Shown here one piece after another: positions 1 through 64,000 of a stretch of DNA of 64,000 nucleotides (its first letter is position 1; each line of letters starts with the position of its first letter). Source of the stretch: Phycisphaerales bacterium (GTDB lineage: Bacteria; Planctomycetota; Phycisphaerae; Sedimentisphaerales; UBA12454); contig PLMU01000006.1 of assembly GCA_003142595.1 (NCBI GenBank), forward strand, positions 209,666 to 273,665. The letters are read 5' to 3'. A model generated the notes under the pieces. It did no database searches, was not told the origin of the DNA, and saw nothing but the letters and a program-made list of their open reading frames with translations. Position numbers and translations under genes: made by a program.

Positions 1-2
1 GG

Positions 3-581
3 CTCGATGGTGAAATGACAATCCTTAACGGCAAAATATATCAGGTCAAATCAGACGGCAAAGTTTACATCCCTGCCGCTGACATTAAAACTCCCTTCGC
101 AACGGTATGTAATTTCAAACCAGACATTCAATTTGCAATGCAATCTGCGGATTTCAAAAAGGCCCAATCTATTATTGATGCACAAGTTTCAAATCAGAAC
201 CAGTTTTTAGCCGTTGAAATTTCCGGAAAATTCAGGCATATCAAAGTCCGCAGCGTCCCCGTTCAGCATAAACCATATCCGCCATTGGCAGAGGTTACCA
301 AGACTCAACCGGTCTTTGAAATGAACGACATTACCGGCACAATCGTCGGCTTCAGAACGCCGCCTTTCGCGAAAGGGTTGAATGTGCCCGGCTGCCATTT
401 TCATTTTATCAGCAGCGACCTGCGGCAAGGCGGTAACGTACTTGATTTTGAATTGAATAGCGGAAATTGCAAAATAGACAGATGCAGCGAATTTTTACTT
501 ATCCTGCCCAAAAACGATTTGCTTAAAAATATCGACTTATCAAAAGACAAAACCGAAGAACTTCAAAAAGCAGAAAAATAA
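3..581 (+). CDS. budA: Alpha-acetolactate decarboxylase, 5' partial
   Basis: Cytosolic enzyme that decarboxylates acetolactate to acetoin. The reading frame stays open to the window edge and reads LDGEM just before the ATG at 15 given in the ORF track. That motif, with a catalytic Glu, is internal in this family, so the true start lies upstream. The core VGFRTPPF...VPGCHFHF...D.RQGGN matches the family fold and supplies the HxH zinc ligands. The position that is normally the third zinc His (GGH) is Asn here (AAC at 435-437). About 190 residues are visible of the usual 240-260. The recognition is confident; activity is uncertain because of the ligand change. Confidence 0.9.
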   Translation, partial: LDGEMTILNGKIYQVKSDGKVYIPAADIKTPFATVCNFKPDIQFAMQSADFKKAQSIIDAQVSNQNQFLAVEISGKFRHIKVRSVPVQHKPYPPLAEVTKTQPVFEMNDITGTIVGFRTPPFAKGLNVPGCHFHFISSDLRQGGNVLDFELNSGNCKIDRCSEFLLILPKNDLLKNIDLSKDKTEELQKAEK

Positions 582-591
582 ATCAAAAAAA

Positions 592-620
592 AGCCCCGAT
601 ATGAAACAAATATCGGGGCT
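592..620 (-). terminator. Intrinsic terminator of the minus-strand secreted protein gene
   Basis: The inverted repeat gccccgatat / atatcggggc has a 7-nt loop. It is followed on the minus strand by a run of U (plus-strand A run at 585-591). It sits between two converging genes, but the U run serves only the minus-strand gene. Confidence 0.8.
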
Positions 621-670
621 GGGTATTAAACAAATCTCTAACCTGAGATTAACAGTTTTTCGCTGTCTTT

Positions 671-1096
671 TTATTTGCCGCCTTCGTCACCGTGGCCATG
701 CGGCGGCGGGCCGTCCGGTCTATTCGGATCATGCGGCCTGTTTGGGTCGCCTGGATCGTGCCGATGATGCGGCGGTCTTTGAAGCTCATTATATTTTTCG
801 ACAGTCAGCCAATTTTCGTTATTCTTAGCTGCCACTGTGCCGGTAATCACCACCATTTTATCCGCCATTTTCTCGGCGAGCTCTTTACCTTTTGCATCGA
901 GGACAATATTATATGTCCCCCGTCTTCTGCTTTCAAACTGGACTGCTGTAACAACACCTTTTGTGTCTTTTGTAACAATGACTCTGCCTACAAACATATT
1001 TGGGTCGAATTTGTGGTGGTGGTTAGGATCCTGAGCATTAGAAATGCCAACAAATACAAACTCAATCATTACTGCCAACATAATCAATTTTTTCAT
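671..1096 (-). CDS. Small secreted protein with His/Pro/Asp-rich tail (paralogue 1)
   Basis: I do not recognise a named family. Residues 1-21 form a signal peptide (MKKLIMLAVMIEF...SNA). A compact domain of about 65 residues follows (FVGRVIVTKDTKG...NIVLDAKGKELAEKMA...WLTVEKYNELQ), shared almost unchanged with the next minus-strand gene. The last 35 residues are rich in His, Pro, Asp and Gly (HHRHDPGDPNRPHDPNR) and there is an HHH near the N-terminus, so metal binding is conceivable but unproven. A GGGG-type ribosome site precedes the ATG. It has its own terminator and a leader that matches that of its neighbour, so it appears to be one half of a tandem duplication. Confidence 0.75.
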   Translation of the reverse strand: MKKLIMLAVMIEFVFVGISNAQDPNHHHKFDPNMFVGRVIVTKDTKGVVTAVQFESRRRGTYNIVLDAKGKELAEKMADKMVVITGTVAAKNNENWLTVEKYNELQRPPHHRHDPGDPNRPHDPNRPDGPPPHGHGDEGGK

Positions 1097-1174
1097 TTTG
1101 TGACCCCTTTATTCAAATCACATATTTTAACTATATTCCTGCAATACTTTTCTGTAACACCTTAAAAATCAAGA

Positions 1175-1203
1175 CTTTACTGCCGTTTCATTACTCCTTT
1201 CTC
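1175..1203 (-). promoter_or_regulatory. Leader element conserved between the two paralogues (copy 1)
   Basis: Minus strand reads GAGAAAGGAGTAATGAAACG followed by GCAGTAAAG. The same block recurs at 2135-2164 in front of paralogue 2. It holds a good ribosome site and a start codon opening a four-codon ORF (MKRQ), about 80 nt upstream of the real gene. It may be a regulatory leader or simply a relic of the gene duplication. Confidence 0.4.
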
Positions 1204-1329
1204 TTTATATAAAAACACATATGTAATAAAATTTCACGTTATACATTTATTAAGACGTTTTTGGTGAGCAGAAAATTGCATAACGTTAAAATAAAATTTC
1301 GCAGGAAGGGGATATTGAAAGGCAAAAAA

Positions 1330-1360
1330 AGCCCCGATATGAATTACACATATCGAGGCT
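1330..1360 (-). terminator. Intrinsic terminator of paralogue 2
   Basis: The inverted repeat gccccgatat / atatcgaggc has one G-U position and is followed on the minus strand by seven U. The left arm is identical to that of the terminator at 592-620, so the terminators were duplicated with the genes. Confidence 0.8.
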
Positions 1361-1395
1361 GAATTTTTGGTTAATTATTAACCGAGGGTTAATAA

Positions 1396-2049
1396 TTATT
1401 TTTTGTCGCCGGCTGGAGGAGTATTTGGACCATGTGGGTCTCTTGGGCGTTTTTGCAATTCGGAGAATTTCTCAACAGTCAGCCATTTATCGCTGCCTTT
1501 AGTTGATTCTATGCCCGTAACTTCTACCGGTTTACCTGCCAGTTTCTCGGCAAGCTCTTTGCCCTTTGCATCAAGAACGATATTAGTAGTTTTAGTAGTT
1601 CCAGTCTTGTAGGTTTCCACTGTTACCGATTTAATGACGCCGTTAGAGTCTTTTATCACAAAGAGTCTGCCTTTAACCGTTATTGCCTCTGCTTTTTTAG
1701 CGGGTGCATTAGGTTCGACAGCTAATCTGAGAACAATATTAGCCTTAGGTGCATTTGGCTCCTTTGCAGGCTTGTTTGCATCCGGAGTATTTGGACATAC
1801 ACCCTTTGTTAAGTTAATGCTAATATTAGCCTTAGGTGCATTTGGATCCTTTTTTGCAGGCTTATTTGCATCAGGCATATTTGGACATACACCCTTTGTT
1901 AAGTTCATGCTAATATTGGCCTTAGGTGCATTTGGATCCTTGACAGGCTTATTTGCATCAGGCTTATTAGGTTCTGCAGCCTTTGCAAAACTAACAGCAA
2001 CAAATGCGACCAATACCACAACAAGAGTTAATACTACCAGTTTCTTCAT
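1396..2049 (-). CDS. Small secreted repeat protein (paralogue 2)
   Basis: Family not recognised. A signal peptide covers about residues 1-24 (AVSFAKAAEP). Residues 25-115 hold about three copies of a 30-residue repeat of the form PDANKPxKxPNAPKANIxxNLTKGVCPN, each of the two full copies with one Cys. The C-terminal domain (VKGRLFVIKDSNGVIKSV...NIVLDAKGKELAEKLA...WLTVEKFSELQ) matches paralogue 1, so this protein is the same domain with an inserted Asn/Pro/Lys-rich stalk. A GGAG ribosome site lies just before the ATG. The predicted location is periplasm or cell surface; the function is unknown. Confidence 0.75.
   Translation of the reverse strand: MKKLVVLTLVVVLVAFVAVSFAKAAEPNKPDANKPVKDPNAPKANISMNLTKGVCPNMPDANKPAKKDPNAPKANISINLTKGVCPNTPDANKPAKEPNAPKANIVLRLAVEPNAPAKKAEAITVKGRLFVIKDSNGVIKSVTVETYKTGTTKTTNIVLDAKGKELAEKLAGKPVEVTGIESTKGSDKWLTVEKFSELQKRPRDPHGPNTPPAGDKK
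1793..1972 (-). repeat. Tandem 90-bp in-frame repeat
   Basis: Two nearly identical 90-bp units start at 1793 and 1883 (each begins ggacatacaccctttgttaa on the plus strand). A degenerate partial third unit lies at about 1738-1792. The unit equals exactly 30 codons, so copy number can change without a frameshift. Confidence 0.85.
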
Positions 2050-2134
2050 TTTTTAATCTCCTAATTTAAATTACCTATTTTAACATTGTTTCTAAAACAC
2101 TTATATTTATAGTTTAATAACTATTACCTTCATT

Positions 2135-2164
2135 CTTGACTGCCGCCTCATCACTTCCTTTCTC
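2135..2164 (-). promoter_or_regulatory. Leader element conserved between the two paralogues (copy 2)
   Basis: Minus strand reads GAGAAAGGAAGTGATGAGGC followed by GGCAGTCAAG, matching 1175-1203. Here the small ORF opened by the ATG runs 14 codons (MRRQSRMKV...). The second conserved stretch (TTAAAATA.GT.ATTT.AAT..GG) close to the start codon is also shared. Confidence 0.4.
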
Positions 2165-2266
2165 ACCCGCAAAAATAATCTTCATCCTGAATATATACAA
2201 TAAAACCAAACATTATAATACGTCCGAAAACAGTTTCAACAGATAAATATTTCAGTAAAATAAAAA

Positions 2267-2294
2267 TCCCGCACCTGATTTTTCAAGTGCGGGA
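2267..2294 (-). terminator. Intrinsic terminator downstream of carB
   Basis: The hairpin tcccgcacctg / caagtgcggga has one G-U pair and is followed on the minus strand by a U-rich run. It lies 27 nt past the carB stop codon. Confidence 0.8.
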
Positions 2295-2321
2295 CTTCTA
2301 AAATCGTAAGTTGGGGTAATT

Positions 2322-5300
2322 TTATTTAATATCAGCGTGGTATTCCTGCAGAGACCTGATTTTTCCTTTTCCTTTTTGAATGGCTTCGATACCTTTAGCG
2401 CTTGCGTTTGCCGCTGCGATAGTCGTTATGTAAGGAATCTTATGTTTTATCGCGGCCTTTCGGATATATGAATCATCGTGCTGACTGGTTTTGCCCGCAG
2501 GTGTGTTTATCAGAATCTGAATCTCGCCGTTCTTTATCGCATCAACAATATTCGGCCTGCCTTCGTGCATCTTGTTAACCTTCTCGGCCTTGACGCCTTT
2601 TTGAGTAAGGTATTTATATGTCCCGCCGGTAGCAAGAATCTTAAAACCAAGTTTAGCTAAACTTTTCGCGACGCCTACAGCATTGCCTTTATCCTGGTCA
2701 TTTACCGTAATAAGAGCAGTTCCTTTACTCGGCAGCGTTTGCTTGGCGGCATCTTCAGCTTTGTAAAATGCCAGCCCGAACGACTCTGCCATTCCGAGCA
2801 CTTCACCGGTCGAGCGCATCTCAGGGCCGAGAACCGGGTCAACTTCCGGAAACATATTAAACGGAAATACAGATTCTTTTACTCCAAAGTGCGGGAATTT
2901 TTTATGCTGCAGTTTCAGTTCCGCAATTTTTTTACCGAGCATTAACTGCGTGGCGAGCCTCGCCATTTGTATTCCGCAAACCTTTGAAACCAGCGGCACC
3001 GTTCGCGAGGCACGGGGATTTGCCTCGAGGACATAGACTATGTCTTTAGCTATGGCATACTGCATATTCATAAGGCCAACGACATTAAGTTTTACCGCGA
3101 TTTTGCGCGTATATTCGTTAATGGTATCGAGATGTTTTTGCGGAATGCTGATTGGCGGAATAACGCAGGCCGAGTCGCCGGAGTGTATTCCGGCAAGCTC
3201 GATATGCTCCATAACCGCCGGCACAAACGCGTCGCTGCCGTCGGCAAGAGCGTCGGCTTCGCACTCAATGGCATCTTCAAGGAATTTATCAATCAGGATT
3301 GGTCTTTCCGGCGTAACTCCAACAGCAGCATCGACATATCGTTTCAGCATCTCGGCATCGTGAACAACTTCCATACCGCGTCCGCCCAGGACGTAGGAAG
3401 GCCGAACCATCAAAGGATACCCGATTTTAGCGGCGACTTTGGCAGCCTCTTCAAACGTGGTTGCCATACCGGATGCAGGCATAGGAATATCGAGGCTCTC
3501 CATTTTCTTTCGGAACCTATCGCGGTCTTCGGCAAGGTCGATGCTCTCAACGGAAGTGCCGAGAATTTTTACGCCTGCCTTTTCGAGCTGTGCAGCGATA
3601 TTCAAAGGTGTCTGTCCGCCAAACTGGCAAATTACGCCTAATGGTTTTTCTTTTTCGTAAATGCTCAGAACATCTTCGACTGTCAAAGGTTCGAAATAAA
3701 GTTTATCGGAAGTGTCATAATCGGTTGACACCGTTTCCGGGTTGCAGTTCACCATAATGGTTTCGTAACCCAAGTCGCGAAGCGCAAATGCCGCGTGCAC
3801 ACAGCAATAATCGAATTCAATGCCCTGACCGATTCTGTTTGGTCCGCCGCCGAGCACCATAATTTTATTTTTATTGCTTACACCCACCTCATCCGGAGCG
3901 TTATAGCTCGAATAATAATACGCTGCGTTTTCAACGCCGCTGACAGGAACAGCGTGCCAGCCTTCGACAACGCCGAGACCTTTGCGCTGATTTCTGATTT
4001 TTTCTTCCGTTGTGTTGAGAATCTGCGAAAGATATTTATCTGAAAAGCCGTCTTTCTTGGCCTTTGTCAGCAGTTTATCCGGAACCTGTTTGCCTTTATA
4101 TTTCAGGATTTCCTCTTCAAGCTCGACAAGTTCCTTCATCTGCTGCAGAAAGTATGGCTTGATATATGTTTTTTCGTAAAGCTCCTGGATGTCAGCGCCT
4201 TTTCTGATGGCTTCATACATAATAAATTGCCGTTCGCTTGTCGGCTCGCTAAGCATATTCATCAGTTCGGGAAGTGATTTTTTATTGAAATCTTTTGCAA
4301 AACCAAGGCCGTATCTTCCGCTTTCCAGCGAACGAATAGATTTCTGGAAGGCTTCTTTGTATGTTTTGCCGATACTCATAACTTCGCCAACGGCCCGCAT
4401 CTGCGTGCCGAGCTTGTCCTGAACGCCTTTGAACTTTTCAAATGCCCATCTTGAAAATTTAACAACGACATAATCTCCGCTTGGCGTGTATTTTTCGAGC
4501 GTTCCATCCCGCCAATACGGTATTTCATCAAGTGTCAGCCCGCCTGCCAGCATTGACGATACCATCGCGATTGGAAAGCCGGTTGCTTTTGAAGCAAGTG
4601 CGCTTGAACGGCTTGTTCGCGGGTTGATTTCGATGACGACCACCCTGCCGGTTTTGGGGTCGTGAGCGAACTGGATATTCGTTCCGCCGATAACCTGAAT
4701 GGCCTCAACAATATCATAAGAATATTTTTGCAGTTTCTGCTGAAGTTTCGGGTCGATGGTCAACATCGGAGCGGTGCAGTATGAATCGCCGGTATGAACG
4801 CCCATCGCATCGACGTTTTCAATAAAGCAAACGGTAATCATCTGGTTCTTTGCGTCGCGGACAACTTCAAGCTCCAGCTCTTCCCAGCCGAGCACAGATT
4901 CTTCAATCAGGATTTGCCCGACAAGACTTGCCGATATACCTCTGCTTGCGATGACACGGAGCTCTTCAATATTATAAACCAGTCCGCCTCCGGTTCCGCC
5001 CATAGTATATGCCGGCCGAACAACAACCGGATAGCCGAGCTCTTCAGCGACTTTTTCCGCCTCTTCAACGGTATATGCCGGTGCGCTCTTTGGCATATCG
5101 ATGCCGAGTTTGCTCATCGTGTTTTTAAACGCGATTCTGTCTTCGCCCCGCTCGATCGCATCGACGTTTACGCCGATAACCTTGACGCCGTATTTTTCCA
5201 AAACGCCGGCCTTGGCAAGTTCTGAGACAAGGTTAAGGCCGCTCTGGCCGCCCAGATTGGGCAACAGGCCATCAGGCCGTTCCTTCTTTATGATTTCCGT

Positions 5301-5522
5301 CATTGTCTCAAGATTCAGAGGCTCGATATAAGTAAAATCCGCCATGCCGGGGTCGGTCATAATTGTGGCGGGATTGGAATTGGCGAGCACTATTTTATAG
5401 CCGAGCTTTCGAAGTGCCTTGCAGGCTTGTGTGCCGGAATAATCGAATTCACAGGCCTGGCCGATAATAATCGGGCCGGAACCTATTATCATTACTTTCG
5501 TTACGTCATCTCTTCTTGGCAT
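2322..5522 (-). CDS. carB: Carbamoyl-phosphate synthase large subunit
   Basis: Makes carbamoyl phosphate from bicarbonate, ATP and ammonia delivered by the small subunit CarA, for pyrimidines and arginine. It has the duplicated ATP-grasp architecture: MIIGSGPIIIGQACEFDYSG near the N-terminus and MVLGGGPNRIGQGIEFDYCC at about residue 555 mark the two halves, and the last 140 residues are the MGS-like allosteric domain. The length (1066) is normal. The track starts at 5534, but that ATG lies in the sequence ATGGAGGATAAGATG, where GGAGG is a ribosome site for the second ATG at 5522, so I place the start there. carA is not in the window. Confidence 0.97.
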   Translation of the reverse strand: MPRRDDVTKVMIIGSGPIIIGQACEFDYSGTQACKALRKLGYKIVLANSNPATIMTDPGMADFTYIEPLNLETMTEIIKKERPDGLLPNLGGQSGLNLVSELAKAGVLEKYGVKVIGVNVDAIERGEDRIAFKNTMSKLGIDMPKSAPAYTVEEAEKVAEELGYPVVVRPAYTMGGTGGGLVYNIEELRVIASRGISASLVGQILIEESVLGWEELELEVVRDAKNQMITVCFIENVDAMGVHTGDSYCTAPMLTIDPKLQQKLQKYSYDIVEAIQVIGGTNIQFAHDPKTGRVVVIEINPRTSRSSALASKATGFPIAMVSSMLAGGLTLDEIPYWRDGTLEKYTPSGDYVVVKFSRWAFEKFKGVQDKLGTQMRAVGEVMSIGKTYKEAFQKSIRSLESGRYGLGFAKDFNKKSLPELMNMLSEPTSERQFIMYEAIRKGADIQELYEKTYIKPYFLQQMKELVELEEEILKYKGKQVPDKLLTKAKKDGFSDKYLSQILNTTEEKIRNQRKGLGVVEGWHAVPVSGVENAAYYYSSYNAPDEVGVSNKNKIMVLGGGPNRIGQGIEFDYCCVHAAFALRDLGYETIMVNCNPETVSTDYDTSDKLYFEPLTVEDVLSIYEKEKPLGVICQFGGQTPLNIAAQLEKAGVKILGTSVESIDLAEDRDRFRKKMESLDIPMPASGMATTFEEAAKVAAKIGYPLMVRPSYVLGGRGMEVVHDAEMLKRYVDAAVGVTPERPILIDKFLEDAIECEADALADGSDAFVPAVMEHIELAGIHSGDSACVIPPISIPQKHLDTINEYTRKIAVKLNVVGLMNMQYAIAKDIVYVLEANPRASRTVPLVSKVCGIQMARLATQLMLGKKIAELKLQHKKFPHFGVKESVFPFNMFPEVDPVLGPEMRSTGEVLGMAESFGLAFYKAEDAAKQTLPSKGTALITVNDQDKGNAVGVAKSLAKLGFKILATGGTYKYLTQKGVKAEKVNKMHEGRPNIVDAIKNGEIQILINTPAGKTSQHDDSYIRKAAIKHKIPYITTIAAANASAKGIEAIQKGKGKIRSLQEYHADIK

Positions 5523-5672
5523 CTTATCCTCCATGAAAACATGAAAAGCTACATATTTGTCAGATTTACAATTATGTGGAAATTATATACAAATTCGTAG
5601 CCTGTAAAAGCAAAAAATCGATGAAATTTTAAGCATCTTGCCTTTTTGCCTCTTTTTTTTTATCATACCGCT

Positions 5673-6233
5673 ATGGCAGGAAAAGGATTAGTCCAGATTT
5701 ACACAGGTTTAGGCAAAGGTAAAACAACCGCCGCTCTGGGCGTTGCCCTGCGTGCAGCAGGCTGGGGCAAAAAAGTTATCATCTACCAATTCCTAAAACC
5801 ACCCGCCCTTGTGCTCGGAGAACGAAAGGCAATTACAAAGTCAAAACTTCCAATTAAAATCGTGCCTGTCGATATAAAATGGAATATGCAGAAAAAGAAT
5901 AATACAGCATCCGCCGTCGCCAAGGCTATGGCGAACAAGTTGGTTTGCGATAAGATAGACCAGACCTGCAAAGAAATTCAGACTGTCGCCCGAAAAGGGA
6001 AATACGATATTATAATCCTCGATGAAATTATATTTTGCTTATCGAAAAAACTTGTTAGCCTGGAACGGATAAAAAAAATAATTAAGGCAAAGCAAAAATT
6101 AGTTGAAATTATCCTTACCGGCAGAGGCGCGACAAAAGATATAATCAAACTCGCAGACCTCGTTACAGAAATGAAAGAAGTAAAGCACCCATTCAGAAAA
6201 AACGTAAAGGCAAGAAAAGGAATTGAATATTAG
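5673..6233 (+). CDS. cobO: Cob(I)alamin / cob(I)yrinic acid a,c-diamide adenosyltransferase
   Basis: Transfers the adenosyl group of ATP to cobalt of corrinoids to make the coenzyme B12 form. The N-terminal P-loop YTGLGKGKTTAALG followed by ALRAAGWGKKVIIYQF, the IIILDEI strand and the C-terminal HPFRKNVKARKGIEY are family hallmarks. The start in the track (TTG at 5646) encodes a poor PLFFYHT leader; the ATG at 5673 (MAGKGLVQIYTG) fits the family. It is followed 9 nt later by ispD, probably one transcript. A btuFDC-like import operon lies 25 kb away in the same window. Confidence 0.93.
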   Translation: MAGKGLVQIYTGLGKGKTTAALGVALRAAGWGKKVIIYQFLKPPALVLGERKAITKSKLPIKIVPVDIKWNMQKKNNTASAVAKAMANKLVCDKIDQTCKEIQTVARKGKYDIIILDEIIFCLSKKLVSLERIKKIIKAKQKLVEIILTGRGATKDIIKLADLVTEMKEVKHPFRKNVKARKGIEY

Positions 6234-6242
6234 GATTCGCCA

Positions 6243-7001
6243 ATGAATATCGCGGTAATAATTTGTGCGGCGGGAAGCAGCAAAAGATTTGTTAAGGAAC
6301 AGCAGCATAATCTTGAAGCGGCCAGGAAAAAACAATTCGCCGATGTTGCGGGCAGGCCGGCGTTTCTGCGAAGCATTGAATTTTTCGCCAACAGAGACAA
6401 TGTTAAACAAATAATAATGTCAATCCCTGCCGAAGATGAGGAAATGTTCAAAATCTCGCACGGAGCAAACCTCAGCTTCCACGGCGTAAAACTCTGCCTG
6501 GGCGGAGCAGAAAGATTTGAAACAGTCGCTAAGGCACTTGAACTTGTCAAAGACGATATCGACCTTGTGGCGGTCCACGATGCCGTCCGATGCTGCCTGA
6601 AAGAAAAATGGCTCGATGATGTTTTTAAGGCCGCTGAACAAACCGGCGCTGCGATGCTTGCCTGCCCTGTCGTTGCGACATTGAAAAAAGTTAAAGACGG
6701 CCAAATAATCCAAACAGTTGACCGAGCAGGCCTTTACGAAGCACAAACGCCGCAGGTATTTAAAAAGGATTTACTTAAAAAAGCTTATGCAAATCTGAAT
6801 AAATTAGATAAGTCAAAAATAAGCGACGATTCACAACTCGTTGAAGCAATGGGACAGAAAGTTTCAATAGTAGAAACTGACTTCTCGAATATCAAGATAA
6901 CCAATAAGTCTGATATTGCAATTGCAGAGGCGATAATCAAATCCCGGCCGAAACCAAAACCGCAAGGACCAGCCGGAGCGTATTACGAAGCGCAATGGTA
7001 A
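6243..7001 (+). CDS. ispD: 2-C-methyl-D-erythritol 4-phosphate cytidylyltransferase
   Basis: Third enzyme of the MEP isoprenoid pathway; couples MEP to CTP. The N-terminal nucleotide-binding signature ICAAGSSKRF, the central VHDAVRCC (usually HDAARP; Pro is Cys here), the segment GLYEAQTPQVFK and the C-terminal ITNKSDIAIAEAII fit the family. It has a proline/lysine extension of about 20 residues after the usual end. It follows cobO by 9 nt. The other MEP gene in the window is ispG at 29963-31024. Confidence 0.95.
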   Translation: MNIAVIICAAGSSKRFVKEQQHNLEAARKKQFADVAGRPAFLRSIEFFANRDNVKQIIMSIPAEDEEMFKISHGANLSFHGVKLCLGGAERFETVAKALELVKDDIDLVAVHDAVRCCLKEKWLDDVFKAAEQTGAAMLACPVVATLKKVKDGQIIQTVDRAGLYEAQTPQVFKKDLLKKAYANLNKLDKSKISDDSQLVEAMGQKVSIVETDFSNIKITNKSDIAIAEAIIKSRPKPKPQGPAGAYYEAQW

Positions 7002-7073
7002 GTAAAAGAAGTTAAAAACTAAAATCGTCAAGATGGCTTACGCCAGTGAAAAGTTTAGGAACCGCCCCCGATA

Positions 7074-7685
7074 TTACGCGTTAACTGAGTTTTGCGAGCG
7101 CAGGTATTGCATTATTTTCCAGCCGAGTATGACCGCAACAATAAAACCGAGGATGACCCAGGCGAGGTTGCCTAAGACCTCTGCAATAGATTGAACGCGT
7201 TCGCTGAAGATGTAGCCCAACATCACATACAAAACCACCCAAAGCACTTCGCCCAGCACGTCCCAGAGGATAAAATGACGCCAGGGATAGTCGGCGATCC
7301 CGCTGGTCACATTGAGCCACGGCCCCAGCGGCGTCACCAACCAGCGGCTGAAGAAAATGCCTGGCCCGCCCCACCGTTTGGCAAGTGCTTCTGTTTTTTT
7401 AATTTTGGCTTCACCCCCTATTTTACGGCTGATCCGTTTCACCAAACGACGACCGACCCAGCGAGCCACACCATATCCGATTAAATCGCCCAACACGGAG
7501 GCCGTGCTCGCCACGATGATCACTGGCCACAGCTTCATTTCGCCCTGCTCGACAAATGAACCGGCCGCTACGAGCATCAAGCTGGCGGGCAACGGGGCAC
7601 CGATGGAGGAGAACATGGTCACACCGAAAAGCGCAGGCATACCGTAGAGCAAGAACGCAGCCAGGAGTTGATCGGTGAGACTCAT
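7074..7685 (-). CDS. DedA-family membrane protein
   Basis: Integral membrane protein of the DedA/VTT superfamily, whose members act in membrane homeostasis and lipid flipping; the precise substrate is unknown here. Five or six hydrophobic segments are seen. The family core FSSIGAPLPASLMLVAAG near residue 25, the amphipathic YGVARWVGRRLV, and the motif FFSRWLVTPLGPWLNVTSG with the conserved Arg and Pro are present. Its start overlaps the stop of the upstream gene by 4 nt (ATGA), so the two are translated together. Base composition here is visibly more GC-rich than in ispD upstream, suggesting transfer. Confidence 0.9.
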   Translation of the reverse strand: MSLTDQLLAAFLLYGMPALFGVTMFSSIGAPLPASLMLVAAGSFVEQGEMKLWPVIIVASTASVLGDLIGYGVARWVGRRLVKRISRKIGGEAKIKKTEALAKRWGGPGIFFSRWLVTPLGPWLNVTSGIADYPWRHFILWDVLGEVLWVVLYVMLGYIFSERVQSIAEVLGNLAWVILGFIVAVILGWKIMQYLRSQNSVNA

Positions 7686-8080
7686 GGCGAGGCCTCTTGA
7701 TCGGAGTTTTGATCGGGCAGCGGCGGCGGATACGGAGGACGCGCGTGAATGATCGCATTTTGCAGGACCGATTTGATTTCGTCCATCGAACGATGCTGCA
7801 TATTAGCAATTTGGCGCAACGGTCGCTTATTCGGCTGTTGTTTAGGGAGACCCAACGCCTGATATAACACATACGGCGGGACACGATAAGAATGCGCGAC
7901 GTAGCCGACATTCATCCATCCATGAATCGGCTCATCACTGTGAGCTTGCCAGTAGATCACCTTGCGTGCCATATGCACGGCCTTGAACGCGGTGAATCCA
8001 GCGATAAGCAGAAACATTGCCACGACCAGCCACTGCTGCCGGCGAAATTTTCTCACGGTGCTGATGAACCTTGATCTCAT
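7682..8080 (-). CDS. Membrane-anchored protein partnered with DedA
   Basis: No named family is recalled with certainty. Residues 16-38 are a single membrane anchor (QQWLVVAMFLLIAGFTAF). The soluble part contains HSDEPIHGWMNVGYVAHSY followed by VPPYVLYQALGLP and PLRQIANMQHRSMDEIKSVLQ, which resembles a small helical module with a helix-turn-helix look, and ends in a Pro-rich tail. The four-base overlap with the DedA gene indicates a dedicated partner. GC-rich codon use is like that of DedA. Confidence 0.7.
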   Translation of the reverse strand: MRSRFISTVRKFRRQQWLVVAMFLLIAGFTAFKAVHMARKVIYWQAHSDEPIHGWMNVGYVAHSYRVPPYVLYQALGLPKQQPNKRPLRQIANMQHRSMDEIKSVLQNAIIHARPPYPPPLPDQNSDQEASP

Positions 8081-8254
8081 AAATACACCTTACAACATGC
8101 CTTAGGATTTCTCGCCGAAGCTGCGTTAATCTCGCGGTTGCGCATAACTCAAACTCATTTGATACGCAATGTAGCAAAATCGAAAAAGAAGTCAACGTGA
8201 TTCCCCCATTTCAGCAGTTTTGAGCAATGCCGAAGGACTTCACGAATTTGTTGA

Positions 8255-8295
8255 GCGAAAAAAAACTTACTTTTCTTTCCAGTTAATGATATACT
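8255..8295 (+). promoter_or_regulatory. Promoter in direct-repeat copy 1
   Basis: TTACTT (8267-8272), a 17-bp spacer and TATACT (8290-8295) form a plausible sigma-70 type promoter for the sorbosone-dehydrogenase-like gene. The stretch gcgaaaaaaaacttactttt... (8255-8284) recurs almost unchanged at 9860-9888. Confidence 0.55.
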
Positions 8296-8356
8296 GCCTT
8301 TCCAAGGTCAGGATACAGAAGGCAATGTCTCATCAATTAAGAAAGGAGAATGTCCA

Positions 8357-9766
8357 ATGACAAACATTATGACGATCTTCACATCTGTGCATGCAGTTCA
8401 GCTGCGCAACCGCATTGTCACGGTTTTGATGCTCACGTTACTTTCGAGCAATTACGTCTTTGCACAGGCGAATGGCGAAGCTGTAAAAGTGCTACGCGGT
8501 AAGGCGGCTTTCGGCGATTGGCGGGAGGATGCTCCAAGCGTGCGGCGGCTAATCACACCAATGGATCTGCCGGATATTGGCCCGGAAACACCCAACATCG
8601 TAGAGGTAGTCCCGCAGCCTGCGGGTGTTCGGCCGCAGGTTCCGAAAGGTTTTTCGGTCGAGATGGTGACTTCGGGACTTGCTCAGGCGCGTTTGATTCG
8701 TGTCGCGCCCAACGGCGATCTCTTTGTCGCTAATAGTTCGGCAAACGAGGTGCGCGTTTACCGGATCCCTCCCGGCTCGGCAAAACCTACCGTCAGCGAG
8801 ATTTTCGCTACCGGACTCCGCCAACCTTATGGCATCGCATTCTACCCGCCGGGACCGAATCCCGCATGGATATACATCGCCAACTCCAATGGCGTTGTTC
8901 GCTTCCCCTACAAGAACGGGGTTCTAAAGACGACCGCCAAACCGGAACGTATTGTCGAATATATTCCGCCGGCCCACCACTGGACCAGAGACATCCTGTT
9001 CACTCCCGACGGCAATCGGATGTTAGTTTCGGTCGGCTCGGGGTCCAACATCGCTCTTGATATGTTCCCCGCGCCGCACGTCCCAGGTGACGTCAACGGC
9101 TGGAACAAGACCCATCAGCTCGGCGCCGCTTGGGACACTGAAGAAGGCCGCGCCAACATTCTTTCATTCGATCCTGAAGGCAAAAACCAGAAAATAGTTG
9201 CTACAGGGATACGCAATCCCGCCGGTATCACTATTCAACCAGCCACGGGCCAGCTTTGGGCAGTGGCCAATGAACGCGACGGGCTCGGCGACAATACTCC
9301 TTTTGAGTACGCTACGCACGTTAAGGAAGGCGCCTTCTTCGGCTGGCCGTGGTACTACATCGGCGGCCACGAGGACCCCCGCCACAAAGGTGAGCGCACC
9401 GACCTCAAGGACCAAACCACAATTCCAGACGTCTTGATCCAGGCTCATTCAGCCCCGCTCCAGATTGTGTTCTACGACGGCAACGATTTTCCGGCCGAGT
9501 ACAAGGGCAACGCCTTCGTTACGCTGCATGGTTCGTGGGACCGCTCTCGAAGGACCGGCTATAAAGTGGTGCGCCTGCTCTTCGACAATAGCGGCAAACC
9601 GACCGGCGAATACGAGGACTTCATGACAGGCTTCGTCATTTCTGACAAGCAAGTTTGGGGTCGCCCTGTTGGAGTAGCGGTCGCCGCGGATGGATCGCTC
9701 TTTGTTACCGAAGACGGCAACGGAACGATTTGGCGAATTTCGTACCAGAAACCTGATGCTCGCTGA
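8357..9766 (+). CDS. Secreted sorbosone/glucose dehydrogenase-like beta-propeller protein
   Basis: Probable PQQ-dependent sugar dehydrogenase of the glucose/sorbosone family, exported to the periplasm. A signal sequence lies at about residues 14-37 (VLMLTLLSSNYVFAQA). The propeller begins at GFSVEMVTSGLAQARLIRVAPNGDLFVAN and the blades include GTGLRQPYGIAF, HHWTRDILFTPDGNRMLVSVGS, GIRNPAGI, WPWYYIGG and GRPVGVAVAADGSLFVTEDGNGTIWRI, all typical. AAAGGAG precedes the ATG. The DNA is clearly more GC-rich than the surrounding genome and the gene is flanked by a 29/30-bp direct repeat, which suggests acquisition. The sugar substrate cannot be told. Confidence 0.88.
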   Translation: MTNIMTIFTSVHAVQLRNRIVTVLMLTLLSSNYVFAQANGEAVKVLRGKAAFGDWREDAPSVRRLITPMDLPDIGPETPNIVEVVPQPAGVRPQVPKGFSVEMVTSGLAQARLIRVAPNGDLFVANSSANEVRVYRIPPGSAKPTVSEIFATGLRQPYGIAFYPPGPNPAWIYIANSNGVVRFPYKNGVLKTTAKPERIVEYIPPAHHWTRDILFTPDGNRMLVSVGSGSNIALDMFPAPHVPGDVNGWNKTHQLGAAWDTEEGRANILSFDPEGKNQKIVATGIRNPAGITIQPATGQLWAVANERDGLGDNTPFEYATHVKEGAFFGWPWYYIGGHEDPRHKGERTDLKDQTTIPDVLIQAHSAPLQIVFYDGNDFPAEYKGNAFVTLHGSWDRSRRTGYKVVRLLFDNSGKPTGEYEDFMTGFVISDKQVWGRPVGVAVAADGSLFVTEDGNGTIWRISYQKPDAR

Positions 9767-9771
9767 CCGGC

Positions 9772-9855
9772 TGCGACTCATCCAATAACTACTGCGGCGG
9801 AGTGGACATCAACGGTTCAGGCGCGATTGACTTCGCGGATTCCACTGATTTATTT
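9772..9855 (+). pseudogene. Remnant of a dockerin-like EF-hand tail
   Basis: This stretch, in a different frame from the gene before it, encodes CDSSNNYCGGVDINGSGAID then FADSTDLF. That is the C-terminal dockerin-like calcium-loop motif (DINGxGxIDFAD) seen on secreted Phycisphaerae proteins. There is no start codon or upstream body, and after DLF the frame runs into the AT-rich repeat and stops at 9889-9891. I read it as the stump of a secreted-protein gene truncated when the dehydrogenase gene arrived. Confidence 0.6.
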
Positions 9856-9859
9856 CGCC

Positions 9860-9900
9860 GCGAAAAAAACTTGCTTTTCTTTTCAGTTTAAGGCTATATT
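9860..9900 (+). promoter_or_regulatory. Promoter in direct-repeat copy 2
   Basis: TTGCTT (9871-9876), an 18-bp spacer and TATATT (9895-9900). The surrounding gcgaaaaaaacttgcttttc matches the copy at 8255-8284 apart from one missing A and two substitutions. It points towards the HEPN/SIR2 genes, the first of which starts about 195 bp downstream. The 9901-10095 stretch holds no ORF I can support. Confidence 0.45.
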
Positions 9901-10095
9901 GTTTCTTTAAGGCCGGAGAAATCTTTCGATGCGCTACGCTTGCTCAGGACAGGTGGCTATTAAGGAAATCACACCTTTGCCTGCCCTCGTGGTATGCTTC
10001 CTTGGATTGGCAGACGGAGGATCCGTCAACATTGCCGTCCGGCAGACGGGCTTTGACTCGGTTTATGCAGTTTGTGTAATCGTTGTTGGGCATTA

Positions 10096-10875
10096 ATGAA
10101 AAAAATGAAGCGTTTCCATATCACTAGCATTAAAGATTACTTTCATGGCCTTTGTGATATGACAGAACGCCGATTTCAGGATCTGCCAACTCCTCTACCA
10201 TGGATTGAGCCTTCCATAAACATGCTTTACTTGGAGTCGGTGTTATCATATGTTTTGGGTAACAACTTTTGTTCAATAATAAGTATGAGCGCATTATTAG
10301 AGCATGTCCTTCGACTTGCGCTATTGGACAGAAACAACACTGGCCTGACTAGCTCTCTTTCGTTAAAACAGCTTGGTAAAATAAGTAGTATTAGCGTTGC
10401 AATTGAAAAGGCCACCTCTGAAGGCATAATAGACACCAAAGACAAAGCTTGGTGGGATAGCATCGCTATGGTTATCAGAAACAAAAGTGCTCATTATGTC
10501 ATCCCAAAATTGATCAAAGATTTCACCAAACAGAAATATGATGAAGGTCAAGAAGATCGCGAGAAATATTCTCCCGTTTATTATCGTCAAACAAATGATA
10601 AAGGTGAACCCAAAACTCCGCTTTCACTCGATTGGGGGATGTTCTTTCACAAAGTTGGTTATTTCATAGCTAAAGCATATATCGTTGATGGAACATTCTA
10701 TTTAAAGAAAGTCATTGAGACCACAGATTGGAAGCCAGATAAATCCTATTGGGCCAGCCAAGAAGATGAATATAACTCTTTCTTTTCTTACAACTGGAAC
10801 ATTGCTGAGATGATCGAGTCACTTAACAGCGTTAACGAGCGGTCGAAGTCGGACGGTCCAAAGGCGGTCGAGTAA
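10096..10875 (+). CDS. HEPN-like protein, candidate RNase of a defence module
   Basis: No exact family is recognised. The start at 10096 (MKKMKRF) is preferred to the TTG at 10072. The helical N-terminal half (SINMLYLESVLSYVLGNNFC, ALLEHVLRLALL, LKQLGKIS) leads into MVIRNKSAHYVI at about residue 130. RNKSAH fits the HEPN catalytic pattern R-N-x3-H, in which the Arg and His cut RNA. The C-terminal half is polar with no motif I know. The next gene, 83 nt on and with no terminator between, encodes a SIR2-like protein. HEPN plus SIR2 is a recurring pairing in anti-phage systems, so a toxin role is inferred. Confidence 0.6.
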   Translation: MKKMKRFHITSIKDYFHGLCDMTERRFQDLPTPLPWIEPSINMLYLESVLSYVLGNNFCSIISMSALLEHVLRLALLDRNNTGLTSSLSLKQLGKISSISVAIEKATSEGIIDTKDKAWWDSIAMVIRNKSAHYVIPKLIKDFTKQKYDEGQEDREKYSPVYYRQTNDKGEPKTPLSLDWGMFFHKVGYFIAKAYIVDGTFYLKKVIETTDWKPDKSYWASQEDEYNSFFSYNWNIAEMIESLNSVNERSKSDGPKAVE

Positions 10876-10958
10876 TACGGTGATGGCGGTTTTGTAAAAG
10901 AAGGGTATTATAAAAAAAGGCAAAAAGCAACGGTAACTTGATTTCAGAAAAAGCGTAT

Positions 10959-12053
10959 ATGAGTTCAAAACGAGTTTTTATTCTTGGTGCTGGTTTTTCA
11001 AAGATGGCTGGGATGCCTCTGGCCACGGATTTAACGAACCACCTCGGTGGCAAGTTCCGAGAGGATAATCTGGAGGATGCCCTGGAATGGCTTGGATGTT
11101 TGCAGCAGAGAATTGAATGGCTGGGGGACGGTAAGTCGAAGGGTATAAACATCAAAGAGGTGTTCGACCTTGCGCAGTTCGATATTGAGTTACTGAAAAT
11201 GCGACAGCAATTGTGCCAGCTTGGTCGTAACTGTGGTGATACGCGTTGGCAAGACGCAGATGGTATTGAGGCATGGCTAGAATATATGGAGCACGACCTT
11301 CGGGATGTCGTCTGGGAGAAACAGAAAAAGGCGACGCTTGACGCCGTTAAGAGGTTCTCAAATTATCTGAACCCTAATGACATTGTGTTGACCTTTAATT
11401 ATGACACGCTTCTGGAAAAATCCTTAGAACAGCAAAATAAGAAATGGCATTACGGCTTCGAGCAGGAGAAAGGCTCCGGCGTAAAGATTCTGAAAATGCA
11501 CGGTTCAATAAATTGGATAATGGTTCGTCGTGACCAAAAGGATAATTTTGACTATCCCCTTCTTTTCGAGAAAACAGACCTTAATGTCGAGTACCATGGT
11601 GCAAAAGCATCAAACGAAATCGAATACAATTATGTGCTGTTACGAGTACCTAATGACAAACTTCCTAATAGGATTGAAAATAGAGATTTACAATTAGGAA
11701 ATAAACAATATGAGATTGCGATGGCCGGCTTAGGGAAGTACAAGCTGCTTAGTGAACTGGTGGGGAGCGGCGAAATTTGGAATAACGCGATTAGAGCACT
11801 GCGTAACTGTGAGCAGATATATATTATTGGATTTTCGCTCTCGCCGTTTGACACGATGGCTCGTCTGCATTTTGGCGGTGTTATGATGGAACGTTCTAAA
11901 GAAAAAAAAATTAGATTACCGCTGATAACGCTGATCGATCCCATCGCAGGGGAATTAAAGTCTAACTTTAAGAAAGTTTTTGGTTGTAGTGCCAGCATAG
12001 ACGTAATAGAAAAGAAAGGCGAAGAAGTCGATTGGTCAACTCTGCTTGCTTGA
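10959..12053 (+). CDS. SIR2-like domain protein, candidate NADase effector
   Basis: The ATG at 10959 (MSSKRVFILGAGFS) is chosen over the TTG at 10938. The features are those of the SIR2-like defence family: Rossmann GAGFSKMAGMPLATDL at the N-terminus, LTFNYDTLLE with the catalytic-type Asn, LKMHGSINWI with the catalytic-type His, and IIGFSLSPFDTMARLHF near the C-terminus. Such proteins usually degrade NAD+ when phage infection is sensed, causing abortive infection. It is downstream of the HEPN-like gene on the same strand and followed by a small Cys protein. A housekeeping deacetylase is unlikely because the four-Cys zinc module is absent. Confidence 0.85.
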   Translation: MSSKRVFILGAGFSKMAGMPLATDLTNHLGGKFREDNLEDALEWLGCLQQRIEWLGDGKSKGINIKEVFDLAQFDIELLKMRQQLCQLGRNCGDTRWQDADGIEAWLEYMEHDLRDVVWEKQKKATLDAVKRFSNYLNPNDIVLTFNYDTLLEKSLEQQNKKWHYGFEQEKGSGVKILKMHGSINWIMVRRDQKDNFDYPLLFEKTDLNVEYHGAKASNEIEYNYVLLRVPNDKLPNRIENRDLQLGNKQYEIAMAGLGKYKLLSELVGSGEIWNNAIRALRNCEQIYIIGFSLSPFDTMARLHFGGVMMERSKEKKIRLPLITLIDPIAGELKSNFKKVFGCSASIDVIEKKGEEVDWSTLLA

Positions 12054-12157
12054 TATAGAGCCCAAAGGATTGAATCGCGGTTTTTGGCCTAAAAACGTCG
12101 TTTTGCTTTGTAATGAACGCGACTATCCCGAATTGATCATGAAAGGAGAATAAGAAA

Positions 12158-12352
12158 ATGGAAGAACGCTGTAAGAATTGCCGTTTTTGGAAAGGAATAA
12201 AAGGGGTTGGGGATGGGAACTCTGGGGAGTGTTATCGAAAAGCACCACTCCCATACAAATGGCGCCCTGAAGAGAACACACTACACGTAGGAACAAGGTG
12301 GCCACTCACAAATGGAGATCAGTATTGCGGGGAATTTGAAGAGAAAAGTTAG
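12158..12352 (+). CDS. Small Cys-containing protein, probable zinc binder
   Basis: A 64-residue protein with CKNC at residues 5-8, a Cys in GECYRKAP and a final QYCGEFEEK, giving four Cys able to bind one zinc. This arrangement (CxxCRFW...GxCxRxAP...WPxT..DQYCGEF) is a familiar small orphan type in bacterial and phage genomes, of unknown function. AAAGGAG lies 9 nt before the ATG, so it is very likely expressed. It lies 104 nt after the SIR2-like gene and may belong to the same transcript, though a link is not proven. Confidence 0.7.
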   Translation: MEERCKNCRFWKGIKGVGDGNSGECYRKAPLPYKWRPEENTLHVGTRWPLTNGDQYCGEFEEKS

Positions 12353-12423
12353 TGTATTATTCCGGTGAAATCTGAGCAGGAAGCCCTTGACGAACCGGCA
12401 GGCGAAATACTAACGACTATCGA

Positions 12424-12636
12424 CTAAAGTACTACCCCAACCGTATTACTCGGCATACTTTCCCCCGATGAGTTAATTGCTTTGACTCTATATTCTAATT
12501 TACAGCCGGTCGGCTGGTCTGTTAGTTTGGCTTCGTTATTCAGGATTGTTGCACATAGAGTCCAATCCTGATTGATGGAGCGCCTTTCAATTACATAACA
12601 GCGGATTGGGGGACAAATTAAACGTGAAAATAATAG
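12424..12636 (-). pseudogene. Remnant of a fibronectin type III domain
   Basis: On the minus strand, between a stop at 12637-12639 and a stop at 12424-12426, the frame reads CYVIERRSINQDWTLCATIL, then a linker, then LEYRVKAINSSGESMPSNTV. These are the middle and final strands of a fibronectin type III domain. There is no start codon or upstream domain, and the ORF is absent from the supplied track. It appears to be the stump of a secreted multidomain protein. The 12353-12423 stretch holds nothing else I can see. Confidence 0.65.
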
Positions 12637-12660
12637 TTAGCTGTAACTGTTATTCTCCCC

Positions 12661-13230
12661 TCATCTATTAGCCCTTCGAGAAAAAGTAGAAAAAGCTCCT
12701 ATTAAGGATGTGATAAGAACTATTAGAAATCCTATCATGCCTTCTACGCACCATATAACTAATGGAACAAAGAAAATGGGAGTCAATATTGCAACAACCC
12801 ATCGACCCTCTGAGAAAAACATTACCATAGAATATAACCCTAAAGTCAGCGACACAAATCTAACTAGCCATCCGTTCATGCCAATAAGATTGTATCCAGC
12901 AAGACTTTCGGTTTCGCCCTTTTCAAGAAGTTCATTGTGTAATGATGCAAGCATATATCCCCAGAAACCGTAGAATAAGTTCACTATAAAACCATACCAC
13001 TCTGTTGGTATACGGAATGGAGAGAACAATACTACTAAAAAAGATACGAGAAAATAACTGATAAAGGTTGTAAGGAATACTGCCCAACCAAAATAAAGAG
13101 TTCCGAAAGGCCCGAAAACGAGACCAAGAATAACAGCAAGTACGCAATTTTTTCTTTTACGCTTAACATGGGTCGACGCATAGTTGCAACTCTGGCCACA
13201 GATATCTGCACAGGACTTTTCAGGATTCAT
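12661..13230 (-). CDS. Unknown multi-spanning membrane protein
   Basis: Family not recognised. The N-terminus has three closely spaced Cys (CADICGQSC) and a basic stretch KRKRKN, followed by four or five hydrophobic segments, beginning with CVLAVILGLVFGPFGTLYFGW. AAGGAGATATTATA before the ATG is a strong ribosome site, so the gene is probably intact. It sits directly behind a truncated methyltransferase fragment and in front of the fibronectin remnant, that is, in a recombined segment. Confidence 0.65.
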   Translation of the reverse strand: MNPEKSCADICGQSCNYASTHVKRKRKNCVLAVILGLVFGPFGTLYFGWAVFLTTFISYFLVSFLVVLFSPFRIPTEWYGFIVNLFYGFWGYMLASLHNELLEKGETESLAGYNLIGMNGWLVRFVSLTLGLYSMVMFFSEGRWVVAILTPIFFVPLVIWCVEGMIGFLIVLITSLIGAFSTFSRRANR

Positions 13231-13256
13231 TATAATATCTCCTTGTTTTTTGGTAT

Positions 13257-13469
13257 TTATTGTTTTTCAGATGTGGCCCAATATCGCTTATTGCGGTTGG
13301 AGTTAAAGGGCGGGTCGATATAAATAAGGTCAACGCAGTTTTCGGGGAATTTCTTTAATTGTTCGAGATTGTCCCCGCAGTAGATTACCCGCGTATCGAG
13401 CAAAGAGGATGGTTTTCCTGCTGCCTTTTTTGAGTTAGCCGCTTCCTTTGCCATATTTTCCTTAATCAT
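13257..13469 (-). pseudogene. N-terminal fragment of a beta-class DNA methyltransferase
   Basis: The frame encodes VIYCGDNLEQLKKFPENCVD followed by LIYIDPPFNSNRN, the N-terminal half and catalytic motif IV (DPPF) of a type III/beta-class adenine methyltransferase. Family members then continue for several hundred residues (target recognition, then the AdoMet FxGxG motif); here the frame becomes YWATSEKQ and stops. None of the other frames downstream carries the missing part. It is a truncated gene. The frame is open upstream of the ATG to about 13570 but that part shows no recognisable domain. Confidence 0.75.
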
Positions 13470-13613
13470 CCGTAAATTATCATAATAAACTGCCCCATTG
13501 TCTATTAGAAAAACCTCTTTGTCAAATCTTCTTTTCGCGTGAAAAATTGGTGAAACTTGTGTAATCCTTCGGCAGGCTCAGGACAGGTTCGTGGCTAATT
13601 TCCTCATATAAAC

Positions 13614-13665
13614 AGTGTAAATCCGTGTTAATCCGTGTCTAAAAAAAGCAGTGTTAATCTGTGTC
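13614..13665. repeat. Short intergenic repeat gtgttaatccgtgtc
   Basis: Three variants follow one another: gtgtaaatccgtgt, gtgttaatccgtgtct and, after an A run, gtgttaatctgtgtc. Just before, at 13568-13587, lies ttcggcaggctcaggacagg, whose tail also occurs at about 9943-9952. These are short dispersed intergenic repeats, with no spacer regularity that would suggest CRISPR. Confidence 0.5.
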
Positions 13666-14362
13666 AAAATTCTGGAATAACTTCGGGATAAAGCTGGCCG
13701 GTGGAAGTGAGGCGGAAAATATATATAAGCCCCTGCCTGAGTTGCGTATAAGTAACTGTGCCGTAGATTGCGGTAATGCCGAATTGCTTCAGCTTGTCCG
13801 GTGTGTTGGCCAATTCCCAAATACCCGACCAGAAAACCTGCCTGTTTTTTACGGGCAATTCTTTAAGAAGGTCGGCGTATCTGTTCGGCTCTGCACCAGA
13901 TTCTTCAATTGCGAAACCTGACTGCGGCGACATTTTTTCGCCGTAAACTCTTCGCCACAGATACATACTTCTTTGTTTGCCGTCCATTACCATTTTGTCT
14001 GAAAACTTGACAATCAGGGCGTCGAAATGAACGATGTCTCCTTCGATTGTATATTGGCGCTGGAGAATTTGATTCAGTTCGTTGTCGCGAGCGGTCTCGA
14101 CGAATTTCAATGTTGTGCTTATTACGGCGCCGTTTGCGTCCTTTGTCTGGCTGATAACCTTGGCGTAACCGATTTTATTTTCATCGGTTAGATTTGTCAA
14201 AGCTCTTTTGAGCGTCTTGTTTTCCGTAAGCAACTCGCTGATGGCTGTCCCGCCGCGGTAAATGCCGACTGCAATGAGTAAAATGGCGGCGCAAATCACA
14301 ATGCCGAAAATAAAGCTCGGAAGAGTAGTCAAAAATCTCAATATTTTTTGTATTATCGCCAT
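13664..14362 (-). CDS. Membrane-anchored coiled-coil protein, unknown function
   Basis: A single membrane segment near residues 13-33 (TLPSFIFGIVICAAILLIAVGIY) is followed by a short coiled coil (ISELLTENKTLKRALTNLTDE) and a soluble domain of about 170 residues ending LIYIFRLTSTGQLYPEVIPEF. I know of no function. The layout, a short anchor then a periplasmic domain, resembles orphan membrane proteins common in this phylum. Base composition is again like the chromosome backbone, so the accessory segment ends about here. Confidence 0.7.
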   Translation of the reverse strand: MAIIQKILRFLTTLPSFIFGIVICAAILLIAVGIYRGGTAISELLTENKTLKRALTNLTDENKIGYAKVISQTKDANGAVISTTLKFVETARDNELNQILQRQYTIEGDIVHFDALIVKFSDKMVMDGKQRSMYLWRRVYGEKMSPQSGFAIEESGAEPNRYADLLKELPVKNRQVFWSGIWELANTPDKLKQFGITAIYGTVTYTQLRQGLIYIFRLTSTGQLYPEVIPEF

Positions 14363-14530
14363 TAGATAACTTCTTTGGGCTAAAGAATATACCGTTATGC
14401 GGTATTTTTCAAGAACTTATCTTAAAAAACCCATAAAATAAGCTTCCAACCCCTTGACAATGAGATATAAATCGTTAATGTTGTAAAAAACCAAAGAAAT
14501 ACACGGATTAGATGTTGAAAGGATTTAACG

Positions 14531-15358
14531 ATGAAAAAGACTTTATTTTTCGCAGCTTTAATAATTACCGCATTTGTAGTTGTCGCTTCCGGTATGAAAG
14601 ATAAGCAATTAATGGTGGAAAAACCCGCCCCGGAAGTAATCGACCAGATGACGCCGTCGGCAGCGACCGAAATTGCACTTGCAGAGGAATTGGCGAAGAC
14701 ACGTCTGGAGTATCACAAGCAGCTTGAAAAAATTCAATCATTCTACGAGCAGAGCGGCAATCAGATGAAGCTCGAATGGGTTCAAAGAGAACTGAAATCA
14801 CTGGACTCAATACCGCGGTATCGCTATATCCTTCAGGCCGAAGTGGCAGGCGATAAACTCAAGGCCAAAGATTCCATTCCAAAGGCCGATATACTCTACA
14901 AAGAAGCTTTAGATATTTATAATCACACAGACCTTATTTTCCCTATTCCTGTGCTTGTCAAACACGAAGATCTAGCTCTTCATCATCCTACGATGTTTGT
15001 CAGCAAAAAGAGATTGCAGCGGGCACTGAACAAATGCAACGAACTTATACAGGAATATCCGACCAGCGACAAGATAGACGACGCGGCATATCTTGCCGGC
15101 GAGATTCATGAATACTTCGGCGATTATTCCATCGCCCTGCTGTATTATAAACGAGCGGTGCAGTGGAATCCCAATACGCCGTATCCTGCCCGCTTCAAGG
15201 CGGCGAGAATTCTCGACTATAAACTGACTGACAGATCGCAGGCTGTGCAGCTTTATCGAGAGGCTCTCGACAAGGAATCCGGAATGATTAATGTCGCAGA
15301 TGTCCAACAGCGAATCGTTGACCTGGCTCCTGAGCCGAATTCGGTGGACATTAAATAA
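14531..15358 (+). CDS. Secreted TPR-like protein
   Basis: A signal peptide covers about residues 1-21 (FFAALIITAFVVVASGM). The rest is helical, with a Lys/Glu-rich stretch at 55-95 and three or four tetratricopeptide-like units towards the C-terminus (KADILYKEALDIYN, ALNKCNELIQEYPTSDKIDD, GDYSIALLYYKRAVQWNPNT, AVQLYREALDKE). A protein-interaction scaffold in the periplasm is likely. TTGACA at 14455-14460 upstream is a candidate -35 box. A strong terminator follows. Confidence 0.75.
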   Translation: MKKTLFFAALIITAFVVVASGMKDKQLMVEKPAPEVIDQMTPSAATEIALAEELAKTRLEYHKQLEKIQSFYEQSGNQMKLEWVQRELKSLDSIPRYRYILQAEVAGDKLKAKDSIPKADILYKEALDIYNHTDLIFPIPVLVKHEDLALHHPTMFVSKKRLQRALNKCNELIQEYPTSDKIDDAAYLAGEIHEYFGDYSIALLYYKRAVQWNPNTPYPARFKAARILDYKLTDRSQAVQLYREALDKESGMINVADVQQRIVDLAPEPNSVDIK

Positions 15359-15384
15359 ATGTCCTTTATCTTTAAGTGATAATC

Positions 15385-15421
15385 ATCAGGCCTGTAATCG
15401 TAATACAGGCCTGATTTTTTT
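15385..15421 (+). terminator. Intrinsic terminator
   Basis: Perfect 12-bp stem atcaggcctgta / tacaggcctgat with a 7-nt loop, followed by seven T. It ends the TPR gene and lies just before tilS. Confidence 0.9.
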
Positions 15422-15430
15422 GATAATGAT

Positions 15431-16846
15431 ATGCTGAACATCGAAAAGAAAACGTCTGATTTTCTGAAACAGAAAAATCTCCTGCCTGCCGGCGAAAAGA
15501 TTCTTCTGGCCGTCTCAGGCGGCGCAGATTCCGTCGTCCTGCTGTATATTTTTAAAAAACTTTATCCAAACGCAATTCATATCGCTCATATAAACCATCA
15601 ATTAAGAGGTTCAGACAGCTTAAAGGATGAGAATTACGTCAAACGGCTGGCAAAAGAGCTTAATCTGCCGATTACTGTCGAGTCTGTCGATGTCAAAACT
15701 TACGCGAAAGAAAATAAACTTTCAATTGAGACCGCTGCCCGCAGCTTGAGACTTGAGGCCTTATGTAGAATCGCAGATAAAGAAAACTATCGCTTCATCG
15801 CGACAGCGCATCACAAAAACGATAACGCCGAAACGGTAATCCACCGGATGCTGAGAGGCACAGGTTTCAAGGGCCTTGCCGGAATCAGGCCGAAAACAAT
15901 TATTAACGGCAAAACATTTATCAGGCCCCTGTTGTGTCTCGGCCGTGTTGAATTAGAAGATTATCTTAAAAATCAGAGAATCAATTGGCAGAGCGACCAT
16001 ACAAATCTGGATTGCCGTTTCACACGCAATCGAATCAGGCATAAAATCCTGCCGTATCTTGAGAAAGAAACGCCAAATTCTGCTGAGCTTGTTTTTTCGC
16101 TGTCGCAGCATTGCGGAATATTGGCGGCAAACATAGAGCGATTTGCAAAAGCTGCTGCCAAGAGCTGTATTCTTTCCGGCGAAAATTCGCAGGTAACTTT
16201 TGACCTGAATAAATTTCTAAGTCAGCCGCAGCCAATCCAGGTCGAATTGATTCAAATTGCCTTGGCGAGGCTTAACTGCGGCCTGCAAAAATATACTTCC
16301 GAACATTACAAGAAAATTATAGACTTTGCCAAATCGTCTTCGCCGGGAAAGACCTTGAATGTCCCCGAGAAAATTAAAATAAAAAAAATCTATGATAAAT
16401 TTTTTGTAATATCTCCGCATCAAAAAAAGGAGGAAGTTCAAAAAGAAAAAGCTTTAACAATCGGCGGCAAAATTACTTTCGCCAACTGGCAGATAGAAAC
16501 TAAAATTCTGTCTGCCGAGGATTTCAACATAGAAAATATCAGAAACAAAAAAGATAATCTCATCGAATGGTTTGACTTTGAGCGGATAAAGCCGCCTTTA
16601 ATTGTCCGGCTTCGCAGGACCGGCGACAGGTTCAAACCGTATGGACTTGACAGTTCCAAAAGAATCGGCAAATTCCTGACATCTGCGAAAATCGACTCCG
16701 AGTATAGAAAAATAGCCTTTCTTGTCTGCGATAGCGAAAAAATCCTCTGGCTTGCACCTGTCCGCAGGAGCAACGAAGCTGCTGTAACAGGCCAAAGCAG
16801 GTCTATAATGCAAATAAAAATCAATATAACACCTTTTAAATCTTGA
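15431..16846 (+). CDS. tilS: tRNA(Ile)-lysidine synthetase
   Basis: Modifies the wobble C34 of tRNA-Ile(CAU) to lysidine so that it reads AUA. The N-terminal PP-loop ILLAVSGGADSVVLL, followed by AHINHQLRGSDSLKDE and ATAHHKNDNAETVIHRMLRGTG, is diagnostic of the family. The C-terminal part has the TilS substrate-binding segment (RRTGDRFKPYGL, IGKFLTSAKID). The length of 471 is normal. The start ATG at 15431 lies 10 nt after the terminator T run, so the gene probably has a very short leader or read-through transcript. Confidence 0.95.
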   Translation: MLNIEKKTSDFLKQKNLLPAGEKILLAVSGGADSVVLLYIFKKLYPNAIHIAHINHQLRGSDSLKDENYVKRLAKELNLPITVESVDVKTYAKENKLSIETAARSLRLEALCRIADKENYRFIATAHHKNDNAETVIHRMLRGTGFKGLAGIRPKTIINGKTFIRPLLCLGRVELEDYLKNQRINWQSDHTNLDCRFTRNRIRHKILPYLEKETPNSAELVFSLSQHCGILAANIERFAKAAAKSCILSGENSQVTFDLNKFLSQPQPIQVELIQIALARLNCGLQKYTSEHYKKIIDFAKSSSPGKTLNVPEKIKIKKIYDKFFVISPHQKKEEVQKEKALTIGGKITFANWQIETKILSAEDFNIENIRNKKDNLIEWFDFERIKPPLIVRLRRTGDRFKPYGLDSSKRIGKFLTSAKIDSEYRKIAFLVCDSEKILWLAPVRRSNEAAVTGQSRSIMQIKINITPFKS

Positions 16847-16871
16847 CTTTATGCTTATTGAATGGTAAAAT
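16843..16871 (+). promoter_or_regulatory. Sigma-70 type promoter of the TIGR03790 gene
   Basis: TTGACT (16843-16848), a 17-bp spacer and TAAAAT (16866-16871). The -35 box overlaps the last codons of tilS. Confidence 0.7.
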
Positions 16872-16930
16872 TTTGGAATTAGGTTGCGAATGTAATCTAT
16901 CTATATTTTGAAGGAAAGAAGAAGTTATCT

Positions 16931-18718
16931 ATGAGACTCTTGCTACGAGCAGGTAACCTCAAAGGATTATTCTGCGGGTTTATAATATGCCTGTTATATT
17001 CGACCGTGTTTGGTCTAATTGAACCAAATCAGGTTCTTATTCTGGTCAATCAAAATAGCCCAACCAGCCGGTATATTGCAAAACTTTATCAGCAATATCA
17101 TCCCGGCATAGCTGATACACAGATATTATACCTGGCGGATAATCCTTCCTATCCGGATTTACATTTGCCGGACTGCAGCGGCCCAAATAGTACTGCTGCC
17201 GATGAAATTATTTCACGGGATGAATACGAAATTCTCATCGCTCAGCCTGTCAGGCAATATCTCGTCCAAAATAACAAGGTTAATTCTGTTCGTGTAATAA
17301 TTACCACCGCAGGTCTGCCGTACAGAATTGCGGATTCAACATACACTTCTTTAGTATTACCGGCGGGCGGTATAAGTTATACGTCTAGTCTTGTAACTTC
17401 TATAGATGCCGCTTCAGTTGAGGCCGAGCTGACGATATTATTTCAGAACGACCCAAATAATTCCAACACTATCGGCCCATTTGACAGAGTCGTTAATCCC
17501 TATCAGGGCTACCGGAAAAGCGGCATAGAACTGTTCTCTCGCAATATAATAAATAACCTCTTGAATTTTGACTGGCGTAGGCCGAGAAAACTTACGGCAA
17601 GTCACTATCCTCCGTGGATGGAGGGGTTACGCGGCAGGAATGAAGGAGTGCAGGGAAGGCAATTTTCCGCCGGAGATATTTATCTTACGTGCAGACTTGA
17701 CGGTCCAAAAAACCAGGGCCAAAGCGCAATCTTTGCGGTTCGCGATATGCTTGAAAGAGCTAAAAGAGCCTCCAGCCCCGCTTACGGCATCAATCCGGCA
17801 CAGGCAACGGTAGTACTCGATGATGCTCCGCTGGCATCAAATTTCAATTCCAATCGCATATATAATTTAAACCAATACGTTAATTACATAATCTGGCAGC
17901 CAGGCGTTCAGCAGCCGCCCGATACTACTTATGCCGAATCCCGTGACGACTATGACAGCGGTTTTCATCAGATGACAGGACTGACCGTTGTACCGGATGT
18001 CCTTAATACCGGGCTTATGAGCAGTGCCCACAACCTGAATGTAATCTGCGACAAAAGAATGAGCATTCGTTTAAACCAGGCGTCTCTGGCAGCAGGCAAA
18101 CTTGTATCGGCGCTCGCAGGTTTGGGTACAAACGGCGATGAAGGCAGTAATAAATATTATCTGCTAAGCGGAGGCCCGTCGGGCGGCCCCCTATTTTCAA
18201 TGGCTTATGGGGCGGTCTTTTGCTCGATAGAAAGTTTTAACGGAGCTTCAATGTTCTCCGATGCTTCCAGCGCCCAGGCCAAGATAATAGACTTCTTAAA
18301 AATCGGCGGAACAGGCGCAATCGGGCATTCATTCGAGCCGCTTTCAGACGCAACAATCGACACAGAATTTTTCTACTACAATCTGCTGGCAGACAGCGAC
18401 GGCGACGGGTATGCGGATATGACTTTTATCGAAGCAGCGTTTACCGGCATTCCGTATTTAAGCTGGTCAGAAGTCGTTATCGGAGACCCGCTGATGAGAA
18501 TCGCTTACGGACCGGGCGGACAGGCTCAATCTGTCGTACCGGGAGACATCAATGGAGACGGCCAAAAGGATATTACTGATGTCTATTTATGGACCCAATA
18601 TTACCTTGGCTCGCTTGATTCAGAAGACCCGAATATATTTGATAGGTATAACGACTTGTGCGACCTGAACCATGACGGCCAAATCAATTTCATTGATTAT
18701 GCTTTATTATTCGAATAA
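16931..18718 (+). CDS. TIGR03790-family secreted protein with dockerin-like tail
   Basis: A signal peptide covers about residues 13-31. The body matches the TIGR03790 family by its opening PNQVLILVNQNSPTSRYIAKLY (usually a statement that values or times are stored, then SRxIAxYY), by VRVIITTAGLPYRI and by YLSWSEVVIGDPLMRIAYG near the end; no function is known. The last 60 residues are two EF-hand-like loops (GDINGDGQKDITDVYLW and CDLNHDGQINFIDYALLF), the dockerin-like tail seen on other genes here. It has a clear promoter and is exported. Attachment or scaffold use of the tail is inference, since no cohesin is in the window. Confidence 0.85.
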   Translation: MRLLLRAGNLKGLFCGFIICLLYSTVFGLIEPNQVLILVNQNSPTSRYIAKLYQQYHPGIADTQILYLADNPSYPDLHLPDCSGPNSTAADEIISRDEYEILIAQPVRQYLVQNNKVNSVRVIITTAGLPYRIADSTYTSLVLPAGGISYTSSLVTSIDAASVEAELTILFQNDPNNSNTIGPFDRVVNPYQGYRKSGIELFSRNIINNLLNFDWRRPRKLTASHYPPWMEGLRGRNEGVQGRQFSAGDIYLTCRLDGPKNQGQSAIFAVRDMLERAKRASSPAYGINPAQATVVLDDAPLASNFNSNRIYNLNQYVNYIIWQPGVQQPPDTTYAESRDDYDSGFHQMTGLTVVPDVLNTGLMSSAHNLNVICDKRMSIRLNQASLAAGKLVSALAGLGTNGDEGSNKYYLLSGGPSGGPLFSMAYGAVFCSIESFNGASMFSDASSAQAKIIDFLKIGGTGAIGHSFEPLSDATIDTEFFYYNLLADSDGDGYADMTFIEAAFTGIPYLSWSEVVIGDPLMRIAYGPGGQAQSVVPGDINGDGQKDITDVYLWTQYYLGSLDSEDPNIFDRYNDLCDLNHDGQINFIDYALLFE

Positions 18719-18771
18719 GTCATTTAAATTAAAGGACTTAAGGATAAATACTTATTATTTTCGGTTTTTTC

Positions 18772-18800
18772 TTGCAATTTTCACTATTTCGCTATATTAT
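18772..18800 (+). promoter_or_regulatory. Promoter of the PEP-CTERM gene pair
   Basis: TTGCAA (18772-18777), 17-bp spacer, TATTAT (18795-18800). The transcript would have a leader of about 90 nt to the ATG at 18895, which is preceded by GGGAGGAG. Confidence 0.5.
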
Positions 18801-18894
18801 ATTAACTAATATAGGGCGCAATAGAGCGTCGCTATTTAGGTGATAAACAAGGAAGGAAGATTTTTAAAGCTCGTAAACTCTCGGGAGGAGTGAT

Positions 18895-19656
18895 ATGAGA
18901 AGAAGACAAAAACACAGTGTCTGTTCGTATGTAATGGCATGGTTGCTGGGGGTAGTAGTTGTTTTTTGCAGTGCTTCAGTCTCTATGGCTCATGTTCATG
19001 TCACCGAAATTCAATATGGTTTATACAGCAGTGATACTTTCTATACAGATCATGGTGATGGAAGGTTTTTCCTTGGCGAAGACCGCACCGGGGATACTAC
19101 TCATTTCATAGGAAATTTTCAACTGGAAGGCGACAGTGATTGGAACTATGAAATCAGGGGAGGTTCAATTACTTTGACACCTTCAAGATTGCTTGAAGAC
19201 GTAAGTGGGGAGTATGGCGCAGGTAGAGCCGTGGGCCTTTTTGAAAATGGCGCCACACTAACCATAACCGGCTCTATTACGACTGTTAACGGCGGTCAGG
19301 TTCTGTGTCCATACGGAACACTCATTCAAGCAACGGTTACGGATAATTTCTACGGCGTGGAAGAAAGTATTTCTCCTAATTTTCTTGATTTACAGATGGA
19401 GTTTCAAATAACAGGAGGTGAATTGTTTGATGGCGCACAGACGGGTTTCGTTTTAAGCCAGACTTTTACGACTGATATTACACTGCGAAACTGCACAGAA
19501 AACGGCGGTTCGCTGATGGATTTTACAAAGGATATAGGATATGCTGCGCCAAGTATTGTTCAGATTAGCTCCCACGATGATTATCCGGCGCCGGAACCGG
19601 CTTCCCTTGTGTTATTCGGATTGGCCGGGCTTTTAATAAGAAAAAGAAATAATTAA
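18895..19656 (+). CDS. PEP-CTERM exported protein 1
   Basis: Exported protein of unknown fold with a PEP-CTERM tail: PAPEPASLVLFGLAGLLIRKRNN gives the Pro-Glu-Pro signal, hydrophobic segment and basic end that exosortase recognises. A signal peptide lies at residues 11-32. The body is rich in Gly, Thr and Glu and contains beta-strand-like stretches (TPSRLLEDVSGEYG, GATLTITGSITTVNG). The start ATG has an unusually strong ribosome site (GGGAGGAG). The next gene, also PEP-CTERM, follows by 32 nt. No exosortase gene is in the window. Confidence 0.85.
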   Translation: MRRRQKHSVCSYVMAWLLGVVVVFCSASVSMAHVHVTEIQYGLYSSDTFYTDHGDGRFFLGEDRTGDTTHFIGNFQLEGDSDWNYEIRGGSITLTPSRLLEDVSGEYGAGRAVGLFENGATLTITGSITTVNGGQVLCPYGTLIQATVTDNFYGVEESISPNFLDLQMEFQITGGELFDGAQTGFVLSQTFTTDITLRNCTENGGSLMDFTKDIGYAAPSIVQISSHDDYPAPEPASLVLFGLAGLLIRKRNN

Positions 19657-19688
19657 TTTCTAATTTTAACTTTGTTAGGAGGAAGGAA

Positions 19689-20378
19689 ATGCGAAAGCAT
19701 AGAATATGTTTACTTTTGCCCATCTTTATGATGTTGGCTGGTGCCTGCACTGCTATGGCCGCTATGGAGCAAATTGAGGTGGTTTTCTCGAATGGTGAGA
19801 GCAGCAGTTTCAGTGCATCGGCAGGCACTCAAACCTTGACCAGCCATAATGGCGCCAATGTATTTCTTGATGATAACACCAACTACACCTTTGGAACAGG
19901 AACAACAGCCCTCTTATCGACCTTTACAGGAGTAACCGATACATCGAACGGTTCCGGCCTGGCAAGTGCTGCATTCTCCGGCGGAAGCTTTCAAGTGCAG
20001 CTTCTTTCCCCTGTCGATCATCATGTTGTGTTCTCCATGTCAGGTACGACTGACTGGTACAATGAGCAGGAAGAGATATTTTCCGCCAACAAGGTTGACG
20101 GCGTTGGAAAAGTTACTCTTGTTGGTATCCCGTATGTCGACGAAGCTTTCTGGGGCACAGGAACTACTTGGGGCTCGACAGACGGCAAAAGCGCTATGAC
20201 AACGACAATCGGTTCTGCCCATCGTATACCAAGCGGCAGTCTGACAGATTACCAGACTGACTGGGCATCTGGCAATGTCACACTTGTTATCTGGGCTGAT
20301 TCGAGCAAGGTTGTTCCAGAGCCGGCGACGATGGCATTATTGGCACTTGGCGGTTTACTGCTGAGAAAACGTTCATAA
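19689..20378 (+). CDS. PEP-CTERM exported protein 2
   Basis: A signal peptide covers residues 1-24 (LLPIFMMLAGACTAMAA). The tail VVPEPATMALLALGGLLLRKRS is a typical PEP-CTERM exosortase signal. The intervening body of about 180 residues is Ser/Thr/Gly rich and not related to protein 1 by eye. AGGAGG precedes the ATG, and the pair is probably co-transcribed. The transcript then meets a GAA microsatellite and a terminator. Confidence 0.85.
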   Translation: MRKHRICLLLPIFMMLAGACTAMAAMEQIEVVFSNGESSSFSASAGTQTLTSHNGANVFLDDNTNYTFGTGTTALLSTFTGVTDTSNGSGLASAAFSGGSFQVQLLSPVDHHVVFSMSGTTDWYNEQEEIFSANKVDGVGKVTLVGIPYVDEAFWGTGTTWGSTDGKSAMTTTIGSAHRIPSGSLTDYQTDWASGNVTLVIWADSSKVVPEPATMALLALGGLLLRKRS

Positions 20379-20399
20379 TTTAAACAGTGCAGTGCCGGA

Positions 20400-20439
20400 G
20401 AAGAAGAAGAAGAAGAAGAAGAAGAAGAAGAAGAAGAAG
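20400..20439 (+). repeat. GAA trinucleotide microsatellite, about 13 units
   Basis: Thirteen AAG/GAA units (20400-20439) lie 20 nt downstream of the PEP-CTERM 2 stop. They are flanked by the 6-bp inverted repeat agtgcc (20391-20396) and ggcact (20439-20444), so they would sit in the loop of a small hairpin. Confidence 0.95.
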
Positions 20440-20459
20440 GCACTGATATATTATAGATA

Positions 20460-20491
20460 GCTCGAATCAGGGATTACCCCCCTGATTCGAG
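20460..20491 (+). terminator. Hairpin terminator after the PEP-CTERM genes
   Basis: gctcgaatcaggg / ccctgattcgagc is a 13-bp perfect stem with a 6-nt loop. The following sequence is T-rich (gttcgtttattt) but not a pure T run. Confidence 0.75.
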
Positions 20492-20607
20492 CGTTCGTTT
20501 ATTTACGCACATAAACTTTGCAGGGATGTTTAACGGGGAGATGGAACTTATTGATTTTGGTCTTGTGTTAAATGCCTAAAAGGATTTAGTTTTCAGGAGA
20601 CAAAAAA

Positions 20608-21696
20608 ATGAAAGCATTTGTTTATAACGTCATATTAATCTTTGCGCTTAGTGCAATGGTACAGGGCGCGAACATTAACGTCCCTGCCAACTACAATACT
20701 ATCCAGAATGCTATAAATGCCGCTGTTTCTGGCGATACAATTATTGTCGCGGCTGGGAACTATACTGAAAACCTTCTGGTCAACAAAGTAAACCTCAGCT
20801 TTGTCGGAGCAAACGCCGGCATACCGGCGGGCCAAACTCGCTTAGATGAATCTAATATAATTGGTTATGTTAAAATTGTATCGAATGGAATCTCGCTTAA
20901 TGGATTTAAAATTACCGATGGCGCCCAAGTACCTGCCGGTGAGAAGGCAGGAGTTTATATTGTCGGCGGTACAAGCGGGCATACGATTCAATGCAATTTA
21001 TTTACCCGAACAGGCGCCGCACCCGGCGGACCAGACCAGTTCCGAGCTGTCATAAACGAATTTGGCGGTGTCAGTTCATTACTAATTAAACAGAATAAAT
21101 TCATCGGCTGGCATACCGGGGTTTACCTGCAGAACGCCGACGCTGTGGTTACAAACAATGTTATGAGCAAAAATTATGTAGGTATGTCAATTGACGGCGC
21201 TGTATCGGTTACAGTGGCTTATAATTCTATTATTAATAATGGACTTGAAGGTATAGGCATCGGCCCACCCGCTGTGACTTCACTTGCAATTGAGCACAAC
21301 TGTTTCTCAGGTAACCTTACCGCAGTAGCTAACTGGCAATCTGTGGAAATCAACGCCGAAAATAACAACTGGGGCGACTCCACGGGTCCATACAATGCTG
21401 CGAGTAATCCTGACGGCAAAGGAGATGCGGTTTCCAATAATGTCGATTTTAATCCCTGGCTGGCAGCCTGCTGCGGAGACCCTCTACATTTATTACCAGT
21501 TGGAGACTTAACAAACGATTGCCGCGTTAACTTTTTCGATTTTGCGATTTGTGCAAGAGCATGGCTTAGTATCGAAGGTGACGGCAATTGGAATCCCGCC
21601 TGCAACTTCGCAGCCCAGGATAATGCTATAAATATGAACGATCTTGCTGTTTTTGTCTCTCATTGGCTCGAATGCACATCCTCGGAGTGCAATTAG
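20608..21696 (+). CDS. Secreted beta-helix protein with dockerin-like tail
   Basis: A signal peptide covers residues 1-20 (FALSAMVQGA). INVPANYNTIQNAINAAVSGDTIIVAAGNYTENLLV is the N-terminal cap of right-handed parallel beta-helix proteins of the pectate-lyase-like type. Repeated strands (HTIQCNLF, VVTNNVMSKN, VTVAYNSIINNGLEGIGIG, IEHNCFSGN, INAENNNWGD) build the helix to about residue 285. The C-terminal 65 residues are a double EF-hand dockerin-like module (DLTNDCRVNFFDFAICARAW; ...NMNDLAVFVSHWLEC). A polysaccharide ligand is likely. GGAGA precedes the ATG. Confidence 0.85.
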   Translation: MKAFVYNVILIFALSAMVQGANINVPANYNTIQNAINAAVSGDTIIVAAGNYTENLLVNKVNLSFVGANAGIPAGQTRLDESNIIGYVKIVSNGISLNGFKITDGAQVPAGEKAGVYIVGGTSGHTIQCNLFTRTGAAPGGPDQFRAVINEFGGVSSLLIKQNKFIGWHTGVYLQNADAVVTNNVMSKNYVGMSIDGAVSVTVAYNSIINNGLEGIGIGPPAVTSLAIEHNCFSGNLTAVANWQSVEINAENNNWGDSTGPYNAASNPDGKGDAVSNNVDFNPWLAACCGDPLHLLPVGDLTNDCRVNFFDFAICARAWLSIEGDGNWNPACNFAAQDNAINMNDLAVFVSHWLECTSSECN

Positions 21697-21774
21697 TTAT
21701 AAATGGCACTAAATTCTGGTTTTTTTACGTCAATTTTAGAGTTTTGATGGGTTAAAAAATTTTGAAAATCTTTC

Positions 21775-21802
21775 TTGCTAATGGGATTTGTTTTGGTATA
21801 TT
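21775..21802 (+). promoter_or_regulatory. Promoter of the zinc-ribbon gene
   Basis: TTGCTA (21775-21780), 16-bp spacer and TATATT (21797-21802), giving a transcript that starts close to 21809. Confidence 0.5.
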
Positions 21803-21861
21803 ACCCACTTCGTTTTTTAATGTTCTAAACATTTATTATTATGTCAATTTGGAGACAAGTC

Positions 21862-22029
21862 GTGAGAGATTTTAGCAACAAAGGGGGCCCAAGAAAAGAT
21901 TTTGGTCCACGTCAGATGTTCAAAGCAGTTTGTGGCGAATGCGGACAGGAATGCGAAGTTCCTTTCCAGCCAAAAGAAGGCAAGCCGGTTTATTGCAAAG
22001 CCTGTTACACAAAGAAGAGAAACGCTTAA
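21862..22029 (+). CDS. CxxC-x17-CxxC zinc-ribbon protein
   Basis: The protein has CGEC, then exactly 17 residues, then CKAC, the TIGR04272-type CxxC-x17-CxxC domain, which probably binds one zinc. The basic, Gly-rich N-terminus (DFSNKGGPRKDFGPRQ) suggests nucleic-acid contact but the function is unknown. The track starts at the ATG at 21841; a GGAG 7 nt before the GTG at 21862 points to a GTG start, giving MRDFSNKGG, as in relatives I recall. It is a single-gene transcript by its promoter and a short hairpin (ccgca/tgcgg, 22036-22048). Confidence 0.8.
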   Translation: MRDFSNKGGPRKDFGPRQMFKAVCGECGQECEVPFQPKEGKPVYCKACYTKKRNA

Positions 22030-22530
22030 TAATTCCGCATATTGCGGGTTATAACTCTTTTTTTAACACGGTTCTTGCGTAGCCTAAAGGATCTTAGTTT
22101 TGACTGTTAGATTTTCTGAATATTTAGAGAATTAGCGGTTGAGATTAAAAAAAGGTGATTTTCAGGCGTTTGGTGTTCTAATTGTGTTTTTAATCATTAG
22201 CTCGCCTTACGCCTGATATATTTATCTCCTCCAGGCAGCTTTGCGAACCATTAACGGCGGTAATTGCGCTGTTTTTGTGTCATTGAGGCAGGATTCACCA
22301 ATATTTCCTCTGTTGCTCGGATACCATATAAATCCGGGTTTGGGTCGGACTGTGCCTAAGAGTCGACTTAAAAAACCCCATTTATTTTTCTTTTCTATGG
22401 TAACCACAATATTGGCCTTTCTTATCATTTATCGGCAGGACATCCTACAGGCTTAACTCATCACAGGCACATACAGGACTGTATTTGTCGCTATTTCTTT
22501 CCGACTTCTTTCTCGAGTTATAATTAATAT
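22030..22530. other. About 500-bp intergenic region without a supported gene
   Basis: Two overlapping opposite ORFs (22241-22456 plus, 22222-22428 minus) are of low complexity for a protein, lack ribosome sites and cannot both be genes. I see a possible hairpin at 22036-22048 and nothing else convincing. Confidence 0.5.
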
Positions 22531-22563
22531 TTGAATATTACGAAATTCCGCATTATAATATTC
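22531..22563 (+). promoter_or_regulatory. Promoter with overlapping palindrome, candidate autoregulatory operator
   Basis: TTGAAT (22531-22536), a 17-bp spacer and TATAAT (22554-22559) form a near-consensus promoter. GAATATTA (22533-22540) and TAATATTC (22556-22563) are an inverted repeat that covers both boxes. A repressor bound there would block transcription of the S24 repressor gene, whose ATG is only about 13 nt past the predicted start site. Confidence 0.7.
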
Positions 22564-22578
22564 GCAATCGTGAAATTA

Positions 22579-23559
22579 ATGATGGACCATAACGAAAAAG
22601 ATGTAATAGGGCGCATTGCGACACTTCGCAAAGACTATGCCGGCGAGCGAGGCAAGAAGAAATTCGCTGCCCAGCTTGGCATAAGTCCTTCTACTTACAG
22701 CTATTACGAAAAAGACCGTGTCCCCCCTATAGCGATACTGCTAAAAATTTGTCAGCTATGCAATGTTAACATTAATTGGCTGCTCACAGGTAATAACGGC
22801 CAGGAAAATGAAAAGAACGCCCCAACAGGTCAAAACAATCATATTATCTCAATGGTTAATAAAGTACTCGAAAAACAGCCGGCTTCTTCTGACGCAATTT
22901 CAGCATTTTTGAATCTTCTCGAGGAAAAGTCCAATTTTGAACAGGTTAGAAACCTGCAGCAGAAGCCTTCAAAGGCTGAAAACGGCTGGATTCCTGTGCT
23001 TGGCAGAACTGCCGCCGGTGTGCCAGGCTTATGGAATAACGCAATCGGCACTGATTCAAAAATCATCGAAACTCAGCTCGAAGAGCTTGTTCAAAAACAC
23101 ATTAAAACCTCGATTGTGAAATCGATTACCGCTGATGTCTCGGTAGATTCACAAGCCCTGCCCGTAATCCAGGCGTTAAACAATGCACAGGCAAGCCTTA
23201 TTCAAACCGCCGGTCAGGACAATGACGAAATAGTCCAATTTGTGGATTGTCCGCAGATACATAAACTGCTGCCGGATTGTTTCGCACTTCAGATTGACGG
23301 CGACAGTATGTCACCCCGCATCAACGATGGCGATATAGTAATAGTAAGCCCCTCAATAGCAGCCGGAGCTGCCCTGCCGGCTATAGTCAGAATTTCAGGG
23401 GCAATAGGTGTAACCTGCAAATTGATAAGAAATGAAGATGATTCGGTTCATCTTGTGCCTATAAATGAAAAATACGACGCAAAAATTATCAAAAGAAAAG
23501 ACTTATTATGGGCCCTTGCCGTTATATGCCATATAAGATTGAAAAGTATAGATTCATAG
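22579..23559 (+). CDS. XRE-family S24 (LexA/CI-like) repressor
   Basis: DNA-binding transcription factor with self-cleaving C-terminus. A helix-turn-helix (KKFAAQLGISPSTYSYYEKDRV) sits at residues 25-60, a 150-residue linker follows, and the S24 peptidase domain holds LQIDGDSMSPRINDGDIVIVS (nucleophile Ser) and VTCKLIRNEDDS (candidate base Lys). GRTAAGVPG upstream resembles the Ala-Gly cleavage site. The start ATG at 22579 is used because the TTG in the track lies in the -35 box. The unusually long linker (about residues 70-230) is odd. No phage genes adjoin it, so it may act on a distant regulon; induction by DNA damage is only an inference from the family. Confidence 0.85.
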   Translation: MMDHNEKDVIGRIATLRKDYAGERGKKKFAAQLGISPSTYSYYEKDRVPPIAILLKICQLCNVNINWLLTGNNGQENEKNAPTGQNNHIISMVNKVLEKQPASSDAISAFLNLLEEKSNFEQVRNLQQKPSKAENGWIPVLGRTAAGVPGLWNNAIGTDSKIIETQLEELVQKHIKTSIVKSITADVSVDSQALPVIQALNNAQASLIQTAGQDNDEIVQFVDCPQIHKLLPDCFALQIDGDSMSPRINDGDIVIVSPSIAAGAALPAIVRISGAIGVTCKLIRNEDDSVHLVPINEKYDAKIIKRKDLLWALAVICHIRLKSIDS

Positions 23560-23643
23560 ATTGAAACTTGTCGATATTATAAGTATATAAGAACAATAAA
23601 TTTATAAGTTAATAATATATCATATATTTTAGGAGTAATTATT

Positions 23644-24777
23644 ATGTTATTAAATGTCATTCGAGGTATTTTTATTATCGTTATTTTCGCCGCTCTTTTT
23701 GTCAGTATCACATCCGAGGCGGCAAATCCGACAAACCCTGAAAAACTCACACAAAACCAGATATGGGTAGTATTCATCGGAGGCCTGACGGTGGCGGTGC
23801 TTGTATTATTCATCGACTGGGTTCTGCCCAAAAAATCATTGAGCGCACTTGCGGGTGTATTCTTCGGCCTTATCGTCGGAATATTTTTCAGCTGGGCACT
23901 TTCATTAGTTCTGGATATGGTCAATGATGTGTTCAAACTTGAGCTTGTAGGCAATAACCTGAAACTTACAAAATGGATTATGGGAATATGCATTTGTTAT
24001 TTCGTAATCAGCTATGTAATGCGCACCAAGGACGATGTCCGCTTTATAATTCCTTATGTAGAATTTTCGCGTCAAACAAAAGGCATAAGACCGCTTATTC
24101 TTGATACATCCGTTATAATCGACGGCCGAATAGCGGATATCTGCCAAAGCAAACTTTTTGACGCCCCTCTTGTGGTTCCAAGATTTGTATTAAATGAGCT
24201 TCAGCTTATCGCCGATTCGGCAGACAAGCTGAAACGCGTTCGCGGCAGACGCGGCCTTGATATACTGCATAAACTGCAGAACAATACCCTCATAGAGGTG
24301 CAGTTGGACGACACTCCCCCGCCTGGCGTTGATGTAAATGCTCCTGTTGACCAGAAGCTGGTTGCCTTTACCAAAAATTGCGACGGCAAACTTGTAACTA
24401 ACGATTACAACCTCAGCAAAGTCGCGGCGGTTCGGCAGGTGGACGTGATTAATATAAACGATTTGGCCAATTCGCTTAAGACGGTAGTTCTGCCTGGCGA
24501 GCCAATGACCGTCAGGATAATCAAGGCGGGCGAAGAATCGCAGCAGGGAATCGGCTATCTTGACGACGGCACAATGGTAGTCGTCGAAGAAGGCAAGGGT
24601 AAAATAGGCGAGAAAGTTCAAATTACCGTAACAAGCGCTCTGCAGACCTCGGCAGGACGAATGATATTCGGAAAGTACGAACGTACCGCTCGCGAAAACA
24701 ATAACAGCGACCGCAATGATGACAACGACCAAAACGACAGGCAAAACAATTACAGGCAAAAAAAACAATATAGTTAA
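23644..24777 (+). CDS. PIN-TRAM domain membrane protein (YacL type)
   Basis: The N-terminal 135 residues hold four hydrophobic segments. The PIN nuclease domain begins at [15 protein letters not shown] and includes the acidic positions in [23 protein letters not shown] and [21 protein letters not shown]-binding domain follows ([41 protein letters not shown]), and the tail is Asn/Asp-rich. This architecture matches YacL-type proteins thought to act on RNA at the membrane; the RNA target is unknown. A terminator ends the gene. Confidence 0.9.
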
Positions 24778-24810
24778 CCGTATTGAGGTGTCCGTAATTC
24801 GATTTAAAAA

Positions 24811-24831
24811 GCCGCCGGCAAAACCGGCGGC
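24811..24831. terminator. Bidirectional intrinsic terminator
   Basis: gccgccgg / ccggcggc with a 5-nt loop, preceded by A and followed by T runs, located between two converging genes. Confidence 0.9.
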
Positions 24832-24852
24832 TTTTCTTATATCTATATTATA

Positions 24853-25317
24853 TTACATCTGTGTTCCGAGATAAACCTGCAGACCCATCTTCTTTACACG
24901 ATCCATCTGCTCTTCTATCTGGTCCACGTGAGCATCCTCATCTTTTAAAATGCCTTCCAATATTTCCTTTGTAGCATTGTCGCCCAATTTCACACAGAGT
25001 TCAATGCCGGCGTTATAGCCGCGAACAGCTGTCATTTCAGCCGCCAGGTCGTTGGTGAACTGCTGCGGGACCTCTGCGCCGATGTGAATATCGTTTAGCT
25101 TGCTGACAATAGGCAGCCCTTCCAAAAACAAAATGCGGCCAATTAACGTTTCAGCGTGCTTCATCTCGGTGATGGCCCGTTTCTGTTCCATATCGCCGAG
25201 CTTGGCAAGGCCCCAGTTTTCACACATTTCCGCCTCTACCATATACTGATTGATAGCCGTAAGTTCGCTGGCCAGAAGCCCATTCAAACACTCGATTAAT
25301 TTTGGATCGCCTTTCAT
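24853..25317 (-). CDS. bfr: Bacterioferritin
   Basis: Iron-storage protein that forms a hollow 24-mer with haem between subunits. Ferroxidase ligands are all visible: Glu in ASELTAINQY, Glu and His in EMKHAE, Glu in LAAEMTAVRG, Glu and His in DEDAH. The Met in EMKHAE is the usual haem ligand. RILFLEGLP follows as in the family. The length of 154 is normal. An AAGGAG 5 nt before ATG at 25317 sets that start (the track opens at an earlier GTG). Confidence 0.95.
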   Translation of the reverse strand: MKGDPKLIECLNGLLASELTAINQYMVEAEMCENWGLAKLGDMEQKRAITEMKHAETLIGRILFLEGLPIVSKLNDIHIGAEVPQQFTNDLAAEMTAVRGYNAGIELCVKLGDNATKEILEGILKDEDAHVDQIEEQMDRVKKMGLQVYLGTQM

Positions 25318-25495
25318 AAACACTCCTTAGTAAAATTAAAACACCTTAAATCTCATTATAAAATAGCCGGTAAACATTCTATCCACAACCGTCTAAAAAG
25401 TAATCAAGATAATTCCTTTATTTTATGCCTTCTAAACCTTTATTTATAGTTCCTCTTGAAAATTTGCAACAAATTTGTATCTTTAACCTATTAAT

Positions 25496-27550
25496 ATGAA
25501 AAGCTTCACAAATAAAATCTTGTCTATTCTAATTTGTCTGGTACTGATATCTGCAATTATAGCAGTTTATTACAAGGTTTGCACCTATGATTACATCAAT
25601 TACGATGACCTAACATATGTTTTTGATAATCCCAATATCCAAAGCGGTATCTCCCTAAATACTATCAAATGGATGTTCACTACCAATGTCGGCTGCAACT
25701 GGCATCCATTAACCTGGCTGTCGTTTATGCTGGACTGGCAGCTTTTCGGTTCCAATGCCGGCGGTCGTCACTTTACCAATCTTATCTTTCACATCGCAAA
25801 TACTCTGCTGCTTTTTCTTGTTTTCAAACGAATGACATCAGCAATTTGGCAAAGCGCATTTGTTGCCGCTCTGTTTGCTCTTCATCCGCTGCATGTCGAA
25901 TCCGTTGCCTGGGTGGCAGAGCGTAAGGATGTTCTGAGCACGTTTTTCTGGCTGCTGACGATGTCGGCATATCTGCGTTATGTTAAACGGCCGGGAGTTG
26001 GGCGCTATCTGCTGACACTGCTCGTTTTTGTTTTAGGCCTTATGGCAAAGCCTATGCTTGTAACTTTGCCGTTCGTATTACTGCTGCTGGACTACTGGCC
26101 GCTGGAGCGTATAAAACATTTTAACAGGCAGGTTATTTATCATTTGATTTGGGAAAAAATTCCTTTCATTGTTCTTTCCGTAATTTTCAGTATCATTACT
26201 TTTTTTACACAACAAAGCAGAGAAGCGATTGTAAGTGTTGCCGAAATAAACCTAAAAATTCGCCTATTAAACGCTCTAATCTCTTATGTAAAATATATAG
26301 AGAAAATGTTCTGGCCTTCCGGGTTGACCTTTTTTTATCCACACCCCTACGAAAATATATCTTTTATTTACGCGGCATTATCAGCTGTTTTTCTGCTGGT
26401 TGTAACAATTTTTGTAATCAGAACAGGCAGAAATCATCGCTATTTAGTTACCGGCTGGTTCTGGTATCTGGGCACACTTATACCTGTTATTGGGCTGGTT
26501 CAGGTCGGTGTTCACGCATGGGCCGACCGCTATAGTTATATTACTCTGACGGGTTTATTTATTATCATCGCCTGGGGTATTCCTGAATTGCTTGAAAAAT
26601 GGAACTATCGAAAATTTGCAGTCTGGGGGACTTCTCTTGCGGTTTTATTTATTTTAGCCGAATGCGCTTATTTCCAGCAGGGATACTGGAAAAACTCCTT
26701 TACGATAAGTCAGCATGCCCTGGCAGTAACTAAGAATAATTATATGGCACAATGCCTTATGGCTGATGCTCTATTCAAACAAGGCAATAACGAAGAAGCA
26801 ATCCGGTACTATTCCGAGGCAATAAAACTCAGACCCAGATATGCCTATGCCCTCAACGGTCTCGGAAATGCTTTTTACAAAGAGGAGAGGATTGACGAAT
26901 CTATCGATTATTACAAAAGGGCCGTCGAAGCAGACCCCTGCCAGGCAAAGGTTTATTCTAATCTTGCTGCTGCTCTTGAAAATAAAGGCCGATTTGACGA
27001 AGCTATTCTACTGCACAAGAAGGCCCTGCAGATTTCTCCTGACATTGTTGAATTGCGAATTAAATTTGGAGCCGCTTTGGTCAGGAGTGGAAAATTAGCT
27101 GAAGCAGTAAAAGAGTATGAAAAAATTCTGCTTATACAACCCCAGAATGCCATTGTTCACGAGTACCTCGGTAAAGTGCTTTTCCAACAGGGGCAATTTA
27201 AGGATGCAATTGCACATCTTGAAGAATCGCTGCGGCTCAAACCCAACGAGGCAGAATATATGAATGACCTGGCATGGGCATTAACTATAAAGATAAATTC
27301 CGGAGTATATAATCCCGGCAAAGCCGTCAGACTTGCTCAGCAAGCCTGCGAACTTACTAACTATAAAAAACCTGAATTATTGGATACCTTGGCCGCAGCT
27401 TATGCTGCGGCAGGTGATTACGACAAAGCCGTAGAAACAGCGGAAAAAGCCCTGGAATTATGTCAATCTCCCAAACAAGAGATGATGAAAGAAGAAATAA
27501 AGAGCCGACTGGTTTTATTTAAGGCTGGTAAACCTTATATTGAGCAATAA
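25496..27550 (+). CDS. Membrane protein with TPR repeats, TMTC-like glycosyltransferase
   Basis: The N-terminal part (about residues 1-410) has 10 or more hydrophobic segments and the family signature YDDLTYVFDNPNIQ, WHPLTWLSFMLDWQLFG and FALHPLHVESVAWVAERKDVLS, which matches GT-C type membrane transferases of the TMTC/DUF1736 kind. The C-terminal half is about seven TPR units (NNEEAIRYYSEAIKLRPRYAYALNGLGN and so on). A role in glycosylating exported proteins is inferred, not shown. No clear operon partner. Confidence 0.8.
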   Translation: MKSFTNKILSILICLVLISAIIAVYYKVCTYDYINYDDLTYVFDNPNIQSGISLNTIKWMFTTNVGCNWHPLTWLSFMLDWQLFGSNAGGRHFTNLIFHIANTLLLFLVFKRMTSAIWQSAFVAALFALHPLHVESVAWVAERKDVLSTFFWLLTMSAYLRYVKRPGVGRYLLTLLVFVLGLMAKPMLVTLPFVLLLLDYWPLERIKHFNRQVIYHLIWEKIPFIVLSVIFSIITFFTQQSREAIVSVAEINLKIRLLNALISYVKYIEKMFWPSGLTFFYPHPYENISFIYAALSAVFLLVVTIFVIRTGRNHRYLVTGWFWYLGTLIPVIGLVQVGVHAWADRYSYITLTGLFIIIAWGIPELLEKWNYRKFAVWGTSLAVLFILAECAYFQQGYWKNSFTISQHALAVTKNNYMAQCLMADALFKQGNNEEAIRYYSEAIKLRPRYAYALNGLGNAFYKEERIDESIDYYKRAVEADPCQAKVYSNLAAALENKGRFDEAILLHKKALQISPDIVELRIKFGAALVRSGKLAEAVKEYEKILLIQPQNAIVHEYLGKVLFQQGQFKDAIAHLEESLRLKPNEAEYMNDLAWALTIKINSGVYNPGKAVRLAQQACELTNYKKPELLDTLAAAYAAAGDYDKAVETAEKALELCQSPKQEMMKEEIKSRLVLFKAGKPYIEQ

Positions 27551-27554
27551 TAAA

Positions 27555-28097
27555 CTATTTTCTCTGGTATTTACCCATCAGCGAGCCTTCGGCAATAATG
27601 TGGTTTTTCATAGCATCAAGCAAATCTTTCTTTTTAGAATTGGCCGGCAGGTCAAGCATCGTATCCAGGGCATAAACCTTGAAATAGTATCTATGCGTTC
27701 CGCTCGGCGGGCAAGGGCCGTCATAACCATTCTGCATGGAATCGCTAACGCCCTGCTTTGAGCCGTTCTGAAGCTCTTTTACCACAGGAATGCCTTCAGC
27801 CAGTTCGTTCACCTCTGGAGGTATGTTCCACATTACCCAGTGAACCCAAACACCAATAGGAGCATCAGGGTCATCGCTGATTAAAGCAAAACTTTGCGTG
27901 TTTTTCGGAGTCCGCTCCCATTTCAGCGGCGGAGAAATGTTTTTGCCGTCACAGGTGTATTTTGCAGGTATCATATCGCCCTCTTTAAAGGCCGACGATG
28001 TAATTTTAATTGTCATTTGTTTATCTCCTTCGACAATTGCCACGAAACCACAGACTATAACTATTAGCACAATAAAAACAAAATATTTTTTATTCAT
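27555..28097 (-). CDS. PEBP / YbhB-type exported protein
   Basis: A signal peptide (KYFVFIVLIVIVCGFVAIVEG) is followed by the bacterial phosphatidylethanolamine-binding domain: AKYTCDGKNISPPLKW, DDPDAPIGVWVHWVMWNI, GYDGPCPPSGTHRYYFKVYALD. The ligand pocket His and Asp are in place. Bacterial members have no settled function. It starts 23 nt after the unknown membrane protein on the same strand, so probably one transcript. Confidence 0.9.
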   Translation of the reverse strand: MNKKYFVFIVLIVIVCGFVAIVEGDKQMTIKITSSAFKEGDMIPAKYTCDGKNISPPLKWERTPKNTQSFALISDDPDAPIGVWVHWVMWNIPPEVNELAEGIPVVKELQNGSKQGVSDSMQNGYDGPCPPSGTHRYYFKVYALDTMLDLPANSKKKDLLDAMKNHIIAEGSLMGKYQRK

Positions 28098-28120
28098 AAT
28101 TCATTTCCCATAAAGCTATT

Positions 28121-28894
28121 TTATTTATTCGCATCATTTATTACAAACTTACTATTGCCTGAAAACTGGCCCATAATCAACTCGTCCAAATAATTACTGT
28201 CGTTTACATCTGCCTGTGGTATCGTAATCCAATATGAAGATAACAGCGAGAACATTGCTTCCTTGCTCTTTTGGGGCGATTCAGAAATTACTAAAACATT
28301 TTGCCTTATTTTCCCATCTTTCGAGAATATTTCAGCTTCTATTTCACCAGGGTATTTCTTCCTTCCAAAGCGTATTAAACCTTTGATTCTTTCTGTTTCA
28401 AAAATACCTATTCCATTTTGATTAAAGACATCACTCACTTTGAAAATATAAGCAGACCTAATGCGACAACATACGTTGCTCAGTTTTGAAAAAAATATTT
28501 CAGAATAGTTAATTGGCATTGCATTGGCCATTTTGACTTGTAAATCATACGTTATTTCATCGGGATTTCCCGGTAGCGAAAAAAGATATGTAATGCTATT
28601 TGAGTCATTTCTACAGCTCACACCGAGGCCTTTATTATATCTTATTAAACTGATAGAGTTAGGACACAGCGGCGCCTCGGCAAACCCCAGCGAAAACACA
28701 CAGGAATTGTTCGGCTGGGGCAACACAACTCGTTGGGGCTTTATGCTGAGGGTTTCCAGGGCCAGTGGCCGTGAAATCATTTTGTGATACGAATTACAAA
28801 TCATAATACGTGGTGTTATGTAAAGTCCAAGTATTAACAATAATACTACGATTACTACAGCCCAGATAATCCTCTTTTTTTTACTCATACTCAT
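28121..28894 (-). CDS. Unknown membrane-anchored protein
   Basis: Not recognised. A basic N-terminus (SMSKKKR) and one membrane segment at about residues 9-27 precede a soluble, presumably periplasmic, domain of 225 residues with several Cys (FSLGFAEAPLCPNS, VSCRNDSNS, LSNVCCRIRSAY). Its start codon overlaps the stop of the upstream 54-residue Cys-rich gene (ATGA), so the two are translationally coupled. Confidence 0.7.
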   Translation of the reverse strand: MSMSKKKRIIWAVVIVVLLLILGLYITPRIMICNSYHKMISRPLALETLSIKPQRVVLPQPNNSCVFSLGFAEAPLCPNSISLIRYNKGLGVSCRNDSNSITYLFSLPGNPDEITYDLQVKMANAMPINYSEIFFSKLSNVCCRIRSAYIFKVSDVFNQNGIGIFETERIKGLIRFGRKKYPGEIEAEIFSKDGKIRQNVLVISESPQKSKEAMFSLLSSYWITIPQADVNDSNYLDELIMGQFSGNSKFVINDANK

Positions 28895-29055
28895 TTTTTT
28901 CGGCGTTTTTTTGATTTATTTTTCAGGCACGCAAGGCAACGCTCATCGCTGCATATCTGGCAGTGGAAACAATCTTTGCAATTATGTTTTTTAGGGCCGC
29001 TATTACCCGGCACATATACTTTGCCGGCAATGCCCTTAATTTTCTTTAGAGCCAT
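28891..29055 (-). CDS. 54-residue Cys-rich protein, not in ORF track
   Basis: Minus-strand ORF of 54 residues: MALKKIKGIAGKVYVPGNSG, then PKKHNCKDCFHCQICSDERC, then LACLKNKSKKRRKK. Six Cys in the pattern CxxCxxCxxC-x5-CxxC and a His suggest a zinc or iron-sulfur cluster site; the C-terminus is very basic. The stop TGA overlaps the ATG of the membrane protein gene (ATGA), which argues that it is translated. I see no good Shine-Dalgarno. The family is unknown to me. Confidence 0.65.
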   Translation of the reverse strand: MALKKIKGIAGKVYVPGNSGPKKHNCKDCFHCQICSDERCLACLKNKSKKRRKK

Positions 29056-29095
29056 ATAACACTATAATTAAAAAATCAAATATCAAAAATAAAAA

Positions 29096-29917
29096 TCATT
29101 CTTTCCTACCCGTAAGAACCGCGTTATCAAGTCTTCGATGTAGAAGCGAAACAAGTGTCATCAAATCTAACGCATCTTGTTCAGTAACCTCCCACATAAT
29201 TTTCGGTGCATGACTGGTAGGATTTCTAAATGCCCCAAATACACCTACAAACAAATTCATCAACCCGCTTTGCTCGCTCTTTTCCGTATCCGTCCGCAGC
29301 GAATTGAATGCTAGGAATGGAATTCCTCCTTTGCCAAGAGCAAACGCCCTATTCGCCAACTCTCCAGCGTCTCCTGTCAATCCTGTTTTTTCACGGATTT
29401 TCTCTGAAAGGCTCTTTGTTGCTTCAAGAACAGCATGGAAATAGTTATGTTGCATAAGTTCCGCCCTGCAAAACTTCAGAACGTCAGGGTGGACTTGCCG
29501 TGAGCGAAGTTCTTTCTTTAATCTATCTGCCCGCTGTTCTGCCTCGTCAAGTGTTTGCGCTTGTGCCACAGCCGTAATATTACCTTCGTCGGTTACACAA
29601 TACCCGGCAAATGCTAAAGGTATATTTAATTGCTCTCGGAATCTGGCGTAATAATCAGGACTTTTGTGATATAAGACAGGGTTCATAACTTTCTTAATAA
29701 AGGCAAGGACATTATTAGCACAACCGTCTTGTCGCTGCCGCGATAATAAGGCTTCGTACAAGCGATGTCTTTTGGTAAAATTTGGTAACGGATCATTAAT
29801 TCCGCATTGTTTAAGATACCGTCCAATTTCAGAACCTGTCAACCCTGTATCTGTCGCACCAAGAACTTCGCAAATCGCCTCAAGTTGTGTTTCATCTATG
29901 GAAGAAATCGAAGCCAC
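29096..29917 (-). CDS. TIGR02391 (Ymh) family HEPN-like protein
   Basis: The C-terminal 130 residues match the Ymh family: HPDVLKFCRAELMQHNYFHAV, EATKSLSEKIREKTGL, then FRNPTSH at about residue 238, where R-N-x3-H is the HEPN catalytic motif. The N-terminal region is a helical extension with a possible winged helix (TDTGLTGSEIGRYLKQCGIN). Start: GTG with GGAGG 9 nt before. Family members occur in defence and accessory loci, but what this one cleaves or senses is unknown. It is the first gene of a four-gene minus-strand cluster (40-nt gap to the Cys-rich gene). Confidence 0.8.
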   Translation of the reverse strand: MASISSIDETQLEAICEVLGATDTGLTGSEIGRYLKQCGINDPLPNFTKRHRLYEALLSRQRQDGCANNVLAFIKKVMNPVLYHKSPDYYARFREQLNIPLAFAGYCVTDEGNITAVAQAQTLDEAEQRADRLKKELRSRQVHPDVLKFCRAELMQHNYFHAVLEATKSLSEKIREKTGLTGDAGELANRAFALGKGGIPFLAFNSLRTDTEKSEQSGLMNLFVGVFGAFRNPTSHAPKIMWEVTEQDALDLMTLVSLLHRRLDNAVLTGRKE

Positions 29918-29962
29918 TTTTATAATCCTCCATAATACTCGTTAGTATATTTCGTAATTAAT

Positions 29963-31024
29963 CTAACAATCGATTTTTTTAATTTCCGCCTTTAGGACAG
30001 CGAAAAGATTTTTCTGTTTAACAATTGCGATTTTTTTGCCTTTTTTGTAGATAAAACCTTTATCAGCAGCGGCGCAGACGGCGATATCGGCATCGGCGGC
30101 TTCGCCGGGGCCGTTAACAATACAGCCCATTACCGCGACTCTTATTGGTTTATGAATCTCCGCCAGCAATTTTTTTGTCTGCTGAGCAAACTTAATCAAA
30201 TCCCACTGGACTCTCCCGCAGGTCGGGCAGACAACTAACTGCGGCTCATTGCTTTTGAAAAGGCCTAGCGGTTCGAGAATTTTTTTCGCTATTTCGACTT
30301 CCTGAACAGGCTCGCCTGCAATACTAATGCGAATCGTATCGCCAATACCCTGCCAGAGCAAAGTTCCCAGTGCAATCGAAGCGGGAATAATAGCGTCCTG
30401 TGCAAGGCCGGCGTGGGTAAGACCAAGATGGATTGGATAATCAAATTTTTTGGCAATTGCGCGATTCGATTCGATTGTTCTTATGACATCGGAACTTTTG
30501 ACGCTTAGAACCATATTGTTAAAGCCGCGATTTTCGAAAAGCCGGATGTAGCCTGCCATCTCCTTTATCATCAGGTCGGTTCTTTGTCTCTGAGCCGTGT
30601 CGCGCAGAAGATTTCTAATGCTTGCCTCGTTTATGCCGAGGCGGATTGCGATTTTGTGAGCCTTTGCGCAGTCGATTATCCGGTTGATGTCGTTTCTATC
30701 TTTTATGTTGCCGGGGTTGAGACGGATTTTTGCTGCGCCTGCTTCGATTGCCTCAATCGCCCTTTCGGCTGAAAAGTGAATATCGGCTATCAGCGGGATT
30801 TTCACTTTTTGAACAATCCTGGCAAAGGCGATACTGTCCGGTTTTGCAGGGATAGCGACTCTTACAAGTTTTGCGCCTGTCGCGGCAAGGGCATTTATCT
30901 GTTTGATGCAGGCGCTGATGTCTGTCGTGGGAACTTTGACCATCGATTGAATTACAATCGGGTATTTTAAGCCGATTTTGACGTTTCCTGCCGTTACTGT
31001 AGATGTTTTTCGTCTTTTTATCAT
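29963..31024 (-). CDS. ispG: 4-hydroxy-3-methylbut-2-en-1-yl diphosphate synthase
   Basis: Penultimate MEP-pathway enzyme, a [4Fe-4S] protein that reduces MEcPP to HMBPP. PIVIQSMVKVPTTDI at the N-terminus, ADIHFSAERAIEAI, KIRLNPGNIKDR and the cluster region (VVCPTCGRVQWDL, VMGCIVNGPGEAADADI) with conserved Cys are diagnostic. The length of 353 is that of the short bacterial form without the insertion domain. Its partner gene in the pathway here is ispD. Confidence 0.96.
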   Translation of the reverse strand: MIKRRKTSTVTAGNVKIGLKYPIVIQSMVKVPTTDISACIKQINALAATGAKLVRVAIPAKPDSIAFARIVQKVKIPLIADIHFSAERAIEAIEAGAAKIRLNPGNIKDRNDINRIIDCAKAHKIAIRLGINEASIRNLLRDTAQRQRTDLMIKEMAGYIRLFENRGFNNMVLSVKSSDVIRTIESNRAIAKKFDYPIHLGLTHAGLAQDAIIPASIALGTLLWQGIGDTIRISIAGEPVQEVEIAKKILEPLGLFKSNEPQLVVCPTCGRVQWDLIKFAQQTKKLLAEIHKPIRVAVMGCIVNGPGEAADADIAVCAAADKGFIYKKGKKIAIVKQKNLFAVLKAEIKKIDC

Positions 31025-31108
31025 AGAGGTAAATTCTATCTTGTTTTATGCGGGCAGGCAAATTAAAATACGCAACTTAACTAACCTCTTTTGGAAATAG
31101 ACAAATAT

Positions 31109-31960
31109 ATGCTGATATCGATAATTTCATTAATTCTGATAGCCTATTTCGGACTTGGCATTGTGCTGTATTTTATGCAGCCGTCGCTAACCTTCCGTCC
31201 TACCAGGGAAGTGCCGTATAATCCGGCCGATTTGGACCTGGATTACGAAAATATTCTATTCAGAACGGCTGATGACATCGTGCTTTCGGGCTGGTATATC
31301 CCTGCCCAAAACGGCTCTTTAACTTTTCTTTTATGCCACGGCAACGGCGGAAATATCTCATATACGCTCGACTCGGTGAATATCCTCAATGAGATGGGCT
31401 TCAATTGTTTTATTTTTGATTACCGCGGCTACGGCAACAGCCAGGGCAATGTGACCGAAGAAGGAACTTACCTTGACGCACAAGCCGCTTATGACTGGCT
31501 GACTAAAGAAAAAAAGATATCCGCGAAAAATATTATAATCCTCGGCAAGTCTCTGGGCGGCAGTATCGGGGCGCATCTGGCGAACAATGTCGAAGTTAAA
31601 GGTTTGATTGTCGAAAGCGGCTTTACTTCTTATGCCGACATGGGGCAGAAATTTTATCCGTATTTAATGGTAAGGCCCTTCGCAAGATACGGCTTTAACA
31701 CGTTTGAATATATAAAAAAGGTAAATTGCCCCATACTTATTATTCACAGCCGAACCGACGAGATTGTGCCGTTTGAGTTCGGGCTGAGGCTTTACGAACA
31801 GGCGGCAAAAGAGCCGAAGGAATTTCTTGAAGTTTTCGGCAGCCACAACGACGGCTTTTTGTATTCGGGGCCGGTTTACCGCGAAGGTATCAGCAGCTGG
31901 GTCCAGTCAATCAAAGATTACCAGCAGCAAACCGCCAATAAAATTAAAATTGTCTCGTAA
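31109..31960 (+). CDS. Alpha/beta hydrolase, membrane anchored
   Basis: Serine hydrolase of the BEM46/ABHD type. A hydrophobic N-terminus (ISLILIAYFGLGIVLYFM) anchors it. Catalytic elements: the oxyanion region LLCHGNGGNIS, nucleophile Ser in IILGKSLGGS, Asp in IIHSRTDEIVPF, His in FGSHNDGF. Substrate unknown. ATG at 31109 is used; a TTG at 31091 is possible. The stop codon TAA directly precedes the ATG of the BtuF-like gene, so it leads a four-gene operon. Confidence 0.85.
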   Translation: MLISIISLILIAYFGLGIVLYFMQPSLTFRPTREVPYNPADLDLDYENILFRTADDIVLSGWYIPAQNGSLTFLLCHGNGGNISYTLDSVNILNEMGFNCFIFDYRGYGNSQGNVTEEGTYLDAQAAYDWLTKEKKISAKNIIILGKSLGGSIGAHLANNVEVKGLIVESGFTSYADMGQKFYPYLMVRPFARYGFNTFEYIKKVNCPILIIHSRTDEIVPFEFGLRLYEQAAKEPKEFLEVFGSHNDGFLYSGPVYREGISSWVQSIKDYQQQTANKIKIVS

Positions 31961-32902
31961 ATGAAGCAAAAGGCAAAAATTCTTGTTCTCCTGCTGATAA
32001 TCGCTCTGGTGGTTTATTTAATATTTGTCAGGAGAGAAAATAAGCCCTCTGTTGTCATCGAGGATTTACCGAAAAAAAACTGCAGCAGAATCGTATCTCT
32101 TGCGCCGAGCATAACTGAAATTTTATTCGCACTGGGACTTGGCGATAAGGTTATAGGAGTATCAGAATTTTCCAATTATCCGCCCGAGGTAAATAAGATT
32201 CCGAAAGTGGGCGGGTTGCTTAACCCAAATTACGAAGCGATTGTCGCGGCAAAGCCCGACCTTGTGATTTTCTTCGAAAATATGCCGGGAATGGCAGATA
32301 AATTCGATTCGCTTAAAATTGAAGGATTGGCGGTAAAACACGACAGTCTCAATGAAATCCTCGATTCAATTCAGATAATAGGCCGATACTGCGGGAAAGC
32401 ACAAGAGGCTGATAAAATTGTCAGCGATATCCGCAGTAAAATTAATTCAATTCAGAGCCAAACCGCCGGTGGGAACAGGCCGAAGGTGCTGATTAGTCTG
32501 GGACACGATTATTCAAAGGACCCGGCAGCGAAACCTCAAAATATTTATATCGCAGGCGATGATGGATTTTACAGCGAGATGGTCAGACTGGCCGGCGGAC
32601 AAAACGCATACGAAGGCAAATTGCCTTTTCCAATGGTAAACGCCGAATCGATAATAACGATGAATCCGCAAATAATTATAGATATAGCGCCGGTAGAAAC
32701 AAAACCAACAGAAAGCGAAATAACGATAAAACAATGGAAAAATTTCGACCTGGTTGACGCGGCCAAAAATGACAGGATATATGTTTTTACAGAAGATTAC
32801 ACAGCGATACCAGGTCCGAGATTTATACTGACACTTGAAAAAATAGCCCGTATAATAAATCCGCAGTTAAATTTGCAGAAAAATGAACCAAACAGCAATT
32901 GA
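31961..32902 (+). CDS. BtuF-like corrinoid/siderophore ABC substrate-binding protein
   Basis: Periplasmic binding protein of the BtuF/FepB class, held by an N-terminal membrane helix instead of a lipobox. RIVSLAPSITEILFALGLGDKVIGVS and KVGGLLNPNYEAIVAAKPDLVIF are the family hallmarks. It starts with no gap after the hydrolase and its 3' end overlaps the ATPase gene by 20 nt. Substrate may be cobalamin or an iron complex; a cobalamin adenosyltransferase gene elsewhere in the window favours corrinoid only weakly. I see no cobalamin riboswitch upstream. Confidence 0.85.
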   Translation: MKQKAKILVLLLIIALVVYLIFVRRENKPSVVIEDLPKKNCSRIVSLAPSITEILFALGLGDKVIGVSEFSNYPPEVNKIPKVGGLLNPNYEAIVAAKPDLVIFFENMPGMADKFDSLKIEGLAVKHDSLNEILDSIQIIGRYCGKAQEADKIVSDIRSKINSIQSQTAGGNRPKVLISLGHDYSKDPAAKPQNIYIAGDDGFYSEMVRLAGGQNAYEGKLPFPMVNAESIITMNPQIIIDIAPVETKPTESEITIKQWKNFDLVDAAKNDRIYVFTEDYTAIPGPRFILTLEKIARIINPQLNLQKNEPNSN

Positions 32903-33671
32903 AATAAAAGATTTAAGTTTCGCAATCGCCGGTAAACAGATACTCCAGCGGATTTGCTTTTCTGTTTCCACAGGCAAAAGGCTTTTTATCGTCGGGCCCA
33001 ACGGCGCGGGCAAAACTACTCTGCTGCGCTGCCTGTCGCGGATTATTACTAATTGGCACGGCACAATACAGGTAAAAGATAAAAATCTGAAAGCCTATTC
33101 GCAAAAGAATCTGGCCAAGATTCTCACTTATGTCCCGCAGGTTCTGCCGGCTGATATACCTTTTACGGTTCATCAATTTGTTTTAATGGCACGATATCCG
33201 CACCTTAGCCCGTTTTCAGTAGTAGGCCCGGAAGATGAAAAAGTCGTTTCCGAGGCGATGGAAATGACACAGACCGCCTGCTTTGCCGAGCGGGTAATGG
33301 CGACATTAAGCGGCGGAGAAAGGCAGCAGGTCAGTATCGCCGCGGCACTGGCACAGCAGGCTGAAATTTTCCTGCTCGATGAACCCGCCACGTATCTGGA
33401 TTACAAACACCAGCGGGACATACATTCGCTGCTGGCGAAAATAAATAAAACTTACGGCACGACAATCGTCTGCGTTACTCACGATTTGAATTCCGCCGTA
33501 TTGAGCGCTGATACAATCATCGCGATTAAAGAAGGAAAAATAGTTTTCGAAGGGGTGCCAAAAGAAATTATGAACGAAAAAACTCTCGAAGAAATATATT
33601 CCAAAAAATTCGACTTCGCTATGCATCCGGTTACAGGCCAGAAAATTATTGTTCCCGACGTAATAGAATGA
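32883..33671 (+). CDS. ABC transporter ATPase (BtuD/FecE class)
   Basis: Cytosolic ATPase that powers the importer. Walker A IVGPNGAGKTTLLRCL, signature ATLSGGERQQVSIAAALAQQ, Walker B IFLLDEPATYLD and the switch His in VTHDLNSAVLSADTII are all present. The length of 262 is normal. It overlaps the binding-protein gene upstream and the permease downstream (ATGA), so translation is coupled. Confidence 0.93.
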   Translation: MNQTAIEIKDLSFAIAGKQILQRICFSVSTGKRLFIVGPNGAGKTTLLRCLSRIITNWHGTIQVKDKNLKAYSQKNLAKILTYVPQVLPADIPFTVHQFVLMARYPHLSPFSVVGPEDEKVVSEAMEMTQTACFAERVMATLSGGERQQVSIAAALAQQAEIFLLDEPATYLDYKHQRDIHSLLAKINKTYGTTIVCVTHDLNSAVLSADTIIAIKEGKIVFEGVPKEIMNEKTLEEIYSKKFDFAMHPVTGQKIIVPDVIE

Positions 33672-34654
33672 ACAAAAAAAATATTTTTATTTCGATAATC
33701 GTATTCGCCCTGCTGGTTATACTGGTTACGCCGTTCCTGGGCCCGATTAAGATACCGTTTTCCGCTCTGACGGATTTCGGACTTAACACAATTGCCGGAA
33801 AGATTTTTTATACATTCCGGCTGCCGCGAGTCCTTACGGCCTTTTTGGCCGGGGCTGCCCTTGCCTGCTGCGGAGTAGCTTTGCAGGCGATGTTCAGAAA
33901 TCCGCTGGCGGAACCCTTTACGCTGGGTATCTGCGGCGGCGCAAATTTCGGCACCGCGGTATATCTCATATTCGCAGCTTCAATCCCGATTCCTCACTGC
34001 GGCTTAGCGTTTTCTTTTGCAGGGTCGCTGGCAGCGGTACTGCTGGTTTACGGACTAACGAAAATCAAGAAAGGTTTTTCGGTCGGCACAATGCTTCTTG
34101 CCGGCATCGCGGTAAATTTCTTTTTCTCGAGTCTGATACTGTTCCTGCAATATATAAGCGATTTTACCCAGTCGTATAAAATGATACACTGGCTTATGGG
34201 AAGCATAGATGTTGACGGTTTTAAAACGCCGGGCGTTTTATTTGTTTTCACGGCGATTGGTGCCGCGATTGTTGCCGCTCAAAACGCAAACCTGAATCTA
34301 ATGAGTATCAGCGATGAAATTGCGATTTCAAGAGGCGTCAACGTAAAGTCAGCGAGAAAAATCATATTCCTGGCGACATCTGTTATGGTTGCAGGCGTTG
34401 TGGCCTTCTGCGGGCCGATAGGTTTTGTCGGGCTGATGGCGCCCCAGATTTGCAGGCTGCTGGTTGGTCACGACCATAAGATTCTTACACCGGCGTCAAT
34501 ATTGTTCGGCGGCGCCTTTCTGGTCCTTTGCGATACAATAGCGCGAATAATCATCCCGTCGTCTCAAATGCCTGTCGGCGTTATAACCGCACTGCTCGGC
34601 GGGCCGTTCTTCATCTGGCTGCTGCTGAAAGACAAAAGCGTATCAAACCTTTAA
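33668..34654 (+). CDS. ABC transporter permease (BtuC/FecCD class)
   Basis: Inner-membrane channel with about 10 transmembrane segments. FRLPRVLTAFLAGAALACCGVALQAMFRNPLAEPFTLGICGGANFG is the FecCD family signature, and GPIGFVGLMAPQICRLLVGHDH is the ATPase-contact region. It starts inside the end of the ATPase gene. It probably works as a homodimer with two copies of the ATPase. Confidence 0.93.
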   Translation: MNKKNIFISIIVFALLVILVTPFLGPIKIPFSALTDFGLNTIAGKIFYTFRLPRVLTAFLAGAALACCGVALQAMFRNPLAEPFTLGICGGANFGTAVYLIFAASIPIPHCGLAFSFAGSLAAVLLVYGLTKIKKGFSVGTMLLAGIAVNFFFSSLILFLQYISDFTQSYKMIHWLMGSIDVDGFKTPGVLFVFTAIGAAIVAAQNANLNLMSISDEIAISRGVNVKSARKIIFLATSVMVAGVVAFCGPIGFVGLMAPQICRLLVGHDHKILTPASILFGGAFLVLCDTIARIIIPSSQMPVGVITALLGGPFFIWLLLKDKSVSNL

Positions 34655-34700
34655 ACAAATCCTTTGCAATAAACGCCATAAGCTGTTAATATATCAGGAT

Positions 34701-35744
34701 ATGGAACTTACGGATAATCTAAATATCGTTCAATTCAAGCCGCTGATTACGCCTGAGCAGCTGAAGGAAAAATTTCCTGAGGATGAACAGGTCGCTCATC
34801 TTGTTGCCCAGTCACGCAGGACTATTCAGTCAATCCTCGTCAACGAAGACAAGAGACGAATTGTCATTACAGGCCCCTGCTCGCTGCACGACAAAAAAGC
34901 TGCGCTCGATTACGCCGGCAGATTAAAAAAACTTCAGGACAAGACGGCAAAAAAGCTCATCCTCGTAATGCGGGCATATTTCGAAAAGCCTCGAACAACC
35001 CTTGGCTGGAAGGGAATGCTTTACGACCCATACCTTGACGGTTCGGACAATATAGAAGAAGGTTTTAACAGGGCTCGCGGTATATTATTAGAAATCGGCA
35101 AAATCGGCTTGCCCTGCGCGACAGAATTTCTCGACCCGATTGTGCCGCAGTATATCGCTGATTTAATTTCGTGGGCATCAATCGGAGCAAGAACGGCCGA
35201 ATCCCAGATTCACCGCCAGATGGCAAGCGGCATGTCGATGCCGATGGGCTTCAAAAATGCTACCGATGGAAATCTTACCCCCGCTGTCGATGCCGTCAGC
35301 GCCGCGGCAAGCGCTCATTCATTCCTCGGAATCAGTCGAAACGGACAGGTTATCATCGCGGAGACTCGCGGAAATAAATACGGACATATTGTTATGCGAG
35401 GCGGAACAAGTGAGCCGAATTACTCGGCTGAATATGTCGCTTTCGCAGGAATTTTGCTTAAAAAAGCAGGGATACCCAACGGCGTTATCATCGATTGCAG
35501 CCATGCGAACTCAAGCAAGGATTACAAACTCCAGCGAAAGGCGATTATTGATGTGGCCGGGCAGGTAAAGAACGGTTCAAGCATTATTTCCGGCGTAATG
35601 CTCGAAAGTTTTATAACCGGCGGCAATCAAAAACCTGCCAAACCGGAAAAACTTACTTACGGCCAGTCTATTACCGATGGCTGTATCGACTGGGATGAAA
35701 CTGAAGAACTTATCAGCCTTTTTGCCGACGCGGTAAAATTATAG
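34701..35744 (+). CDS. 3-deoxy-7-phosphoheptulonate synthase (DAHP synthase, type I)
   Basis: First enzyme of the shikimate pathway, joins PEP and erythrose 4-phosphate. VITGPCSLHDKKAALDYAGRL, MRAYFEKPRTTLGWKGMLYDP, PCATEFLDPIVPQYIADLISW, SIGARTAESQIHRQMASGMSMPMGFKNATDG and the metal-binding IIDCSHANSSKDYKLQ are standard motifs. The length of 347 is normal. AroF/G/H type cannot be told from sequence alone, and likely feedback by an aromatic amino acid is only family knowledge. Confidence 0.95.
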   Translation: MELTDNLNIVQFKPLITPEQLKEKFPEDEQVAHLVAQSRRTIQSILVNEDKRRIVITGPCSLHDKKAALDYAGRLKKLQDKTAKKLILVMRAYFEKPRTTLGWKGMLYDPYLDGSDNIEEGFNRARGILLEIGKIGLPCATEFLDPIVPQYIADLISWASIGARTAESQIHRQMASGMSMPMGFKNATDGNLTPAVDAVSAAASAHSFLGISRNGQVIIAETRGNKYGHIVMRGGTSEPNYSAEYVAFAGILLKKAGIPNGVIIDCSHANSSKDYKLQRKAIIDVAGQVKNGSSIISGVMLESFITGGNQKPAKPEKLTYGQSITDGCIDWDETEELISLFADAVKL

Positions 35745-35842
35745 TAACGCTCCTTTTTTGCTGGAGATATCCCGGCAAACAATCCTTGCAGTAAGACAAA
35801 TTAAAGGTTATATTTATATCCTTATTCTTAAAGGATTTGTAA

Positions 35843-37351
35843 ATGACAGATTCGGCAGAGAGAAATAAAAGGACTACGACCGCTGAGTCGATAGCCAATA
35901 CCTTTGAATGGATGATAACGGCATTTATACTTGCCTTTGTTTTCAGGGCGTTTGTGCTCGAAGCTTTTCGTATCCCAACAGGCAGTATGGCTGACACCCT
36001 GATGGGCGACCATTTCCGAATCCGATGCACAGAATGTGGCTACAATTACCAATATAATTTTAATCTTTTCATACAGGAAAATGATCATACCGCCGTGGGC
36101 AACGGTCTTTACAGACCCGTTCCTTCTCCAAGATGTCCAAGCTGCGGGTATTATGAAAAACCGGAATTGGCTTTTCCGAAATACAACGGCGACAGGATAC
36201 TTGTATTCAAATGTCTCTATCAGTTCGTCGAGCCCAAACGATGGGATGTTATTGTTTTTAAAAACCCGACCGGACCAGAGGTAAATTTTATTAAAAGACT
36301 TATCGGCAAGCCCGGTGAAACAGTCGAAATCATTGACGGCGATATATACATCAATGGAAAACTGCAAAGGAAACCACCCAAAGTCCAGCAGGAGTTGTGG
36401 ATGCCGGTCTATAACAACAATTTCCAGCCGATACAACCAATGGAAGGCAGATTCAACGAGCACGCCTGGCGGCAGCCATTTACTAATGATAATAATTCCG
36501 AATGGAAACTCGACCCTTCAAGGCCGACTCAATTCACTCTTGAAAGTCGGCAGGATAAGATTAATACATTGTTTTACGATACCCAGAAGGGTAATGATTT
36601 CCATGCAACCTATGCTTATGATGACCCGAGCATGTACAGGTATCAGCCTTTCTGCAGCGACCTTATGATGAAATTTTACGCCAGAAGAGGCGAAAAACAA
36701 GGCGATGTAGGAATTAGTTTTACAAAATATCAGACGCTTTATAAGGCCGGCTTCGACCCTGCAGGCCTGATGACAATTGAAAAAATCGGTTCGGACGGCA
36801 AAGCAATCGAACTTGCGAAAAAGCAAATCAGCCCCATTGATAAGAACAAAGAATTTCTTGTTCAATTTTCTGACGCCGACCATTTGCTTGTTTTTGAGAT
36901 TGACAACCAGACGCTTTCTTATGACCTTGGCACCGGCAAGGATGATGCCGGTCAGCGGCTTAGTAATATCGAACCAAAGGCCTCCATATTCGGCTCCGGC
37001 GGCCTGACCATCACAAATGTGGAACTTTACAGAGATATTTATTACACCAGTTACAGGTTCGACTCAAAAGAAACTGCTATGCGGGCCGGTGAAGGAAATC
37101 CTTTCACGCTTAATGAAAATGAATATTTCGCGATGGGCGACAACAGTCCCGACAGTTTTGATTCACGTATGTGGGACATAGAAGGCATCGGCAATAACGG
37201 CATCAGTTACAGAATGGGTGTCGTGCCGCGTGATTATCTGGTAGGAAAGGCGTTTTTCGTATATTGGCCGGGCGGTTTTCGTGCGGGCAATTCCCGGTTA
37301 GCGATTATTCCAAACATGGGCCGGATGAGATTTATCTACGGCGGTATTTAA
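35843..37351 (+). CDS. lepB: Signal peptidase I with zinc-ribbon and long insertion
   Basis: Removes signal peptides from exported proteins at the membrane. One membrane segment (about 22-38) precedes the catalytic Ser48 in FRIPTGSMADTL; the Lys is residue 151 in FIKRLIGKPGE; MGDNSPDSFDSRMW near residue 430 is box E. Two Cys pairs (CTEC at 62-65, CPSC at 98-101) between Ser and Lys look like a zinc ribbon, not usual in the family. Between box D and box E lies a further insertion of roughly 230 residues. Total 502 against the common 250-320. Confidence 0.92.
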   Translation: MTDSAERNKRTTTAESIANTFEWMITAFILAFVFRAFVLEAFRIPTGSMADTLMGDHFRIRCTECGYNYQYNFNLFIQENDHTAVGNGLYRPVPSPRCPSCGYYEKPELAFPKYNGDRILVFKCLYQFVEPKRWDVIVFKNPTGPEVNFIKRLIGKPGETVEIIDGDIYINGKLQRKPPKVQQELWMPVYNNNFQPIQPMEGRFNEHAWRQPFTNDNNSEWKLDPSRPTQFTLESRQDKINTLFYDTQKGNDFHATYAYDDPSMYRYQPFCSDLMMKFYARRGEKQGDVGISFTKYQTLYKAGFDPAGLMTIEKIGSDGKAIELAKKQISPIDKNKEFLVQFSDADHLLVFEIDNQTLSYDLGTGKDDAGQRLSNIEPKASIFGSGGLTITNVELYRDIYYTSYRFDSKETAMRAGEGNPFTLNENEYFAMGDNSPDSFDSRMWDIEGIGNNGISYRMGVVPRDYLVGKAFFVYWPGGFRAGNSRLAIIPNMGRMRFIYGGI

Positions 37352-37360
37352 ACCGGCATT

Positions 37361-39031
37361 TTACGCGTTTTGGGTCAATTCCGCAGGAGTCAGGTATTTG
37401 CTGATTATTTTCACCAAATGTCTCCGGTCGATTGGCTTTGAAACATAATTGTCACAACCGACTTCGATGCATTTCTTTCCATCTTCATGCATAATGCTTC
37501 CGGTCATCGCTATTACCGCCGTTTTGACTCCAAGGTTGCGAATCTTTTTAGTCGCGTCGTAGCCGTTCATATTCGGCATCTGCATATCCATAAAAATCAG
37601 GTCGAATACCTGTCCATTCACCGCATCTATTGCCTGGAATCCGTCTTGGGCAATAGTTACCACAAATCCGAGTTTTTCGAGAAGAAGTTTTATAAGTATC
37701 TGGTTTGTCAGACTGTCTTCGACAACAAGCACTCTGCCTGAAAATTGGCCGTTAAATTCTTCATCTTCGTGATGCAAATTATTTTTTTGTACCTGCGTTT
37801 GAGAAAGATGCCCGCTTTCCTGTTTCTCGTCCGGTACTGTATTGACGGGTACAGTCAATGTGAAGGTTGAACCTTTTCCCACCTCGCTTATAACGTTTAC
37901 ATCGCCGCCCATCAGGTTGGCAACCTGTCTCGTTATCGTCAGACCCAGTCCAGTGCCGCCATATTTTCGCGTTGTACTGCCATCACCTTGCGTAAATGCG
38001 TCGAAAATCGCTTCCAGCTTGTCGGACGATATTCCAATACCCGTATCGATCACCTTAAACTCTATAAATTGTTTCTGTTCTTTTGTGACCGGCTGAACTG
38101 TGAGTTTTATACTTCCCTTTTCAGTAAATTTTATCGCATTGCTGACAAGATTAATGAGACATTGATGCAGTCTTAAAGGGTCGGTTACAATCATTTGAGG
38201 AATGTCCGATGTGCTGATTATCATTAATTCAAGATTTTTCTGTTTTGCGGCCGGCAGCATCAGGGATTCTACATTTGCGAGCAGTTCGGGAATATTACAT
38301 TCAACACTTTCGGCTTTTATCCGGCCTGTTTCAATTTTCGAAAAATCAAGAATATCGTTTATCAGCCCCAGAAGATGTCTGCCGCTGTCGAGTATAAGTT
38401 TGACATAACCTTTTTGCTCGTCCGTCATCGATTCTTCGGAAAGAACCTCGCCAAAGCCAATGATGGCATTCATCGGCGTCCTGATTTCATGACTCATATT
38501 AGCCAAAAACTGGCTTTTGGCGGTATTAGCTTTATCAGCTTCAGCCGCCATCTTAGTAGCAGTCTCAGTGACTTTTATCAGCTTGGCGTTCATCAGTTCA
38601 AGCTGCTGTTTCGTTTCTCGAAGATTTGCCTCTGATTTCTTTCTCGCGATGGCATACCTTATCGTTTTGGTAAGCGTATATTCAAGACCGCTGCCCTTGA
38701 CAAGATAATCCTCGGCACCGCCGCTTATCGCTTCCAGGCCCGCATCTTCATCATCGAGTCCGGTAAGCACAACAATCGGAACGTCCGGCACGAGCTGGGA
38801 TACTTTTTGTACCGTTTCGGTTCCTCTGCTGTCGGGAAGGTTAAGGTCCAGAAGAACAATATCAAAGCCCGGCACTGCGAGTTTTTCCATTGCTTCTGTT
38901 AATGTTTGCGCATAGTTAATGTTGAAACGTATCAAGCCGGCAGCCTTGACCAGAACCAGCCCGACAAGTCTGCGGTCTAACGCGTCATCATCAACAAGTA
39001 AAACATTTAGTATCTTGTTTGTTTGGCTCAT
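37361..39031 (-). CDS. Hybrid histidine kinase (REC-HisKA-HATPase-REC)
   Basis: Cytosolic, no membrane segment. The N-terminal receiver (residues 8-130) has acceptor Asp in VLLDLNLPDSRG; the dimerisation helix with phospho-His is FLANMSHEIRTPMNAIIGFG (about 175); the ATPase domain ends with TGLGLTITRQVANLMGG; the C-terminal receiver (about 430-545) has FMDMQMPNMNGYD. The start lies inside the last 41 nt of the upstream receiver gene, so translation is coupled. With its two neighbours and the sensor kinase it should form a phosphorelay. Confidence 0.93.
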   Translation of the reverse strand: MSQTNKILNVLLVDDDALDRRLVGLVLVKAAGLIRFNINYAQTLTEAMEKLAVPGFDIVLLDLNLPDSRGTETVQKVSQLVPDVPIVVLTGLDDEDAGLEAISGGAEDYLVKGSGLEYTLTKTIRYAIARKKSEANLRETKQQLELMNAKLIKVTETATKMAAEADKANTAKSQFLANMSHEIRTPMNAIIGFGEVLSEESMTDEQKGYVKLILDSGRHLLGLINDILDFSKIETGRIKAESVECNIPELLANVESLMLPAAKQKNLELMIISTSDIPQMIVTDPLRLHQCLINLVSNAIKFTEKGSIKLTVQPVTKEQKQFIEFKVIDTGIGISSDKLEAIFDAFTQGDGSTTRKYGGTGLGLTITRQVANLMGGDVNVISEVGKGSTFTLTVPVNTVPDEKQESGHLSQTQVQKNNLHHEDEEFNGQFSGRVLVVEDSLTNQILIKLLLEKLGFVVTIAQDGFQAIDAVNGQVFDLIFMDMQMPNMNGYDATKKIRNLGVKTAVIAMTGSIMHEDGKKCIEVGCDNYVSKPIDRRHLVKIISKYLTPAELTQNA

Positions 39032-39464
39032 GGGTTATCCGTTTGCATACTGTAAACCAATAATCGCTTAACGTCTGCATTATTTCCTGAAAATCAGCCA
39101 GCGCCACAGGCTTTTTGATATAGCCTGCCGCCTGAAGCCTGAAACTTTCAAGTATATCTTTATCAGATTCGCTTGTCGTAAGAATGACAACCGGTATAGT
39201 CTCAAGCTGCGGGTCTGACTTAATCAGTCTCAGGAATTCCCTGCCGCCGAGACCGGGCATATTTAAGTCCAGCAAAATCAAATCGGGCATTGAAATGCTC
39301 CCATCCGTTTTGCCTTTTTCCAGATATGCCAGCGCCTCTTCAGCACTGCTTGCGACCACCGGCGTATTCGTTATACGCTGACTATTAAGCGACGTCTTTA
39401 TTAGTTTCTGGTCGCCAGGGTCATCTTCGACTAACATTATTGTTACTGCTTTATATATATTCAT
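38991..39464 (-). CDS. Single-domain response regulator
   Basis: Receiver-only protein of about 157 residues in the Rcp1-like group: MLVEDDPGDQKLIK with the acidic pair, LILLDLNMPGLGGREFL with the acceptor Asp, VVILTTSESDKDI with the Thr/Ser switch and AGYIKKPVAL with the conserved Lys. There is no output domain, so it likely shuttles phosphate between kinases. Its 3' end overlaps the hybrid kinase start. Confidence 0.92.
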   Translation of the reverse strand: MNIYKAVTIMLVEDDPGDQKLIKTSLNSQRITNTPVVASSAEEALAYLEKGKTDGSISMPDLILLDLNMPGLGGREFLRLIKSDPQLETIPVVILTTSESDKDILESFRLQAAGYIKKPVALADFQEIMQTLSDYWFTVCKRITHEPNKQDTKCFTC

Positions 39465-39501
39465 ATCTAACTCCTGATTATTCCAGATATTCTATTATTC
39501 T

Positions 39502-39948
39502 TTAAACTCGGCTATTCAGTGTTGACGTTGAAAACCAATAATGAGCCATCTTTTGAATAATATCGTTAAACTCCTGCGGCGTTGCTGACTTCTGAATATA
39601 ACCGGCAGCATGCATCGCATAGCATTCCTCAATATCGGTTTCAATATCCGATGTTGTTACAATTATAACCGGTATCGAACATAAATTTTCATCTGCCTTG
39701 ATTTGTTTCAAGAATTCCTTGCCGCCCATTCCGGGCATACCCAGGTCAAGCAATATCAGTCCGGGTTTGGGATACCAGTGAGAATCTGTCATACACATCC
39801 GCAAATAATCCCACGCCGCCTCGCCGCTTGAAACAATTTTCAGCTTAACTTTTTCATTCTGGTTTAAAAGAGCAATTTTAATCAGCTTTTGGTCGCCTGG
39901 TTCATTTTCTACCAGCAGAACTGTCAATTCTTTCTGTTCATTTTCCAT
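39502..39948 (-). CDS. Single-domain response regulator with altered acidic pocket
   Basis: Receiver-only protein related to the next gene (LVENEPGDQKLIKIAL, LILLDLGMPGMGGKEFL, VIIVTTSDIETDI, AGYIQKSATPQEF). The usual acidic pair (VEDD) reads VENE here, so metal binding may be changed, but the acceptor Asp and the Lys remain. AAGGG spaced before ATG at 39948 makes that the start rather than the TTG at 39963. It lies between the sensor kinase and the other receiver on the same strand. Confidence 0.9.
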   Translation of the reverse strand: MENEQKELTVLLVENEPGDQKLIKIALLNQNEKVKLKIVSSGEAAWDYLRMCMTDSHWYPKPGLILLDLGMPGMGGKEFLKQIKADENLCSIPVIIVTTSDIETDIEECYAMHAAGYIQKSATPQEFNDIIQKMAHYWFSTSTLNSRV

Positions 39949-40123
39949 GTTAATCCCTTTCAACTTTGTAAATTCACATTCCGCTGCGAATTCAGTCTGC
40001 CGTTGCCGATCCTTTATTAACCGGCACCGTCACCGTCACCAGAATCAAGATGCTTTTTTATTCTTCAAATACCCTTTTCATTTCTAATCTACTTTTATCA
40101 TCAGACCTTCCGGTCTTTCATAT

Positions 40124-42466
40124 TCATACATTAATTTTATTTTCCACAACTTTTGCTGTTACCGCAACAGGCATTGTAAACCAGAACGTGCAGCCTTTGC
40201 CGTATTCCGATTCAATGCCAATTTGTCCGCCATGACGTTCTACAATCTTCTTGCAGACGGCCAGCCCAATTCCTGTTCCCTCGTATTCGCTTCTCGAATG
40301 CAGACGCTTAAACATAACGAATATCGCCTGCTGATACTCGGGCTTAATGCCTATGCCGTTATCCGTTACATTTATCCTTACCGTACCGTTGCCGGCAGAT
40401 TTGCTGGTTATAGTTATGCGTGGAATATTGCCCTTCGCCTGGTATTTAATACCGTTGGCAATGAGGTTCTGCATAAGCTGGCGTATCTGAACAGGGTCTG
40501 CCGCAACTGATGGCAGAGACTCAGGTATTTCCATTGCTACCTGTTTTTCCTGCAGTACTATCGACAGTTCAAGCTGCTGGAGCTGTTTGACAATTTCATT
40601 AAGGTCGACAACCTCCGGCGGATTCGTTTTTGTGCTCACCCTTGAATATACAAGCAATCCTTCAATCATTTTATTCATTCGCTGAGCACCATCTATCATA
40701 AACTGCAGGTTTTCAGCGTCTTCAGACTCAAGTTTTCCACCAAGAGATTTTTGCAGCATATCGCCGAATGCCGCCACTTTCCGTAATGGCTCACGTAAGT
40801 CGTGTGATGCTATATAGACGAAGTTCTTCATTTCCTGGTTGGCTTCTTCAAGCTCATGGTTGAGTTTTTCCTTCTCTTCTTCCGCTTTCTTACGGTCAGT
40901 AATATCCTCGTATGAGCCCAGGATTCCGACTACATTACCGTTTGCGTCATGCAGCGGTATCTTGTTTGTATCAATCCACGCCTGTTTTCCGTCGGCTTGT
41001 TTCTGCTGTTCAATAATATGATATTGAGGCATATTGGTATCCATAACCTTGTTGTCGTATTCACGGTAAGAAGCCGCCTCTTCTTTTTTCCAGGCAAGGT
41101 CATTATCCGTTTTTCCCACTACTTCCTCAGGTTTACTAAACCCTGCGGCTTTTGCGAAATTGGAATTACAGCCGAGGTAAGTCAGATTCCTGTCTTTCCA
41201 GAATATGAACTGCGGTATGTTGTTCATAACAATCTGCAGCATCTGTTTGGACTCTTTCAGGGCACGTTCGGCTATCTTCTTGTCCGTGACATCTCTGAAA
41301 CTCCATACCCTGCCTACTACCTTATTGTCGATTCTCTGGGGCTGAGAGCATCTTTCATATACCCTGCCGTCCTTGAATTCAACAATGTCCAGCGATGACG
41401 CCAGAGGATTTGAATATAATCTTTTAACTTCTGATATGAATTTTTCAGGATTTATCAACTGGTCCAGCACAGATGTAAGTATTTTGTCAAAATCTTTCGT
41501 TGCAGCCAGGCTTTCAGAAATCTGCCACAACTGCAGGAACTTCTGATTATAGCTGGCAACTTTTCCGTTTAGGTCAACAACAAGGATGCCATCCGTGGTT
41601 GACTCCAGTGTCGCGCTATGCAAAGACAATAATTGCGTTAAATCTTCCTGTGCCTTCCTGCGGTCGGTGATTTCCTTCGTCATCTGCTCATTGGCTTTAC
41701 TGAGCTCTACGGTGCGCTCTTCGACTTTCACTTCCAATTCCTGTTTGGCAACGATTAATTCGGAGTCTCGTTCCTGAATTTGCTCCAACATTTCATTGAA
41801 AGCGTCGATAAGCGAACCAATCTCATCGTCGCTTTGCTTTACAGCACGGGCTGAATAGTCTTTCTTTTCTGAAACAGCTTTTGCCACACCGGCCAGACTT
41901 AAAATCGGCGTGGAAATTACCGCTTGAAGCCGTGCCGACACAAGAAATACCGCCAGTAATGAAATAATAATAACGGTTATAATTATCTGGATGCCGTGCA
42001 TTAACGATTCGTGTATAGAATTCAAATCTGACTGAAGACAGATTGTGCCTATTATTTCATTGTCGAGGATAATGGGTGCAAATACTATCAGTGAGTCATT
42101 GTCGAAAACAACTGAGGCCTTCTTGAACTCGGTTGGCGTCACAGGATTTGTATTTTTATCTCGATAATAAGTCGCGAATAGCTCATTATTTCCATTATAA
42201 ATACTGCCCAATATCATAGATGAATCCACATGAAGCGCTTGTAGTACTTTTTCGGCATCTTTGCTGTCCTGGAATGTCAGGGATGCCTTACAATTTTCCG
42301 ATAGCATTGCTGCGCGAGCTGACATAACCTTCACCATATTGTTGCGAATCGAGTTCCGCTCCCAGCCCAGAAATGCTATCCCCGCCAGCACAAGTCCGGT
42401 TGTGCATGCCGCTATGACTATCGTCATCAGCTTGTATTTAATCGTCATGTTTCGGAAAATAGTCAT
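40124..42466 (-). CDS. Membrane sensor histidine kinase (CHASE8-HAMP-PAS-PAS-HisKA-HATPase)
   Basis: Two membrane segments (about residues 15-34 and 158-178) enclose a CHASE8-like sensory domain (ARAAMLSENCKASLTFQDSK), followed by HAMP (VISTPILSLAGVAKAVSEKKDY) and a coiled coil, then two PAS domains (about 280-390 and 400-525). The phospho-His helix is ASHDLREPLRKVAAFGDML and the ATPase domain shows NLIANGIKYQ, DNGIGI and GTGIGLAVCKKIVERHGG. The ORF ends 160 nt before the receiver. It follows the YfiR-like gene by 3 nt. Confidence 0.92.
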   Translation of the reverse strand: MTIFRNMTIKYKLMTIVIAACTTGLVLAGIAFLGWERNSIRNNMVKVMSARAAMLSENCKASLTFQDSKDAEKVLQALHVDSSMILGSIYNGNNELFATYYRDKNTNPVTPTEFKKASVVFDNDSLIVFAPIILDNEIIGTICLQSDLNSIHESLMHGIQIIITVIIISLLAVFLVSARLQAVISTPILSLAGVAKAVSEKKDYSARAVKQSDDEIGSLIDAFNEMLEQIQERDSELIVAKQELEVKVEERTVELSKANEQMTKEITDRRKAQEDLTQLLSLHSATLESTTDGILVVDLNGKVASYNQKFLQLWQISESLAATKDFDKILTSVLDQLINPEKFISEVKRLYSNPLASSLDIVEFKDGRVYERCSQPQRIDNKVVGRVWSFRDVTDKKIAERALKESKQMLQIVMNNIPQFIFWKDRNLTYLGCNSNFAKAAGFSKPEEVVGKTDNDLAWKKEEAASYREYDNKVMDTNMPQYHIIEQQKQADGKQAWIDTNKIPLHDANGNVVGILGSYEDITDRKKAEEEKEKLNHELEEANQEMKNFVYIASHDLREPLRKVAAFGDMLQKSLGGKLESEDAENLQFMIDGAQRMNKMIEGLLVYSRVSTKTNPPEVVDLNEIVKQLQQLELSIVLQEKQVAMEIPESLPSVAADPVQIRQLMQNLIANGIKYQAKGNIPRITITSKSAGNGTVRINVTDNGIGIKPEYQQAIFVMFKRLHSRSEYEGTGIGLAVCKKIVERHGGQIGIESEYGKGCTFWFTMPVAVTAKVVENKINV

Positions 42467-42469
42467 ATA

Positions 42470-43084
42470 TTAATTTTTTAACTCCTGAGAAGATTTTTCT
42501 CCAATTACTCTCTTGGCGAGCCTTAAAAGCTGCGACCTGATTTGAAGTTTGGATTGTTCTGCGTTAGTCTGGCTTATTTCAAATCTGACTTTTTCTTCTT
42601 CAAGAACGAAATTAATAATACCGCCGCTGGATTCGAGGAATCCGGGCATATCGCCAACTATCAGGACATTATTGTTTTTAACCAAATCTGCTATTTCTTT
42701 TGCAACCGCCTTCTCCGAACTGCATATAAACAATAAATGGCATTTTCTGATTTCTTCGAATTCCTTATCCATCCCGGCCTTATCTGATTTCTTTATCTCC
42801 TCGAGTCCCTTAAATCGTTTTACAACGACTTTTCTGCCGTTAACCTGTTTATCTTTTACAGGTTCAAATGCGTTTTCAAATGGGTCTTTGCCAATAATGC
42901 CTATGATTATTGGTTCACTGGCAGCCGGCATTTTTTCCGCCGGCCAATCAACGAACATAATGAAGTTATACAGAAATGCCGCCTTAACCTGGTATTCGCG
43001 GGTGGATGCAGAATCGCCATACGCTTGAGGCACCGCAAGCATAGTCAAAATTACAAATATAAAGATGTATACTCTTATTTTCAT
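42470..43084 (-). CDS. YfiR-family (DUF4154) periplasmic protein
   Basis: A signal peptide covers residues 1-23 (VFVILTMLAVPQAYG). EYQVKAAFLYNFIMFVDWPA and PIIIGIIGKDPFENAF, with CHLLFICSSE and VGDMPGFLESSGGIINFVLEEEKVRFEI, are the family hallmarks. In Pseudomonas YfiR is a periplasmic regulator of an inner-membrane signalling protein; here the neighbour 3 nt downstream is a membrane sensor kinase, so YfiR may control that kinase. The TonB-dependent receptor is divergently encoded 640 nt away. Confidence 0.9.
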   Translation of the reverse strand: MKIRVYIFIFVILTMLAVPQAYGDSASTREYQVKAAFLYNFIMFVDWPAEKMPAASEPIIIGIIGKDPFENAFEPVKDKQVNGRKVVVKRFKGLEEIKKSDKAGMDKEFEEIRKCHLLFICSSEKAVAKEIADLVKNNNVLIVGDMPGFLESSGGIINFVLEEEKVRFEISQTNAEQSKLQIRSQLLRLAKRVIGEKSSQELKN

Positions 43085-43723
43085 TCGAAGTTAACTAACC
43101 ACCTTTATATAATCACAGTGATCTTTTTCATATATTACCTGTACCCCCAAAATCGGTATAAATTAGATGCTTGTTAATGAAATATCGGTTTATCTCAAAA
43201 AAACGCGTAAAATTTACATAAAGGGAAAACTTATCGGGCGTTTGTGTAATACCGATTTTATTGAAAGCAATCTCAACGGATATGCGTCTGGACACATCTC
43301 CTAACTGGGGACTTTTATTATTTTAAAAAAATTTTATACAGGTATGGTATTGTAATTATTATTTATTTTTCTTTTGTCTGATATGTCATCGGATATCGCG
43401 AATTTTACCAAAAAGCCCGTTATCAGTACTGGGAACGAGGTTTTTCGACATTTTGAGGCATTATATTTTAGAACTTAATAATTGTTTTAGCATCAATCTG
43501 ATTTTTATCAGTCTTCATCTTTCATCTCTAAATTTCATTGAGCCGCGTTATCAGTATTGATAACGCGGTTTAGAAATTCACAAAATGTGGCTTTATAATA
43601 TGTTCTTTTTTTTTTTATTATTTATTCATTATCCACATAATATTTATTTAATTAACCCCTTTATTAAGACGATATTATACACAGTCGTAATATTGTTGGG
43701 TTAAATATTGGAGAGATCTTAAT
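43085..43723. other. About 640-bp divergent intergenic region with palindromes
   Basis: Contains regulatory space for the YfiR-kinase genes and for the TonB-dependent receptor. Inverted repeat aaaatcggtat (43149-43159) / ataccgatttt (43249-43259) could close a leader structure on the minus strand. A perfect hairpin lies at 43543-43568 and a weaker relative at 43416-43440. No coding region is seen. Confidence 0.6.
43543..43568. promoter_or_regulatory. Perfect 11-bp inverted repeat
   Basis: ccgcgttatca / tgataacgcgg with a 4-nt loop, 155 bp before the receptor start. The similar, imperfect sequence ccgttatcagtactgggaac at 43417-43436 shares the core gttatcagta. They may be two operator sites or RNA hairpins; a T run for a terminator is lacking. 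Confidence 0.5.
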
Positions 43724-46078
43724 ATGTGTAACACAAAGGACAAAATCCACAGATTGGGACCGGTCATCAATATCATTGCGTCCGCGTTAATCGTTATGGC
43801 TGTTACGTCTGACGCTTTTGGCGCTGACACCTCGGATTCAAATCTATTCAATATGTCGCTTGAGCAGTTAATGGATGTTGGAGTTTACGCCCCTGCTACT
43901 CTTACTGAAAAAAACATATTGAAAACTCCTGCCAGCGTGACTGTCATCACTTCTGAAGATATTGCCGTAACACCTGCACGGAACATATTGGATTTGATGG
44001 AAATTTACGTCCCCGGAATGCTATATCTGAATCACAGCATGGGCCCCGAAATAGGTATGCGCGGAATAATCGCCGACAAACCATACAAATTTCTGGTCAA
44101 TGTCGACGGTATAAACGTCAATATCAAATCGACATACGGTGCTCGTCTGGAGTTATTGAACTGGGAATTGAGCGATATTGACCGCATTGAAGTTGTGCGT
44201 GGTCCCGGCTCGGTTACTTATGGGCCAGGCGCAATCGGCGGTGTTATCAATATCTACACCAAAAGTGCCAAACAGGCCCCCGGCCTTGAATTCGGCGGAT
44301 CATACTGGGGCAAATACAACAGTGTTGGCAATTATGTCAGCTACGGACGTGTCAAAGATGATTTCGAACTTTACACCTATTTCAGCGTTGTTGACACGTC
44401 AGGAATCAAAAGCCCGGACATCTTTGGCAGCGACAAGGGAACGGTAAACGGAGTAGCTAATGTACCTAGAGCTGGTTATCTCGGCAAAAACTTTGCTTAC
44501 GGCGCCGCGCCACCTGCCACATATATGGGAGATTACTTTAACCAGCCTCAAATAAAAGCGCATCTCGATATTAAATTCCATGACGAATGGCGATTCTGGG
44601 CTCGTTATGCAACTGAATCTTCTCAGGTAATGCAGGGATCTGCGAGACAAATTCTCGTTAATGGTCAGTATGAAGACCTTTACCTGTCGCAATTCCGTTA
44701 TTTTCAACTTGCTCTGGAAAATCAACACACTATTAACAAAGACTGGGAATTGAAATCGACGTTCGGTCTTAGTTCAACTGATATACGCGATATTCAACAA
44801 AAGTATGCCGTTACCGGTGACCCACAAAACAATCTGCTAAATTACGGCATGATGTACTCGGAGTGGAAATATTCTGCTCAGTTTATGTTAAATTACAAGC
44901 CGGAAGATAAAAAAATCAAGGGAGCATTGGGCTTTGAGACGAGTTACAACCTCATCCGCCCGTCATGGGGAAAAAATAAAGACAATGGACTGCGGCTTGG
45001 TAGCGAATATGGAATCATCAGTGGTCCATCTTCAGAGGCCTATGGATCCGACACCACTATCGGACAGATAAAGTACACTTCATCGAATAACAAATACTAT
45101 CCTGTGGGCAATGGATTTGAATCTTTGAACCATGCCTTTATCGGCGAATTGAATATGGAATTAACTCCGAAGACAACGATGATATTGTCCGGCCGTTTCG
45201 ATAAAGATACTTATACCCATTATATGTTCTCCCCGCGGTTGGCCTTGATTCATGAACTTAAAAAAGATGAATACCTGAAGTTTATTATCCAGCGGTCCGT
45301 CCGAATGAATACCCTGGATGAATTATACATAAACAATAAGAGTGGGAAAACCAACTTCCCTGAAAAACTCGATATGCTCGAACTCATATGGTCGAAAAAA
45401 CTAAACGACCGCTGGTTCGTCCAGACGTCTGCCTACTGGAGTAAGGATAAGGCTATTGCATGGAATGGGGCTACCAACGTGAGAGCCGCTGCTCCTGTTG
45501 GAACACTGGAACTTTTCGGAATAGAAGCTGAAGTAAAATATCAGAAAGACAACGTCACTTTAGGAATAAATCATTCGCTTGCGAAACAACTGTCCTTTAA
45601 ATTAGCCAAAGGTGTTACAGGCTCCGGTATCAGCTATTCAGATTACTCCGATAGTACCATTAAGATAGGGTCACAAGGAAACGACTTAAGTAACTGGGCT
45701 AACCAGGCGACGAAACTTTATACTAATATTGACCTCCTCGAGAAGAAGATTACCCTTCACGGAGATATGATGGCCTTTTGGGGCTTTCAGGGTTATAAAG
45801 ACGGCTTGGAAGCATTTGAAAGAGCCGGTGGAGATGCCGCGAGCATTCAAAAAATTAAAGACCAGGATGCCTTTGGTGCTGAGGTCAAAGCCAACGTTTC
45901 ATTAACCTGGCATGTCAATAAATCAGCAGACTTTATGGTATTTGTCCAAAATATCCCGGTTTTTGGAGGCAACAAAAGATATGCGTATTCGTCCGGTCAG
46001 AAAAACGTCTACGCGGACAAAACCTCTTGGATTGAAGAACCGCTGGTTGTGGGCGTCACCTACAAAATACGGTTCTAA
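43724..46078 (+). CDS. TonB-dependent outer-membrane receptor
   Basis: A signal peptide covers about residues 17-37. The plug domain runs from residues 45-170 (TPASVTVITSEDI, ILDLMEIYVPGML, IDRIEVVRGPGSVTYGPGAIGGVINIYTK), followed by a beta-barrel of about 600 residues ending in VVGVTYKIRF with the terminal Phe typical of outer-membrane barrels. The ligand is unknown; relatives take up iron complexes, cobalamin or carbohydrates. GGAGAG precedes the ATG. Divergent YfiR/kinase genes suggest the receptor signals through them. Confidence 0.93.
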   Translation: MCNTKDKIHRLGPVINIIASALIVMAVTSDAFGADTSDSNLFNMSLEQLMDVGVYAPATLTEKNILKTPASVTVITSEDIAVTPARNILDLMEIYVPGMLYLNHSMGPEIGMRGIIADKPYKFLVNVDGINVNIKSTYGARLELLNWELSDIDRIEVVRGPGSVTYGPGAIGGVINIYTKSAKQAPGLEFGGSYWGKYNSVGNYVSYGRVKDDFELYTYFSVVDTSGIKSPDIFGSDKGTVNGVANVPRAGYLGKNFAYGAAPPATYMGDYFNQPQIKAHLDIKFHDEWRFWARYATESSQVMQGSARQILVNGQYEDLYLSQFRYFQLALENQHTINKDWELKSTFGLSSTDIRDIQQKYAVTGDPQNNLLNYGMMYSEWKYSAQFMLNYKPEDKKIKGALGFETSYNLIRPSWGKNKDNGLRLGSEYGIISGPSSEAYGSDTTIGQIKYTSSNNKYYPVGNGFESLNHAFIGELNMELTPKTTMILSGRFDKDTYTHYMFSPRLALIHELKKDEYLKFIIQRSVRMNTLDELYINNKSGKTNFPEKLDMLELIWSKKLNDRWFVQTSAYWSKDKAIAWNGATNVRAAAPVGTLELFGIEAEVKYQKDNVTLGINHSLAKQLSFKLAKGVTGSGISYSDYSDSTIKIGSQGNDLSNWANQATKLYTNIDLLEKKITLHGDMMAFWGFQGYKDGLEAFERAGGDAASIQKIKDQDAFGAEVKANVSLTWHVNKSADFMVFVQNIPVFGGNKRYAYSSGQKNVYADKTSWIEEPLVVGVTYKIRF

Positions 46079-46170
46079 TTTTACTTAGCCGCCGTCTATT
46101 GGAAGCATAATTCCTATATAGACTTATAGATGCTAAAAATTTAGCTTTTATATTCGCTCGTTATAAGATA

Positions 46171-46198
46171 AAATCCACGCTTTAATACGTGGATTTTT
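46171..46198 (+). promoter_or_regulatory. Hairpin abutting the lon start codon
   Basis: aaatccacg (46171-46179) and cgtggattt (46188-46196) form a perfect 9-bp stem with an 8-nt loop, ending two T before ATG at 46199. No Shine-Dalgarno remains. It may be an operator, an RNA thermometer, or a terminator of the receptor gene. Confidence 0.6.
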
Positions 46199-48598
46199 AT
46201 GAGCGAAAAATTAAAACTAATTGACATTGTAAACATTGACCCTGTTTTTGAAGGCGGCCAGCCCAGCTTATCTGAAGAGCCAAAGGAAATAAAACTCCCC
46301 GAAGTCATTGGCATTCTGCCGGTCCGCAATGCCGTTGTATTCCCCGGCACAGTTATGCCGCTTGCCGTCGGCCGCCTCAAGAGCCAGAAATTGCTTGAAG
46401 ACTCAAAAACCGGCGATGCCGTAATTGGACTTGTCACACAAAAAAATTCCAGTGTCGACAACCCGACCATAAACGACATTTTCAAAATCGGCACTGCTTC
46501 TTCGATTCTAAAAGTCGTCAAACTCCCGCAGGGCTCGGTCAACGTTATCGTGCACGGCCTGATAAGATTCAAAATTATAGAGGTTGTTTCCGAAGAGCCT
46601 TATCTTAAAGTCAAAATTCAGCCGCTTACTTCTAAAACCAAAATTACAAAAAAGCTCAAGGCACTGATGATAAGCGTCCGTGACGCAGCCAATAAAGTAA
46701 TACATCTTAGTCCAAACGTGCCGGAAGAAGCCTCTATTCTTCTTGAGAATATTGAGACCCCTTCTGCTCTTGCCGATTTTCTGGCCGCTAATCTCAGCAT
46801 TGCAATCCCGGAAAAGCAGCAGCTTCTCGAAGAGCTTGATGCAAAAAAGAGGCTTGAAAAAATTTCTCTCGTCCTTGCCAATCAACTGGAAGTTCTCGAA
46901 TTAAGTCATAAAATCCAGGGCCAAGTCAAACAGTCCGTCGAGAAAAACCAGCGTGAATACTTCCTGCAGGAACAGCTAAAGGCCATTCAGACCGAGCTCG
47001 GCCAGGACGACAAAAGAACCGAAGACCTAAAGGACCTCAAAGAGAAAATCAAAAAGGCAAAGATGCCTGCAGCAGTCGAGGCTGAGGCATTTTCCGAGCT
47101 TGACCGCCTGACCAAAACACCGCAGGCCTCCCCGGACTACGGCGTAATCAGAACATATCTTGACTGGATATGCGAATTGCCGTGGGATATAAGCACTGTT
47201 GATTCTCTGGACATCAAAAAATCACAAAAAATACTGGAGAAAGACCATTACGGCCTTGATAAAGTTAAAAAACGGGTCCTTGAATTCCTGGCCGTAAAAA
47301 AACTCAACCCAGCCGGCAAAAGCCCTATTTTATGTTTTGTTGGTCCGCCCGGCGTCGGCAAAACAAGTCTTGGCAAATCTATCGCTCGCGCAATGCAGCG
47401 AAAATTCATAAGAATCTCCCTTGGCGGAATTAGAGATGAGGCCGATATCAGGGGACATCGAAGAACATATATTGGTGCCCTTCCGGGAAGAATCCTGCAG
47501 GAGCTGAGAAAATGCGGCAGTAAAAATCCGGTATTTATGCTTGACGAAATGGACAAAATCGGTGCCGATTTCAGGGGAGACCCCGCCAGTGCTCTGCTGG
47601 AGGTGCTCGACCCGGAGCAGAACAATACTTTTACCGACCATTATCTTGACCAGCCGTTCGACCTTTCCAGTGTTATGTTTATCGGCACAGCAAATTATAC
47701 TGAACCTATCCCCCCTGCCCTGATGGACAGAATGGAGATTATCGAGCTGCCGGGTTACACTGAAAATGAGAAATTGAATATCGCAAAGAAGTATCTCATT
47801 CCGCGTCAATTGACCGAGAACGGCCTGGGCGAAAACAAGCTCCAGATTACCGACGATGCTGCCAGCGAGATTATTCGCCGTTATACTGCCGAAGCGGGCG
47901 TTCGCAATCTTGAGCGGAACATTGCGGCCATTTGCCGTTCAGTCGCTACAGAGGTTGCCAAGGGACGAACCCGTTCGACAACCATCTCGAAAGAGCAGTT
48001 GTATAAAATTCTCGGCCCCATAAGGCACGAATCCGAGCTTGCGATGCGGACAGCTGTGCCGGGCGTTGCTACCGGTCTTGCATATACTCCGTATGGCGGC
48101 GAAATTCTGTTTGTGGAGTCCGCGTCGATGCCGGGCAAGGGTGGGCTTATTCTTACCGGCCAGATTGGCGAGGTGATGAAGGAAAGCGCACAGGCTGCCT
48201 TTTCAATTGTGAAGGAGAACTTCAAAAGTTTCGACATTAATCCGACGCGTTTTGCAAAGCAGGATTTTCACATACACGTCCCTGCTGGCGCAGTCCCCAA
48301 GGACGGCCCCAGTGCCGGCACAGCGATATTTACTTCTATTGTTTCGCTTTTGACAAACACTCCTGCCAAACCTGAAGTTGCAATGACAGGTGAAATAACT
48401 CTCAAGGGGCATGTTTTGCCTATTGGCGGTTTGAAGGAAAAAATTCTTGCCGCTAAGCAGGCTGGGATCAAGATGGTCATTCTGCCATTCAGGAACAAGA
48501 AGAATATGGTTGAAGTGCCTAAAGAGGCGAAAAAAGGAATGAAATTTGTCTTTGTCAAAAAAGTCCAGGAAGTACTAAAATACGCCTTGCAGAAATAA
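46199..48598 (+). CDS. lon: ATP-dependent Lon protease
   Basis: Degrades misfolded and regulatory proteins. The N-terminal LON domain (LPVRNAVVFPGTVMPLAVGR) is followed by a coiled coil, the AAA+ module (Walker A GPPGVGKTSLGKSIA; Walker B VFMLDEMDKIG) and the C-terminal peptidase with Ser in KDGPSAGTAIF and Lys in LKEKILAAKQAGIK. The length of 799 is normal for bacterial LonA. The start has no visible ribosome site because a hairpin abuts the ATG. Confidence 0.97.
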   Translation: MSEKLKLIDIVNIDPVFEGGQPSLSEEPKEIKLPEVIGILPVRNAVVFPGTVMPLAVGRLKSQKLLEDSKTGDAVIGLVTQKNSSVDNPTINDIFKIGTASSILKVVKLPQGSVNVIVHGLIRFKIIEVVSEEPYLKVKIQPLTSKTKITKKLKALMISVRDAANKVIHLSPNVPEEASILLENIETPSALADFLAANLSIAIPEKQQLLEELDAKKRLEKISLVLANQLEVLELSHKIQGQVKQSVEKNQREYFLQEQLKAIQTELGQDDKRTEDLKDLKEKIKKAKMPAAVEAEAFSELDRLTKTPQASPDYGVIRTYLDWICELPWDISTVDSLDIKKSQKILEKDHYGLDKVKKRVLEFLAVKKLNPAGKSPILCFVGPPGVGKTSLGKSIARAMQRKFIRISLGGIRDEADIRGHRRTYIGALPGRILQELRKCGSKNPVFMLDEMDKIGADFRGDPASALLEVLDPEQNNTFTDHYLDQPFDLSSVMFIGTANYTEPIPPALMDRMEIIELPGYTENEKLNIAKKYLIPRQLTENGLGENKLQITDDAASEIIRRYTAEAGVRNLERNIAAICRSVATEVAKGRTRSTTISKEQLYKILGPIRHESELAMRTAVPGVATGLAYTPYGGEILFVESASMPGKGGLILTGQIGEVMKESAQAAFSIVKENFKSFDINPTRFAKQDFHIHVPAGAVPKDGPSAGTAIFTSIVSLLTNTPAKPEVAMTGEITLKGHVLPIGGLKEKILAAKQAGIKMVILPFRNKKNMVEVPKEAKKGMKFVFVKKVQEVLKYALQK

Positions 48599-48638
48599 TG
48601 ATTGTTTTCTGGAACTTAAAGGCTAAAATGAGAGTTTG

Positions 48639-48713
48639 CGGGGCGTAGCGCAGTTTGGCTAGCGCGTCGGACTGGGGGTCCGAAGGTCGCAGGTTCAAGT
48701 CCTGTCGCCCCGA
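48639..48713 (+). tRNA. tRNA-Pro (anticodon GGG)
   Basis: Cloverleaf: acceptor cggggcg / cgccccg, D arm gcgc...gcgc, anticodon arm tcgga-ctggggg-tccga giving anticodon GGG, T arm gcagg-ttcaagt-cctgt, discriminator A, no encoded CCA. TTTTT follows as a likely terminator. The 3' half is copied at 54130 and in degenerate form at 56838. Confidence 0.95.
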
Positions 48714-48748
48714 TTTTTCCGCTGAAACAATGGCGGGAGTTGAATCTA

Positions 48749-49720
48749 TTGAAAATTCAATGCCAATTATGTCCGAAACAGTGTTTTATTAATCCTGGCC
48801 AAAGTGGCGGATGCCGGGTAAGAATAAACATTGACGGCATTTTGCGAACAGTTGTGTATTCCTATCCCTGCTCGATGCATATTGACCCAGTAGAGAAGAA
48901 ACCATTTTTTCATTTTCTGCCCGGCACAAGCACCTTTTCGCTGGCAACTGTCGGCTGCAATCTTCACTGCAAAAACTGCCAGAACTGGGAAATCTCGCAG
49001 CTCAATCCCGAAGACAGCCAGGCTGCTTTTTGTCCCCCCGATAAACTTGTCGAACTTGCCAAAAGCAATAATTGCCCATCGTTATCCTATACATATACCG
49101 ACCCCGTAGTTTACTATGAATACGCATTGGACAGCTCAAAACTTGCAAAAGCCGCCGGCCTCCGCAACACGCTCGTTACCGCAGGATACATAAATAAAGA
49201 ACCTTTGAAGCAGCTTCTTAAATTCGTAGATGCCGCCAGGATAGACCTTAAATCAATGTCTGATGATTTTTACAAAGACATCTGCTCGGCAACTTTAAAA
49301 CCTGTTCTCGATTCTCTTGTTCTGACAAAATCAAGCGGCGTTCATCTTGAAGTTATAAATCTTGTTATCCCAACTCTCAACGACAGTCCCGAGCAGATTC
49401 GCACTCTTGCCCGCTGGGTAAAGTCTAATCTTGGCGCCGATACGCCTTTGCATTTCTCGCGGTTTTATCCGCAATACAAAATGCAATATCTGCCTTCGAC
49501 CTCTGCCGAAACTCTCGACACTGCCCGCCAGATAGCGTTTAGCGAAGGAATGCAATACGTTTATATCGGCAACATCACCAGCAAAGAAGGCCAAAATACC
49601 TATTGTCCCGGCTGCAAAACTCTGCTCATCGAGCGAAGCGGCTTTACAGTCTTGAAAAATCAGCTGAAAAATGGAACCTGCCCATCCTGCGGCAAAGAAA
49701 TTTACGGAGTTTGGAAATGA
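48749..49720 (+). CDS. amrS: AmmeMemoRadiSam system radical SAM enzyme
   Basis: Radical SAM enzyme of the AmmeMemoRadiSam (TIGR04337-type) system. The iron-sulfur site is CNLHCKNC in ATVGCNLHCKNCQNWEIS; N-terminal CQLCPKQC and C-terminal YCPGCK...CPSCGK are further Cys pairs. LSYTYTDPVVYYEYALDSSKLAK and IPTLNDSPEQIRTLARW are typical. GGGAG 9 nt before the TTG at 48749 suggests that start (the track uses TTG at 48740). Its stop overlaps the next ATG (ATGA). The substrate of this system is unknown. Confidence 0.92.
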   Translation: MKIQCQLCPKQCFINPGQSGGCRVRINIDGILRTVVYSYPCSMHIDPVEKKPFFHFLPGTSTFSLATVGCNLHCKNCQNWEISQLNPEDSQAAFCPPDKLVELAKSNNCPSLSYTYTDPVVYYEYALDSSKLAKAAGLRNTLVTAGYINKEPLKQLLKFVDAARIDLKSMSDDFYKDICSATLKPVLDSLVLTKSSGVHLEVINLVIPTLNDSPEQIRTLARWVKSNLGADTPLHFSRFYPQYKMQYLPSTSAETLDTARQIAFSEGMQYVYIGNITSKEGQNTYCPGCKTLLIERSGFTVLKNQLKNGTCPSCGKEIYGVWK

Positions 49721-49899
49721 CACGACGCCAATTTATCCAATTTGTTCTAAAAACAGCTTCAGCTTTTGCTATTGCTGCGTATTTTTTAGGCGAAAAAGTT
49801 TCACCTCGAAAATTCATCTATGCCCTTCGGCACAAAACGTATCCGGGTACTGTAAAACCCTTATCAGATATTAATACTCAGGAAAAATGGAGCGGTTAA
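49717..49899 (+). CDS. Small twin-arginine-signal protein in the AmmeMemoRadiSam operon
   Basis: 60 residues, MTRRQFIQFVLKTASAFAIA at the N-terminus. TRRQFIQ then a hydrophobic stretch fits a Tat signal or N-terminal anchor, and the remaining 30 residues (SPRKFIYALRHKTYPGTVK) have no recognisable domain. The ATG overlaps the radical SAM stop and the stop is 1 nt before the next ATG, so it is clearly a gene in the operon. The longer ORF in the track (from 49603) is mostly a shadow of the radical SAM gene. A Tat-exported maturation protein or adaptor is a guess. Confidence 0.7.
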   Translation: MTRRQFIQFVLKTASAFAIAAYFLGEKVSPRKFIYALRHKTYPGTVKPLSDINTQEKWSG

Positions 49900-49900
49900 A

Positions 49901-51439
49901 ATGAAAAAAATAATATTTTTTATTACGGCAGTCATCCTATTGAACACATCTATAGTGTTATCAGCCCCTGATAAACAAGTTATATTCAATTCAACACTAG
50001 CAGGCCAATGGTATCCGGCCGATGCCAACACATTAAAAAATGACATTGCAAAGCTTTTCCAAAAATCCGACGTCAAACCTGACGAAGATACTATCGCACT
50101 GATACTGCCTCATGCAGGTTATCAATATTCCGGCCGAACTGCTGCCATGGGGATTCAGACCATTGGCAAACAATACAAACGAATCATTGTCATCGGCCCT
50201 TCGCATTATACCCCGATTGAAGATGTGCTCGGCGTCCCGCAGGCAGCAATTTATCAGTCGCCTCTGGGCCAGGTTACGATTGATACTGAATTTATTAATA
50301 AGCTCTTGACCTTTCCGCAGTTTAAGGTAATTCCGCAGGCAAACGACCGCGAACACAGCACACAAATACAAATTCCGCTGCTGCAGTTTACACAGAAGGA
50401 TTTTAAAGTCGTGCCAATTGTTGCCGGCCAATGCTCACCGCAAACAATTTCCAAAGTTGCTTCGATTCTTAAAAGTATGATTGACAATGACACTTTGATA
50501 ATCGCCAGTTCCGATTTTACTCATTATGGCTCAAACTACGACTATGTGCCTTTCAAGGATAACATCTCCCAGCGGCTAAAAGACCTCGATATGGGCGCAT
50601 ATAAATTTATTGAAAAAATAGACAGCAACGGATTTATGGATTATCGAAAGAAAACCGGCGCGACAATCTGCGGCTATATTCCGATTTCAATATTGCTTTC
50701 GATGCTCGATAAATCATCGCTGCCGCAGTTAATAAACTACGCCACTTCAGGCCAATTGACCGGCGATTTCAACAACTCTGTCAGTTATTTCTCGATTGCT
50801 TTTTCAGGTCAGTGGTCGAAACCTTTGCCCGTTAAACAGCAAAGCAGTGTTACAGGATTAACCCAGGATGATGAAAAGCAGCTTCTGACTCTCGCCAGAT
50901 ACATTCTTATAAATCTTGTGGGAAAAAATCCGATGCCTAAAATATATGATGCAAACTTCAGCGACCGATTGAAAGCTAAAGGTGCCGCATTTGTTACTCT
51001 ATATAAAATCATGGGTTCCGCCGCACCGGGTTCCCACAAGAATTATCAGTTAAGAGGCTGCATCGGCGATACCTTTCCTCGCCAGTCGCTGTATAATTCC
51101 GTAATTTACAACACTCTCATGGCTGCCCGCAAAGACTCGCGATTTGTTCCGGTCGTCTCTGATGAATTAAAGGACATTAAAATAGAAATATCTGTTTTGA
51201 CAGTCCCGCAGCCGGTTGCTTCAGCCGAAGACATCAGGGTTGGAATCGACGGAGTTGTTTTGAAGATTGGCACACGTTCCGCTGTTTTTCTGCCGCAGGT
51301 AGCGACGGAGCAGAACTGGAGCCGTGAGGAAATGCTTAAAAATCTGTCTCTAAAGGCCGGCTTGTCCTCAGATGCATGGCAGCATGACGCCGAATTTCTC
51401 ACATTCCAGGCTGAAGTCTTTGGTGAAGCCGAAAAATGA
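49901..51439 (+). CDS. Secreted Memo-AMMECR1 fusion (AmmeMemoRadiSam proteins B and A)
   Basis: A signal peptide covers residues 1-21. Residues 30-300 are the Memo-like domain with likely metal ligands His in ILPHAGYQYSG, His in VIGPSHYTP, His in SSDFTHYG and Cys in TICGYIPI. Residues 325-510 are an AMMECR1 domain with the hallmark QLRGCIGD. Elsewhere these are separate or fused proteins; the fusion with an export signal is unusual. The gene overlaps its downstream neighbour by 4 nt. Confidence 0.93.
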   Translation: MKKIIFFITAVILLNTSIVLSAPDKQVIFNSTLAGQWYPADANTLKNDIAKLFQKSDVKPDEDTIALILPHAGYQYSGRTAAMGIQTIGKQYKRIIVIGPSHYTPIEDVLGVPQAAIYQSPLGQVTIDTEFINKLLTFPQFKVIPQANDREHSTQIQIPLLQFTQKDFKVVPIVAGQCSPQTISKVASILKSMIDNDTLIIASSDFTHYGSNYDYVPFKDNISQRLKDLDMGAYKFIEKIDSNGFMDYRKKTGATICGYIPISILLSMLDKSSLPQLINYATSGQLTGDFNNSVSYFSIAFSGQWSKPLPVKQQSSVTGLTQDDEKQLLTLARYILINLVGKNPMPKIYDANFSDRLKAKGAAFVTLYKIMGSAAPGSHKNYQLRGCIGDTFPRQSLYNSVIYNTLMAARKDSRFVPVVSDELKDIKIEISVLTVPQPVASAEDIRVGIDGVVLKIGTRSAVFLPQVATEQNWSREEMLKNLSLKAGLSSDAWQHDAEFLTFQAEVFGEAEK

Positions 51440-53994
51440 AGTTCGCTCGCTATTTTTTAATATTCTGTTATGGCCTTTTCACCATTGCCGCACAAACTCT
51501 GCTTTTTCGTGAGTTTATCACAACGTTCCAGGGCAGCGATATCAGTGTCGGCCTGTTTTTTGCGTCGTGGTTTTTCTGGATTGGCCTGGGGGCAGCTTTT
51601 GCGTATCGCTCCTGTAAAATCACTGACAGCCTGCAAAAAAATATCGACCTTTTATTCTTCGCATACATTCCCACTTTTATTCTTGAGCTTTTATTAATCG
51701 TCCATGCCCGCCATATCGCTTCCGTTAGCTCATACACTCTGCTTTCCATTCGCCAGATGATTTCTCTTTCGTTGCTTGTCAATGCCCCCATCAGTATTAT
51801 CACCGGCGTATTTTTCCCGCTCGCCTGCCGATGGATTCAAAGCTCAAGCCGTTTCCCTGTTTCAAACGTTTACATTATCGAAGCAGCGGGCGCATTTCTC
51901 GGCGGAATCGGCGCAACCGTTCTGCTCGCCGTCGGTGAAAGCTCCATAACTATTTTCTTCCTGCTCGCTTTTTTAATTTCATTCGCATTATTCCTCGTTA
52001 ATAAGAATTCAAAACCAAAACCCATTTTTGCATTAGTCCTTGCCCTTTGCATCCTACTTTTTCTTGCCGCCGGTACCGATAAGGCTTTAAACCGCTATCT
52101 CCAAACTGTAAAATGGTCGAAATTACTGCCCCCCGAAGCGATGACAGGCTCGTTTCAAACCGCCCAGGCCGAATATCTTTACGGCACCTACCGCGGTCAA
52201 TGGGTCGTCATCAGCCAGGGCAGCACTGCCGAAGCAATCCCCGACAGGGAAACCACCGGCAGAATCGCCGCAATCGCCCTGTCCCAAAAACCCGACGCCA
52301 AAAATATTCTCGTCATCGGCTCCGGCCTAGGCCTTTGCTATGAATTTCTTAATCTGCCTCAGATTCAGCAGGTGACCTGGGCCCACTGCGATAATCAATA
52401 TATTCAGCAGGTCGATAAATTCCTGCCGCCTCAGTTCAAGACTAAAGATTCTCGGCTTGTATGTCCTCCCGGCGACATCCGCACCCAATTGTCCGGCCAA
52501 AAAAACGATTATGACATCGTGATTATCAATCTGCCGCAGGTAACAAGTTCCGTCCTGAACCGTTATTTCACCGTCGAATTTTATCAGCAACTGAAAAAAT
52601 CAATTGCCGCAGACGGCATTGTCGCTGTCAGAGTTACCGCCGGCGAAAATATTATGGGCACGGAATTGATTGACCTAGGTGCTTCGATAAAATCGACACT
52701 CGAAAAAGTTTTCTCGCATTTTGTCTTAACGACCGGCGACGACAGTTGGTTCATCGCGTCTGATTCCTACAATCTTACAGGTGTCCCCGGCATACTGCGC
52801 GACCGTTTCGCAGGTATTAAAAATGCCTCTGCCGTATTCACTCCGCCGGCTCTGCTTTCGGTCTATCTGCCCGACCGTGCCGCCGCCGCAATGGAAAATT
52901 ATAATGACGCCGATTTGCCGCAGAACTTGCTTATAAACACTGATTCAAGACCCCTGACCAATCTTTACAGTTTATTGCTCGCCTCAAAACAATCCGGCGC
53001 CCCCGTTACAAAAATCGTAAAACTCCTCGCATCGACCGGCGTTACCATATTTTTAATTCCCATTTTTATTTTCGTCATTTTACGGCTTTTATATATCATC
53101 CGCTCGCGAAATCAAAATAGTGTCTCAAGTCTCGATAGCAGTTTTCTGGTTTTCACCGCCGGCTGGCTCGGCATCGGCACAACAATCGTCCTGATGTATC
53201 TCTATCAGACCCGCTTCGGCTCCTTGTATCTGCACATCGGCACTATCTCGTCTTTATTTATGATTGGCATTACTACCGGCGCCGCATTGATTCGATACTC
53301 GCCGGGCAGTCTAAATCAAAAACTATTTGTCGCGATTCCAATTCACGCGGTTCTGCTCATCGCCATCGCCCTGCTGCCCGTTGATTTCTGGACGCATTGG
53401 ACTTTCGCGGCAATTTTTTTCCTCTGCGGCCTGTGCAGCGGCGCGTATTTTCCAATCGCCGCAGAACAGTTTGCCGAAAGCGGCCTTGAAACAGGTTTTG
53501 CCGGTGCAAAACTTGAAATTGCAGACCATATTGGCGCATCAGCGGGCAGCCTGATAACCGGCCTTGCCCTTGTGCCGGTGCTTGGAACAAATGCAACAAT
53601 ATTGGTATTTATCGCACTTATCTTAGCTAATTTGCCGGCAGTCTTGTTTCAGTCATTTAAAACCGGCAACAATCTGAAATCGCAAAAGGACTTATCTCCC
53701 CAAAAAACGGAATACTCGCTGCCGACTCGTTTCCTGCCGGCCGCAATTTTAATATGTGCGATTTTGATATTAGCTATCTATTTATATATTTACAGCAAGC
53801 CTGCCGAATCCATTCCAGCGGCAGCGATACCTGTAACAAAATCATCCTCCACTTTACCGCCAGGCACGGATACCAAAACGCAAACAATTTCATCTGGCCG
53901 GCCGCGGGACGTCGATATCCAGCGGGTTCACACCATGATTGAAGAGAAAAAGCTCTCTGACCACGAAGCTAAATATTATAAAAAGAGTGAGTAG
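51436..53994 (+). CDS. Membrane protein with spermidine-synthase-like domain
   Basis: Residues 1-205 hold six or seven membrane segments (LFFASWFFWIGLGAAFAYR, SISLLVNAPISIITGVFFPLAC), residues 220-430 a Rossmann domain resembling polyamine aminopropyltransferases (NILVIGSGLGLCYEFLNL, YDIVIINLPQVTSSVLNRYF), and about residues 530-790 further membrane segments. Such fused membrane/spermidine-synthase proteins are known in several phyla and their reaction is not established. It begins inside the stop of the Memo-AMMECR1 gene. The C-terminal tail is Ser/Thr/Lys-rich. Confidence 0.85.
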   Translation: MKFARYFLIFCYGLFTIAAQTLLFREFITTFQGSDISVGLFFASWFFWIGLGAAFAYRSCKITDSLQKNIDLLFFAYIPTFILELLLIVHARHIASVSSYTLLSIRQMISLSLLVNAPISIITGVFFPLACRWIQSSSRFPVSNVYIIEAAGAFLGGIGATVLLAVGESSITIFFLLAFLISFALFLVNKNSKPKPIFALVLALCILLFLAAGTDKALNRYLQTVKWSKLLPPEAMTGSFQTAQAEYLYGTYRGQWVVISQGSTAEAIPDRETTGRIAAIALSQKPDAKNILVIGSGLGLCYEFLNLPQIQQVTWAHCDNQYIQQVDKFLPPQFKTKDSRLVCPPGDIRTQLSGQKNDYDIVIINLPQVTSSVLNRYFTVEFYQQLKKSIAADGIVAVRVTAGENIMGTELIDLGASIKSTLEKVFSHFVLTTGDDSWFIASDSYNLTGVPGILRDRFAGIKNASAVFTPPALLSVYLPDRAAAAMENYNDADLPQNLLINTDSRPLTNLYSLLLASKQSGAPVTKIVKLLASTGVTIFLIPIFIFVILRLLYIIRSRNQNSVSSLDSSFLVFTAGWLGIGTTIVLMYLYQTRFGSLYLHIGTISSLFMIGITTGAALIRYSPGSLNQKLFVAIPIHAVLLIAIALLPVDFWTHWTFAAIFFLCGLCSGAYFPIAAEQFAESGLETGFAGAKLEIADHIGASAGSLITGLALVPVLGTNATILVFIALILANLPAVLFQSFKTGNNLKSQKDLSPQKTEYSLPTRFLPAAILICAILILAIYLYIYSKPAESIPAAAIPVTKSSSTLPPGTDTKTQTISSGRPRDVDIQRVHTMIEEKKLSDHEAKYYKKSE

Positions 53995-54080
53995 ATTCAT
54001 AAATTCCTGGAAGTATTAGTGATATCTCTGCAACCTTATCTTTTGGGCAGTTTTTGGCCAGTACCGCTTCTTGATTATCT

Positions 54081-54148
54081 TGTAAGTCATGATTTGATAA
54101 AGCATTGTGATTTTCGGGAGACAATTTCAAGTCCTGTCGCCCCGATTT
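54081..54148 (+). repeat. 68-bp direct repeat, copy 1, carrying a tRNA-Pro 3' end
   Basis: tgtaagtcatgatttgataa...ttcaagtcctgtcgccccgattt. The last 23 bp equal the T arm and acceptor end of tRNA-Pro at 48691-48716, and the next 20 bp (ccgctgaaa...gcggg) also resemble the sequence after the tRNA. Copy 2 at 56796-56863 differs at six of 68 positions. It lacks the tRNA 5' half. Confidence 0.85.
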
Positions 54149-54320
54149 CCCCGCTGAAAATGCGGGCATTCTCTTTCTGAAAATGGGGTTTCCTTGCCTT
54201 ACAAACCTGCTTACGAAAAGAAACTACAAAACTTTTAAAGAACGCAAAAGTTGAGAGTTTGAACACCTTTGAGGTTGTACTCAGTTTAACAAAAAATTAT
54301 ATGGTACGTTCTATTTTTTG

Positions 54321-54350
54321 TTGACAGAATAAGCTCGGACACTTTAGTAT
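54321..54350 (+). promoter_or_regulatory. Promoter of the dockerin-tailed protein gene
   Basis: TTGACA (54321-54326), an 18-bp spacer and TAGTAT (54345-54350). The leader is about 155 nt and holds the perfect palindrome GATATTGG-A-CCAATATC at 54435-54451. The rest of 53995-54510 has only the repeat at 54081-54148 and no supported gene. Confidence 0.6.
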
Positions 54351-54434
54351 TAGTACGATTTTGCTGAGGAATAGAAAAAGGCTTTTTCTCGGCTGTTCAT
54401 CAATCTCCTTTAACAATTTTTGCCGGTGAGTAGT

Positions 54435-54451
54435 GATATTGGACCAATATC
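54435..54451. promoter_or_regulatory. 17-bp perfect palindrome in the leader
   Basis: gatattgg-a-ccaatatc, downstream of the promoter and upstream of the ribosome site. It could be an operator site. Confidence 0.4.
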
Positions 54452-54510
54452 GAAGGTAAAAGTCGATTTTTTCTATTTTTTCTATTAAATGCGCAAAGGA
54501 GGACTAAGGA

Positions 54511-56514
54511 ATGGAAACGCTGACACGTGGAGTAATAGATAATTTTCTATCGAGAAGGCAAAAAAACCAACCTAAATTTTCCAGTCTGAATAAATACATC
54601 TTTTTGTTATTTATGGGCTTGATGTTGCACTTGTCGGTAGTTACTAAAGTGGCGGCAACCACGATCAGCAGCAATGGAACAGGCGGAGGTGATTGGAATA
54701 CAGACACAACATGGATAGGAGGAGTTGTTCCCACGGCGATAGACAATGTTATTATTCAAGGAAACGATGTTGTGACGCTTGCGGCAGCGGGCAGTTGTGC
54801 AAACCTGACAATGAATGCAGGTACTAAGCTTACCATAACTGCCGGGGGGCCTATTCCAGGTTCATCCTGGTCATTAGACCCTGCAAGCACTATTGAATTC
54901 AATACTATCGTTCCGAAAATCTGGGTCAATCCGACTTTCGGAAATCTCATATTTGACATTCCAGATTATTCACTCCATCCAAATATAAACATAACCGTAG
55001 CCGGCAATTTAAGTATTCTTAATAACACATTAAGAGGTATAGGAACTGTTTCCGGGACAAATATTCATAATATTGCAGGAAATGTCAATCTATCCGGAAC
55101 CGGAATAATCACAGCAGTAAATCAAAGCAACCCAACTACTGCAAGCTGCACGTGGAATATTGGTGGGAGCGTATTATTAAGCGGTAATAATATTCACAAC
55201 AGACTCATCCTCTATGAGAGTGCAGGACCTCATACAGGTTCTGCTGTATTTAATATTAATGGAGACCTTACTGTCGGACAGGCCAGCCAAGTAATGCTTA
55301 AGACTACTTCAAACAGTACTGCAAATTATCCTGAAGGTATTATCAACTTGAAAGGGAATTTTGTGAATAATGGGACCATCAATGTGAATGATGTGAATGG
55401 TGTGAATCCGGGCACATCACCGGGCTTAAGTATTAATTTTGTCGGCACGAGCCCGCAAGATTGGTCTGGCACCGGTAAATTCTCAGTTTCAGCTTTTACG
55501 GTAAATATGAATATCAACAACCCTGCCGGGGTAACGCTTAGCAGACAGCAGGATATTTCTACCAGGACGGTAGTAATACTGACAAACGGAAAGCTTACAA
55601 CGACAGGTACAAACCTGCTGAGAATCGAGGAGAAAGGCTCCCTCATCGGCGGCAGTTCGTCCAGCTATATAAACGGTCCATTAGCCAGGAGAATTATAAG
55701 TGGACTACAGAACCTGGTGTTCCCAATTGGAGATGCAGCAAAGTACACACCGGTGAATCTTGAATTTTTTGGGGATGTCAATGAAGGTACGATAACGGTA
55801 AGCACGACGCCGGGAATACACCCACAGATTGCCACCTCTGATTTGAACAGCAGTAAGACCTTGGACCGGTACTATACGGTGAAAAACACTATAGCGACAT
55901 TTGGCAATATCACAGCAACATTCAACTTTGATCCGACGGATGTCATCGGCGGTGCTGATCCGACAAAATATGTAGTGAAGAAATTTGACACAGGAACATG
56001 GACAACGCCGACAACAGCCAATCCGTTAGCAACAAGCATTCAGGCAACAGGTGTGACATCATTAAACAGTGACTTTGCAGTTGGTGAACTCCATGGCACG
56101 TTGATATATAAAATTACAGGCTACATTAAAAATGCTTGTAAAATACCAATAGCGGGTGTAGTTGTAGATGCGAACAACGGCGGCAGCTCAGACATAACCG
56201 ATGCCGATGGCCACTACGAGGTCTGGGTTGGCAACAACTGGTCCGGTATAGTAACGCCCAGTAAAGCCTATTATACTTTCGAGCCGAATAGCAAAGCATA
56301 TACCAATGTTCTTGAAGACAAGACAGACCAGAGCTATTTAGCGGATAATATCTACGACCTTGACTGCGATAGTCTTATCAGTTGGGGCGATGTCGCCGTG
56401 ATGAGCGATAACTGGCTTGAAACCGGTGAAGGTATTCCAGGCGATTTCAATAATGATGGCATTGTGAACTTCCTAGACTTTGCCGAGTTTGCCCAGATAT
56501 GGCAGGAGCAATAG
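54511..56514 (+). CDS. Large secreted surface protein with dockerin-like tail
   Basis: The export signal lies at about residues 29-50 (KYIFLLFMGLMLHLSVVTKVAAT), preceded by a basic stretch. The body (about 50-520) is Thr/Asn/Gly rich and beta-strand like, opening GDWNTDTTWIGGVVPTAIDNVIIQGND, a motif common in adhesin-like filament proteins. About residues 538-600 form a carboxypeptidase-regulatory-like/transthyretin-like strand (GYIKNACKIPIAGVVVDANNG). The last 60 residues carry two EF-hand-like loops (DCDSLISWGDVAVMSDNW and GDFNNDGIVNFLDFAEFA). AAAGGAGG precedes the ATG. Confidence 0.8.
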   Translation: METLTRGVIDNFLSRRQKNQPKFSSLNKYIFLLFMGLMLHLSVVTKVAATTISSNGTGGGDWNTDTTWIGGVVPTAIDNVIIQGNDVVTLAAAGSCANLTMNAGTKLTITAGGPIPGSSWSLDPASTIEFNTIVPKIWVNPTFGNLIFDIPDYSLHPNINITVAGNLSILNNTLRGIGTVSGTNIHNIAGNVNLSGTGIITAVNQSNPTTASCTWNIGGSVLLSGNNIHNRLILYESAGPHTGSAVFNINGDLTVGQASQVMLKTTSNSTANYPEGIINLKGNFVNNGTINVNDVNGVNPGTSPGLSINFVGTSPQDWSGTGKFSVSAFTVNMNINNPAGVTLSRQQDISTRTVVILTNGKLTTTGTNLLRIEEKGSLIGGSSSSYINGPLARRIISGLQNLVFPIGDAAKYTPVNLEFFGDVNEGTITVSTTPGIHPQIATSDLNSSKTLDRYYTVKNTIATFGNITATFNFDPTDVIGGADPTKYVVKKFDTGTWTTPTTANPLATSIQATGVTSLNSDFAVGELHGTLIYKITGYIKNACKIPIAGVVVDANNGGSSDITDADGHYEVWVGNNWSGIVTPSKAYYTFEPNSKAYTNVLEDKTDQSYLADNIYDLDCDSLISWGDVAVMSDNWLETGEGIPGDFNNDGIVNFLDFAEFAQIWQEQ

Positions 56515-56795
56515 AAATAATTGCGGAAGACAGCCTGCAATCCTAATTTTGGCAATGTCTCCAAAGAAGTCAATCTCTGCGAATTGTGAAGACACCAAAC
56601 CATAAATTCCCGCCCAAAAACAAAGAATTTTAAAATATTTCAATAGGAAATAGGATATATAATCCTTTGTTCTTTTACCCTTTGACACTAAAACAAGATT
56701 CATTTTAGCCGCTATCTTGAAATTTAGTATGGCGTCTCTTGAGGTCGGTATTGGAGTCCCAGATAAACGGGGGCTGGGGCGATTCTTTGTTTTGT
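56515..56795. other. Intergenic stretch without a supported gene
   Basis: The only notable element is the 68-bp repeat that follows at 56796-56863. The overlapping minus-strand ORFs here (56352-56603, 56473-56820) are shadows or low-support. Confidence 0.5.
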
Positions 56796-56863
56796 TGTAA
56801 GTTATGATTTGATAAAGCATTGTGATTTTCGGGAGACAGGTTCACGTTCTGTCGCCCTGATTT
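56796..56863 (+). repeat. 68-bp direct repeat, copy 2, degenerate tRNA-Pro 3' end
   Basis: tgtaagttatgatttgataa...acaggttcacgttctgtcgccctgattt. The last 30 bases resemble a tRNA T arm (acagg/tctgt) and acceptor end of tRNA-Pro with several changes. Copies 1 and 2 flank the dockerin-tailed gene at 54511-56514. Confidence 0.85.
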
Positions 56864-56896
56864 TGCTTGAAGAATTAAATGATTGTGCGAGAAGTT

Positions 56897-59140
56897 TTAA
56901 GAAACCTGCCCTGCCAGATGTTCGACGTGCGAATTTTGATATTCCCGATAAGACTCGAATAATTCGCCGAAATAACCGCCCTTGAGGAGCCTTACGCCAA
57001 TAAGAATTGCACCAAGTACATTGGGGTTAATTTCTTTAAGTTCACGCACAATACGTTGTGCAGTGCCGCGTTTTGTAATCGCTGTATTGAATACCACCAC
57101 AGTACCATCTGCCAGTGCGGCAATCGCTTTTGCATCGCTAACAAGCATCGGAGGGCCGTCTATTATTACACGTTCATAACGCTGCTTTGCGAAATCGAGA
57201 AGTTCAAGCATTCTTCGACCGCCGAGCAGTTCTCCAGGATTTTTAGGTAGAGTACCGCTGTCTATAACATCCGTATCCGACAGTCCGGTAGGTCTGATAA
57301 TTTCTTCAATACTATAATTGCCGTTAAGGTAACCACTCAATCCTTTATCCTTATTTTCTAATCCGGTAGGGCTGCCATTTGAATTTGGAAAGATTTTATC
57401 CAAACATGGTCTGCGGAAATTAGCATCAATTAATAGAACCCTGCTGCCTTCCGCAGCAAATACCGCTGCAGTATTCACCGCAACTGTTGTTCTGCCTTCT
57501 CCGGCATTTCCGCTTGTGATAAAAATGACGTGTTGACTTTCTGCGGCCACAGAAACTTTAAGATTTGTTCTGAATTGCCTGTAACATTCGCTCATCATCG
57601 ACATTGGCAGTTGTCTTACTACTTTCCACATATCGGCCTTGCTGGTGTTAGAATCGAGGTCTTTGTGCGTAACCATACCAAGCAGCGAAATATTAACATA
57701 CTTCATTACATCTTTGGGCGTTCGAAGCAGGTCATTAAGGAACTCTATAAGAAATGCCAAACCTACACTAAACATAAATCCAAGAAAAGTGCCTGCCGGC
57801 AAATATACGACGATATGGGGCGAGCTCAACCGCAATGGCACAGGAGCAAGCCCAACAGGTTTAACTTTTGAGGCTTCGGAATCTTGTTTAATGAGATTAT
57901 ATTTGCTTATCTGTTCCTGAATCGCAAAAAGTTTAGTCTTTGTCTCTTCTCTGTCTGAAACAAGCTGAGCATAAGTAGCCTTTGTATTGTCAAGTTCTTT
58001 CTGCTCATTTTCCGTCTGTGCCCGTAATTCTTCAAGTTTTGCAAGACGGTTGGTAATAACTGCAAACTGGTCTTTGGCCGTAGTAACATCGGAGTCACGA
58101 ATCTGCAGAGCTTTTGAATTACTTCGAGCGTCTTTCTCTGCTATAGTCTGACGTATGACCTCACGTAACTGCTGAACTGCCCTGTGATTTTCACCAAAAT
58201 TAGTCTCCAACCTTGCAAGTTCCGTCTCTAATGATGCTATTCTCTCAATAAGCGACATAACAACCTGATCGTTTTCAGTATCACGCTGTACTATTTCATC
58301 GGTGGTTTTTCTTTCTTCAAAATTTGCAACGCTCGAACGAAGCTGCTCGATATCAGCTTCAAGCTTCATTTTCTCTATTTCAAGACTCCCTAATTTTTGT
58401 GTAATAGTATGGGCAAAATTGCCTTCCTGTCCTCCTCCCTCAAGTTGTGTTATGCCCGATGAACGTCTAATATCTGTAAGCGAACTGCTAATACTCTGAA
58501 GTTTGTTGCGAAGTTCATTTTCCTGCTGGCTAAGATCACGGAGCTTGCCGCTAATATCGGTTTCCGCGGTACTCTGCTGCGATTTCACAAATAAATCTAC
58601 CATTTGGTTGACAATAAGAGCCGACTCCTCAGCATTACCGCAGGTCATACTTATCAATATGTAACTACTGTTTCTGTCCGCTATTGCCCCCAGATTTTTG
58701 TCGAGATTGTCTATAGCTTTCAGGACATCGTCCCCGAAACTTTTGAACCATTGGGTCTCACGCACCGCATCCCTGCGAATCAATTCCTGGAACATATTTT
58801 GCTGCTTAATCAAAGTTGCCTTAGAAAACCTGAATTCATATGCTATATCCTTTGCAGCAAGAGGCGCTCCGATTTGTGTAGGATCACTCTGTCCCGGAGA
58901 TAATACTTCGATAAAAGTTCTTGCTGTATATTTTGGATCAAATTTTCTAAGAACGGCCCATAAACCCGTTCCTGCAACGGCCCCAAAAAATGTTAAAATA
59001 ATTATAAGCAAAACATGTCGGCGAAGAATATCCAGTATCTCTTTGGGCGTTATGACTATCGCCGCCGGGGCAAATGCCGAACCTGGATGCCGCATCGTCT
59101 GGCCATGACCTGATGACACGGGTTGTTTGTTATTCATCAT
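56897..59140 (-). CDS. Exopolysaccharide chain-length / tyrosine-kinase-like protein
   Basis: Wzz-type membrane protein with two membrane segments (about residues 37-60 and 455-480) around a long coiled coil, followed by a CpsD/BY-kinase-like ATPase domain (about 530-730): ITSGNAGEGRTTVAV (Walker A), VLLIDANFRRP (Walker A') and ERVIIDGPPML (Walker B). The Walker A Lys is Arg (GEGRTT), and only three Tyr sit at the C-terminus, so kinase activity is doubtful. It probably regulates surface polysaccharide length and is next to the TPR gene at the EPS locus. Confidence 0.88.
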   Translation of the reverse strand: MMNNKQPVSSGHGQTMRHPGSAFAPAAIVITPKEILDILRRHVLLIIILTFFGAVAGTGLWAVLRKFDPKYTARTFIEVLSPGQSDPTQIGAPLAAKDIAYEFRFSKATLIKQQNMFQELIRRDAVRETQWFKSFGDDVLKAIDNLDKNLGAIADRNSSYILISMTCGNAEESALIVNQMVDLFVKSQQSTAETDISGKLRDLSQQENELRNKLQSISSSLTDIRRSSGITQLEGGGQEGNFAHTITQKLGSLEIEKMKLEADIEQLRSSVANFEERKTTDEIVQRDTENDQVVMSLIERIASLETELARLETNFGENHRAVQQLREVIRQTIAEKDARSNSKALQIRDSDVTTAKDQFAVITNRLAKLEELRAQTENEQKELDNTKATYAQLVSDREETKTKLFAIQEQISKYNLIKQDSEASKVKPVGLAPVPLRLSSPHIVVYLPAGTFLGFMFSVGLAFLIEFLNDLLRTPKDVMKYVNISLLGMVTHKDLDSNTSKADMWKVVRQLPMSMMSECYRQFRTNLKVSVAAESQHVIFITSGNAGEGRTTVAVNTAAVFAAEGSRVLLIDANFRRPCLDKIFPNSNGSPTGLENKDKGLSGYLNGNYSIEEIIRPTGLSDTDVIDSGTLPKNPGELLGGRRMLELLDFAKQRYERVIIDGPPMLVSDAKAIAALADGTVVVFNTAITKRGTAQRIVRELKEINPNVLGAILIGVRLLKGGYFGELFESYREYQNSHVEHLAGQVS

Positions 59141-59197
59141 ATCACTTACCTGCTGAGACTAAAGGTCCCATAACAGAACATTTATGCAGCCCTCGAT

Positions 59198-62100
59198 TTA
59201 CTTCTTAGAAGATAGCCTTTCGATTGCCGCCGATATCCTGTTTTTGACCTCTTGCGAAATATTTTTACTTGCTAATTCCATCGCACGCTTATAGGCTTCC
59301 AGTGCCTCAGCATCCTGCCCTAATTTCTCCTTTACCATCGCTATATGCTCATATACTTCCATAGGAGCGTTCATCTTGTCCTTTTCATACTGCTGCAGAG
59401 CTCTTTGCATATACTCATCCGCTTCCTTTACTTTGCCGTTTTTCAAAAGTACATAGCCATAAGTATCAATAACATTTGCATTATTGGACGAGGTTTTATA
59501 GGCCCTTTCGGCATATTCAAGTGCTTTACCGACGTCCGTATTGCTTTCTATCAGCATATAAGCAAGGTTATTAAGAACTGCTATATTTGTCGGCTCTTTC
59601 TGAAGTAGACTTTCATACTCTTTAATGGCTTTTTCAAGGTATGTCTTGTCTGACGTCTTATTATATACCGCATATAAGAGCGTCGCTTTATTGAATCTTA
59701 GCGTTTTAACTTGGTCGCTATCAGTTGTAAGTCTAATGCAATTATCTGCATACTCAAGAGCCTTGTTGTATTGCTGGTTTATACTGTAAAGATTATATAG
59801 AGCAATATTTACAGCAAGTGAATCAGGTTGACTTTGAATTTTTTCATTGCACCATTTCACAGTTTCATCAAATCCTACCACATTGTTCATTTCTTTAAGG
59901 ATTTCGATGATAAAGTCTTCGTTGGTACCGGCTTTTTCAAGTGCTCTTCTAAAATACTGCACAGCAGAAGCTTTATCACCGGCATAGGCCTTAGCATCTG
60001 CCATTCTCGCATAAGCAATAGCGGCAAAAGAACCATCAAGATACTTTGTCGCTTCCGCCTGCAACTGGTCATACTTTTTAGCGCCGAGAAGCGATTTCAT
60101 CTTTCCATCAAATGCCACTATGTCTGGAGATTGGCTGTTAATTTTTAGACTATTCTGATAAGCGGTATCATAATATTTGTAGGATGCATCGAAATTTTTT
60201 GTATTTAACGCCAGGTTTCCGGCATGGTTGTGCCAATATACATCGTCTGGAAATCGAGCTATCGTTTCCTGATAAAACTTTGAAAGCTGATCGACTTTAC
60301 CGATTTTATAATATATTTCTTCAAGCATTCCCCTGGCAACATTTGAACCTAACTCATCAACTGCAACTTTTAGTTCGGCAATAGCTTGTTCGTCTCTGCT
60401 GGTTTGCGCATAAACACGCGCAAGGTCTATTCGCACGTCTGCGTTATCAGATAATGCCTTGCTTTTCTGCAGGTCATCAATTGCTTGATTATAGTTATTC
60501 AAGCCAAGATTGACTTGCCCTCGAAGCCGCCATGCGCGTGCATTGCTTTTATCAAGCTCAAGATCCTTGTTCGCAAGTTTAAGGGCTTCATCAAGCTTGC
60601 CCTGCTTTGCAATCTGCCATGCCTGCAGGAATAGCGCCCTGGGTTCATCAGGATATTTTTCTCGTAAGCTTGCAAGCTTGGTCTGCGCCTCGTCCGCAAG
60701 GCCAGCTTCAAGGTAAAATTCTATTTGAGTAATCTGGTTATCAAGGGAGTTATCTATTTTTAACAGATTAGCGGAATATTTTAATACACCGGCCTGGTCA
60801 TTTTTACTTCGTGCTACATAAAGCAGTCCTTTTATTGTATTAACATCTTCGGGATTTGCCTTGTATAACTTGTCGAGTATTTTCTGCGCTTCATCGGTTT
60901 TTCCGTCCCGTACATAAAAACGCCACAGCAAATCATCACTGTTTGCAAGAAGTTTTTCGGATTCTTCGGACTTGCCGTTGGTTCGTAAATATTCGGCATA
61001 AGCCGTGATTACACGAGAATCATTCGGCGCAAGCTCATAGGCTTTTTTATATGCGTCCATCGCAATTGTATTATAAACATCTCTTTGAGACTGAACCCTG
61101 CTCTGCCTTGCGAGCTGAAAGGCTATGCTCGCCAGCCGGAGTGAATTGTCCACGGTTGGCATTGCTTTCTGCAGTTGCTGGCTTATAGCTATTGCTCTGT
61201 CTGGTTCGGATGAACTTATGAACTGAGCGTAAAAACTTTTCAGATTAGAATCCATAGGATTCGCCCGAATAGCGACTTCCAGCGAGTTGCGAGTCTCCGC
61301 TGTCTGATCTACTGTTGCCCCATCACCTAACTTCTGATTGCGATTATAGAGCATATAAGCCAAATTTCTGGATACATAACTATCAAACGGACTAAAATTA
61401 TAGGCTTTTTTGGCATCATCGATTGCATCTGACTCCTTTCCAATCGCTGAATAAGCCTGGCTTCGTAAAAGATATGCTTGTGAAAAAACAGGCCTTTTCT
61501 CAAGGCAATTATTGGTTTTTTCTATAGCAGTTTGATATTCTCCGCGGGCAAAAGCCAACCGTGCCTTAAAAAGCTCGCCCCCACACGAATCTGTATTATT
61601 TTTTCGTGCGGTTTCAGCAAGCTCCTGTGCCCGACTAAAATTCTTCTGGCTTATCATGATATCGAAAAGGCCTATTATAGCGTCATTATTATCCGGAGCA
61701 ATCTGGAGAACTTTATCATAACATTTAGCCGCCTCTTCTTTTTTGTCTCTTTGCCGGTAATACTGCCCAAGTCCTATTCCACTCCGAATTGGATCCTTCA
61801 TAGCTCCAAAGACCTGCGATGTTATCTGCTCTAACCGCTCTGGAGGAACATTTACCGGTGAAGGCTCTGTAAGTATTACTTTATATATACTTGCATTTAC
61901 ACTGTTTGGATGTACCGCTAAATAGCTATCTACAAAAGTTGCAGCTTTCTTATTTTCCCCATCACTTACATATCTTTTATACATATCGATAAATTCTGAT
62001 TCCATAATTTGTTTGCATCCAATTGCAGCAAGTTTGTCTCTTATTTTACTACTTTCGTTCTTCATTTGTTCATTTTTAGCTTTAAGCTGCTGATTCTGCT

Positions 62101-63901
62101 CATTTTGCTGTAATTGCTGTTCTTTGCCGGTCTGTTTTTGTATAAGCTCCCAATTTGTTTGAGCAACTTTAGCATTATAAAACATGTTTTTTAGCCTAAG
62201 AACATTTGGATCATCGTCAGAAAATTTATCAAACATTTCCTGTGCCTTATCAAGCATATTGGCACCAAGATAAGTGCTTATACGAAGATCTCTGCTCTGA
62301 TTGTTTCCTCCAAAATTTTTATCAAAGAAGTCTAATGCCTCAAGCGAATGCTGCCAGTCTTGCACACGAATCAATGCAGTAGCAAAGCTCAGAAGTATTT
62401 CTGGTCTGCTATTGTGCACACCGTTTTTCAAGGTAGTCGAATAGAACTGTACAGTTGCTCCGGTCTCAGCCGTATTTTGATAAATTTTCGCAAGCTCATA
62501 AGCAAGAATACCAAGCTGTGCATCGCCCAGTGTTTGTGCCGAACCGGCAGCCGTAAGCTTCTGATAGGCGGCATACATCTGTACGATTGCTTCGTCTTTT
62601 TGCCCTTTTGCAAGCAGGATTCTGCCCTGCCACATTACCGCATAAGGATTTTCCGCACTTCCGAGGAGTTGATCAAGCTCGTGCACTTCATTTTCAGCAA
62701 GTTCCAGCCAGTTTGAAGTTTTCGCCTGTTCAACGGCAGGCTCTGCTGCTTTATCCAGATAACAGCCAGCAAGAAAAGTATGAAGTGAATATCTGTTTAT
62801 AAAACTGGTTCTTGCCTTAGGTCCAGGCACATCGAGACTTTCGGGGTAACTCAACGCTTCAACCGCGATATCAATGGCTTTTTGGAAATTTTGCTGTTCT
62901 TTATTTACTATATATTTTCTATAATATAGATTTGCTGCCGTAAGTGCATAAGTCACATTCTGTTTGTCAAATTGTATGGACTTTTCGATAGATGCAATTG
63001 CCTTGTCTATAGTTTTTGGGCTTCTCTGATACAACTGGGCAAGGGCAAAGTAAGGCAAAGCACTATCAGGGAATTTTTGCGTAAGCTTTATAATATCCGT
63101 TTCAACCTTCTTAATTTTATCCTGATCATCACCTGCTTCGGAAAGTTTGCTATTGTAAAGATTTATATAGGCCTTTGGCTCATTGGGAAGGGCTTCAACG
63201 CCTTTCTGCAGCACTTTGTCCGCTTCCTGACGTGCATTTTCGACTGATTTTAATATACCTTTGGCCGCGGCTATCTCGCCTTTCTGCACTATCGCATCGG
63301 CAAGATACTGGTACACCTCAACATTGTTCGGCTCTGCCTGGCTCGCCTTTTGAAGATTCTCCATTGCGTCATCGATAGCTTTATCTTTGTCTGTCATCTG
63401 GCCGTGCCTTACAAGTTCAACAAGGGCTTGCCCTTTTATCCGATACGTCCGCGGCGACGTATCAAGCTTTTTATCTATCATCTCAGAAGCGTTAGATTCT
63501 ATTTCCTTCCAAGTCATCCAATTGCCGGACGTAGCTACCTGATAATAATAATCGAGTATTGCCAGTCGAGCTTTGAGATTTTTCGTGTCGAAGTTGATAA
63601 TTTTGTTCCAGCAGCCTGCCGCTTTAGACCATTCATTGTGACTTATATACATATCCGCAAGTTTAAATAAGATATCTATTTTGAGTTCGATATTTTTCTT
63701 TGCGTAGGCAAACGCCATACCATAGGCTTTTTCTGCTGCTTTGTAATCCGGCTCCTTAAGCGCAAGAGCCGCCTGTGCATCCGCCAGGTATTTTTGCGGA
63801 CTTCTGCTGAGTCTTAAAATCGCAACAATAGATGCCATTATCAGCATCGCAAGAACAAGTGAACCTATAATTGCTACTTTTTTGTTTAATCTCTTAGCCA
63901 T
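59198..63901 (-). CDS. Giant TPR protein, PrsT-like, linked to EPS/PEP-CTERM genes
   Basis: 1567 residues. An N-terminal anchor (VAIIGSLVLAMLIMASIVAIL) is followed by dozens of tetratricopeptide-like helices from about residue 35 to the end (for example KAEEAYGMAFAYAKKN, ALEYAERAYKTSSNNANVIDTYGYVLL) and a coiled coil with Gln/Asn near 580-620. It resembles the TPR proteins at PEP-CTERM/EPS loci but is much longer than usual. It likely acts as a periplasmic scaffold. It is upstream of the EPS chain-length gene with 57 nt between them. Confidence 0.85.
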   Translation of the reverse strand: MAKRLNKKVAIIGSLVLAMLIMASIVAILRLSRSPQKYLADAQAALALKEPDYKAAEKAYGMAFAYAKKNIELKIDILFKLADMYISHNEWSKAAGCWNKIINFDTKNLKARLAILDYYYQVATSGNWMTWKEIESNASEMIDKKLDTSPRTYRIKGQALVELVRHGQMTDKDKAIDDAMENLQKASQAEPNNVEVYQYLADAIVQKGEIAAAKGILKSVENARQEADKVLQKGVEALPNEPKAYINLYNSKLSEAGDDQDKIKKVETDIIKLTQKFPDSALPYFALAQLYQRSPKTIDKAIASIEKSIQFDKQNVTYALTAANLYYRKYIVNKEQQNFQKAIDIAVEALSYPESLDVPGPKARTSFINRYSLHTFLAGCYLDKAAEPAVEQAKTSNWLELAENEVHELDQLLGSAENPYAVMWQGRILLAKGQKDEAIVQMYAAYQKLTAAGSAQTLGDAQLGILAYELAKIYQNTAETGATVQFYSTTLKNGVHNSRPEILLSFATALIRVQDWQHSLEALDFFDKNFGGNNQSRDLRISTYLGANMLDKAQEMFDKFSDDDPNVLRLKNMFYNAKVAQTNWELIQKQTGKEQQLQQNEQNQQLKAKNEQMKNESSKIRDKLAAIGCKQIMESEFIDMYKRYVSDGENKKAATFVDSYLAVHPNSVNASIYKVILTEPSPVNVPPERLEQITSQVFGAMKDPIRSGIGLGQYYRQRDKKEEAAKCYDKVLQIAPDNNDAIIGLFDIMISQKNFSRAQELAETARKNNTDSCGGELFKARLAFARGEYQTAIEKTNNCLEKRPVFSQAYLLRSQAYSAIGKESDAIDDAKKAYNFSPFDSYVSRNLAYMLYNRNQKLGDGATVDQTAETRNSLEVAIRANPMDSNLKSFYAQFISSSEPDRAIAISQQLQKAMPTVDNSLRLASIAFQLARQSRVQSQRDVYNTIAMDAYKKAYELAPNDSRVITAYAEYLRTNGKSEESEKLLANSDDLLWRFYVRDGKTDEAQKILDKLYKANPEDVNTIKGLLYVARSKNDQAGVLKYSANLLKIDNSLDNQITQIEFYLEAGLADEAQTKLASLREKYPDEPRALFLQAWQIAKQGKLDEALKLANKDLELDKSNARAWRLRGQVNLGLNNYNQAIDDLQKSKALSDNADVRIDLARVYAQTSRDEQAIAELKVAVDELGSNVARGMLEEIYYKIGKVDQLSKFYQETIARFPDDVYWHNHAGNLALNTKNFDASYKYYDTAYQNSLKINSQSPDIVAFDGKMKSLLGAKKYDQLQAEATKYLDGSFAAIAYARMADAKAYAGDKASAVQYFRRALEKAGTNEDFIIEILKEMNNVVGFDETVKWCNEKIQSQPDSLAVNIALYNLYSINQQYNKALEYADNCIRLTTDSDQVKTLRFNKATLLYAVYNKTSDKTYLEKAIKEYESLLQKEPTNIAVLNNLAYMLIESNTDVGKALEYAERAYKTSSNNANVIDTYGYVLLKNGKVKEADEYMQRALQQYEKDKMNAPMEVYEHIAMVKEKLGQDAEALEAYKRAMELASKNISQEVKNRISAAIERLSSKK

Positions 63902-63935
63902 TTCTACAATCCTTTATACAAAAATAAATTTATTA

Positions 63936-63998
63936 TTAATCAGCCCGTTTCCAATCGGGCCAATGATTTTTCTCCAGAACAGGAAGTAAAACCTTCAA
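63936..63998 (-). CDS. C-terminal fragment of an unknown gene at the window edge
   Basis: The minus strand, read from the window edge, gives LKVLLPVLEKNHWPDWKRAD and a stop, a protein-like ending in a frame open to the edge. Too short to identify. A second frame is also open (ending 63940), so this is only a possibility. Confidence 0.3.
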   Translation of the reverse strand: MKVLLPVLEKNHWPDWKRAD

Positions 63999-64000
63999 AA

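Follow-up and report, generated by a model that had tools for sequence, protein, structure and literature searches.

A 54-codon six-cysteine gene between ispG and PEBP genes of a Phycisphaerales bacterium and its relatives in Planctomycetota

The locus and the 54-codon gene

The window, i.e. the whole 64,000-nucleotide stretch of DNA analysed here, carries on one strand the order ispG, a PD-Lambda-3_B-like gene, a short cysteine-rich ORF (the Cys gene), a gene for a 257-aa protein and a PEBP gene (Table 1), where the first gene is a putative ispG, named by the likeness of its sequence to that family. The Cys gene runs for 54 codons from 29055 to 28891 (sequence MALKKIKGIAGKVYVPGNSGPKKHNCKDCFHCQICSDERCLACLKNKSKKRRKK) and holds six Cys, as the earlier note had reported for this minus-strand ORF. 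Their spacing is CxxCxxCxxC-x4-CxxC, with the x4 stretch reading C-SDER-C, one residue fewer than the x5 that had been given before the last CxxC. Translated in six frames, the window has a single match to C..C..C..C.{3,6}C..C, against none in any of 200 first-order Markov copies. The protein has a pI of 9.9 and a net charge of about +12.6, and no signal peptide was recognized in it by inspection. The gene is present as a single copy in the window's own genome.

The Cys ORF and the 257-aa ORF meet at 28894-28891, where the TGA of the former and the ATG of the latter share the sequence ATGA; the overlap of stop and start that had been described is thus present in this genome. A second in-frame ATG lies six bases further on in the 257-aa ORF (ATGAGTATGAGT), and the start of that gene is therefore uncertain. 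No obvious Shine–Dalgarno sequence was seen ahead of either the Cys gene or the 257-aa gene.

Table 1. Genes and sequence features around the Cys gene, in window coordinates
Feature	Position	Strand	Remarks
PEBP (YbhB/YbcL-type) gene	27555..28097	(-)	conserved downstream neighbour in close relatives
257-aa protein, one N-terminal predicted transmembrane or signal-anchor helix	28121..28894	(-)	without Pfam or NCBIfam match; within its family seen only in this genome
54-aa Cys-cluster protein, core KHxCxDCxxCQxCSDxRCxxC plus basic tail (pI 9.9)	28891..29055	(-)	
Conserved Cys core, residues 24-43 (His24, Cys26/29/32/35/40/43, Asp28, Gln33, Arg39)	28927..28986	(-)	invariant in both alignments, save His24 (Tyr in many second-class members)
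Hypoth_Ymh / TIGR02391 protein, candidate defence gene	29096..29917	(-)	full-length match to PADLOC PD-Lambda-3_B, E 1.3e-89
IspG-like gene	29963..31024	(-)	conserved upstream neighbour in family

Conservation, spread and likenesses of the Cys protein

By protein search, relatives of the Cys protein were found in 22 of the 161 genomes of the window's order, with 49-74% identity to the window protein, and a single-sequence scan of genome contigs gave one relative, in a public Sedimentisphaerales bacterium MAG. The alignment of order members has 12 invariant columns (G11, K23, H24, C26, D28, C29, C32, Q33, C35, R39, C40 and C43), all six Cys being among them, and most members carry a Lys/Arg tail after the Cys cluster. 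For the 15 closest usable pairs dN/dS is 0.06-0.37, indicating purifying selection. Because the Cys pattern is kept in relatives and dN/dS is low, we read the 54-aa ORF as a real gene, in agreement with the earlier note; a lack of Cys conservation in relatives, which that note had named as grounds for giving up its proposal, was not found. A spurious ORF, which the short length and the lack of any Pfam or NCBIfam match over the cut-off might suggest, can be dismissed in view of the strong conservation and low dN/dS. The presence of the gene is patchy, even inside a genus.

A profile search of the phylum turned up further carriers: the Cys core is present in 30 of 75 genomes of a second class and in 7 of 18 genomes of the order of G688. 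In both groups the core reads K(H/Y)PCxDCxxCQxCSDxRCxxC with small variations, while the N- and C-termini differ from those in the window's order. His24 is often Tyr in carriers outside the window's order, including many second-class members, and is therefore not an obligatory ligand. The basic tail is not retained in the second class, so that nucleic-acid contact cannot be family-wide on that basis.

In some carriers the core is part of a larger protein. Three genomes of genus g449 have it as an in-frame N-terminal extension of a PreP-type M16 peptidase (L081:5992-9120, L083 and L089; the domain search was run for one of the three proteins), and in one genome it is in frame with a CMD/AhpD-like domain. 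The M16 fusion starts with a GTG that shares bases with the stop codon of a gene upstream, whose product ends ...NVCGGMVM or ...NVCGGMLM. Because of these in-frame fusions and the differing termini, the Cys core is a separable module, either free-standing or fused to enzyme domains. Judged from these comparisons, we regard the carriers as a small, undescribed protein family scattered through Planctomycetota. No relatives of the Cys protein were found in viral contigs (two profiles) or in plasmids (two queries).

Searches of known families gave no match over the cut-off in Pfam, no match in PADLOC, no significant relative by PDB sequence search, and in PHROGs a weak single-member match only. 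Nothing relevant to the family was found in the literature. NCBIfam gave nothing significant, and its weak matches, with E values no better than 0.0064 (PTO1314 radical SAM, RecR and others), were taken as matches to Cys composition. Two Pfam entries scored below their cut-offs, Nuclear transition protein 2 (PF01254; 18.6 versus 25 bits, matched by 2 of 22 members) and lentiviral Tat (PF00539; 15.8 versus 22.5 bits, matched by 1 of 22 members). Both share with the Cys protein a Cys cluster beside a basic stretch, and both likenesses were put down to composition, not homology.

The structural-zinc loop of alcohol dehydrogenases is spaced CxxCxxC-x7-C. The window protein has this spacing in C26-x2-C29-x2-C32-x7-C40, which we treat as a lead only; unlike that loop, it has two further invariant Cys, and it has no PDB sequence match. 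A second likeness is to Brz of Halobacterium salinarum, a small CPxCG-related zinc-finger protein of 60 aa (PMC2253796). Members of the CPxCG-related class have <100 residues and two Cys/His pairs 7-40 residues apart, with at least one CPxCG, CPxCx or CxxCG (PMC2253796). The window protein agrees with this class in size and in pair distance (54 aa; C26/C29 and C40/C43), but its pairs read CKDC-F, CFHC-Q, CQIC-S and CLAC-L, none of them one of the three motifs; CPDC is present in some relatives. Like Brz-type proteins it is very short, consists of paired CxxC knuckles and little else, is probably Zn-bound, and is easily missed by annotation. Unlike them, it has its six Cys in one continuous CxxCxxCxxCx4CxxC run, and shows no sign of a role in transcription.

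Neighbours of the Cys gene

Within the window's family the Cys gene is placed between ispG and PEBP in several arrangements. The order ispG-Cys-PEBP is found in G283 and G284, and ispG-163 aa-Cys-PEBP in G116. G282 lacks the Cys gene and has plain ispG-PEBP; G287 lacks it as well and has ispG-164 aa-PEBP. The 163/164-aa product is a predicted membrane protein whose gene comes right after ispG and overlaps its end (G116, L027:5489-5980; G287, L103:2543-3037). Among the genomes compared, only the window genome has a PD-Lambda-3_B-like gene between ispG and the Cys gene. The family's common arrangement is ispG-Cys-PEBP, or ispG-PEBP minus the Cys gene. On the simplest reading, the ispG-PEBP interval would collect accessory genes, with the 257-aa and defence-like genes as additions in this lineage. 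In this family the Cys gene itself reads as an accessory cassette that the ispG-PEBP interval may or may not contain; in other families it is placed elsewhere.

The earlier note had paired the Cys protein, as possibly metal-binding, with the 257-aa membrane protein, and had called their junction fixed. That the two are translationally coupled partners is suggested by the ATGA overlap in this genome, and is very improbable given what the other genomes hold. Homologues of the 257-aa protein are present in four other genomes of the 161 in the order, all of them distant and none belonging to the window's genus or family. The ATGA overlap is specific to this genome, and a fixed junction is not confirmed. 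Of the four genomes, G231 alone carries the Cys gene too, and there the two genes lie on different contigs; elsewhere the Cys gene is flanked by other genes. The look for the pair in neighbouring genomes that the earlier note had advised thus found no adjacency in relatives and no conserved two-gene unit. This comparison refutes the pairing as a conserved one: the 257-aa membrane protein is a chance neighbour. The ATGA overlap would, on the simplest reading, be due to gene insertion in this lineage, not to conserved coupling; such an overlap of stop and start, seen in a single genome, does not count as evidence that two genes are partners.

In other families the neighbours are different. In one second-class family, a U32/DUF3656 (RlhA-type) gene lies directly downstream of the Cys gene on the same strand, with gaps of up to 284 nt, at nine loci (L072, L074-L076, L079, L080, L082, L086 and L087), which are most of the loci examined in that family. 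In the window's order, U32/DUF3656 genes do not co-occur with the Cys gene (8 of 22 carriers versus 36 of 137 others, Fisher p = 0.32). In f58 (L084:5483-8408) a desulfoferrodoxin gene upstream, the Cys-CMD fusion and a glucose-6-phosphate dehydrogenase gene downstream lie on one strand, and in G280, one genome, the bL28 gene adjoins the Cys gene. No consistent conserved partner of the Cys gene, which could have pointed to a target, was found across the families compared.

Possible functions

We favour, with a probability of about 0.6, a stand-alone small cytoplasmic protein whose six-Cys core would fold around metal and act as a docking knuckle. This reading is preferred because of the Cys cluster, the lack of a signal peptide and the basic tail; the first two, with the Cys cluster invariant, make metal binding as such plausible. 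The six invariant Cys, helped by the usually conserved His, would fold around metal, for which one or two Zn ions with a structural role are the likeliest candidates; an Fe-S cluster seems less likely, because canonical ferredoxins space their Cys differently. The module would then serve as a docking knuckle touching RNA, DNA or a partner protein, with the Lys/Arg tail taking part in this order. The AlphaFold model of the protein is poor (pLDDT 56) and was made with a two-sequence alignment only.

A broader proposal, which we hold tentatively, is a metal-binding plug-in of Planctomycetota, working as a targeting or redox knuckle both free-standing and at the N-terminus of PreP-type M16 peptidases or AhpD-like proteins, and tied to RNA or the ribosome in some lineages.

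Somewhat more doubtful is a narrower form of the favoured docking knuckle, in which the protein would be a Zn-binding ribosome or RNA-modification protein made of a zinc knuckle and a basic tail. The Lys/Arg tail of most order members points in this direction, as does the RlhA-type U32 gene next to the Cys gene in one family, since RlhA is a 50S-binding protein on which ho5C2501 in the 23S rRNA of E. coli depends (PMC6599085). The bL28 neighbour in one genome is also consistent with such a role. However, the order gives no U32/DUF3656 co-occurrence, the presence of the Cys gene is patchy, and the second class does not retain the tail.

An iron or redox accessory, i.e. an Fe-S or iron-binding helper for nearby Fe-S or Fe enzymes, is unlikely. 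IspG is an Fe-S enzyme, and its gene neighbours the Cys gene in the window's family; the downstream U32/DUF3656 gene in one second-class family and the f58 locus, with its desulfoferrodoxin, CMD fusion and glucose-6-phosphate dehydrogenase, would suit the same role. These neighbours vary by family, however, and G282 keeps ispG and PEBP without the Cys gene; the absence of U32/DUF3656 co-occurrence in the order and a Cys spacing unlike the canonical ferredoxin pattern also argue against it.

The Cys proteins make up a well-defined, unnamed small-protein family that curated libraries have missed, and the invariant Cys core makes its putative metal binding easy to test.
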